A stretch of 36,661 bases of DNA from a bacterium (GTDB taxonomy: Bacteria; SZUA-79; Acidulodesulfobacterales; Acidulodesulfobacteraceae), in assembly GCA_021850985.1 (NCBI GenBank), contig JAJZJX010000018.1:1-36661 (forward strand), given 5' to 3'. Under the pieces are notes generated by a model that saw only the letters and a list, made by a program, of their open reading frames with translations, had not been told where the DNA came from and made no database searches. Made by a program: the position numbers and the translations under genes. Of the stretch, positions 1-36,661 are shown one piece after another (the stretch's first letter is position 1; each line of letters starts with the position of its first letter).

Positions 1-1330
1 GTATCGCTCCTAAAATAGCAATTACCGCAAGTATCAAGAATGTTCCTTTAACTTTAAAGGCGACCATTAAGAACGGAAATAACAGGGTACCAAGGAATGC
101 GCCGAATTTTCCGCTTCCCGCCGAAATGCCGTCGCCCAATCCTCTTATAGGCGTAGGAAACACTTCCGCCGGATATACGAAAGTCGTAACGTTTGGTCCA
201 AATTCCGTGAATATATAACTCATTCCGAACACTATCATAAATACGGCAGGAATCAGTTCATAACCTCCGAAACTCGTAAACGAAATTATAAGATAAGCAA
301 CCGCCATACCTATAAATCCTACGGTCTGTATAAATTTCCTTCCCAGCTTGTCCATACTGAATGCCGCTATCCAGTAAAACGGCGCTGCAAAAACTATAAA
401 AACTATAGTAGATAGGGCGAGTCCCTGAATAAAACTGCCGTGAGGCATAATAGACTTCATAACGAGCGGCCAGCTTATAGAGTTTCCGTAGAAAGCCCAG
501 TCTAATAAGAACCATGAACCCGCCGTTCCGAGAAGCCTTAAATTATTGGGATAAGTAAACATATCCGTCCATCTTGTTTTTAATTTGACGCCGTTTCCGT
601 TTTCGGAGTTTTTTGGTTCTGCGGCCGTTATTTTAGAACCGGTTATATCGTTAATAGCGGCAACCGTTCCCGAAACGTCCCCTTTTGCGCTGAGGCTAAA
701 ATAAGGCGTCTCTTTAATTTTTCTTCTTAAATATATTACGCTTGCGGCAGGTATGGCGCCTAATCCCAGAAGTATTCTCCAAGCCATATCGTGCGGCACG
801 CCGAGCATTATAATAAGAATAGCTACCATAGGGCCGACTATTAAGCCGATTCCTTGAAGCGAAAAAACCATGGAAACTAATTTTCCTCTGTCTTTTCTGT
901 TTGAATATTCGCTCATTATTATCGCGCTTATAGGATAATCTCCTCCGATTCCTATACCCAAAACTATCCTCCATATTATAAGCTGGGTAATATCCTGCGA
1001 AAAAGCCGAGCCTATCGCGCCTATCGTTAAAATCAAAACTTCCAAACCGTAAATTGCTTTTCTGCCGAAAATATCCGATACTCTTCCGAAAATATATGCT
1101 CCAAGCGCCGCCGCAATTAGTGACGAACTTCCCAGTATCGCAACTTCCGCCGTCGTAAGGTGCCATATAGGAGTAAGAAGCGCAATAACGACCCCGATTA
1201 TAAAAAGGTCGTAAGCATCCGTAAAAAAACCCATGCCGGCTGTAAACATCGTCCTGAAGTGATGCCTCACAAGGTCGATGTCGTCAACCTTATCAAGCAG
1301 GCTGTTTCTTAAATCTTTCGCAGATTCCAT
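1..1330 (-). CDS. MFS phosphate:H+ symporter, Pho84-like (PHS family), 3' end off window
   Basis: Inner-membrane transporter predicted to import inorganic phosphate with protons. The frame is open from ATG at 1328-1330 to the window edge (443 residues visible). Near the N terminus (about residues 32-41) the segment GMGFFTDAYDLF is the hallmark first-helix motif of the PHS family. The segment GIGIGGDYPISAIIMSEYS (about residues 120-140) is the family's helix-4 signature, with the conserved Asp used in phosphate/proton coupling in Pho84. Typical MFS loop motifs follow (GRVSDIFGRK; DKLGRKF in the second half). A strong ribosome site (AGAGGAGGAA) lies 7 bases before the ATG. A Pho-type promoter at 1389-1443 gives a leader of about 50 nt. 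PHS transporters are best known from fungi and plants but occur in bacteria. Substrate is inferred from motif plus promoter; some relatives carry organic acids. Confidence 0.85.
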   Translation of the reverse strand, partial: MESAKDLRNSLLDKVDDIDLVRHHFRTMFTAGMGFFTDAYDLFIIGVVIALLTPIWHLTTAEVAILGSSSLIAAALGAYIFGRVSDIFGRKAIYGLEVLILTIGAIGSAFSQDITQLIIWRIVLGIGIGGDYPISAIIMSEYSNRKDRGKLVSMVFSLQGIGLIVGPMVAILIIMLGVPHDMAWRILLGLGAIPAASVIYLRRKIKETPYFSLSAKGDVSGTVAAINDITGSKITAAEPKNSENGNGVKLKTRWTDMFTYPNNLRLLGTAGSWFLLDWAFYGNSISWPLVMKSIMPHGSFIQGLALSTIVFIVFAAPFYWIAAFSMDKLGRKFIQTVGFIGMAVAYLIISFTSFGGYELIPAVFMIVFGMSYIFTEFGPNVTTFVYPAEVFPTPIRGLGDGISAGSGKFGAFLGTLLFPFLMVAFKVKGTFLILAVIAILGAI

Positions 1331-1388
1331 TGATAATTCCTCCTCTTGAATTTAATTGAATAATTTTTCTAATTTTATATTATGTAAA

Positions 1389-1443
1389 ATTTTATCAAAA
1401 CAATGTTACAATTTTATGACGTTTATGTTAAATTTTTGTAACA
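1389..1443 (-). promoter_or_regulatory. Pho-type promoter of the phosphate symporter
   Basis: On the plus strand the hexamers GTTACA, ATGACG, GTTAAA and GTAACA begin at 1405, 1416, 1427 and 1438, exactly 11 bp apart. In minus-strand orientation an extended -10 (TGATAAAAT) ends at 1389, leaving 10 bp between it and the nearest hexamer. The 11-bp phasing of direct repeats that replace a -35 element is the layout of PhoB boxes. The same 55-bp layout recurs at five or more other sites in this window. Confidence 0.75.
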
Positions 1444-1569
1444 TTCCGCTTTAAAACCGTTAATGGAATTTTACGTTACGCATTAATAATTTAAAAATAG
1501 TTTTAATATTAGTATTGTTATAAAATTTATCTATTGTTTTGAATATTTAATTATTTGATAAATTTAAAT

Positions 1570-1665
1570 AAGCTTCCGGAACCACTTTTCTTTTAAAGTT
1601 AATTCCGGAAGTTTGTCGAGGGAGATTAGATATTAAACTAAGCTTACAGTATTATAAAAATATTA
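1570..1665 (-). ncRNA. Candidate Pho-driven small RNA, CU-loop family member 1
   Basis: This lies between the end of the phosphoesterase gene and the separate promoter of the phosphate symporter, so it belongs to neither coding unit. Read on the minus strand it has a C-rich segment (AUCUCCCUCGAC) enclosed by a weak AGUUU/AAACU stem (1610-1614 with 1635-1639). A strong hairpin follows (CTTCCGGAA arms at 1573-1581 and 1603-1611, with an inner ACTTT/AAAGT stem). The U-tract after the hairpin is weak. The 5' region (UAAGCUU) can also pair with the AAGCUUA right after the hairpin. It is preceded by a Pho-type promoter. Its first stem is the weakest of the five related elements. Confidence 0.45.
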
Positions 1666-1671
1666 ACATAA

Positions 1672-1726
1672 TAATTAACTTTAATGTGTTAAGATTGCGT
1701 TAAATTTACGTTACGATTTTGTAATA
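1672..1726 (-). promoter_or_regulatory. Pho-type promoter ahead of the orphan RNA element
   Basis: Hexamers GTTAAG, GTTAAA, GTTACG and GTAATA (plus-strand view) start at 1688, 1699, 1710 and 1721, all 11 bp apart. The standard -10 slot (1672-1677) reads TAATTA on the minus strand. A perfect TATAAT lies further downstream at 1651-1656. It points toward the RNA element at 1570-1665 and lies just past the stop codon of the phosphoesterase gene. Confidence 0.55.
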
Positions 1727-1737
1727 ATTTAAATTAT

Positions 1738-2919
1738 TTAAATAATAAACGCATCGTCGAAACCATCAGCATATCTGTCCCTATCGGTTAAAGGATCCAG
1801 CCCCCACAAGTTTTCTACATATTTAAGAACGGAAGCGTGTTCGTGCCTTACGTTTGAAACGTAGCCTTTTTTAACGAACGGCGAAATAATAATGCATCCG
1901 ACCCTCATTCCAAGACCGTAGTAATCAACTACAGGCGGAACGACATGATCGTAAAAACCTCCGCATTCGTCCCAGTTTAAAAAAATAGCAGATTTTGAAA
2001 ACAAAGGGCTTTTTCTTAAAGCTTCAATTCTTTTTACCGTATATAGCATACCTATTTTTACGTTTGCAGGAGGATGTTCGGAATGGGCAAAATCGGGGAC
2101 GAGCCAGCTGAACTGCGGCAGAGTTTCTTTTTTTACGTCTTCAAAATATTCTTCCGCGGGTCTTATTTTATTCCATAAATTTTTATCTCTTTTAAAACTG
2201 TCGAACCATATAACCGGCACCCAGTGGTGAACGTATTTATGGGGGTTAGGCCAGCCCTGCACGTATATTTTCCAAGAGACTTTAGCTTTTTCTAACCTGT
2301 TAAAAATTGTAGGAAACTCGTACGGTTTTCTTGGCGGAGCATCGGTTATGTGACCGTTCGACTGACCGGCAATCTGATAAAGCCTGTTCGGCTGGGTAGG
2401 CCCCATAATAGAATGAAAATAGTTCTGACATAGTGTATATTTAGTTGCATAGTAATAATAGGGCGCAAGTGCTTTTTTCGTGTCGTAATAACCCATAATT
2501 ACTTTGTAGTCGTTTACCGGCTGGTTGATGCCGTTTAAGAAATATCCGTCCATCTTGCCGTTATTATATATAGTATGGAGCGCTTTCCACGAATGATTGG
2601 GATCGACATGGTTCGGCGTTACGTAACTATAACCTAAATCGTAGGGCTTAACACTGCCTCCCATCCCGTCTGTTATTCCAAGTTCTCTTATTCTTTTAGG
2701 CTGTCCGTTAACGGTTTCGTCCATCATTCCGAAATAGTGGTCGAAACTCCTGTTTTCCTGCATTATTAAGACGACATGCTCAGGCTTCCTGTATTTGTTT
2801 AACGTGCCGTTTGAATCATTATCCTCGGCAGCGTCCGCTTTCTTAAGATTAATGCCGTTTATAAATAATCCCGACAAAAGGCTAAGTCCTGTCATTTTTA
2901 CAAAATCTCTTCTGTTCAT
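1738..2919 (-). CDS. Tat-exported phosphoesterase (phospholipase C / acid phosphatase AcpA-like family)
   Basis: Secreted hydrolase expected to release phosphate from phospholipids or other phosphomonoesters/diesters in the periplasm. The N terminus has a twin-arginine signal (RRDFVK at residues 3-8, hydrophobic stretch, cleavage near ADA at 30). Family landmarks are QENRSFDHYFG at 54-64, GPTQPNRLYQIAG at 173-185, NWDECGGFYDH at 315-325 and HEHASVLKYVE at 359-369. The 393-residue length fits the catalytic domain alone; the C-terminal extension of classical bacterial phospholipase C is missing. A canonical AAGGAGG lies just upstream of the ATG. No separate promoter is visible after the hairpin at 2998-3033, so it may depend on readthrough from the exbD side. 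Exact substrate cannot be told from sequence. Confidence 0.85.
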   Translation of the reverse strand: MNRRDFVKMTGLSLLSGLFINGINLKKADAAEDNDSNGTLNKYRKPEHVVLIMQENRSFDHYFGMMDETVNGQPKRIRELGITDGMGGSVKPYDLGYSYVTPNHVDPNHSWKALHTIYNNGKMDGYFLNGINQPVNDYKVIMGYYDTKKALAPYYYYATKYTLCQNYFHSIMGPTQPNRLYQIAGQSNGHITDAPPRKPYEFPTIFNRLEKAKVSWKIYVQGWPNPHKYVHHWVPVIWFDSFKRDKNLWNKIRPAEEYFEDVKKETLPQFSWLVPDFAHSEHPPANVKIGMLYTVKRIEALRKSPLFSKSAIFLNWDECGGFYDHVVPPVVDYYGLGMRVGCIIISPFVKKGYVSNVRHEHASVLKYVENLWGLDPLTDRDRYADGFDDAFII

Positions 2920-2993
2920 TTATTAACCTCCTTAAATTGTTATTTTTACATTTAGTTTGTTATATGGCATCTGGTATCTTTTTATATATTAAT

Positions 2994-3070
2994 AAAAGTT
3001 TGTGCGAAAAATTTTATCCTTTTTCGCACAAACATCCTTATATCCGATAGGGGGATTGGAGATAAAGAAA
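2994..3070 (-). ncRNA. CU-loop RNA element, family member 2 (leader of phosphoesterase or small RNA)
   Basis: Read on the minus strand, a 10-bp stem with one mismatch (arms at 3058-3067 and 3036-3045) closes a 12-base loop containing CCCCC. Two bases later a long hairpin follows (arms GTTTGTGCG with CGCACAAAC, 2998-3033), then TTTTATT, which resembles a Rho-independent terminator. It sits between exbD and the phosphoesterase start, about 75 bases before that gene. A weak set of phased hexamers (ATAACA 3081, ATTAAA 3093, GTTAAC 3103) overlaps the end of exbD and could be its promoter. It may end the exbD transcript, attenuate the phosphoesterase, or both. Confidence 0.5.
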
Positions 3071-3107
3071 TTTTATATAAATAACATTTTAAATTAAATA
3101 ACGTTAA

Positions 3108-3512
3108 CTACTTGACAGGATTTACAGCTATAGAAACCCTTAAAAAACCGTCCTTTTTTATAATGTCTATCGTTTTCACAACCTTTCTTAAATAAATTTT
3201 TTTATCCCCGTTTATAATAATTAAATCTTTTTTATTTGTTACTCTTTGTTTTAGTAATGCAGGAAGATTTTTTAAAGACGTTCTTTCTTTGTTAAGATAA
3301 ACGCCGCCGTTTTTCTTTAATGTAATAGTATAATTATGCAATTTAACCGCAGAACCCTGAGAAGACTTAGGAAGATTTACGTTAAGCCCTTTCTGATGAA
3401 CCATTGAAAGAGTCACGAATATAAAAAAAATTAAAAGAAAAAACATAGTATCTATCATAGGTATCAACTCTATTCTTGCTTTTTTAGTTTCCTGTTCTTT
3501 TATTAGCTTCAT
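3108..3512 (-). CDS. exbD: ExbD-type TonB energy-transduction subunit
   Basis: Inner-membrane proton-channel subunit that works with ExbB to energise TonB. The 134-residue protein has a short cytoplasmic N terminus, one membrane helix (about 18-40) and a periplasmic domain. The helix carries the essential Asp at position 21 in IPMIDTMFFLLIFF, matching the proton-binding Asp of ExbD/TolR. It is the last gene of the TPR-TonB-ExbB-ExbD operon; the gap from the ExbB stop is 23 bases, and GGGAGG lies in that gap. The assignment to ExbD rather than TolR rests on its neighbours TonB and the receptors. Confidence 0.9.
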   Translation of the reverse strand: MKLIKEQETKKARIELIPMIDTMFFLLIFFIFVTLSMVHQKGLNVNLPKSSQGSAVKLHNYTITLKKNGGVYLNKERTSLKNLPALLKQRVTNKKDLIIINGDKKIYLRKVVKTIDIIKKDGFLRVSIAVNPVK

Positions 3513-3535
3513 ATTTTTGCTTATCGCATTCCTCC

Positions 3536-4252
3536 CTAACTTAATGCGGATTCATTCGCCGCTATTTTAATATTTTTATTTTCAAACTGAATTCTTTTTT
3601 GATTTGAACCAAAACTGTTATTATCTTTTAAATCGTTTTTGCTTATAAAATTTTCAAATTGCAATACGACGTATTCCATCTGTTTTTTTATCGAAATAAT
3701 TTTGCTTTGAAAATAATTAAAAAATCCTAAGCAGAGTATAGCGATAACTAAACCTGCCGCCGTATTTAAGAGTGCTAAGGCAACCCCTCCGGTAATTGCC
3801 GTTGGGTGTGATACACCGGTTTTACTTATTACGTTAAATGAAATCATAATTCCAAGTATAGTTCCCAAAAGTCCCAAAAGAGGCGCCATCGTTATAAGCG
3901 TATCTAATACCCACATATATCTTTCCATTTCCTTTGTATGCCTCATAGCTTCTTCAGTTAAAACTTCGTCTCTTTCGTCTCTCGTTAAGCACAAATTATC
4001 AAACCCTGCTAATAGAAGCGACGAATAAATCCCCGGATGTTCTTTGCAATACTCTTTGGCTTTTTTAAGTCCATTATCAGACTTTAAAATACTTTTTATT
4101 TCTTCGCTGAAAGAAGAGCCTGTTTTAAGTACGCCGTGTAAAAAATAAAATCTTTCAACGATAACGGTAATTGCAATTAAAAGCAGCAGCAGCATTACAT
4201 ACATTAGCGGGCCGCCGTCGAAAAGTACCCCGATTGAATGAATTATATTCAT
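3536..4252 (-). CDS. exbB: ExbB-type TonB energy-transduction subunit
   Basis: Inner-membrane MotA/TolQ/ExbB-family proton channel protein of 238 residues. It has a first helix near residues 15-35, a cytoplasmic loop, and two C-terminal helices. The conserved segment LITMAPLLGLLGTILGIM (about 118-135) and the following TAITGGVALALLNTAAGLVIAI are family signatures. The ribosome site AAAGGAGG precedes the ATG. It sits between TonB (gap 62 bases) and ExbD (gap 23 bases). With those partners it would drive the two TonB-dependent receptors upstream. Confidence 0.92.
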   Translation of the reverse strand: MNIIHSIGVLFDGGPLMYVMLLLLLIAITVIVERFYFLHGVLKTGSSFSEEIKSILKSDNGLKKAKEYCKEHPGIYSSLLLAGFDNLCLTRDERDEVLTEEAMRHTKEMERYMWVLDTLITMAPLLGLLGTILGIMISFNVISKTGVSHPTAITGGVALALLNTAAGLVIAILCLGFFNYFQSKIISIKKQMEYVVLQFENFISKNDLKDNNSFGSNQKRIQFENKNIKIAANESALS

Positions 4253-4314
4253 TTTTAAAGCCTCCTTTTATCTTTATTATTTTAATTTTTTATATTAATT
4301 TTTATAATAAGAGT

Positions 4315-5016
4315 TTAGCGGTTTTTTAACTTAAAATGTATTTTTATTAAAAAAGTAAGCGAATTTCTTTTTATTCCATTTGGAAAAGCCGGAAAAGGCG
4401 CCGATATTTTTATGGTTTTAATGGCAGATCTGTTCAGTGTTCCGTATTGCGACGATTTTTCTATTCTTTCAAAAACTAAATCTCCGTTCCTTAATATCTT
4501 AAACAATACATCTACATATCCTTTCATCCCTTCTTTTCGCGCATATCTTGAATAAACTAAATTATTTACTATCTTCGATTTTATCTTTGCAAAATATTTA
4601 TCTAGGACACTTGCCGGTATTTTAGTCTCTACATGGTAAACTTGCGGCTGCTGTATAATCGGATGAACAACCGCCATAGGCGAGGTTACCGGAATTTTAT
4701 TTACATTTATAGGCTTTACCTTCCTAACTATTCTTTGAATTTTTCTAATTACAGGTTTTTTATACACTACTTTTTTTATTTTTTTTACGGGTACAACCTT
4801 TTTTTTGTGATGAACTACCGCTTTCTTTTTTTTAGGCACGCTTATTACAGAAATAAGCATAGGTTTGACGCGCTTTACAGGTTTCATATAGTTTTTAACC
4901 ATAATTGAAATTTCCGCAATTAACAGTAAGAAAATTACTTCAAGAATGATTGCTATAAAAAAAGAATATTTTAATCTTGTATTTTTATCTGGAAATTCTT
5001 TAACAATATTTTCCAT
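4315..5016 (-). CDS. tonB: TonB energy-transducing protein
   Basis: Protein spanning the periplasm that passes proton-motive energy from ExbBD to outer-membrane receptors. It has a cytoplasmic N terminus, one membrane helix (about residues 17-40), a Lys/Val/Pro-rich spacer (about 45-125, with Lys-rich runs in place of the usual Glu-Pro/Lys-Pro repeats), and a C-terminal TonB domain. That domain (about 145-233) shows GYVDVLFKILRNGDLV and the SAIKTIKISAPFPAFP segment. No clear Shine-Dalgarno precedes the ATG, so translation may be coupled to the TPR gene 30 bases upstream. The spacer is unusually basic. Confidence 0.88.
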   Translation of the reverse strand: MENIVKEFPDKNTRLKYSFFIAIILEVIFLLLIAEISIMVKNYMKPVKRVKPMLISVISVPKKKKAVVHHKKKVVPVKKIKKVVYKKPVIRKIQRIVRKVKPINVNKIPVTSPMAVVHPIIQQPQVYHVETKIPASVLDKYFAKIKSKIVNNLVYSRYARKEGMKGYVDVLFKILRNGDLVFERIEKSSQYGTLNRSAIKTIKISAPFPAFPNGIKRNSLTFLIKIHFKLKNR

Positions 5017-5046
5017 AATTTTTATTTTTAGATATCTTTAAAATAA

Positions 5047-5835
5047 TTATTTAAAAAGGTTTCCTGTGTTTTTTTTAATATTTCTAATTTCTTGATTTTT
5101 TTTGTAAATAATTGCTTTTTTATCTACATTAATAGCTTCTTTTATCATTTTATTTTCTGGATTTAATTTTTTGGCAGTCTCAAGGTCTTTTAAAGAACTG
5201 TACAATTCTTTTAATCCATATTCAGCTCTACCTTTTAAAAAAAATGCGTAATAATTTTTTGGATTCTTTTTTATTATTTTATTTGCATAATATATTGCTC
5301 TTTTTAAATGTGCGGGAGTGCTGTTTTCATAACTCAAAACAAGATTTAAAGTCAAAAAATCAACTAATTTTTTATTAGACGCATAACTTAGCCCCTTTTT
5401 GTATTGCTTTATTGCATAGTTAATTTTTCTTGCTTTTAAAAGATTATTGCCGGTTAATAAATAATTAAGTGCGACGCCGTTTTTTAAGGACAATAAAAAT
5501 TTATTTGGATTCTTAAAGCTTTTTGATTTTAATACAGAAATAATAGACTTTTTATAATAAACCGTGCTAAGGTTATATTGCTTTTTAAGCTGAAATATAT
5601 TTGCCTCGAGCTCGTAAGTATATGGATTTTTATTTTCTTTCAAAGCTTCTTCAGAATATTCTAACGCCAAATTATATTTCTTATTTTTTAATAAATTAAC
5701 AGCTTTATCATAATTTTTTTCCCATTTTATTGTCTGTGACGATGCATTAGCTCCTGATGCAGAAAACAAAACAATATATGCAAATGTTATTAAACATAGA
5801 AAACTATAAAAATATAATCGAAAATGTTTCTTCAT
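5047..5835 (-). CDS. Secreted TPR-repeat protein, first gene of the tonB operon
   Basis: 262-residue protein with an N-terminal signal peptide (hydrophobic about 8-26, ending near SGANA) followed by tetratricopeptide-like helical repeats. Visible units start near the segments AVNLLKNKKYNLALEYSEEA, YELEANIFQLKKQYNLSTVY, AIKQYKKGLSYA, YYAFFLKGRAEYGLKELYSS and LKDLETAKKLNPENK. TPR proteins occur in many TonB-ExbBD operons and probably assemble or modulate the complex in the periplasm. It is the promoter-proximal gene of the four-gene operon. No catalytic motif is seen. Confidence 0.8.
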   Translation of the reverse strand: MKKHFRLYFYSFLCLITFAYIVLFSASGANASSQTIKWEKNYDKAVNLLKNKKYNLALEYSEEALKENKNPYTYELEANIFQLKKQYNLSTVYYKKSIISVLKSKSFKNPNKFLLSLKNGVALNYLLTGNNLLKARKINYAIKQYKKGLSYASNKKLVDFLTLNLVLSYENSTPAHLKRAIYYANKIIKKNPKNYYAFFLKGRAEYGLKELYSSLKDLETAKKLNPENKMIKEAINVDKKAIIYKKNQEIRNIKKNTGNLFK

Positions 5836-5884
5836 AAATTTTATTCTCCGTGTAGTATTAAATTTAATTATTTTTATTTTTTTA

Positions 5885-5957
5885 AATTCTCCAGAAAATA
5901 AAATCTATTTTCTGGAGATATGATTACTTACCTTGAGAGGAGGAAGTAAACAATTAT
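5885..5957 (-). ncRNA. CU-loop RNA element, family member 3, start of the tonB operon transcript
   Basis: Read on the minus strand from a start near 5955, a stem (TTACTT/AAGTAA arms at 5944-5949 and 5924-5929, extended by CC/GG) presents a loop with UCCUCUC. The wider segment UUCCUCCUCU contains a perfect anti-Shine-Dalgarno CCUCC. A second hairpin follows (CTCCAGAAAAT arms, 5889-5917). The U-tract after it is weak (AATTT then A-run), so transcription may well continue into the TPR gene, whose ATG is about 55 bases on. The 10-base segment is exactly complementary to the ribosome site of the phosphate symporter (plus 1337-1346). Confidence 0.55.
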
Positions 5958-5961
5958 TATT

Positions 5962-6036
5962 ATTATACAAAATGAATATTACAGGAATATTACATTTATA
6001 TTAAATTATGTTAAAATTTGTTACATAACTATTACA
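5962..6036 (-). promoter_or_regulatory. Pho-type promoter of the TPR-TonB-ExbBD operon
   Basis: Six hexamers (plus-strand view ATTACA 5978, ATTACA 5989, ATTAAA 6000, GTTAAA 6010, GTTACA 6020, ATTACA 6031) run at 10-11 bp spacing on one helix face. A perfect TATAAT (minus strand, 5962-5967) lies exactly 10 bp from the nearest hexamer. This is the longest repeat array in the intergenic regions examined. It places the TonB energising system under the same control as the phosphate symporter. Confidence 0.75.
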
Positions 6037-6070
6037 TAAATGTTTTTTGTTTAAATTTATTTTCCAAGAC

Positions 6071-8971
6071 CTATAAATGCTCTATGGGAGCTTTTTTATT
6101 TGCAGCCAAGGTAATAATATATGCAACTACTTTACGATAAGACTTTACCCCTTTTACTGCTATCCATTCCTGTTTAAACTGCTGATAACCGTTAACTTTT
6201 AAAAGACTGGTTGGAGTATATTGGTCTTTGCGGCTAACTTTAAGAACCGGACTAGAACTATTTGTGTTATTTGCGCCTAAATTTATAGCAGTATATTTCT
6301 TAGGAAGATTAGCGCCTAATTTTAGTCTCAGTTTTTGAATTTGAGTACAAAAACCCGGGTTTAGTCTCTTTTTTACCTTCAGTTTTAAATATTTATAAGG
6401 TTTGCTATTAACTGGTTTGTTAGTAAAACCGTTAATTATAACCTTAGCATTGGCATCCCATTGGCTCATAGGAGGAATATTAAATATAGCTTCTATAGTT
6501 TTAACTATCGAAACCTGTGAGTATCTCTGCTTTACTAATGCGCCTTTTTTAACATATGGTCCCATCATAAGCGCAAATGTTCTGTGCGCCGAAATATGGT
6601 CGGCTCCAGACTGCGCATCGTCTTCAGTTAAAAAAACTAATGAATTTTTCCATATTTTAGAATGTGATAAAAATGATAATATCATTCCTGTAGCTTCATC
6701 ATTATTGGCGACATAATATTGAGGCGTATAATAGCATGGCTTTAATCCGGCAGTATGGTCGTCAGGCAGCCAAATATATGTAAAATCAGGAAATTTATTT
6801 TCTTTCAGCTTTTTTTTGCCCAGTTTATAAAAATTTTTGCTCTTGTAGTTTCTAATATATCTCTGTTCCATCCTGGATATTCCGCAACTACGTGCGCCTC
6901 CATATTCCTGTTTACACCGTTAATACGAGTATGCGCTACAAATTCGCCAAAATCCGCAAAACTGACATGATGAGCTAACATATCGTTGAACAGATAAAGT
7001 TTATAAGGATATGAAATCCAAATGTTTGTTAAATGAACATTTAATTTTTTCATAAGCTTATTTCCAATATAAGCCGGATTTAAAAAAGTATCATCTTTGT
7101 TAGGTTTTGCAGGTATTAATAATGTTCTGCCCTGAGGATACATAAGTCCCCTGCCTGAATAGTTCTCAGGCCATACTCTTTGTACATAGTCGGAATCGGA
7201 TGCTCCTGTCGTCCATTCGTGACCTTGCGCAGTTACCTCTCCATCTGCGTAAAAATTAACAAATAGTGCGTAATTGTTTTGCAAGCTTATATAAATTAGG
7301 CAGTTCCTTTTGATTATACAAATCAAGATGCGGATCTGCCCATTTACCGGCTCGCTTATAATCGCCGAAATCTTCATCAAATGTTTTATTTTCACGAAGT
7401 ATAAATATTATATGTTTTATATGTTTTCTTAAAAATTTAACCATAGATGCTTCTTTTTTCTTTCTTTTGCTTCTCTGTTTAAATGTAAACCCGTCGTCCT
7501 GCAAGCAAATATGCGTAAGATAATCTTCATTTTTTAAAAAATAATTTATTTTAACTTTCTTCAGCGCACCGTGCATAAATGAACCTATCCATTGATATTT
7601 TAAGTTAGGTCCTGCGCCTAAACCTTTAGCATTTGTAATAAAAATGCTGTTATTAGTTGAAGTTAAAGACGTTGGATACCATGCCGTTGGAATTAGCCCT
7701 ATTGGTTTATAATTGGATAAATTAAATACCTCTATGTCATTGTTGCCTGCATTAGCTACAAAAAAATATTTGCCGCTAATAGTTATTCCATCGGGATAAC
7801 TACCATAAGGAGCGTGTTTATAAGGACTCACATGTATAATCTTTAGTATTTTAAGATTTTTTGTATCTACAACAAATATTCTGTCGTTGTTCGAAGCGGC
7901 AACTAAAGATATATAACTGCCTGCAATCGAGGCAATAGCAGTAGGATGCATTCCCGATGACGGATTTGGATTATTGTCAAACGATACTTTGCCGAGATAT
8001 TTAAGATTAGCATTAAATATTTTTACTTCATCACCTCCCCAATCGCTTACAATTAGCCTTTTTCCTTTATCTGCAAGATTTACGGCAAAAGGGTAAGGAC
8101 CTGCATTTGCGTATTTTATTGCTCCAGTTTTTAGGTTTATTTCGGCAACTGAATTAGAAAGAAGACCTGTTGCATAAATATATCTTTGGTTTTTAGATAA
8201 CGCTACATAATCAGGATAAAAAAGATAAGGCTTGATATTTTCATGCCCCTGATATTCGTAAGGATACTGGCTTTTTGGAAATTTCTGCCATTTAAGCCGG
8301 TCGCTTCTTACTGCTTTAAGCCTGCCGTTTATATATTTAATTGCTAAAATATTTCCGGAAACCCCTCCCGCAACATAAATAGTCCCGTTTTTACTTATGG
8401 TAAGACCCTGAAAAAAACTTTGATTTCTAATAATAGTAGTCGGTATCGTAGAGTTAGGAACGCGTGCTATACTGTCTGCATATATTAATGAAGTAGCGTA
8501 ACCTTTATTTTTTTCAATATTTGACTTTTCTGCATACTGTACTATCGGCCCTAAATATGGCAAATCATATTCTCCTTCAAATGCTTCAAGCTCTGCCAGC
8601 GGTTTTAAACTTTTTCTGCTGTATATCTCTATTTTTTGTACTTTTTTTGAAGGATTAGTTAAAACGATTACATAATTTTTTTAAACTTTAACGTTCGTCG
8701 GAAAATTTTCCGTAGCACTTAACAATCCGACTGGGCTTATCAAGCGTCCGGTCGGAAGTTTATGGGTATATTTATTAATATTTTCCTTAGTAATCTTAAC
8801 AGGAATATTTTTTAAAAATTTGTAAGGCAAGTCATGAGTTGAAATTAGCCTATCAGCCGAAGAACTCATAGGGCAACAAAGCAAAATAACAGCGGAAACG
8901 AAAATACCCATAACTGTAGTTATGATAAAAAGCTTAGATTGCTTAATATTTCGCTTTAAATCTAGTTTCAT
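6071..8971 (-). pseudogene. Broken beta-propeller / alkaline-phosphatase-superfamily phosphoesterase
   Basis: About 966 codons that once encoded a secreted two-domain protein. A signal peptide (about 1-39) is followed by a YVTN/YncE-like beta-propeller (codons about 95-500) and a phosphoesterase domain (about 510-800). That domain keeps FILRENKTFDEDFGDY, TAQGHEWTTGASDSDYV, WLPDDHTAG and EDDAQSGADHISAHRT. Three lesions break it. An in-frame TAA lies at 8681-8683 with the reading frame continuing directly after it. One extra base lies near 7268-7276, and one base is missing in a run of eight A at 6810-6817 (minus strand). Homology-like sequence continues across each break, which points to recent loss or, for the homopolymer, an assembly error. 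The upstream RNA element and Pho-type promoter imply it was phosphate-regulated. As read, no full-length protein can be made. Confidence 0.85.
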
Positions 8972-9008
8972 AAATATGCTCCTAATTTTAATTTGTTAAT
9001 TTTTTATT

Positions 9009-9120
9009 TAAAAAAAATATGTGCGGAAAATCTTTTAAAACTTTCCACACATATATGCTTTAACTTCGATAGAGAGAGGAGAAAGATAAAGCCAAAGATT
9101 TAATTATTTTGCAATATTCG
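9009..9120 (-). ncRNA. CU-loop RNA element, family member 4, between Pho promoter and broken phosphoesterase
   Basis: This is the clearest member. On the minus strand a stem GCUUUA/UAAAGC (9087-9092 with 9057-9062), a one-base symmetric internal loop, and a CUUU/GAAG inner stem present a 14-base loop CUCCUCUCUCUAUC. Two bases further an ATATGTG...CACATAT hairpin (9017-9054) is followed by eight T, a textbook intrinsic terminator. The receptor gene upstream has its own terminator (9188-9226) and a Pho-type promoter lies between, so this is a separate transcript of about 110 nt. Readthrough would reach the broken phosphoesterase start at 8971. Confidence 0.6.
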
Positions 9121-9174
9121 CTTTTATTTTATGTATATTACTAAATTATTACAGTTATATTAATTTTTATTACA
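9121..9174 (-). promoter_or_regulatory. Pho-type promoter for RNA element 4 / phosphoesterase
   Basis: Plus-strand hexamers ATTACT 9137, ATTACA 9148, ATTAAT 9159 and ATTACA 9169 are spaced 11, 11 and 10 bp. Possible -10 elements on the minus strand are TAAAAG (9121-9126, standard 10-bp gap), TAAAAT (9126-9131) or TATACA (9132-9137). The -10 is less certain than at the other sites. Confidence 0.55.
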
Positions 9175-9187
9175 TTTAAAAAAGTTT

Positions 9188-9226
9188 CCGCAAAAGCCGT
9201 TATATGCTATATCAGCGGCTTCTGCG
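9188..9226 (-). terminator. Intrinsic terminator of the 811-residue receptor gene
   Basis: Arms CCGCA-AAGCCG and CGGCTT-TGCGG form a long stem with a single mismatch. On the minus strand it is followed by AAACTTTTTT. It begins about 55 bases after the receptor stop codon. Confidence 0.75.
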
Positions 9227-9282
9227 GATAAATATTAAACCGTTTAACCCATTAAAAACATCAAATAATTTAGATCTTAAGT

Positions 9283-11718
9283 TTAAAATTTAATTGATGT
9301 CGTTACATAATAAAATCTGGGCATGCCGGGCATATATTCGGCATAAACCGCGTTTGAATTTGGGTATGTACTGACAAATCCAGCGATCGCGCCGCTAAGA
9401 TACTTTCTGTTTAAAATATTGTCAATAGACAGGCTGAGTTTCATACCTTTAAGTCCAGCTTTTTTTAATATGCCCATTTTTTTAAAGTTGAAATAGCGAC
9501 TAAGATTTAAATTAAACAGCCAGTAGCCGCCAAGGTGAAACGCGCTTGTAGGATTTCCGTTTATGTCTTCTACGAACTGCTCACCAGTGTATGTCCCCCA
9601 CATCCTTGCGTCTATATTGTAATAGTTTTCATCCACGCCGATATTTGCAAGATGCCTAGGTATAAAAGGAACATTTTCACCAGATATAACGTTTCCTGCC
9701 GGACCTGAATAGGTAGAAGTAAATTTTCCGGTATTTAACGAATAGTTTGCAAAAATATTCAGATGACGATTAAAATCATATTGTCCTTCTAACTGCAAAC
9801 CCTCATATTGAGACCTGCCGCCATTCGTTTCGTAGGTAATTTCCGTTGTGGTGTTTAAATAAGTACCAAATGTATTAGAAAAGTCTTCTTTATATACATT
9901 TGCCGAAAGTTCAAGATTGTCTAATCTGTACCTCGTTCCAAGCTCGTAATCGGTTACGTATTCAGGCTTTATTCCGCTTAGTGATGTAGTAAAGTTAGTT
10001 CCGTTATAAGAAGTCAGCACGGATTCGTAAGCAGTATAATTTGGAGCCTTCATCGTTCTTCCATAAGTTGCGTAAAAATTCCAGTTTGGAAGAAAATTAT
10101 AACTCAAGCCTATTGTAGGTTCTATTTCGGTAAATGTGTCTGACACCGTTCCGCCGTAAGGATAATTGCTCGGCCATGTTTCATTTGTCGCAACGGTCAT
10201 GTCCACTACTTGATATTTAACGCCCGGCTCGATAAATAATCTATCGGGGATGATGTCAAGTTTGTCCTGGGCATAAATCGCATCCATACTCTCTGTGCCA
10301 TGTTCATTATCGTTAATATTGTAAAATGGTGTGACAGGCCCATAGCTTTCCCCGTAATACGACTCTATTTTGTGATATCGTCCGAAAAGGAATTGTCCGC
10401 CTAGCGTAAACACATTTCTCGGAAATCTTACAGTAATCGATGGAATATCGCCAAACTGGTTTACATTAACTGCTTTATAATGATTATCCGTCCCGTAGGC
10501 AAATCCTGGCGTAAATCCGTTTGCAATCGCCGTAGCGCTATTTTGACCGTCAAGAAACTGCGGGTCTGGATTATAAGTAGCAGTGGGAACAGGCGTTAAC
10601 GACCAGTTTCCGCTGCCGAAACCCAAAGAATAAGGCTGTACGCCGTTAATATATATGCTTGAAGGTATATCGCATGATGCCGTGCTAATTCCTGCGCTCG
10701 CGGCGCTTGTATGGCATGCTGGGTTTATATAAAGATTTTTTGCCATATTTTCATTAAAATAAAAACTCTTATTGTTAAAAGTAAGATCTCTGTTCATATA
10801 ATCCTTCCATCCCAATATTACATAATATTCCTGATTGTAAGCCTGCGCATTTTCGACGGAAGTAGGCCATCCCCAATTGTATCCGAACTGATTAAGAAGC
10901 GGAACGGGAACGAGATGCGGGTCGTTTGCGTAATCGTCGTTTCTCATAAATATGAACGAAATATGAGATCTGTTGTTATTATACGGCTTAATTAGAGACA
11001 TATAGTATGAATGCAGTCTGTTTGGATAAGCCGAACCGTCATACCAGTTGTTTGCATCGTCTCTTGATACTTTCAAATACATTCTGATTCCTTCCCAGAG
11101 CTTGCCGGTATTCAAAGCAAAACCGTAAGTTCTTGTAGCAAAAGAACCGTAGCCTCCGAATATTTTGGCGTAAAATTTGCTCGTAGGCATCAATGGTTCA
11201 TAGTTTATAGTGCCTCCAAGAGAGTCAAAGGAATCAATGCTTGGATTATTCACGCCGTAATAAATCCCGACCCCGGAAATATCGCCTAGCGTAAACGGAA
11301 CATTGTTCCTGACATCCATATAATTCGAGGAATCACCGTCAAACATATTGTTAATAGGTACGCCATCGAAAGTCTGCGCAACCTCACCTGTACCAAAGCC
11401 TCTTAACTCGACACGCGCACGAATATTATTTGGACCGCTGGTACTTGCGTGAATAGAAGGCGACTGATTTAATATCGTCTCAAAGGAGTTCATAGGCGAT
11501 TTCGTTGCTTCGATAGCCTTCTTTTTAATCTTCGATACGGTAAACGGCGTTCTTTTTACTTTCTTGCCTTTTTTCACAGTTTTTAATACAATTACTTTGG
11601 CATTTGCTTTGTACGGGTCATAAAATGCGGCAAATACCGACAGGACAATAAACAGAATTAATTTAATTTCACCCCGTTTAACCCTATCTTTACTTAACTT
11701 ACCGTCATGAATCTTCAT
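9283..11718 (-). CDS. TonB-dependent outer-membrane receptor (811 aa)
   Basis: Outer-membrane 22-stranded barrel with N-terminal plug, importing a substrate using the TonB complex. A signal peptide (hydrophobic about 20-33, cleavage after KANA near 40) precedes a short linker. The plug domain (about 60-180) shows ETILNQSPSIHAST, RVELRGFGTGEVAQTFDGVPI and the SLGGTINYEP end. The rest alternates aromatic-rich strands and ends in the typical terminal Phe (VTTSIKF). GGAG lies 9 bases before the ATG. The promoter is Pho-type and almost identical to that of the second receptor. The substrate is inferred to be phosphate-related (organophosphate or phosphate-metal complex) only from regulation and neighbours. 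Confidence 0.9.
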   Translation of the reverse strand: MKIHDGKLSKDRVKRGEIKLILFIVLSVFAAFYDPYKANAKVIVLKTVKKGKKVKRTPFTVSKIKKKAIEATKSPMNSFETILNQSPSIHASTSGPNNIRARVELRGFGTGEVAQTFDGVPINNMFDGDSSNYMDVRNNVPFTLGDISGVGIYYGVNNPSIDSFDSLGGTINYEPLMPTSKFYAKIFGGYGSFATRTYGFALNTGKLWEGIRMYLKVSRDDANNWYDGSAYPNRLHSYYMSLIKPYNNNRSHISFIFMRNDDYANDPHLVPVPLLNQFGYNWGWPTSVENAQAYNQEYYVILGWKDYMNRDLTFNNKSFYFNENMAKNLYINPACHTSAASAGISTASCDIPSSIYINGVQPYSLGFGSGNWSLTPVPTATYNPDPQFLDGQNSATAIANGFTPGFAYGTDNHYKAVNVNQFGDIPSITVRFPRNVFTLGGQFLFGRYHKIESYYGESYGPVTPFYNINDNEHGTESMDAIYAQDKLDIIPDRLFIEPGVKYQVVDMTVATNETWPSNYPYGGTVSDTFTEIEPTIGLSYNFLPNWNFYATYGRTMKAPNYTAYESVLTSYNGTNFTTSLSGIKPEYVTDYELGTRYRLDNLELSANVYKEDFSNTFGTYLNTTTEITYETNGGRSQYEGLQLEGQYDFNRHLNIFANYSLNTGKFTSTYSGPAGNVISGENVPFIPRHLANIGVDENYYNIDARMWGTYTGEQFVEDINGNPTSAFHLGGYWLFNLNLSRYFNFKKMGILKKAGLKGMKLSLSIDNILNRKYLSGAIAGFVSTYPNSNAVYAEYMPGMPRFYYVTTSIKF

Positions 11719-11771
11719 TTCGTTTCTCCTTTTTTTGTTAAATTTTTCCTATTTTTTTTAATATACTTAGT

Positions 11772-11846
11772 ATTCTATCAAACGAATGTTACAACTTTAT
11801 GAAATTTACGTGAAATAATGTTAAATTTTGTTGCAGAAATGTTAGA
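11772..11846 (-). promoter_or_regulatory. Pho-type promoter of the 811-residue receptor
   Basis: Six plus-strand hexamers (GTTACA 11788, ATGAAA 11799, GTGAAA 11810, GTTAAA 11820, GTTGCA 11830, GTTAGA 11841) are spaced 10-11 bp. The -10 element TAGAAT (11772-11777, minus strand, preceded by TG as an extended -10) sits 10 bp from the first. The region differs by one base over about 68 bp from the promoter at 14363-14437. Confidence 0.75.
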
Positions 11847-11865
11847 GAAATGTTTTACATAAATT

Positions 11866-11936
11866 TAAAAAAAATATGCTGAAAGTCTATATACGACTTC
11901 CAGCATATTTTGCTTTAAGAGAGAGGAATAAAGCCG
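11866..11936 (-). ncRNA. CU-loop RNA element, family member 5, 3' of the second receptor gene
   Basis: On the minus strand a GCUUUA/UAAAGC stem (11929-11934 with 11912-11917), identical in arms to element 4, presents the loop UUCCUCUCUCU. Three bases later an ATATGCTGAAAGTC hairpin (11874-11908) is followed by eight T. It lies about 55 bases after the stop of the receptor gene and before the next gene's own promoter, so it ends that receptor transcript. No convincing Pho box lies directly upstream. If it is a regulatory RNA it would come from the 3' UTR, by processing or from an unseen promoter. Confidence 0.55.
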
Positions 11937-11991
11937 AAGACTTAATCGTTTATTATTTTTTAAAGTTAAGTATTCTCTACAGCGCAAACTA

Positions 11992-14295
11992 TTAAAACTT
12001 AAAATTAGCGGTTAAATAAAAAGTTCTAGGCGCTCCAGGATCAGCCAATACTGTGCCGGCGCTTTCTCCTGTGCTTCCGCCGAAATATGCACCGCTTGTT
12101 ATATATTCAAAATCATTGTACTGATGGTTAAACAGATTTAAAACGGATAAATCTATGCCTAAAGTTTTAATATCCTGCTTTTTAAAAGCATGGGTCGTAA
12201 ATTTAATCCCAGCATTCGCTATGTTATAACTTGGCATAGTTTGACTTGTCGGAGCGCCTGTCAAATTATTAAACATATATTCTTTGCCATTATAAATATC
12301 CCACAACTTAGGAGTTAATGAAAAATCATAATTTCTAAATGGTATCTTATATGAAAGACCTAAGTTGAACGTCAAATCAGGAACATTTGATACTGGAAGA
12401 TTATCAAAATTTTCTTGATTCACACCCGAAACATAACTTGTATAGTTTGTATGTAAGATTTCAAGATTTGAATAAAGATGAAGATTTTTAACCGGATTAT
12501 CTAATAATGAAATATCTACACCGTTATAATTTGCTGATGCGTAAGCAAAATAAGTCGTATATACTGTGTTTACCAGTATTGTTAAAGGGATAGCCTCATG
12601 TCCTAAATGGTAAGTAAAATAATTTGCGTTAAATACAAAATGATGTAAAAAATTGATATTGGATTTATTCAACAAAATTTTAAATCCTGCTTCATAATCA
12701 GTATCACGAATTCCCGAAATGCTTCCTGGATTTGCTTCGGCAACAGGGCTTGATAGTCCAACCGGATTTTGAATTGTTTGGGAATAATTTCCATATAACC
12801 TTAGATGAGACAAAAGTTTATAGCTTACCCCTAAGGACGGTTCGGTTCCAAAAATCTGTCTTGAAAAACTGTATGCGTTTGATCCAGCAGTCGGGTCATT
12901 ATAACTCGTAAATATATTGTGATAACCGACCCAGTCTAAGCCGGGTATAACAGTTATTTTGCCAAGATGAATTCCATCCTGAATAAAGGTCGAAAATCCA
13001 GTTTCGGAATATCTATTATATTGTGTGCCGAACCATATAGGATTCCATGTTGCATATATATAATAGCCCCCAAATTTTATATCGTTATTCGGCAAATTTA
13101 ATTTAAAAGTTAGTCTGTTTCCATAGTTATTGGAATAAGGGCTCCAGTCTTCTGAGGACGGCGCTCCGGAAATATAATTATTTATCCTGTAATGCAAGCG
13201 GTATCCATGTCTGAACCACGGCATATCAGAAAATGTCAAGTTTGGAGATAACTGCAAATTCAGTTTAGAATATGCCAATAAAACTTGCGTCTTAACTAAT
13301 TTGAACCACATATTTTCAGGCAATGAAGAATAATAGCCGGATGTTTGCTCGCTGTATAAGGGGGCACCACTAGCATTTAACCCCTGTGTAGTAACTCCTT
13401 GAACGGGGGAAACAGGAATGAAATTTGGACGGTAAGCCGAACTTCTTGCGACATATGCACCGAAGCTTAAAGAACCATTATTTAATGTTTTTATTGCCTT
13501 AGCAAAGAAAGCATATGAATGGGAAGGAGCATTAAAACTACCTGTCCTGAAAGTATTTTCCCTGACATATCCGCCTGAAAAAATAAAATCCCAACCATTC
13601 GTCAAACCAGAACTTAAAGTAAAATTGGTATAATAAGTATTATAACTGCCGGTTCCAATATTTATTTCTGCAGAAGGTTTTACCGTCGGCTGAACAGGTA
13701 CAAAGTTTAAAGTGCCGCCTATACTACCATACCACCGATTATAAGGATTTCCAGGACCGTAAATTACATTTATGCCCTGAACCATTGAAAGTATAGGAAT
13801 CATGTTAGGCTGCCACGCATTTCTAACATAATCTGTCATAGGAACTCCATCAAATAAAACCATTACTTCATGGCGGGCAATAGAACCGCTGGCAGAACCC
13901 CAGCCTTGAGAAAGCCCTCTTACATAAACTTGACTCCTGTCCGATGGATTATTGCCGCCATACGATCTTACAGAAACTCCGGGAGCCATTTGCAAAGCTT
14001 GGGCTGCATTGCCGATACCGGCATTTTCAATCTCATTCTTATCAATAACAACCTCCGATTGGGTTGATTTGAATATTTCCTTATTCGAGATAACCTTAAT
14101 CTCTTTTTTTTCATACGAAAGAAGTCTTTTAACGCTTGAAGAAGTTACAACTCCTAAGCTTATTACACTGTTTTTTGAACCCGCCGCGTACGAATAATCG
14201 ACTAACGTAAAAAATGTAAAAATAAACTGCATACATACAACTAATGCGCCGATAGTATAAAAACTTCGTTTCCCCTTTTGCATATTACTTAACAT
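11992..14295 (-). CDS. TonB-dependent outer-membrane receptor (767 aa)
   Basis: Second outer-membrane receptor. I set the start at the ATG 14293-14295 because TAGGAGGA ends 4 bases before it; an ATG 27 bases upstream would place this ribosome site inside the coding region. A signal peptide (about 15-38, ending SYAAG) is followed by a plug domain with VVIDKNEIENAGIGNAAQAL, MAPGVSVRSYGG, SQVYVRGLSQGW, VMVLFDGVPMTD and GSIGGTLNFVP. The barrel ends LTANFKF with terminal Phe. The plug resembles receptors for siderophore-like or other small ligands, but the Pho-type promoter points to phosphate-related uptake. The sequence differs clearly from the neighbouring receptor, so these are not recent duplicates despite nearly identical promoters. 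Confidence 0.9.
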   Translation of the reverse strand: MLSNMQKGKRSFYTIGALVVCMQFIFTFFTLVDYSYAAGSKNSVISLGVVTSSSVKRLLSYEKKEIKVISNKEIFKSTQSEVVIDKNEIENAGIGNAAQALQMAPGVSVRSYGGNNPSDRSQVYVRGLSQGWGSASGSIARHEVMVLFDGVPMTDYVRNAWQPNMIPILSMVQGINVIYGPGNPYNRWYGSIGGTLNFVPVQPTVKPSAEINIGTGSYNTYYTNFTLSSGLTNGWDFIFSGGYVRENTFRTGSFNAPSHSYAFFAKAIKTLNNGSLSFGAYVARSSAYRPNFIPVSPVQGVTTQGLNASGAPLYSEQTSGYYSSLPENMWFKLVKTQVLLAYSKLNLQLSPNLTFSDMPWFRHGYRLHYRINNYISGAPSSEDWSPYSNNYGNRLTFKLNLPNNDIKFGGYYIYATWNPIWFGTQYNRYSETGFSTFIQDGIHLGKITVIPGLDWVGYHNIFTSYNDPTAGSNAYSFSRQIFGTEPSLGVSYKLLSHLRLYGNYSQTIQNPVGLSSPVAEANPGSISGIRDTDYEAGFKILLNKSNINFLHHFVFNANYFTYHLGHEAIPLTILVNTVYTTYFAYASANYNGVDISLLDNPVKNLHLYSNLEILHTNYTSYVSGVNQENFDNLPVSNVPDLTFNLGLSYKIPFRNYDFSLTPKLWDIYNGKEYMFNNLTGAPTSQTMPSYNIANAGIKFTTHAFKKQDIKTLGIDLSVLNLFNHQYNDFEYITSGAYFGGSTGESAGTVLADPGAPRTFYLTANFKF

Positions 14296-14362
14296 AAATC
14301 CTCCTATAAAGTTTAATTTCATTTTAATTATTATTGATTATTGCAAAATTTTTGTTTTTATT

Positions 14363-14437
14363 ATTTTATCAAACGAATGTTACAACCTTATGAAATTTAC
14401 GTGAAATAATGTTAAATTTTGTTGCAGAAATGTTATG
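14363..14437 (-). promoter_or_regulatory. Pho-type promoter of the 767-residue receptor
   Basis: Hexamers GTTACA 14379, ATGAAA 14390, GTGAAA 14401, GTTAAA 14411, GTTGCA 14421 and GTTATG 14432 (plus-strand view) are spaced 10-11 bp. TAAAAT (14363-14368, extended by TG) stands as the -10, 10 bp away. It gives a leader of about 60 nt. Confidence 0.75.
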
Positions 14438-14648
14438 TTTATGTTATTTTAAAAACAATCTTTTGATATTTATATTAGATATTTAGATATTATGCATTAA
14501 CATTTAATTAAAATTTATTAGTTATATATAAAGATTATTTGGCGGTTTTTTTGCAGTTTTATACAAAATAGTTTATACTGCAATTGTAAAATTAATGGAT
14601 GTTAAAAATGCTGCGATTATTTGTTTACATCGAAACTACGGGGTATTA
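14438..14648. other. Non-coding spacer with an inverted repeat
   Basis: AT-rich DNA between the receptor promoter and the lipoprotein stop. The only structure seen is an inverted repeat (TTGCAGT...ACTGCAA, about 14551-14583). It has no clear T-run on either strand, so it is a doubtful terminator. Confidence 0.4.
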
Positions 14649-15038
14649 TCAATAAAAATACGGATAAGGGGCAAAAGGCGTCCATTGCCAATTCTGCCAT
14701 ACCCAGCAAGGCTGCATATGACGTCCTCTTTTAAACGCACTTAACTGTTTTTTGCGAATTCCTGTTCTAAGCATATAATTTAACACGCCTGATGTAATGC
14801 CTTCTTTATGCAGTTTTATTATCTGCCTCGCAGTTAAGTAAAATATTTCATGAGAAGCTCTTAGCCTATTAATAATGCTAAGATTTGAAACATGCCTTTT
14901 GCATAAGTTAGCTATCTCTGTTATAGTCAGAGGCGGAGGCACAGGTTTGACGTAATAAGAGCAACCACTTAAAATAATACTTAAAGCAAAGGCTGAAAAG
15001 ATAATCAATATTAAATATTTATACAAATTGAATTTCAT
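14649..15038 (-). CDS. Small lipoprotein with a helical repeat
   Basis: 129-residue protein with a lipoprotein signal (hydrophobic about 9-23, lipobox LSGC with Cys near 26), so it is probably anchored in the outer or inner membrane. The mature part contains LTITEIANLCKRHVSNLSIINRLRAS followed by FYLTARQIIKLHKEGITSGVLNYMLRTG. These are two versions of a helix pattern common in bacterial lipoproteins (an Ile/Leu-rich helix, a Val/Ile-Ser turn, then an Ile-Ile helix). The C-terminal tail is aromatic and Pro-rich. No function can be assigned. It is the first gene past the phosphate island and shows no Pho-type promoter. Confidence 0.65.
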   Translation of the reverse strand: MKFNLYKYLILIIFSAFALSIILSGCSYYVKPVPPPLTITEIANLCKRHVSNLSIINRLRASHEIFYLTARQIIKLHKEGITSGVLNYMLRTGIRKKQLSAFKRGRHMQPCWVWQNWQWTPFAPYPYFY

Positions 15039-15116
15039 TTTTCTTAATATTAAAAGAGTTTGTCTTTACTTGCTCTATATATGTCGCAACATTCGCAATT
15101 TCGCAGTATATAATAT

Positions 15117-15584
15117 TCATAAAAACTTTTCAAAAACTTCTTCCGGCGTTATAACCGAAGTAAATAAATTAATATTTCCATATTTAATGACATCTGTCCT
15201 AAGAATAACAATTGCATTGGCTTCGGCAGATTTAGCCACTTCTATAAATTTTAAAAAATTACCGTCTCCTAAATTAATTCCGTGCGTCAGTATTTTTTTT
15301 GCCGTAACAAATTTACCGTGTTCTTTTAAAAAAGCAAACAGATAATCGATATTCTTTTTTTCAATTTTTTTGCTATGAATTTCGGTAAAATATTCTAAAT
15401 AAATTCTATCGTCCATAGCAATATTGTATCTTTCGTCTATTAAATAATCTACAAGTCTAGCCGAACAGCTTTCTGCGCAAAAAACCCCCTCTATAAATAC
15501 TTCAGTACTCAATACGAATATAAATTTATCTGTTTCTTTTTGGGGTTTTTTATAAAATCGCGTTAAATTATTCATTTGAGCCAT
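15117..15584 (-). CDS. PIN-like toxin-type protein with altered active site
   Basis: 155-residue protein that looks like the ribonuclease partner of the preceding antitoxin. The PIN fold is suggested by the first strand FVLSTEVFIEG, the middle segment IYLEYFTEI (Glu64) and the end pattern DGNFLKFIEVAKSAEANAIVILRTDV...ITPEEVF, typical of PIN domains (the DxxFLxxAxxxxADxIVxxDxDL pattern). The first catalytic Asp, expected in the initial strand, is replaced by Ser26. Nuclease activity is therefore doubtful. It overlaps the antitoxin gene by 17 bases; a second in-frame ATG at codon 4 is also possible. Confidence 0.65.
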   Translation of the reverse strand: MAQMNNLTRFYKKPQKETDKFIFVLSTEVFIEGVFCAESCSARLVDYLIDERYNIAMDDRIYLEYFTEIHSKKIEKKNIDYLFAFLKEHGKFVTAKKILTHGINLGDGNFLKFIEVAKSAEANAIVILRTDVIKYGNINLFTSVITPEEVFEKFL

Positions 15585-15813
15585 CGCTTATATTAGTTTC
15601 CATAACAGCCGATTCCCTTAAATCCCTTACAGCTTTTTTTATTTTTATAGATTGCCACGAATTCAGCGTTTCGTTTAAATTTTTTGGATCAATCGGTATC
15701 ATTAAAGCAACAGGCATACCATTCTGCGTAACTATAATTTCTTGTTCTTCTTTGAGATCCTCAATTACTTTATTCGTATAAAGCCTTAAATCGCGAGAAG
15801 GCACAAATTTCAT
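15568..15813 (-). CDS. Phd/YefM-like antitoxin
   Basis: 81-residue protein. The N terminus (FVPSRDLRLYTNKVIEDLKEEQEIIVTQNGMPVALMIPID) has the Phd/YefM layout: an early short strand and helix, then the strand pair around the I-V-T-Q-N-G-M-P-V-A turn. These proteins bind DNA and neutralise a co-encoded toxin. GGAGG lies about 9 bases before the ATG. The downstream gene overlaps it by 17 bases, as in a toxin-antitoxin operon. Confidence 0.75.
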   Translation of the reverse strand: MKFVPSRDLRLYTNKVIEDLKEEQEIIVTQNGMPVALMIPIDPKNLNETLNSWQSIKIKKAVRDLRESAVMETNISDGSNE

Positions 15814-15981
15814 AATTTAACCTCCACGTTTTAAAATCTATTTATTCAACAGAAAATGCAATGATTAATTATATTTACAATTTTGATGGTTATTTGATTT
15901 TTCCACATATTTACTGATCTATTGCCTTGAAAAAATACATAATATTTAAAATATAAACTTTAATTTATCATTTTTTAAAAA

Positions 15982-16224
15982 CTATAAAAAATTAAACTCA
16001 ACTCTAATATCCTCTCCGCAAATATCACATTTTTTGGCAAATCTATCGTAAACTCTTCCAAAATCCGCATTATGATTTATAATAATGTCAAAACTAGTTT
16101 CTTCGCAACTACATTTAACTTTAATTGCACAAATTTTTTGAGAAAATAATTTTTGCAAATTTATTTCATATGTATTAATATAACTGTTCTCGGTAATACC
16201 ATATTGATATGCTGTATTTTTCAT
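15982..16224 (-). CDS. Small Cys-motif protein under a Pho-type promoter
   Basis: 80 residues from the ATG at 16222-16224 (preceded by a GAGAAG ribosome site); an ATG 60 bases upstream is possible. It contains KCSC and, near the C terminus, KKCDICGEDIRV. These are two Cys pairs that could form a small zinc-binding site, although CxC plus CxxC is not a standard zinc ribbon. There is no signal peptide or membrane segment. Function unknown. Its interest lies in the strong Pho-type promoter at 16349-16403, which points straight at it with no other gene between. Confidence 0.55.
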   Translation of the reverse strand: MKNTAYQYGITENSYINTYEINLQKLFSQKICAIKVKCSCEETSFDIIINHNADFGRVYDRFAKKCDICGEDIRVEFNFL

Positions 16225-16348
16225 TTTATGTTTCTTCTCTTTTTTATAGTTTATAGTTTTATCTAGTCTTATTATATGCAGCAATGTTCCGGCGGTATGA
16301 CAGACAACTGTATAAAACCTGCGAATACTATTATTGCTAATTTATTTT

Positions 16349-16403
16349 ATTATAAATTATCAATGTTACAATTTTATGACTTTTATGTTAAATTTTTGTA
16401 ACA
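16349..16403 (-). promoter_or_regulatory. Pho-type promoter of the Cys-motif protein
   Basis: Hexamers GTTACA 16365, ATGACT 16376, GTTAAA 16387 and GTAACA 16398 (plus-strand view) are exactly 11 bp apart. A perfect TATAAT (minus strand, 16349-16354) lies 10 bp away. Over 40 bp it matches the phosphate-symporter box with a single difference. Confidence 0.78.
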
Positions 16404-16973
16404 TAATATATTGTTTAGTTATAAAATCTTGAATTTACCATAAAATATTTCGATAAAATTTAGACTTAGGTAAAAACTTGAGAAAAAATCATTATATAAT
16501 TGTATTATCTAATATATTTTTTTAATGTCAGCGTTTTTTAAAAATATTTTTTTATTTATTACTATTCTGTGCGATAGAAACGGTCGTCCAAAAGAAAAAA
16601 GAAAAAACAAAAAAAGAGATAATTGATATTTTTCAATTTTATATTTCAAAAATAAACTGTCGATACCGCAATCTTATCTCGTCGTTCAGGAAAAAGGCAT
16701 AGATAAAATTCAGCAAGATATAAGAATCATAAGTTACGATAAATTTTTGAGCGGGTTGATTTAAAATTCAGAAAATGAAATCCGGCTGTTCTTATTCTAA
16801 GAAAAAACGGATAAATGGAATAATTTTATTCTTTTAAATTTGTAAACCAATTTTATTATGATAAAATATAAATATAGCTTGTATTTTTGCTTAATGATAA
16901 TATATATCTTTATTAATAGATTAATAGTTGCAGATTTAAATAGCAAAAGGAATAATTAAAAGTTAAATAAACT
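16404..16973. other. Gene-free stretch with a decayed coding remnant
   Basis: AT-rich DNA without a credible gene. A 46-codon open stretch on the plus strand (16627-16764, no start codon) ends in LVVQEKGIDKIQQDIRIISY...LSGLI followed by TAA. It reads like the C-terminus of a lost gene, which I do not recognise. No promoter was seen beyond the divergent Pho-type one. Confidence 0.35.
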
Positions 16974-17360
16974 ATGAATGAAATTTTAAAACAAGGTGAT
17001 AAAACAGTCAAAAATTGGAAAAATTACAGACCTTTCCACGAGAAAAGCCTTTATCTGCCGGAATCTTGCGTTGAAGATGCAATCTATACGGCAAAAGCCA
17101 TAAGCAAAGGCCTGTCGGATAAATTCAAAGCCGAAAAAGTTGTCTTATTCGGTTCTCTTGCTAAAAATAGAATAACAAAAAATTCCGACATAGACATAGC
17201 TGTATGGAATATACCTAATGATTTATTTTACAAAGCCGCAGCTTTTGCTACGGGATACAGCAACAAATGGAACGTTGACTTAGTTGACTTTAACGATTGT
17301 AAAGATTCTTTAAAAAAAGCTATCTTAACCGAAGGTATTATTTTATCAGGTAATGAATAA
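16974..17360 (+). CDS. MNT-type nucleotidyltransferase (antitoxin of MNT/HEPN pair)
   Basis: 128-residue minimal nucleotidyltransferase. The signature VVLFGSLAKNRITKNSDIDIAVW (about 56-78) holds the GS motif at 60-61 and catalytic Asp72 and Asp74. Proteins of this kind pair with HEPN proteins; in the studied MNT/HepT pairs the MNT protein modifies the toxin with AMP groups. The stop overlaps the start of the HEPN gene by 8 bases (ATGAATAA), which fits coupled translation. The 30-residue N-terminal extension before the fold is longer than in the smallest family members. Confidence 0.82.
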   Translation: MNEILKQGDKTVKNWKNYRPFHEKSLYLPESCVEDAIYTAKAISKGLSDKFKAEKVVLFGSLAKNRITKNSDIDIAVWNIPNDLFYKAAAFATGYSNKWNVDLVDFNDCKDSLKKAILTEGIILSGNE

Positions 17361-17820
17361 AGGCAATATTTTATCAGCAAAAATACTTGAAGAATTAAAC
17401 GAAATTCATAACTCCGCAAAAAGAGCCGAAGCTGCTTGGAAAAAAGCATACGATAGTAACGACGATTTATATTTTGACAGCGTTGCATTAAATTTGCATA
17501 GTTTTTATTCAGGTATTGAAAAGATTTTTAAATTAATTGCAAAAGAAGCGGATGAAAATATACCCGACGGACAAAATTGGCACGAAGAATTGCTTGCCCA
17601 AATGAGTTTAGATATAACAGGTATCCGTCCGCCTGTTATATCCGGCAAACTTAAAAATAACCTGCAGGATTATCGAAGTTTTCGTCACCTTATAAGGAAC
17701 ATATATACTTATAATATAAATCCAGAAAAAATTAAACCGCTGATGGAATTATTGCCTTCTTTGCTAAAAGATATAGATAAGGAATTGAAATTATTTAGTA
17801 AATTCCTCTTGACATTTTAA
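17353..17820 (+). CDS. HEPN-domain (HepT-like) protein, partner of the MNT gene
   Basis: 155-residue all-helical protein. The segment DYRSFRHLIRNIYTYNI (about 106-121) holds the Arg-x-x-x-His type motif and the FRHxxRNxYT pattern typical of HepT-like RNases. The N-terminal helix and the FYSGIEKIFKLIAKE segment match the usual fold. It would act as the toxin of the pair, an RNase held in check by the upstream nucleotidyltransferase. The role is inferred from the family. Confidence 0.8.
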   Translation: MNKGNILSAKILEELNEIHNSAKRAEAAWKKAYDSNDDLYFDSVALNLHSFYSGIEKIFKLIAKEADENIPDGQNWHEELLAQMSLDITGIRPPVISGKLKNNLQDYRSFRHLIRNIYTYNINPEKIKPLMELLPSLLKDIDKELKLFSKFLLTF

Positions 17821-17972
17821 TAATGCGCCGTAAGAGCGTCCGACGTAAAAACCCTGAGCAAAATCGATTCATAGTTCTTTTATTGCATTCATAATTTCTT
17901 CCGATTCAATTTTCAATTTATTATATATGAAGAACACGACAAATATTTATACGGCGCAGGCAAGAGTAAGAA

Positions 17973-18245
17973 ATGAACGGCATATTTATAGATACGAGCG
18001 CTTTGTATGCTTTTATAGACAGGAACGACCAAGACCATAAAGAAGCGGATAAATTGTATAAAAGCAATAAAAAACCTCTTATAACTTCAAATTTTATATT
18101 TGACGAAACCGTTACGCTGCTGATGAGCAGATTAGGATTCGATATAGCCGTAAAATTCGGAGAAAGCCTTAAAATAAGCAGTTTGTTAAATATAATACAA
18201 ATAACCGAAGACACTGTAAAAGAAAGATGCAGATTTTTTATTTAT
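17973..18245 (+). pseudogene. Truncated PIN-domain toxin gene
   Basis: The first 90 codons read as the N-terminal half of a PIN ribonuclease: MNGIFIDTSALYAFID (Asp7 in the first strand), a helix, then NFIFDETVTLL with the second acidic site. After IQITEDTVKERC the frame stays open to 18527, but the sequence stops resembling PIN domains and runs antisense into the 206-residue gene. The third catalytic Asp region is missing. The start ATG overlaps the stop of a short upstream frame ending YEEHDKYLYGAGKSKK, probably what remains of its antitoxin. Likely an inactive remnant. Confidence 0.6.
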
Positions 18246-18251
18246 TGTAAA

Positions 18252-18872
18252 TTATTGATTATTATCCTTGCGTCTAAAACGTCGAATAATCTTTCTCTGA
18301 TGCATAATCCTGCGATGCTGGTTAATTATTCTTCTGCGCTGAAATCTGTTTATCATTCTTTGTCGAAATATCCTCCTCATTTTTTCTCTATAAAAAGGAT
18401 GCTTGGCATAAAACCGCGGAGCATAGGCGCGCCACGCTCTATAATGCCTGAGATACATATGGTGCCTTGCCCACCAGCCAGGATGATATTCACGGTACCA
18501 CGGCGCGACATGAAGCCTCCACCATAAAAAATAAGGCTTATACATAACTACGGGGGGCGGAGGGCCGTAAACTAAAGGAGCAGGTAGAATCATTGCGGGA
18601 GCTACCGGAAACCACGGTCCAGAATATACGCTTGCATAAATCCATCCTCCGTTATACCACCTGTAATAAAGTCCGTTATAGCTGTAAATATAACTATGGA
18701 AAGAAGGAGCATAATAAGCGTTAAGCCCCTGTCCGAAAGAAAAAGCAAAGTTAGGCGTTGAGATGCCGATAAACACGCCAGCTTGAGCCGGCTTTGCGTT
18801 TTTAAAAAAGTATGCGCCTGACATAATTGCAAAAAATACAGCCAATGATATATAAAAAATAAAACGTTTCAT
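18252..18872 (-). CDS. Secreted aromatic- and Arg-rich protein of unknown function
   Basis: 206 residues. A signal peptide (hydrophobic about 5-22, ending near PAQAG at 32) precedes a region very rich in Tyr, Trp, Phe and Pro (YYRWYNGGWIYAS, GPWFPV, YGPPPPVV). The C-terminal third is crowded with Arg and His (RRIFRQRMINRFQRRRII). This layout is seen in small envelope proteins of unknown role. The basic tail could bind polyanions such as polyphosphate or nucleic acid; that is speculation. Its promoter is Pho-type and overlaps the end of ppk, giving a long leader of about 250 nt. GAGG lies before the ATG. It converges on the truncated PIN gene. Confidence 0.7.
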   Translation of the reverse strand: MKRFIFYISLAVFFAIMSGAYFFKNAKPAQAGVFIGISTPNFAFSFGQGLNAYYAPSFHSYIYSYNGLYYRWYNGGWIYASVYSGPWFPVAPAMILPAPLVYGPPPPVVMYKPYFLWWRLHVAPWYREYHPGWWARHHMYLRHYRAWRAYAPRFYAKHPFYREKMRRIFRQRMINRFQRRRIINQHRRIMHQRKIIRRFRRKDNNQ

Positions 18873-19131
18873 AATATACCTCGTTTTTTTAAATTATAAT
18901 ATAAATATAATATTTTAACTCTATTATTTTATATTATATTTCTTAAAATATAAAAATTCAATATCAAATAAAGCTTAAATAAAAGCTTAAATTTGCTGAT
19001 AAAAAATTTTAAATTTAAAGCCAAATAAAACTTACGATTTCTCCTCTGTTATCCATATAAAACAAAAGTTAAATAAGCTGTTATGGATTGAAATATTTTG
19101 GTTACCGGGCAAGAATCTTACTAATGTAAAC
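18873..19131 (-). promoter_or_regulatory. Long leader of the 206-residue gene
   Basis: Untranslated stretch of about 250 nt between the Pho-type start point and the ATG. It contains a possible CCATA/TATGG hairpin and, just after it, AGAGGAGAAA (plus 19038-19047 read on the minus strand). That run is exactly complementary to 10 bases of the loop region of RNA element 4. It is followed by a very AT-rich segment. No intrinsic terminator is seen. Confidence 0.35.
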
Positions 19132-19186
19132 ATTTTATCAAACAAATGTTACGTTTTGATGAAGTTTTCGTTAAATTTTTGAAATA
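19132..19186 (-). promoter_or_regulatory. Pho-type promoter inside the 3' end of ppk
   Basis: Hexamers GTTACG 19148, ATGAAG 19159, GTTAAA 19170 and GAAATA 19181 (plus-strand view) are 11 bp apart. TAAAAT with a TG extension (19132-19137) lies 10 bp away. The outer two repeats lie within the last codons of ppk. The box drives the 206-residue gene downstream. Confidence 0.65.
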
Positions 19187-21204
19187 TTAAAAAACTTACT
19201 GCAAATTCGTTCCTGGCAGTTAAATTTTGAATCCTTCCGTTTGGCGAAAGCATATCGTTCATCTTTAAGATACCAGGATTTTAGGTCGTCGCTAATGTTG
19301 CATTCGATTATGTTCATGAGCTTTTTTTTAGGTTCTGCGTCTTTTATTTCAAAAAACAGTTCTATTCTTTTATCGAGGTTTCTCGTCATTAAATCGGCCG
19401 TCGATATGAAAACTTTTTCTTTTCCGCCGCTGTAAAAATAGTATATTCTTGCATGTTCCAAAAATCTTCCAATTATGCTTTTAACCTCGATATTCTCACT
19501 TAAACCTTTTACACCGGGCTTTATCGAACATATACCTCTTACTATCAGTTTAACTAAAACGCCCGACGAACTTGCAGAATAAATTTTATCTGTAACTTTA
19601 GCATCGAAAACCGAATTCACCTTAATTATTATTTCGGCGCGTCTTCCTGCTTTTGCCTCGCTTATTTCAAAATCTATAAGTTCCGACAGCGACTCCCTAA
19701 GATTGACCGGAGCCAATTTTATCCTGTCCCATTTAAATACGTCCGAATAACCCGTCATAAAATTAAACATGTTCGATATTTCGGAGCACGCCTTTTCTTC
19801 CGATGTAATATAATCTATGTCGGTATAAATATTTGCTGTATATTCGTTGTAGTTTCCGGTGGAAATATGGGAGTATCTTACGATTATCCCGTCTTCTTTT
19901 CTTGTAACGAGACATATTTTCGCATGAATTTTTTTGTCGGAAAAGCCGTACGTCACTATACAGCCTGCTGCTTCAAGTTTTTTTGCCCATTTAACGTTTT
20001 TTTCTTCGTCAAACCTTGCTTTAAGCTCTACTATTACGCATACGTGTTTTCCCTTTAACGCCGCATTTGCCAAGGATTCCACAATTTTAGAGTTTTTATC
20101 AGTCCTGTATAGCGTCATCTTTATCGCTAATACATTTTTATCTTTTCCAGCTTCTTCAATCCACCTTGAAATAATTTTAAAATCGCTGCAAGGTCTTAAA
20201 AGCAGAATATCTTTCTTTTTTGCTATATCAAAAATGCTCTTATTTTTTAAACAATCCGGCGTCAACGCTTTAAAGGGCTTGTAATACAAACTTTTGTTTT
20301 CTTCGTTAATATTAAAAAGATAAGAAAGATTAAGCGGACGGTTCGTAATGTAAAGGTCTTTATCTCCGCAGTCTCCGTTTATACTTAGGTAATGCTTTAT
20401 TTTGCCTGCGAAAACATCGGTAATTTCTCTGTCTATTTCTATCCTTACTATATTGCTCCATTTTCTATCTGAAATGTTTTCTTCTATTGCCGACAGAAGA
20501 TCTTCTACATCTTCATGCTTTATGGGCAGATCAGCGTTTCTTGTTACCCTGAATAAAAAATAACCTTTCACTTCGTATCCTGGAAATATTTTATGCATAT
20601 ACCTTTCTATAATATTTTCGGGTGTAAAATAGTATGATTTTTTGGATTTTTTTATTTTATAAACTTTTTTAATATTTTCGGGAAGAATAATCAGTGCGTC
20701 AAATACTTTGTTTTCGTTTTCTAATTCTATGAAAAAACAAAGTTTTAAATTAAAGATAAACGGTATTTTTTCTATCTCGGAAATGATAAGGGGCGTAATT
20801 AAAGGAAATATTTCGTTATAAAATATTTCGTCCAGCAGTTCAATGTCCAAATGCTCCGCAGGAAATATCTCGATATTAAACTTGGAAAGATTTAAGGCTG
20901 ACGTTCTAAATATTTCGACGCTTTTTTTTACCTGTCGATGAACCCTCAATGAAACTTCCTCTAAAACTTCAAGCGGCGTAAAACCGGATATATCTTGTTC
21001 GTTATAACCGGCAGATACTAAATCCTTTAATCCCGCAACCCTTATCATAAAAAATTCATCTAAATTTGCCGAATGTATAGCTAAAAATTTTAACCTTTCG
21101 CATATAGGAACGGTTTCATCGACCGACTGCATAAGCACCCTTTCGTTAAAATCGAGCCAGCTTAATTCCCTGTTGTTATAGCGGTATTTGCCGATGCTAT
21201 TCAT
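19171..21204 (-). CDS. ppk1: Polyphosphate kinase 1
   Basis: Cytoplasmic or membrane-associated enzyme that reversibly moves the ATP gamma-phosphate onto polyphosphate. At 677 residues it has normal PPK1 length. The N-terminal domain starts YNNRELSWLDFNERVL and LKFLAIHSANLDEFFMIRVAGL. The catalytic domains show IKMTLYRT (361-368), VELKARFDEEKNV, the phospho-acceptor His427 in KKIHAKICLV, the RYSHISTGNYNEYTANIYTD block and the second His584 in LEHARIYYF. One variation is RPCSDF near 337-342, where HPYxSF is usual. It overlaps the preceding Ppx-like gene by 8 bases and is the last gene of the CHAD-Ppx-Ppx-PPK operon. Confidence 0.95.
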   Translation of the reverse strand: MNSIGKYRYNNRELSWLDFNERVLMQSVDETVPICERLKFLAIHSANLDEFFMIRVAGLKDLVSAGYNEQDISGFTPLEVLEEVSLRVHRQVKKSVEIFRTSALNLSKFNIEIFPAEHLDIELLDEIFYNEIFPLITPLIISEIEKIPFIFNLKLCFFIELENENKVFDALIILPENIKKVYKIKKSKKSYYFTPENIIERYMHKIFPGYEVKGYFLFRVTRNADLPIKHEDVEDLLSAIEENISDRKWSNIVRIEIDREITDVFAGKIKHYLSINGDCGDKDLYITNRPLNLSYLFNINEENKSLYYKPFKALTPDCLKNKSIFDIAKKKDILLLRPCSDFKIISRWIEEAGKDKNVLAIKMTLYRTDKNSKIVESLANAALKGKHVCVIVELKARFDEEKNVKWAKKLEAAGCIVTYGFSDKKIHAKICLVTRKEDGIIVRYSHISTGNYNEYTANIYTDIDYITSEEKACSEISNMFNFMTGYSDVFKWDRIKLAPVNLRESLSELIDFEISEAKAGRRAEIIIKVNSVFDAKVTDKIYSASSSGVLVKLIVRGICSIKPGVKGLSENIEVKSIIGRFLEHARIYYFYSGGKEKVFISTADLMTRNLDKRIELFFEIKDAEPKKKLMNIIECNISDDLKSWYLKDERYAFAKRKDSKFNCQERICSKFFNISKI

Positions 21205-22729
21205 AATCGAGCTTTACGTAAAGTTCTACGGGAATGCCGAAAGTTTCTAAAAAATCTTTAGATTTTAGTTTAAAATACTTTATCTCAAGAAAAGGAGTTG
21301 CCGATGAAACGGCGGTAATTTTGACGAATTTATCGAGAGCTTCTATCGCTATATCTTTTATTAACTGCATATGGCTGGCGTCTAAAGCGTCGGCTATTTT
21401 CAAAATTGATACTATTTTTTTTATAGTCAGTTCTCTTTCAGGACTCAAATTGTAATATACTGTTTCAGAAGCACGGCGCTCTCCGCTTCCGTGAAAAAGA
21501 GAACATAATCCGATATTTTCCAGTATTTCCCTGTCCAAACCAGGTATGTTCAAAGAATTAATAATTTTATTGGAATATTCTTGATGATCGTTTATATTAG
21601 TATAATAACCTATATCATGAAGAATAGCAGCGCCGGTAAGAACTATTTTCTCATCCGTTTTAATTATTAATATATTCTTCAACGAACGTCTCATTTTTTC
21701 GCAAAACAGCAAAACCTGCTTTGCATGTTTTTCATCTAAGTTATACCTTTTTCCGTAGTAAAAAAAATATTCCTTTAATTTTTTATTAAATTTTTTTTCT
21801 TTTGTTTTCGCAAGATAAAACCGCGTAAGCTGGTCGGAAAAGTTCTGATCGGAAAAGTAAAGTTTTTTTGCTCCGGTCGATTTCATAATAGAGATATACA
21901 GATATAAAACCGGCTTTAAAATTTTAGATTCATAATCTTTAATAGATAATTCAAGGGATATTTCCGCAGCTGATAAAGTTTTTACCCGCGAATAAAGATT
22001 TACTAAATCTAAAATATCGAAAAAATTATTTTTAGTTTTAAATATTTCAAGAAGCAGACCGGTGGAAGTGTCGGAACCTATAACGGAATTAATTTTATCG
22101 TATTCGAAGCAGTTCTTTTTAAGAAGTAAAACAAGCTTGTTTATATACTGCTCGTAAGCCCTGTATTTAATCTTTTCCTCTATATCGCTGAATAATTGCG
22201 CGATTCTTAATGCTCCGTAAGGAAGGGTTGAAGAAAACAGGCTTATTTTATTTTTTCTTATATTTATACCGACGTTTCCGCTAGACAGATTAATAAGAAC
22301 TGCTCCTTTGCTTTCCAGCTTTTTAAAACCTTTTAGCGTTTCGCTCACACCTAAGTATTTTATGTAAAGCTCTTCTTCCGTATCTATTATTTGAAGCTCT
22401 ATGCCTGTTTTTACCCTTATGTGATTTATAAAAAAATGCTTATTGTCCGCATCCCTGACTGCGCTGGTGCATACTGCTTTATAATTGCCGTTTATATCGT
22501 ATTCTTTAAATTTAAGTTTAATTTTTTCAAAAATTCCCGCCGCTTTATAAACGGTATCCAATGTAATATATTTTTTAAGAAAAGTATCCTCTCCGATACT
22601 TAAAGGGAATACTATATACTCAAGGATTCTTATTGTGCGCTCTGTATAGGATTTTTTTGAAATTTCAGAAATTTGACATCTTATACTGCCGGCTCCTATA
22701 TCTACAACGCCAAAAATATTAGTCTTCAT
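21197..22729 (-). CDS. Degenerate Ppx/GppA-family protein with HD-type domain
   Basis: 510-residue paralogue of the preceding gene, same two-part layout. The ASKHA-type N terminus starts GVVDIGAGSIRCQI in place of the usual DxGSNSxR. It keeps TSAVRDADN (88-96) and an acidic EEEL segment near 118-121. The essential phosphate-binding DIGGGSTE motif is replaced by NLSSGNVG (147-154). The C-terminal HD domain retains an AAILHDIGYY motif and a modified FHGSGERR where ARYHRRS is typical. It probably cannot hydrolyse polyphosphate and may be a regulator or binding partner of PPK1 or of the intact Ppx. It overlaps both neighbours (4 and 8 bases), so translation is coupled. Confidence 0.8.
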   Translation of the reverse strand: MKTNIFGVVDIGAGSIRCQISEISKKSYTERTIRILEYIVFPLSIGEDTFLKKYITLDTVYKAAGIFEKIKLKFKEYDINGNYKAVCTSAVRDADNKHFFINHIRVKTGIELQIIDTEEELYIKYLGVSETLKGFKKLESKGAVLINLSSGNVGINIRKNKISLFSSTLPYGALRIAQLFSDIEEKIKYRAYEQYINKLVLLLKKNCFEYDKINSVIGSDTSTGLLLEIFKTKNNFFDILDLVNLYSRVKTLSAAEISLELSIKDYESKILKPVLYLYISIMKSTGAKKLYFSDQNFSDQLTRFYLAKTKEKKFNKKLKEYFFYYGKRYNLDEKHAKQVLLFCEKMRRSLKNILIIKTDEKIVLTGAAILHDIGYYTNINDHQEYSNKIINSLNIPGLDREILENIGLCSLFHGSGERRASETVYYNLSPERELTIKKIVSILKIADALDASHMQLIKDIAIEALDKFVKITAVSSATPFLEIKYFKLKSKDFLETFGIPVELYVKLDYE

Positions 22730-24264
22730 TGAGCATTAAGAAAAACATACTTGCCGGTTAATTTTTCCATTAAGTCTTTTTTTATCTCTAAAGATTCGGC
22801 TTCTAAAAGTATGTCTCCGCTATAAACCGGATTAATCGTAATTATTTTATCCGTAACGGAAGGCTTTATATCTTCAATATTTCCTTTGTGCTCTCTGTCT
22901 AGAGCATCTGCAACCCTGAGTATAGACGAAAGTTTAATCACGGCATCTATATCTCCTTCTTTTATGTCTTTATATAAATCATGATGCTTTTTAGGAGTGC
23001 TTTTTCTGTGATATCTCGCTATATTGGCGATTATCGCCTTTTCATAGTCGCTGAAGCCGGAAAAATCAATATTTTTTATTAAATAAAGCGAATGTTTGTG
23101 ATGCTTAGACATAGAAACGAAATTTCCTATATCGTGCAGCATTGCAGCGGCGATTAAATACCTGAGATATTCTTTAGATAACTTATACGATTCTTCAAAC
23201 GCAAAAAAAAGTTTTTCAGAAAGATAGGCGACTTGTTTGGCATGTTTTTCGTCGAAATTAAATTTTTTTCCGATTTCGGCAAACATTTCAAACGGAAAAT
23301 CCGTTTCGTATTTTCTTTCCTGTTTTTTTACCGCGGTCATAAAAACTCCTTTTTTATTTAATTCATCTATTAAAAGACCGTTTCTTAGTCCTCCCGAAAG
23401 CGTGTAAAATCCTTGAATGCTAAAATATATCGATATTTCGTGAAGTATTACGGCGGCAGGAATAATAATATCCGCCCTGCTCTCATCTAAGGCTTGTGTT
23501 TTTTTTATTTCGTCAAAAGAGCTGTTTTTATTTTTCTCGATAAATTCTTTAAGAAACGATGCCGGAACATAGTTGCTTCTGGAATCTGCCTTTTTACCAT
23601 TAACGGCGCAATAAACGTAAGCAATATTATTTACCGTGCCGCCCATGCAGACAGCTTTTTCAAAAAATATATTCGGTAAACCCTTTAAAGTGTCTTTTAT
23701 GAATTCGCTCATTGCGGTTATTTTTAAATTATATGGAGGCGTTTTCTTAGAAAAATCGTTTTTAAGCCTTAAACACCCGAGAGGCGTACTGTAAGATTTT
23801 AAAATTTCGCCGTTTTCTGCAAAGGTAATTTCGGTGCTGCCGCCTCCTATGTCTGCTATTAACGTATTTGATTCCGATAATTCAAAATTGCCTGCGGCGG
23901 CTAAAAAGGAGAGCCTTGCTTCTTCTTCGCCGCTTATTATATCTAAATCTATTCCGCAGTTCTTTTTAATTTCCGAGGCTATCTCTTCTTTATTTTTTGC
24001 ATGCCTGAAAACTGCCGTTCCAACCGCTTTAAGAGTATCCGTCCTGTTTAAATCTATAATCTTTTTTATATAATTAAAAGCTTTGAAAAGATTTTTTTTA
24101 GATTCTCCGTCTATATATCCTGTTCTAAAACAGCCGTTGCCTATTTTTGCGGAAACTTTGTATTCGTCTATAAGGTTACAGTTACCGTCTTTCGCTTCTA
24201 TTATCTGCAGTTTTATAGAATTGCTTCCAGCGTCGATAATCCCTAATCTAAACGATTTATCCAT
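22726..24264 (-). CDS. ppx: Exopolyphosphatase / pppGpp phosphohydrolase (Ppx/GppA)
   Basis: 512-residue enzyme expected to remove terminal phosphate from polyphosphate and perhaps convert pppGpp to ppGpp. The N-terminal catalytic part has DAGSNSIKLQI (11-21), GTAVFRHAKN (82-91), the catalytic acidic stretch SGEEEARL (111-118) and the intact phosphate loop DIGGGSTE (138-145). The C-terminal HD-like domain has His341, AAMLHDIGNF (374-382) and ARYHRKSTP (416-424). The length is that of the long Ppx form. It lies 55 bases after the CHAD gene and overlaps the next gene by 4 bases (ATGA). Ppx and GppA functions cannot be separated by sequence alone. Confidence 0.9.
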   Translation of the reverse strand: MDKSFRLGIIDAGSNSIKLQIIEAKDGNCNLIDEYKVSAKIGNGCFRTGYIDGESKKNLFKAFNYIKKIIDLNRTDTLKAVGTAVFRHAKNKEEIASEIKKNCGIDLDIISGEEEARLSFLAAAGNFELSESNTLIADIGGGSTEITFAENGEILKSYSTPLGCLRLKNDFSKKTPPYNLKITAMSEFIKDTLKGLPNIFFEKAVCMGGTVNNIAYVYCAVNGKKADSRSNYVPASFLKEFIEKNKNSSFDEIKKTQALDESRADIIIPAAVILHEISIYFSIQGFYTLSGGLRNGLLIDELNKKGVFMTAVKKQERKYETDFPFEMFAEIGKKFNFDEKHAKQVAYLSEKLFFAFEESYKLSKEYLRYLIAAAMLHDIGNFVSMSKHHKHSLYLIKNIDFSGFSDYEKAIIANIARYHRKSTPKKHHDLYKDIKEGDIDAVIKLSSILRVADALDREHKGNIEDIKPSVTDKIITINPVYSGDILLEAESLEIKKDLMEKLTGKYVFLNAQ

Positions 24265-24319
24265 TACTTCTTAAATTTTTAAATTGCATTGAAAGACTTA
24301 TAATCAGACTTAAAATGAT

Positions 24320-25201
24320 TTAAGCGTTAAGCAATCTGATAAAAGATTTTATATCTTTATCTTCTTCAAAATTTTCAATAAGTTCTATAATTTTTTTCCT
24401 ATCGGCATTTAACGCTTTCTTTATCGAGTTTCTTATAGGCTTGCTTTTATCTATTAATTTTTTATAAATATTTATCTGAACTATTTTATCTTGAGCGTCG
24501 CCTAAAATTTTTTGAATTTTTTCCAAGCGGCTTATCGTTTGAGCTATAATATCTTCTTTAATTAAATCGGACGAAAATTCAAGAATATATCTGAATTCTT
24601 TAAACATAAGCCTTAATATATGAAGCTCTTCGTTGTCTAACGAGGCAGTTTTTATTATAACCGCTAATTTTTTATAAGTCTTTTTAATGGTTAAAATTAA
24701 ATGTTCGATAGGTTCGACGTCGTTAAGCTTGCCGTCAAATAAATCGCCGTTCTTAAGGGCATTTTCAAAATCGGCAAGAAAACCGCTAAATTCTTGTGAT
24801 CCTATGACGGATAAAATTTTGCCCTGCTCTACTCTTATTTCTTTTTCTATTTTAAGCCTTATTTCTTCTTTTAACAGCGTCGGAATTTCATCTTTAACGT
24901 ATAAATCCATAGATTCTATTAGAACGTCTAAGTCTCTTTTCCTCTGGGTTTCTTTCATTATTTTAGTTAATTTCTTTTTAAAATATATGCCTTTGCGGCT
25001 GAGCTGCTGCCTGAATATTTTTAAAAGCGTTTTAATGCGCCTTATTGCAACCCTGAAATTATGAAGGTTCTCATAGCTTTTTCCGTCTATAACGGCTGCC
25101 GTTTCTTTTTTAACGTTATCTATCAAAGAATTTAATATTTTTTCGGCAATCTCTTTAGACGTCATATCTTTGTTCAAACCGTAAAATGATTTAATAGCCA
25201 A
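24320..25201 (-). CDS. CHAD-domain (polyphosphate-binding) protein
   Basis: 293-residue helical protein. The CHAD signature NLHNFRVAIRRIKTLLKIFR (about 46-65) shows the conserved His47 and basic residues Arg50, Arg54, Arg55; a second set follows (TQRKRDLDVL). A repeat of the fold lies in the C-terminal half (LHILRLMFKEFRYILEFSSD). CHAD domains bind polyphosphate through their basic surface and localise to polyphosphate granules. The start is a TTG at 25199-25201, chosen because AAGGAGGAA lies 7 bases before it and the frame gives the full domain; the next ATG has no ribosome site. It is the first gene of the polyphosphate operon, with a Pho-type promoter about 80 bases upstream. Confidence 0.87.
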   Translation of the reverse strand: MAIKSFYGLNKDMTSKEIAEKILNSLIDNVKKETAAVIDGKSYENLHNFRVAIRRIKTLLKIFRQQLSRKGIYFKKKLTKIMKETQRKRDLDVLIESMDLYVKDEIPTLLKEEIRLKIEKEIRVEQGKILSVIGSQEFSGFLADFENALKNGDLFDGKLNDVEPIEHLILTIKKTYKKLAVIIKTASLDNEELHILRLMFKEFRYILEFSSDLIKEDIIAQTISRLEKIQKILGDAQDKIVQINIYKKLIDKSKPIRNSIKKALNADRKKIIELIENFEEDKDIKSFIRLLNA

Positions 25202-25284
25202 AACCGTTCCTCCTTCTTATAGTAAAACCATTAATAATAATGCCGTATAATAATTTGTATCTCTAATTAATCTTAATACAATTA

Positions 25285-25339
25285 ATTATATATTTTAATT
25301 GTTACGGTTTTATTACATTTATGTTAAATTTTTGTAACA
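25285..25339 (-). promoter_or_regulatory. Pho-type promoter of the polyphosphate operon
   Basis: Hexamers GTTACG 25301, ATTACA 25312, GTTAAA 25323 and GTAACA 25334 (plus-strand view) lie exactly 11 bp apart. A perfect TATAAT (minus strand, 25285-25290) is 10 bp from the first. It ties polyphosphate synthesis and turnover to the same control as phosphate uptake. Confidence 0.75.
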
Positions 25340-25625
25340 AAATATATTAAAAAACAAAATCATTTTACGTTAAAATTAAGCGTACTCTGACTCTCGGACT
25401 TAAAAACTAGTTAAAACATATATTAAAACATATATTGCAGGCAAGACAAGCTGGAAGGTATTTTCTGCATTGAACGCAATTAAGGTAGCTTTTATTCTCA
25501 GATATCAATATAAGAAATTTCAGATATATTTTTAAAAAAGTATTTTTAGAATACTAAAGCATATAAAATATAAAGAAAAAAAATTGAAACTACTATAAAT
25601 ATTTATAAATTATAACCGGATTATT
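25340..25625. other. Non-coding spacer
   Basis: AT-rich stretch between the Pho-type promoter and the end of the GlcD-like gene. It holds a short direct repeat (AAAACATATATT twice near 25414-25436). No gene, terminator or RNA structure could be supported. Confidence 0.4.
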
Positions 25626-27002
25626 TTAAAATATTTTCCCAGGATTTATTATGCTAAGCGGATCAAAAACTTTCTTAATGTTTTTCAACAGATTCATATA
25701 ATAATCGTCGTATTTCAGCTTCATAAACTCTTTTTTTTCAAGTCCGATACCGTGTTCGCCCGACAAACTGCCGCCAAGTTCGACGGTTTTTTTTAATACG
25801 TCGTATTTTGCTTTTCCGCCTTTTTCCACCATTTCGGCGTTGCTTTTATCAAGCATAATATTTACGTGAATGTTGCCGTCGCCGAAATGCCCGAAGTTTA
25901 TAATTGGAATTCCGTATTTTTTTGATGTTTCTTCTAAAAAATCAAGCATATCCGGAATTTTATTTATAGGAACCGCAATATCGTTATTTATTTTAAGATC
26001 GCCGTATTTTCTTAAAGAAGGCGATATGGCTTTTCTGGCATCCATAATAACTTTTTTATCTTCGCTTTTTTCCGACGCAAAAAGGAAAACCGGAGAAAAC
26101 TCTTCAAGTTTCTTTTTATATTCTCCAATAGACTTCTCTACTTCTTCCTTGGAACCGTCGGCTTCTATAATAAAAAGAAACTTGCCCGTTATTTTTATTA
26201 CATCGCTTTTAAAAATGCTTTTAACGGATTCTATGGAAAATTTGTCCATAAATTCAAGCATAGACGGTCTGTTTCTCAGTTTCAAAAGAGAAATAGCCGC
26301 GTTAAATCCTTTGTTTATATCGTCGTAAGATACTAAAATCAAAGATTTTTCTTCAGGCTTAGATAAAATTTTAAGGGTAATTTTGGAAAAAAGACCGAGA
26401 GTGCCTTCAGACCCGGCAAAAAGCTGGGTAAGATTATACCCTGAAACGTTTTTGACTGTTTTTGTACCCGTATGTATAATTTCACCTTCTCCGGTTATAA
26501 CTTCAAGCGCGGCTACGTAATCTTTGGTAACTCCGTATTTTACGGCGGAAGGTCCGCCCGAACATTCGGCTACGTTGCCGCCTATCGTCGAAAACTCGTA
26601 ACTTGCCGGGTCTGGCGGATAAAAATACCCCTTTTCGGAAAGGTAAGACTTCAGGTCGGCATTTATAATGCCAGGTTCGACGGTAACGAACATATTTTCT
26701 TCGTCTAATTCCAGGATTCTATTCATTTTCGTAAAAGAAACAACGACTCCGCCTTTTAAAGGCAGGCTCCCTCCCGAAAATCCGCTTCCGGCACCTCTTC
26801 CGACGATAGGAGTATTATTGTATTTCAGGCATAATTTTACTATTTTGGATATTTCTTCTGCATTAAGCGGAAATACTACGACTTCCGGCATGAAATTCTT
26901 AGATGTTGCATCGTAGGAATAGCACAGAAGTTCCTCGGTTTCCGACAGCACCCTGTCCTTCCCAAGCAGCGATTCAAATTCATTTATAAGTTTTTTGTCC
27001 AT
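25626..27002 (-). CDS. glcD: FAD-linked oxidase, GlcD / D-lactate dehydrogenase type
   Basis: 458-residue flavoprotein that oxidises a 2-hydroxy acid (glycolate or D-lactate). The FAD-binding half shows VGRGAGSGFSGGSLPLKGGVVV (about 67-88), VEPGI and PPDPAS...STIGGNVAECSGG. The C-terminal oxidase half ends with the conserved SGEHGIGLEKKEFM and DPLSIINPGKIF. The length fits GlcD. It lies 92 bases after rdgB, probably in the same transcript; no GlcE or Fe-S (GlcF) partner is in view, so the electron acceptor and exact substrate are unknown. The ribosome site is weak. Confidence 0.88.
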   Translation of the reverse strand: MDKKLINEFESLLGKDRVLSETEELLCYSYDATSKNFMPEVVVFPLNAEEISKIVKLCLKYNNTPIVGRGAGSGFSGGSLPLKGGVVVSFTKMNRILELDEENMFVTVEPGIINADLKSYLSEKGYFYPPDPASYEFSTIGGNVAECSGGPSAVKYGVTKDYVAALEVITGEGEIIHTGTKTVKNVSGYNLTQLFAGSEGTLGLFSKITLKILSKPEEKSLILVSYDDINKGFNAAISLLKLRNRPSMLEFMDKFSIESVKSIFKSDVIKITGKFLFIIEADGSKEEVEKSIGEYKKKLEEFSPVFLFASEKSEDKKVIMDARKAISPSLRKYGDLKINNDIAVPINKIPDMLDFLEETSKKYGIPIINFGHFGDGNIHVNIMLDKSNAEMVEKGGKAKYDVLKKTVELGGSLSGEHGIGLEKKEFMKLKYDDYYMNLLKNIKKVFDPLSIINPGKIF

Positions 27003-27094
27003 ATAGTTTGCAAATAATCTATCACTGCCGATACTGAGATAGTTTCACTGCTTCCAATTTATGTCAGTATCAGAATTGAATTCTGTTACCTTGT

Positions 27095-27736
27095 TTATTT
27101 CATTGTTTTTATCGCCTCTACGACTTTCCCGAAAGCAATAGCCCTGTGCGATATTTCGTTTTTTTTCTCGCCTGCAATCTGCGCCGCCGTTTTATTAAAC
27201 TGAGGGACGATAAATACTGGATCATAGCCGAAACCTTTTGTTCCGCTTATTTCTTCAGCAATTAAACCGTTCAATTCACCATTAAAATACTCGAAACTAT
27301 TTTTCTTAATATCGTAAAGACATGCATGACAGACGAACTTAGCGCGCCTATTTTTTATGCACTCTTCCTGATACCTCATCGCATCAAGCAGTTTTTCGAT
27401 ATTTTCCACATCGGAAGCATTTTCTCCTGCGTATCTTGCAGTAAAAAGACCGGGCGCCCCGTCCAAACATTCTACCTCGAGTCCCGAATCCTCACTTACT
27501 ATGAAATCAAGATTTAATTCCGTCTTTAACTTCGGATTTTCTTCCAAAAATTTTATATAGCCTTCAGCTTTAAGTTTTGCATTTTCTTCGTAAGTTTCGC
27601 GGTCTTCGACTATTTCAACTTTATAACTTTTATCCAAATAAATCAAATTTAAAGCTAAAGTTGTAATCTTTTCCATTATAGCTTCAATTTCTTGAAACTT
27701 ATGAGAATTGCCGGTAGCTATAAGAATATTTAGCAT
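27095..27736 (-). CDS. rdgB: XTP/dITP pyrophosphatase (RdgB/HAM1)
   Basis: 213-residue cytoplasmic housekeeping enzyme that hydrolyses non-canonical purine triphosphates (XTP, dITP, ITP). The N terminus ILIATGNSHKFQEIEAIM holds the TGNxxK substrate loop. VSEDSGLEVECLDGAPGLFTARYAG carries the metal-binding acidic residues, and GTKGFGYDPVFIVP...KNEISHRAIAF is the C-terminal signature. The length is normal to slightly long. It may share a transcript with the downstream glcD-like gene. Confidence 0.95.
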   Translation of the reverse strand: MLNILIATGNSHKFQEIEAIMEKITTLALNLIYLDKSYKVEIVEDRETYEENAKLKAEGYIKFLEENPKLKTELNLDFIVSEDSGLEVECLDGAPGLFTARYAGENASDVENIEKLLDAMRYQEECIKNRRAKFVCHACLYDIKKNSFEYFNGELNGLIAEEISGTKGFGYDPVFIVPQFNKTAAQIAGEKKNEISHRAIAFGKVVEAIKTMK

Positions 27737-28264
27737 AATTTTTAAAATTAATTTAATTAATTTAGTGTTAATAAATTATCTTAAACGGCACATTGCTTTC
27801 CATAGGTACAACTATTTTGCCGCGTTTATTAATCTGAAATCTCAAAAGCTAAACCATCATGAAATTTATTAGCAAATCTATATTTATATGGAAATTTTTG
27901 TATATTTGATTTTCATCTAAAATATCTCAGTATCCTCATATAGATAAATTACATTATAGCATAAACATAAGATAAATTCCCAAATTATAAATACGATAGC
28001 AAGTTATTTACTTAGATATTTTGCTTAACTTAACCTAACAAAAAAATAAGCAAACCGTCCAGAAAAGCGTTCCTCAAACTCTGCCAAACGGCAAAACAGT
28101 CATTATTTACAAACGGATATAAATTTATGTCATTTACTAAATATTTATTTCAAATTAACATTTATGGGATATAATCATTTTATGAATAATTTTAGCCGGT
28201 TTTAAATATTATCAGTTTTAATTATTCATTTAATTTAATTTTTAATTTAAAGGAGAGATTCAAA
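27737..28264. other. Intergenic region with conserved promoter near its right end
   Basis: Mostly AT-rich DNA with no supported gene. Its last 120 bases are repeated upstream of the second Spy-like gene (32110-32235). They include TATAAT at 28170-28175 and the ribosome site AAAGGAGAGA. The conservation suggests the promoter and any regulator site were duplicated with the gene. Confidence 0.5.
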
Positions 28265-28813
28265 ATGAAAAAGTCTAAGTTTCTTTTTCTGTTTATTTTT
28301 CTGTTAGCATTTATTTTTACAGGAACGTATTTTGCGGGCAAAGCTTCAGCATTTCAGGGTATGCAGAAACATAACTTTATGGGGCACAAATTTATGCGAC
28401 GCGGTAAAATGAATATGTGGATGAAAATTGGAATGTTTAATGTTCTTATGCTTAAAAAGAAATTGCATTTAAATAAAAAACAGGTTCATCAAATTATGCT
28501 GTTTAAACGTCAGGAATTTAAAGCTTTCAAATCTAATATGGAAAACTTTCGGAATCCGCTGCTTTCGGCAATGAAATCCGGCATGTTTAACAAAAGCGTT
28601 TTCGTAGCGAATATTACAAATAAAATTAAAAACATGGCTGAAATAAAAGCAAACTTTTTTCAAAAATTCTTTAACGTTCTAACGCCGAAACAAAGAAACA
28701 AATTTGTGCAAATGATGAAGAAAAGAATTGCCAATAAAATTAAACGTCTTGAATTTATGAAAAAAATGCTGAATAAAAAAATTAATGCTATGAAAGAAAA
28801 TCTGTCCGAATAA
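28265..28813 (+). CDS. Spy/CpxP-like periplasmic protein, copy 1
   Basis: 182 residues. A signal peptide (hydrophobic 7-22, ending GKASAF near 30) precedes a Met-, Lys- and Phe-rich helical body. KLHLNKKQVHQI and VLTPKQRNKFVQMMKKR are the two LTxxQ-type motifs of the Spy/CpxP family. These are small periplasmic chaperone or stress-sensor proteins. It is unusually basic and Met-rich (MGHKFMRRGKMNMW), which might bind metal such as copper (inference). The nearly identical copy 2 lies at 32236. A two-component system follows, echoing the CpxP-CpxRA arrangement. Confidence 0.72.
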   Translation: MKKSKFLFLFIFLLAFIFTGTYFAGKASAFQGMQKHNFMGHKFMRRGKMNMWMKIGMFNVLMLKKKLHLNKKQVHQIMLFKRQEFKAFKSNMENFRNPLLSAMKSGMFNKSVFVANITNKIKNMAEIKANFFQKFFNVLTPKQRNKFVQMMKKRIANKIKRLEFMKKMLNKKINAMKENLSE

Positions 28814-28893
28814 TATTGCTATCTTTTTAGCATCTATGGATATCGATTAGTATTATAATAGGTATTAATGCCGGTTAATTTTTAGTTCTGCTT

Positions 28894-28930
28894 AAAGCGG
28901 CTGCGTAATTATTTTTAATTCAGCCGCTTT
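28894..28930 (+). terminator. Hairpin after Spy-like gene 1
   Basis: Perfect 10-bp arms AAAGCGGCTG and CAGCCGCTTT separated by 17 bases, about 80 bases after the stop codon. There is no T-run, so the terminator role is likely but not proven. Confidence 0.5.
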
Positions 28931-29026
28931 CGGTCATTGCTATCATATCTTTATGCGATATTTATTATATTATATTTTCTCCTATGATTAATGAAAATAA
29001 GATGTTTTAATAATTTTTTAAATTTT

Positions 29027-29725
29027 ATGACAAAAGTTATAATGATTGAAGACGACAAAGAAATTGCCGAACTCCTAAAAGAATATCTTTATAAATTTAA
29101 TATAGAGCTGATAAATTTCGAAACGGCAGAAACCGGGCTTAAGGCTTTAAAGGATAGTGCCGGCGGTTTTGACCTTTTAATTTTAGACCTGACATTGCCG
29201 GACGCCGACGGATTGGAAGTATGCAAATCGGTTTCGCAGTTTTACAGTCTTCCGATAATTATTTCTTCGGCAAGGGGCGATTATTCCGACATAGTGACGG
29301 GGCTTGAAATAGGCGCGGACGATTACGTCGCAAAGCCTTATAATCCAAGAGAACTTGTCGCGCGGATAAGGTCGGTAACCAGAAGAAAAACTCGCAATAA
29401 TTACACCTTTAATAGCGAGGATAATAACAACAGCGGTTTTGAAGTAGAAGAAAACAAGATGCTTATTAAAAAAAACGGGAAGGCAGTCGATTTAACATCT
29501 GCGGAATACGAACTTTTTTTGCTTTTATATAAAAACAAAGGGAACGTTATCACAAGGGACTATATTTTGGAAAACATTAAAACTATGAGTTATGAAAGCA
29601 TAGACAGGACGGTCGACGTTTTAATAGGAAGAATAAGAAAAAAAATAGGAGACGATCCGAGAAATCCTAAATACATAAAGTCTATAAGGGGTTACGGATA
29701 TAAATTCTACGAAGATGAAAATTAA
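29027..29725 (+). CDS. OmpR-family response regulator
   Basis: 232 residues from the ATG at 29027; an in-frame ATG 36 bases earlier would add a tail not typical of the family, and neither has a clear ribosome site. The receiver domain has acidic Asp9/Asp10, phospho-acceptor Asp54 in LILDLTLPDADG and Lys103 in VAKPYNPREL. The winged-helix domain follows (LTSAEYELFLLLYKNKGNVITRD, DRTVDVLIGRIRKKIGDDPRNPKYIKSIRGYGYKF). It overlaps the kinase gene by 11 bases. The flanking Spy-like genes are plausible targets. Confidence 0.92.
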   Translation: MTKVIMIEDDKEIAELLKEYLYKFNIELINFETAETGLKALKDSAGGFDLLILDLTLPDADGLEVCKSVSQFYSLPIIISSARGDYSDIVTGLEIGADDYVAKPYNPRELVARIRSVTRRKTRNNYTFNSEDNNNSGFEVEENKMLIKKNGKAVDLTSAEYELFLLLYKNKGNVITRDYILENIKTMSYESIDRTVDVLIGRIRKKIGDDPRNPKYIKSIRGYGYKFYEDEN

Positions 29726-30959
29726 CCGGCACTCAGTGTTGTTTAAAATAAATTTAGTTTTTATTCTGTCTTTTGCAATATTGCTGTTTTTCTATTTATT
29801 TGCGCATAAAATAATAAACCGCGTCGAAACTTTCAAATTTATTAGAAAAGCAGTATTTCTCGTTAAAAAAAATAAATTGAAAGATGCTGAAATGTTCGGC
29901 GTTAATTTAATAAAAAAACAACAAAATATCGATAACATTTTAAAAAACGGCAGAATTATACTAAAAAGAAACCCTCCCCGCCTTGATTATACGCTAAATT
30001 TATTAAGTTTCAACGGAAACGACTATTTATACTTCAGGTCGAAAACCGGAAAAACTAATCTTTTATTAGAAAGGATTTCGGGCATAAACGAAAGGCAAAA
30101 CATTTTATTAGCCGCTTGGATAGGTTTAAACGTTATACTTATTCTTTTGTATATCAGCATATTCCGCTCTATAAGACCTCTTAAAAAATTAAGGGACAAT
30201 ATCGAAGAATTTAAAAACGGAAATATAAACGTCAATTTAAGCGGATATGCTTCAAGAAAGGACGAGATAGGATTTTTGGCTAAAGAATTTAAAGAAGCAA
30301 TAGACAGTCTTAAAAAAACAATGAGTACGCGAGTTTGGTTTATAAGGAATATAGCTCACGAATTAAAAACTCCTATTACAAAAGGCAGAATTGCTCTTGA
30401 ATTATTAAAAGACGAAGACGAAAATAAAAAAAGAATTTTTTTGGACATATTTAGCAGGCTTGAAATGCTTATAAACGAGCTGTTCGCCGCAGAAAAAATA
30501 GCGGCCGGAAACGAGATTTTAAATATGACCGCCTGCAGTTTAACCGGCGTAATAAACAGGGCAAACGAACTGCTTTTCGTAAAAAACGGCGGTGCTGTAA
30601 ACGTTATTTCCGATAATCCGGATTATACCGTTAAAGCGGATTGCGAACTGCTAAGCATAGGCATAAAAAATTTAATTGATAACGCCGTTAAATTTAAAGC
30701 CGACGGGAAATCAGCCGTCACGGTAAGCATCGAAAAAGGCGTTTTGAGCGTAATAAACGAAGGAGTAAAGCCGTCTATTTCGGAAGACGCCATGTTTGAG
30801 CCCTTTTCAAAAGAAATTAACGCAAAAAACAAAGACGGTTTCGGACTCGGTTTGTATATAACAAAACAAATAATAAAAAAACACGGATTAAAAATTATAT
30901 ACGAATATACAGGCGGCAAAAATATTTTTAAAATCGATTTAAATAAAATTATTTGCTGA
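29715..30959 (+). CDS. Sensor histidine kinase, ArsS-like
   Basis: 414-residue membrane kinase. Helix 1 spans about 10-30, a basic periplasmic domain about 31-130, and helix 2 about 131-150. A HAMP-like linker (RPLKKLRDNIEEFKNGN) follows, then the dimerisation/phospho-acceptor helix with His215 in RNIAHELKTPITKGR. The ATPase domain shows GIKNLIDNAVKF, FEPFS and GFGLGLYITKQIIKKHG. The HELKTPITKGR box is like that of ArsS, the acid-responsive kinase of Campylobacterota, so it may sense pH or envelope stress (inference). It is translationally coupled to the regulator and the gene pair is on the plus strand, opposite to most of the window. Confidence 0.9.
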   Translation: MKINRHSVLFKINLVFILSFAILLFFYLFAHKIINRVETFKFIRKAVFLVKKNKLKDAEMFGVNLIKKQQNIDNILKNGRIILKRNPPRLDYTLNLLSFNGNDYLYFRSKTGKTNLLLERISGINERQNILLAAWIGLNVILILLYISIFRSIRPLKKLRDNIEEFKNGNINVNLSGYASRKDEIGFLAKEFKEAIDSLKKTMSTRVWFIRNIAHELKTPITKGRIALELLKDEDENKKRIFLDIFSRLEMLINELFAAEKIAAGNEILNMTACSLTGVINRANELLFVKNGGAVNVISDNPDYTVKADCELLSIGIKNLIDNAVKFKADGKSAVTVSIEKGVLSVINEGVKPSISEDAMFEPFSKEINAKNKDGFGLGLYITKQIIKKHGLKIIYEYTGGKNIFKIDLNKIIC

Positions 30960-30969
30960 TAATTATTTA

Positions 30970-31637
30970 TTATTTGTTTTCCATTTCCCGCTCCAGACTT
31001 TTTAAAATATACTTTTCGACTTCTGCCGTAAAATAATTTTCCATATCATTCTTAGAGACTTTATATTTAGGATTTAAGTAATCTTCTATTTTATCGCCTT
31101 GCAATAAACTTAAATCCTGCACCTGATTTATAAACAATCTTTCACTAAAAAGGCTGCCAAAAAAATCTTTGGCAAACTCAATTATATTTCCAAAACCTAT
31201 CTCTTGCGATAAGGCATATAAATCATAAGCATCCCTTATTTTTAACCTGCGGCCGAAAGTATACGCTTTCATTCCTGCCAAAAGTTCTAAATCCGCAATT
31301 TTAATATTGCCCTTGAACGCTTTGCTGTTTGTTTTTAACAAATCCAAACTCCACGAAAAAAAGTGGTTTTTACTCCGTCTATATCCAAATCCATTTGGAT
31401 AGTTCTATCTTCAACCGGCAGTACTACAATATTATGTTTATTGTTTCGTAATTTTTCAATTATGTTATTAAGAGTTTTTTGTTTTAACTGATTATAAGTG
31501 CAAAAAAGATCAATATCCTCGGATAAACGATGGTGAATGTAGTATGAAATGGCAGAACCGCCTACAAAAACAAAATCGCTTAATTTTTCTTCCTCAGATA
31601 AAAGATTTAAAACCTTTTCGGTTTATTTAAGCCACAT
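30970..31637 (-). pseudogene. Broken AbiEii-type nucleotidyltransferase toxin gene
   Basis: The ancestral frame starts at ATG 31635-31637, overlapping the upstream gene's stop, as expected for a coupled pair. Codon 5 is TAA (31623-31625); the frame then runs EKVLNLLSEEEKL and the nucleotidyltransferase signature FVFVGGSAISYYIHHRLSEDIDLF. A run of seven T (31356-31362, minus strand) appears one base short, after which the coding sequence continues one frame over (IADLELLAGMKAYTFGRRLKIRDAYDLYAL, typical of the AbiEii C-terminal half). As read, only the 125-residue C-terminal part could be translated. One nonsense codon and one homopolymer shift together suggest real decay. Confidence 0.75.
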
Positions 31638-31998
31638 TTAAATTCGATTTATTAATAATATTTATTTGACGCCCTTTTATTTCTTTAATTGCTTTAAATA
31701 TCATATCCATTAATCTAACGCTTTTCATATCCGGTTTCATATCCGGCCTAAACTTATAGTATTTCTTATCTTCGCCGGACAACATAGGCCTTATTTCATT
31801 AAAATAAGTTTCATGCAGTTCCTGAAAGGAAAAAATCTTAAAAAGCATAAATAAATCGCCTAAATCGCCTTTTTCTATTACGGAAATCATTATTAAAAAC
31901 AATGATAATTCAGATTTATCAAAATCATAAGACCAAAAAATGACCTTATTAAACGGTAAATCTTTAATCTTATAGTATTTTTCGGTTTTCATTTTCAT
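31627..31998 (-). CDS. Probable antitoxin-side partner of the AbiEii-type gene (DUF6922-like)
   Basis: 123-residue soluble protein beginning MKMKTEKYYKIKDLPFNKVIFWSYDFDKSELSLFLIMISVIEKGDLGDLFML. The pattern of Phe-Trp, acidic turn and an I-x-x-V-(I/L)-E-x-G-D-L-x-D helix is typical of the small proteins found directly before AbiEii-type nucleotidyltransferases. The rest is charged and helical. Its stop overlaps the start of the broken toxin gene. With the toxin inactivated, its role may be lost. The family name is from memory of the pattern, so moderate confidence. Confidence 0.6.
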   Translation of the reverse strand: MKMKTEKYYKIKDLPFNKVIFWSYDFDKSELSLFLIMISVIEKGDLGDLFMLFKIFSFQELHETYFNEIRPMLSGEDKKYYKFRPDMKPDMKSVRLMDMIFKAIKEIKGRQINIINKSNLNVA

Positions 31999-32235
31999 AA
32001 AATCTATTCGGATATTTTAATAATTTTTTTAAATTCATGATTATTTAATTAATTATACAATGATTTTATTAACTTATCAATTATCTAAATCAGCCCAAAA
32101 TTTAAATCATTTACGCAATATTTATTTTAAATTAACATTTATTGGATATAATTATTTCATGAATAATTTTGCCGGAATTATTCATTTAATTTTATTTAAT
32201 TTAATTTAACTTTTAATTTAAAGGAGAGATTCAAA
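31999..32235 (+). promoter_or_regulatory. Promoter region of Spy-like copy 2
   Basis: It contains TATAAT at 32147-32152 within a block closely matching 28140-28264 (for example the AAATTAACATTTAT element 6-8 bases before the -10, and GAATAATTTT after it). The ribosome site AAAGGAGAGATTCAAA is identical in both copies. The shared AAATTAACATTTAT could be a regulator site. Confidence 0.5.
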
Positions 32236-32784
32236 ATGAAAAAGTCTAAGTTTTTTTTCCTGTTTATGTTTTTGTTAGCATTTATTTTTACGGGAACGTA
32301 TTTTGCGGGCAATGCTTCCGCATTTCAGGGTATGCAAAAACATAACTTTATGGGGCATAAATTTATGCGCCGCGGTAAAATGAATATGAGCATGGGAATG
32401 AGAATGTTCAATGTTTTTGCTCTTAAAAAGAAATTGCATTTGAGTAACAATCAGGTTCATCAAATTATGCTGTTTAAACGTCAGGAATTTAAAGCTTTCA
32501 GGTCTAATATGGGGAACTTTAGAAATCCGCTGCTTTCGGCAATGAAATCGGGAACGTTTAATAAAAGCGTTTTCGTATCGAATATCACGGATAAAGTTAA
32601 AAACATAGCAGAAATTAAAGCAAACTTTTTTCAAAAATTCTTTAAAGTTTTAACGCCGAAACAAAGAAAAGAATTTGTACAAATTATGAAGAAAAGAATC
32701 GGTAATAAAATTAAACGCCTTGAGTTTATGAAAAAAATGTTGAACAAAAAAATTAAAGCAATGAAAGAAAACCTGTCCGAATAA
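32236..32784 (+). CDS. Spy/CpxP-like periplasmic protein, copy 2
   Basis: 182 residues, the same length as copy 1 and very similar throughout. Differences gather in the Met-rich segment (MNMSMGMRMFNVFALKKK here) and a few C-terminal positions. Signal peptide, LSNNQ and LTPKQRKEF motifs are conserved. Equal length and many silent and conservative changes suggest both copies are functional and the duplication is not very recent. The two copies flank the regulator/kinase genes and the AbiE-like remnant in direct orientation. Confidence 0.72.
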   Translation: MKKSKFFFLFMFLLAFIFTGTYFAGNASAFQGMQKHNFMGHKFMRRGKMNMSMGMRMFNVFALKKKLHLSNNQVHQIMLFKRQEFKAFRSNMGNFRNPLLSAMKSGTFNKSVFVSNITDKVKNIAEIKANFFQKFFKVLTPKQRKEFVQIMKKRIGNKIKRLEFMKKMLNKKIKAMKENLSE

Positions 32785-32849
32785 TACAGCCTTTATTATA
32801 TTGATTTGTATTAATCGATTATTAATCTCGCTTATTAATTTAAATTTTG

Positions 32850-32944
32850 CCTTAGAATTAAATAGATATATGCGTCACAGAAGCCTCGTCCGTAAGGGCG
32901 AGGTAGTTCACTCCCTTAGAATTAAATAGATATATGCGTCACAG
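32850..32944. repeat. 31-bp direct repeat enclosing an IS605-like right-end hairpin
   Basis: An identical 31-bp sequence (CCTTAGAATTAAATAG...CACAG) occurs at 32850-32880 and 32914-32944. The 33 bases between hold the hairpin CCTCGTCCGTAAGGGCGAGG and then TAGTTCAC. A GC-rich hairpin followed by GTAGTTCAC is typical of IS200/IS605 right ends and the 3' end of TnpB-associated omega RNA. No transposase or TnpB gene is present in the window, so this looks like a scar or remnant. Confidence 0.5.
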
Positions 32945-33115
32945 CATCCGCCACGGAACCGCAATAACTTTAGAGTGAAGCCATTTAACGCCGTTTCCGG
33001 AATGAACGACGACGCCCCTGATTGTATTAGGAAAATTTTCTATAAATGGAATGCCGATGAAATGAAAAATTTGTAAGGCAATTTTAGGATAGAATTCTAT
33101 AGAATTCGGTTTTGA
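32939..33115 (-). pseudogene. C-terminal remnant of an unrecognised gene
   Basis: A 59-codon frame with no start codon (a TAA lies just upstream) reads like protein: KIALQIFHFIGIPFIENFP, NTIRGVVVHSGNGVKWLHSK, VIAVPWRML, then TGA. The TGA lies inside the second 31-bp repeat. I do not recognise the family. It is probably debris left next to the mobile-element end. Confidence 0.3.
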
Positions 33116-33201
33116 TTAATTCATAAAATTATTGTAAAATATATTTTTGGAATTATTAAATAAAATAATCCTTTAAATATTTAAACATATAAAAAGGCTG
33201 T

Positions 33202-33678
33202 ATGATAAAAATTAATATACCCGGGCGGGAAAATGCAGAAATAACAATAAAAAATGTGATTTTCGATATGAACGGAACGCTTTCGGAGGACGGAATAATT
33301 AAAGACGACGTAAAAATTCTTCTAAATGAATTATCGAAATATGTGGATATTTACGTCGTAACATCGGATACGTTTGGAACTGCTGAAGAAATGGTTAAAA
33401 ATATACATGCGAAACTATTTATAATCAACGGAGAAAACTCCGCCGTTAAAAAAAGGGAAATACTTCAAAAATTAGGATACCAGGAAACCATAGCCGTGGG
33501 TAATGGTTTTAACGATACCGAAATACTCAAAAATGCCATTATAGGGATCGGCATCATGGGCGCTGAAGGACTCGCTGCAAAAGCCGCATTGAATTGCGAC
33601 ATCATAGTGGGGAAAATAGAGGAGGCATTAAATTTGCTCTTGAATACGAAAAGATTAACCGCAACATTGAGAAATTAG
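33202..33678 (+). CDS. HAD-superfamily protein (soluble P-type-ATPase-like)
   Basis: 158-residue cytoplasmic protein. Motif I is FDMNGTLS, with nucleophile Asp but Asn at the +2 position where phosphatases have Asp. Motif II is VTSDTFGTA and motif IV is VGNGFNDTEIL. The short form with DxNGTL and TxDTFGT matches the group of free-standing HAD proteins resembling the P-domain of P-type ATPases. Loss of the general acid suggests weak phosphatase activity. Its physiological role is unknown. No operon partner is evident. Confidence 0.75.
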   Translation: MIKINIPGRENAEITIKNVIFDMNGTLSEDGIIKDDVKILLNELSKYVDIYVVTSDTFGTAEEMVKNIHAKLFIINGENSAVKKREILQKLGYQETIAVGNGFNDTEILKNAIIGIGIMGAEGLAAKAALNCDIIVGKIEEALNLLLNTKRLTATLRN

Positions 33679-33810
33679 CCTTTATATTTCGTTTTAACGG
33701 CTATAAATCAAGTACTGCACTTGCCATTATATATAATTTACTTTATCTTTATAGAGTTATGTATATAGAGGCGGCGCTTATAAAAGCAAAGCAGACACAT
33801 TTTCCTTCTT

Positions 33811-33936
33811 TCATTTTTTATATCTAAATTTTGAATATTTTGAAACTTCTTTCCAGATGCAGCGATGAGTTATAATCGCCGCAATTATCAACACTCCAAT
33901 TATTATTAGGGTTATTACAATAAGTATGGTATTCAT
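33811..33936 (-). CDS. 41-residue single-pass membrane miniprotein
   Basis: ATG 33934-33936 to TGA 33811-33813. The protein is a membrane helix (MNTILIVITLIIIGVLIIAAII) followed by a basic cytoplasmic tail (HRCIWKEVSKY...). AGGTAG lies 3 bases before the start. It is 65 bases after the dynamin-like gene on the same strand, so it may be cotranscribed. Its first nine codons and ribosome region are repeated immediately upstream (33970-34010), where a second ATG overlaps the dynamin stop codon (ATGA) but its frame ends after 16 codons. Confidence 0.5.
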   Translation of the reverse strand: MNTILIVITLIIIGVLIIAAIITHRCIWKEVSKYSKFRYKK

Positions 33937-34001
33937 AGCTACCTATTTATAAGATTACAGGCTTCGATTATTTATTTGAGTTATTACAATAAGTATTGCA
34001 T

Positions 34002-35750
34002 TCATAGCTCTTGAATTTGCAAAGAATCTTTGATTTTTGTTAAAATTTCAATCTTTTCTCTCAATCGCCTTTCAATATCTTCCGTTTTAAAAGCGGCTTT
34101 TTGCTTTGAAGCGATACCCGCTTCCAGAGCTTTAAGAACATCGGCTTGTATAGCGCCGATCATTTTGGTCATATCGATACGATAATTATGCACAAGTTTT
34201 TCCATACGCATAGAAAAATCGTAATCAGCTTTGGCACAATGCCTCCCTACAAGCATACGAGCTTTCTGTCTTGCATCTTTAATTATAAATTTGTGTCCCA
34301 GTTTTTTAGGTAAAATCTTTATTACTAAATCTATAATCATACTTAAAGCACCAGAGTCGTCTATTGTGTCAAATCTGAACTCAATTTCAGAAGGTATAAC
34401 CAAAAGTATTTGAATATGCTGGCAAAAGATTCCAAAAAGTTCTGCCGATGAATGCATAATTTGTTCGATAATTTTATTCATACGATTCAAAAACCTTTTA
34501 AATATTTCTTCAAGATGTTTTTTTAAAATATTTTCCTCTTCTGCACGCCATTCACGAAACATTCTTTTTATTTCAATATCTAAAAATTCGTTAATTAATT
34601 CGGCAAACTTTGCGTTATTTTCATTTTTATATTTAACTGCAAACTCTTCAACTTTTTCAAGCAGATATTTTGTTTTTTTTACCATTAATTTATTAATATC
34701 TTCTTTTAATATTTTTTCTTGAAGTTCTTTAACTTCTTCCGCAAGCAGCCTTTCGCCGTCTTTTTTTTCCTGAGAACTATCTTCAATAAACTTTTTAAAA
34801 GTTATTATCTTATTTTCTAATTCATCAAGCGGAAGTTTGGACGATTTTTCCTCTATTTCCAAAAAAAGCATTTCTTCATTTATAAGACGCTTCGTTTTTT
34901 CGGCAGCGGATTTAAGCAATACGCGGCTTTTTTCATCCACAAGAAATTTTTCGAGAGACCGTTCGAAATTCATCAAGCCGCTTTTTTCTAATGTTTGATA
35001 ATTGTTTGACAGTTTTCCCTCTAACGCTTCTTTCCCCGAAAGAGGAAAAATTTCAACATTACCGTAATCGGTTTCTTTTTCAATTATATTCCTGGTGAAA
35101 GTCAACGATTCATCCCTGTCGGTTATGCCAATAGTGTCAATTTTACTTTGAACGAAGAAAGTCCTTATATCTAAGTTTTTTAAATCCCGCAAAAAATCAA
35201 GTTCCGCCTGCGTAATGGGAGGATCGACCGCAACAAGAAATATGCACGCATCCGCCCTGGATAGGTATTCGTAGGTAGTTTTAGTATTATGTTCGAAAAC
35301 GGAACCGATACCTGGCGTATCTACGATTTGAACTCCATTTTTTAAATACTGCGAAGGATAGGTAATTTCAACTCTATTAACTCCTTTTTCGTTTTTTGGA
35401 TTATACTTTTCGGTTATATATAAAGGCAGATCATCCCGCGCAATTTCTTTTTTCGCTTCGTTTTCAAAAAATGCAGTAATCCGCAATTTATCCCCGTATC
35501 TTAATACGGTAATAATAGAGGTAAGCGGTATAATTGCCGTAGGCAATAAATCTTCACCAAGCAATGCATTTATGAAGGTGGTTTTTCCTCTTTTAAACTG
35601 ACCTACGACTACAAGCGAAAACACGTCGTCATTTAATTTTTTTGATATTAACTGCGCCGCAGTTTTAACGCGTTCGTTTGCTGCGATATTTTCCAATTTA
35701 GCTAAACTTTCTATAATATTTATTCTATTTTTTAAATATGCATCAAACAT
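34002..35750 (-). CDS. Dynamin-family GTPase (bacterial dynamin-like protein)
   Basis: 582-residue large GTPase of the kind that remodels or protects membranes. The G1 loop is GQFKRGKTT (50-58), the G2 Thr lies in IIPLTSIITVL (Thr77), G3 is DTPG (144-147) and G4 is QSKID (201-205). The rest is long helices and coiled coil (about 270-420) with a basic hydrophobic segment near 440-500 that may be the membrane paddle. The length is at the short end for bacterial dynamins, which often occur as adjacent pairs; no second copy is visible here. Substrate membrane and trigger are unknown. Confidence 0.85.
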   Translation of the reverse strand: MFDAYLKNRINIIESLAKLENIAANERVKTAAQLISKKLNDDVFSLVVVGQFKRGKTTFINALLGEDLLPTAIIPLTSIITVLRYGDKLRITAFFENEAKKEIARDDLPLYITEKYNPKNEKGVNRVEITYPSQYLKNGVQIVDTPGIGSVFEHNTKTTYEYLSRADACIFLVAVDPPITQAELDFLRDLKNLDIRTFFVQSKIDTIGITDRDESLTFTRNIIEKETDYGNVEIFPLSGKEALEGKLSNNYQTLEKSGLMNFERSLEKFLVDEKSRVLLKSAAEKTKRLINEEMLFLEIEEKSSKLPLDELENKIITFKKFIEDSSQEKKDGERLLAEEVKELQEKILKEDINKLMVKKTKYLLEKVEEFAVKYKNENNAKFAELINEFLDIEIKRMFREWRAEEENILKKHLEEIFKRFLNRMNKIIEQIMHSSAELFGIFCQHIQILLVIPSEIEFRFDTIDDSGALSMIIDLVIKILPKKLGHKFIIKDARQKARMLVGRHCAKADYDFSMRMEKLVHNYRIDMTKMIGAIQADVLKALEAGIASKQKAAFKTEDIERRLREKIEILTKIKDSLQIQEL

Positions 35751-35774
35751 AATTTTTCATAATTCTTTAGATTC

Positions 35775-35798
35775 AGGGACAGATTTAAATCTGTCCCT
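35775..35798. repeat. 24-bp perfect palindrome (REP-like)
   Basis: AGGGACAGATTT directly followed by its reverse complement, in the gap between the HyfB-like gene and the dynamin-like gene. GGGACAGATTTAAATCTGTCCC-type palindromes are dispersed near REP-associated (Y1) transposases in many genomes. It could also act as a terminator hairpin for the HyfB-like gene, although T-runs are short. Confidence 0.55.
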
Positions 35799-35813
35799 CC
35801 TGTATTATATATT

Positions 35814-36661
35814 TTACAAGGGTATCATAATGATTATGAAAAAAGCCGCGATAAAGACGAAGAATATATAAAATATGTATAAATTTAAAGAACCGTTCTG
35901 CATAAGTTCCGTCGTAACATAGCTTATTTTTTCAAATATTTTAATCAAGGGCAGATATAAATAATATTCGATAAGCGGAAATATGTAAGAACCGTAGCCG
36001 CTTGAATTATGATAGTATGACGAATAAGGGAACGGGTTTTTCAGCTCGTAATCGTGTCCTGATGTTCCGGTTTTAGCATGAACTCTGCTCCCCTTTTTAT
36101 ATACTATGTTAAACATAATTCTTAATGCATTTGAAAAACCAAGAACGGATACCTGTGCGTTCGGATTTGCAGAGCTTTTAGTTTCTCCCCCTGTCCAAGC
36201 ATAATTAATTAAACGTTTTCGAGGTTTTATTATCAGCCTGTATAAAACATAAAAAATTAATATAAATATTATTGACACGAAAAACAGATAAATCGGACTT
36301 GAAGCGGAAAACGAGCTGTAATAAGGTATAAATATATAATTTTTTAATATTTTACCGCCGATATTAATATGATAAATAGACTGAGATACTTTTGAAAGAA
36401 CGGGAGTGTACAAAAACATAAATCCCGCTAAAGTTATGCTTAAAATTACCGGTATTAAAAGTGCTATATTCATCAAAATTGGTACTTCTTTTGCTTTTTT
36501 CGCCTCTTTTGACTTTGGCTGGCCCAAAAACGTCAGTCCATATAATTTTACGTAAGTCGAAACCGCAACTGCCATACTCAAAGCCATTATAGCTCCTACG
36601 GTAAAAATGAGTATCCTAGGAAGAACGGAACTTATGTGAAAACCTAAAAAAACAACCTCAA
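35814..36661 (-). CDS. HyfB/HycC-like proton-translocating membrane subunit, 5' end off window
   Basis: C-terminal 282 residues of a NuoL/MrpA-family antiporter-like subunit. The frame is open through the right edge, where VVFLGFHISSVLPRILIFTVGAIMALSMAVAVSTYVKLYGLTFLG matches the late membrane helices of hydrogenase-4 component B. Further helices lie near residues 60-85, 125-145 and at the very C terminus. The TGGE...NPNAQVSVLGFSNALRIMF segment is the characteristic C-terminal loop. It would work in a group 4 hydrogenase or related complex whose other subunits lie off the window. Confidence 0.85.
   Translation of the reverse strand, partial: EVVFLGFHISSVLPRILIFTVGAIMALSMAVAVSTYVKLYGLTFLGQPKSKEAKKAKEVPILMNIALLIPVILSITLAGFMFLYTPVLSKVSQSIYHINIGGKILKNYIFIPYYSSFSASSPIYLFFVSIIFILIFYVLYRLIIKPRKRLINYAWTGGETKSSANPNAQVSVLGFSNALRIMFNIVYKKGSRVHAKTGTSGHDYELKNPFPYSSYYHNSSGYGSYIFPLIEYYLYLPLIKIFEKISYVTTELMQNGSLNLYIFYIFFVFIAAFFIIIMIPL

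Follow-up and report, generated by a model that had tools for sequence, protein, structure and literature searches.

The window analysed here is a 36,661-nucleotide stretch, a single contig (G000:C17) of an AT-rich bacterial genome of 1.9 Mb. Its minus strand carries a phosphate island with genes for an MFS transporter, a phosphoesterase, TonB, ExbB, ExbD, and a TPR protein, and a TonB-receptor pair accompanies them, as does a second phosphoesterase-type gene that is split into several frames. Phased Pho boxes, spaced ~11 nt apart, were predicted with a matrix made by hand; across the window, 11 places scored higher than its cut, and all 11 were on the minus strand; the place at 6406 falls within a coding frame, and those at 14378 and 14420 form one promoter region. 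One Pho box precedes a group of genes that looked by eye like CHAD, Ppx, and Ppk. Five RNA elements (E1–E5) lie on the minus strand of the island, each with a C/U-rich tract and, after it, a longer hairpin (Table 1), and were classified by their loops.

Table 1. Coordinates in the window of the five elements, with classes assigned by loop, and of predicted Pho boxes, with matrix scores.
Feature	Position	Strand	Details
E1 (class D)	1570..1650	-	tract UCUAAUCUCCCUCGAC; weak hairpin 1; hairpin 2 at 1570-1613; without long U-run
E2 (class C)	2994..3070	-	hairpin 1 within 3034-3070, CCCCC in loop; hairpin 2 at 2998-3033
E3 (class B)	5888..5954	-	hairpin 1 within 5921-5954, tract UUCCUCCUCUC; hairpin 2 at 5888-5918; without U-run
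E4 (class A)	9009..9092	-	hairpin 1 at 9057-9092; hairpin 2 at 9017-9054, then T8
E5 (class A)	11867..11934	-	hairpin 1 at 11912-11934, tract UUCCUCUCUCU; hairpin 2 at 11871-11911; T8
Pho-type phased promoter box of E1	1687..1714	-	score 20.6
Second Pho box, between E1 and MFS transporter gene	1404..1431	-	score 21.0
Pho box of E3	6009..6035	-	score 20.2
Pho box of E4	9136..9163	-	score 17.5
Pho box of TonB-receptor gene 11992-14322, with E5 behind the gene	14378..14405	-	score 18.4
Pho box between E5 and next TonB-receptor gene (9283-11718)	11787..11814	-	score 18.4

A preliminary description of this DNA had assigned the same two-part design, a stem-loop exposing a C/U-rich loop and then a second hairpin, to all five places. 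The tract and the longer hairpin were indeed present at each, and folding z-scores against dinucleotide shuffles were -2.8 (E1), -5.9 (E2), -5.6 (E3), -4.9 (E4), and -6.5 (E5), but a C/U-loop hairpin joined to a strong second hairpin was found in only four of the five (E2–E5), as the first hairpin of E1 is not stable. Most of the E1 tract is left unpaired in its best fold, and part of the E3 tract sits in a stem. The eight T that had been noted after two elements belong to E4 and E5 (four of those of E5 are paired in the predicted stem), and the same two elements do share GCUUUA/UAAAGC arms. E2 ends in four T, and the ends of E1 and E3 are AU-rich; because the long U-run is confined to E4 and E5, the label "terminator" fails for the set as a whole. 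The second hairpins had been called unrelated, which is not true of all of them, as E2 and E4 have a TGTG(C/T)G(A/G)AAA core in common. A scan for strong hairpins (-15 kcal/mol or lower) preceded by a C/U tract gave four combinations on both strands of the window, corresponding to E2 through E5, and none in each of 20 shuffled windows. E1 was absent from the hairpin scan of island stretches, even at a looser energy cut.

Three convincing Pho promoters and one weak promoter had also been proposed. The three were recovered ahead of E1, E3, and E4 (Table 1), where the last Pho unit begins 45–63 nt upstream of the element (measured in E1 from the presumed 5′ end), but the fourth was not, as the matrix gave no Pho promoter directly upstream of E2 (score 3.9) or E5 (score 1.8). 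For comparison, a score of 17 is attained by 4.2% of 452 pieces of 130 nt, most of them non-coding. As judged from these predicted sites, phased Pho boxes would serve E1, E3, and E4 directly, and any link of E2 and E5 to a box would be through their operon or 3′ position. E3 has a leader position ahead of the TPR, TonB, ExbB, and ExbD genes, E2 is downstream of the E3 promoter, in the gap that separates exbD from the phosphoesterase gene, and E5 lies 56 nt past the stop codon of a TonB-receptor gene. An architecture kept across all five elements, as had been claimed, is contradicted by these arrangements, with a predicted promoter of their own for E1, E3, and E4, 3′ or intercistronic positions for E2 and E5, and terminator-like ends in some elements. 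A further Pho box follows both E1 and E5 before the next gene, so these two elements can be units of their own, and the box between E1 and the MFS transporter gene would allow E1 to be a unit apart from the MFS mRNA.

Placement also bears on the possibility that the elements are cis-acting leader or intercistronic attenuators, in which hairpin 2 would end or weaken transcription into the downstream gene and hairpin 1 would sense a protein, a ribosome, or a metabolite. E2, E3, and E4 are 44–75 nt from the next same-strand frame with no Pho box found between, the end of E4 with its T8 is terminator-like, and several elements of relatives lie 25–98 nt ahead of TPR, phosphoesterase, or unassigned genes, all of which an attenuator would explain. 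By contrast, a further Pho box precedes the next frame at E1, E5, the E1 orthologue of genome G005, and elements G014a1 and G023a, the second hairpins of class B have no U-run, and class A retains its loop although the sequence of hairpin 2 drifts, which is a better fit to pairing by the loop than to a switch within the leader. We regard attenuation as unlikely. Inspection by eye for an antiterminator between the C/U loop and hairpin 2 gave a few short matches, and this candidate was dropped; by eye, the loops also showed no consistent match to the ribosome site of their own downstream gene. A putative leader peptide in E2 (AUG after AAGG) was rejected, as its frame is lost by eye in G002.

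Related elements were found in the Pho islands of relatives, all of one family, which is probably Ca. Acidulodesulfobacterales, and 23 elements were compared. Relatives were examined by a hairpin scan of Pho-island stretches and by a covariance-model search of 41 genomes, in which model R1, covering the first hairpin and built from 7 class A sequences, was used with tightened filters and a score was computed for 150 candidates in each genome. For class A, this search gave 11 matches at E ≤ 0.04 in 8 of the 25 family genomes (two each in G000, G004, and G014, and one each in G008, G019, G022, G023, and G024); the many R1 rows at E 0.08 to 5 were left out of this count. Seven of the 11 matches had been used to build R1, and the others are those of G023 and G024 and identical copies in G014 and G004 (contig end). 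The G023 and G024 elements have a second hairpin that is absent from the R1 model and thus provide independent confirmation. Outside the family there was one R1 match of equal strength (G040, E 0.024), at which the hairpin scan shows no class A-type element.

The other classes have relatives as well. E1 has an orthologue in G005 and G001 (L117/L118), orthologues of E2 in G014 and G002 show paired changes in hairpin 2, and E3 has a paralogue on contig C42 of its own genome (L119) and relatives in G014, G002, and G004. Members were chosen by eye from the hairpin scan, which also gave weaker combinations, and three strong combinations (L121:3787, L125:16919, and L126:4508) were left out. Also not counted among the 23 are G004a (L115:15384), which has an unstable first hairpin, is unassigned, and follows a gene for an NHL-repeat protein; the L118 copy of the G005 element; G004:C24 (contig end); the G008 element before a phosphoesterase gene (L006); the weak G004:C46:40234; and the E2 remnant of G001/G005. 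A contig search with a phosphoesterase alignment returned mostly distant relatives and, among the matches listed, one family contig, DAHVNW010000074.1.

Covariation was computed for class A. A nine-element alignment, from which the structure itself was predicted and in which four rows have a misplaced 5′ arm, had 95% of its cells paired and two-sided changes in 10 of 18 pairs, a number reached by none of 500 shuffles; nine of these ten pairs are in hairpin 2 and one is in hairpin 1. With the arms correctly placed in a five-row class A alignment, 4 of 19 pairs showed two-sided changes, and 3 of 500 shuffles reached 4. The loop sequence CC(U/C)CUCUCUUAA was invariant in these five rows except at the one position. 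A lack of conservation and covariation in relatives had been named as one of the grounds for giving up the family; computation found both, together with Pho boxes. These results also argue against the elements being ordinary terminators or mRNA-end hairpins of the Pho operon cluster, with C/U loops that arose by chance or as duplicated baggage. Such hairpins would be expected after gene ends, where several elements lie, and the two G014 copies are identical over the element, but shuffled windows gave no such combinations and the stem covariation and loop conservation extend over three genera, making this explanation very improbable.

A Pho box scoring at least 16.7 was present within 130 nt upstream of 12 of the 23 elements and missing there for 11. 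In relatives, the gene upstream of class A elements encoded a TonB receptor in seven of the seven cases scanned (G014, G004:C46, G004:C24, G019, G022, G023, and G024), a count that leaves out G008, where the upstream gene is 1.5 kb off, behind a Pho box. TonB receptors are also upstream of E4, E5, and the G021 element. The elements thus accompany the Pho island, and the RNA that carries one is probably Pho-driven in either of two ways, from its own promoter or as the 3′ part of a message. The earlier idea of sibling phosphate-starvation RNAs keeps its predicted Pho control, its covariation, and its conservation, but loses the single architecture.

Candidate targets were sought among start regions complementary to the loops. 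The sequence AGAGAGG before ATG was not enriched in the genome (14 matches compared with 16 for the reversed pattern), and thus the motif alone means nothing and any claim rests on extended pairing. Two of the 14 matches start proteins that by eye have the look of outer-membrane barrels, and these two have much longer complementarity; because both targets were picked out of those 14, the shuffle counts given below overstate significance. The first protein, of 477 residues, contains AIPAFAQKY, three residues, CAVCH, three residues, and PNL. In the available part of one study, the Cyc2 consensus is given as AXPXFAR[Q/K][T/Y] upstream of CXXCH, with PXL after it and a length of at least 365 residues (PMC8406198); the protein has Q in place of R and a CXXCH spacing not exactly as printed, and the rest matches by eye. 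Searches of Pfam, NCBIfam, and PDB sequences gave no match. Of the 41 genomes, 23 carry the gene, and every one of these is among the 25 of the family. Cyt572 is described as a Cyc2 homologue (PMC8406198, available part), and a cyt572-like gene as one of the 20 highest transcripts of Ca. Acidulodesulfobacterales (PMC6776010, available part). We treat the protein, for which the 16-strand porin barrel of Cyc2 is putative, as a candidate Cyc2-like cytochrome-porin.

Several comparisons support pairing of class A with the start of this gene. First, E5 is complementary to the Cyc2-like start, AACUUUAAGAGAGAGGAAAGUUAUG, over 16 unbroken nucleotides, and E4 is complementary over 10 nt and over a second ten-nt block from its 3′ arm, with one G-U. 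Second, when compared with 265 background starts from ~300 kb of the same genome, called by a rough gene finder, the Cyc2-like start ranked 1 of 266 for both E4 and E5. The pairing energies, which leave out folding within each RNA, were -28.0 kcal/mol for E5 and -32.8 kcal/mol for E4, compared with -22.1 and -25.4 for the best background starts. Third, none of 1000 dinucleotide shuffles of E4, and none of 1000 of E5, reached the energy of the real pairing. Finally, against background starts from sampled stretches of each of the other genomes (G021 and G024 being left out of the ranking), the Cyc2-like start ranked 1 of 81 in G014, with the porin-like start 0.1 kcal/mol behind, 1 of 96 in G008, 2 of 103 in G019, 1 of 104 in G022, 1 of 24 for both G023 elements, and 4 of 28 in G004. 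Shuffles with energies at or below that of the Cyc2-like pairing were rare for G014 (1 per 1000), G019 (0), G022 (1), and G023.b (0); matches were modest for G021.b (10), G008 (16), and G023.a (22) and weak for G004.d (63) and G024 (68), in both of which the site has changed. The Cyc2-like start can itself form a small hairpin.

The second candidate target is a gene that we labelled porin-like by eye, as its protein had no family match. E3 pairs with the porin-like start over 13 nt (rank 2 of 266) and the C42 paralogue of E3 pairs over 14 nt (rank 1 of 266), with 0 of 1000 shuffles reaching the pairing energy in each case. For class B elements of relatives, 4 (G014) and 2 (G002) shuffles per 1000 did so, and the G014 pairing beats 80 of 80 background starts. 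A Pho box scoring at least 17 was found for the porin-like gene in 13 of the 17 loci with a start found, among 20 examined. Cross pairs were intermediate (36 shuffles per 1000 for E3 and 45 for C42 with the Cyc2-like start; 50 for E4 and 40 for E5 with the porin-like start), and the specificity of the loop classes for their targets is relative. The porin-like gene was not found in G004, a genome that is 87% complete; the class B loop there has instead a 10-nt match to the Cyc2-like start, with a count of 22 per 1000 shuffles, but it matches the Cyc2-like sites of most other genomes as well. Overall, by computation, complementarity to the targets exceeded that of shuffles and of background starts in the majority of the genomes compared.

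E1 and E2, which served as an internal control, paired with neither target better than their own shuffles did. For targets of their own, the start pattern GGAGATWA had 27 matches compared with 4 for the control, and ranking of frames of at least 60 residues gave no convincing gene; full complements of the E1 and E2 loops (10 versus 8 and 5 versus 9 in controls) gave no convincing gene either, and the sole perfect match in these searches was the element itself. The best candidate target for E2 (-24.1) was rejected, as E2 reached -24.6 with the best of its 265 background starts.

Cognate loop-target pairs were no better than cross-species pairs (permutation p 0.28 for length and 0.11 for energy, with 11 elements from 9 host genomes and 22 of 27 target starts, five divergent paralogues having been dropped). 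A matching change in G014, with loop CCUCUCUUCU and site AGAAGAGAGG, gave an energy no better than that with the G000 site. The ribosome site of the Cyc2-like gene is also kept in genomes without a detected class A element, several of which are incomplete, so that something else, perhaps the small hairpin formed by the site itself, must account for its conservation. The parity of cross-species and cognate pairs, the pyrimidine-rich tracts of five of five elements, and the lack of a target found for E1 and E2 would all be accounted for by a generic anti-Shine-Dalgarno or pyrimidine-binding-protein element that acts in mRNA stability or protein docking and has no specific mRNA partner. Such an element is harder to reconcile with class A, which keeps CC(U/C)CUCUCU rather than a generic CCUCC, whose arms lengthen the match to 16 nt (E5) or two ten-nt blocks (E4), and whose match is not equalled by shuffles of the same dinucleotide content; we consider a generic role distinctly improbable. 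With two classes that have specific predicted targets, the loops do not look generic.

On balance we lean, with modest confidence, toward RNAs that are induced by Pho and block translation, with C/U loops that pair at the ribosome site of specific mRNAs for envelope proteins. The C/U-loop hairpins would be the pairing domains of RNAs from Pho-driven transcription units, made during phosphate starvation, with E4 and perhaps E1 as short RNAs transcribed from their own Pho promoter, E3 derived from a leader, and E5 and E2 released from 3′-UTR or intercistronic RNA. Acting in trans, the loop and a flanking arm would pair with the Shine-Dalgarno region, with class A (E4, E5, and relatives) directed to the AACUUUAAGAGAGAGGAAAGUUAUG start of the Cyc2-like cytochrome-porin and class B (E3 and relatives) to the start of the Pho-driven porin-like gene, and translation of these envelope proteins would be blocked. 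Under phosphate shortage, the cell would then carry out less Fe(II) oxidation and have a remodelled envelope.

A bolder and tentative extension, which we are more inclined to doubt than to accept, is a phosphate-to-iron switch in the acidophilic Ca. Acidulodesulfobacterales, in which Pho-induced sibling hairpin RNAs, partly released from the 3′ ends of TonB-receptor messages, silence the Cyc2-like iron-oxidising porin while the sister class tunes the porin-like protein. If it exists, this switch would slow the forming of ferric minerals that trap phosphate. Ferric minerals bind phosphate in acid mine drainage, and an RNA link from Pho to the Cyc2-like gene would therefore join two element cycles. 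Among the matches listed from the open-access literature, in the parts available, there was no report of post-transcriptional phosphate control of Fe(II)-oxidation genes. The predicted pairing is precise to the base pair, and the organisms are uncultured. If pairing occurs as proposed, RNAs with loop-exposed anti-Shine-Dalgarno sequences would extend to a little-studied lineage, and their loops would be target-specific rather than generic.

The predicted outcome, repression of outer-membrane proteins, is shared, as compared from general knowledge, with MicA, MicC, and OmrA/B, enterobacterial sRNAs that repress porins by pairing at the ribosome site; these respond to other control signals, and their seed is usually outside a hairpin loop. 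Staphylococcal RsaE also has C-rich loops that pair with Shine-Dalgarno regions but differs in lineage and regulation, and Rfam gave no match to it here. RNAI/RNAII and CopA/CopT are loop-loop antisense pairs, and class A hairpin 1 is like them in being a near reverse complement of the target start; unlike them, the elements are trans-encoded at unlinked loci, and kissing is putative. In the window, Rfam gave no matches at the gathering score. At E values up to 5, positions 1500–12000 gave three matches far below gathering scores that we took as chance, mir-3479 and a viral pseudoknot on hairpin 2 of E2 and PreQ1 on the plus strand. The alpha-r14 sRNAs are called "cuckoo" RNAs in the preliminary description. 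In alphaproteobacteria, alpha-r14 / NfeR1 sRNAs are described as having three hairpins with CCUCCUCCC in each loop (PMC10746234, available part), and a sponge RNA and four sibling sRNAs are described in Caulobacter (PMC12559287, available part). As far as the available parts of these papers go, the elements are like alpha-r14 / NfeR1 in having loops that expose an anti-Shine-Dalgarno motif, stems that vary, several copies, nutrient-stress control, and a block of translation at the start region, the last two being predicted here (PMC10746234, PMC3927594). They differ in having one C/U hairpin per element, with CC(U/C)CUCUCU or UUCCUCCUC in place of CCUCCUCCC, and in their Pho-type promoters, longer target-specific complementarity, and unrelated lineage. 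Thus, the elements would work like sRNAs with anti-Shine-Dalgarno loops but, because the three CCUCCUCCC hairpins that define alpha-r14 are absent and there is no Rfam match at thresholds, they are not alpha-r14 members.

Part of the phosphate (Pho) island is present a second time in the genome that contains the window, on a separate 4.7-kb contig (G000:C42, L119). This partial copy has its own Pho box, a C/U-loop element of class B (the class of E3), and a TPR-type gene that is 78% identical to its counterpart in the window. Within the window, the strong minus-strand Pho box listed below is followed downstream by genes that appear by eye to encode a CHAD protein, two Ppx/GppA proteins, and Ppk, an arrangement which suggests that polyphosphate turnover could be under Pho control. 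The two 182-residue proteins encoded in the window are 86% identical to each other, and an apparent response-regulator and kinase pair was seen by eye near them.

Features of the window
Feature	Position	Strand	Remark
Strong Pho box	25300-25327	minus	matrix scan, score 21.7
182-aa protein	28265-28813	plus
182-aa protein	32236-32784	plus
Phosphoesterase-type gene, several frames	6071-8971	minus	behind E4
Its frames	8681-8971, 7256-8563, 6805-7395, 6071-6871	minus

The phosphoesterase-type gene behind element E4 is split among several frames in the window, whereas in genome G004 (L115) the phosphoesterase domain lies within one unbroken frame of 968 residues. The split version may be a decaying gene or an assembly error. 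In G004, contig C24 (L133) carries an element with the same sequence as the one in G014, but the contig terminates in AGATCGGA partway through hairpin 2. This terminal sequence resembles a sequencing adapter, and the contig may come from another species.

Upstream of the phosphoesterase gene in G001 and G005 (L004/L005), the first hairpin of E2 seemed by eye to be retained in altered form, and no second hairpin was seen after it at these loci; the two hairpin modules may thus be separable. Upstream of the phosphoesterase gene in G008 (C157, L006), inspection by eye revealed Pho-like repeats, a GCCUCC/ACCCC tract and a hairpin, with a further set of such repeats after them. This tandem arrangement matches that of E1, where a second Pho box follows the element.
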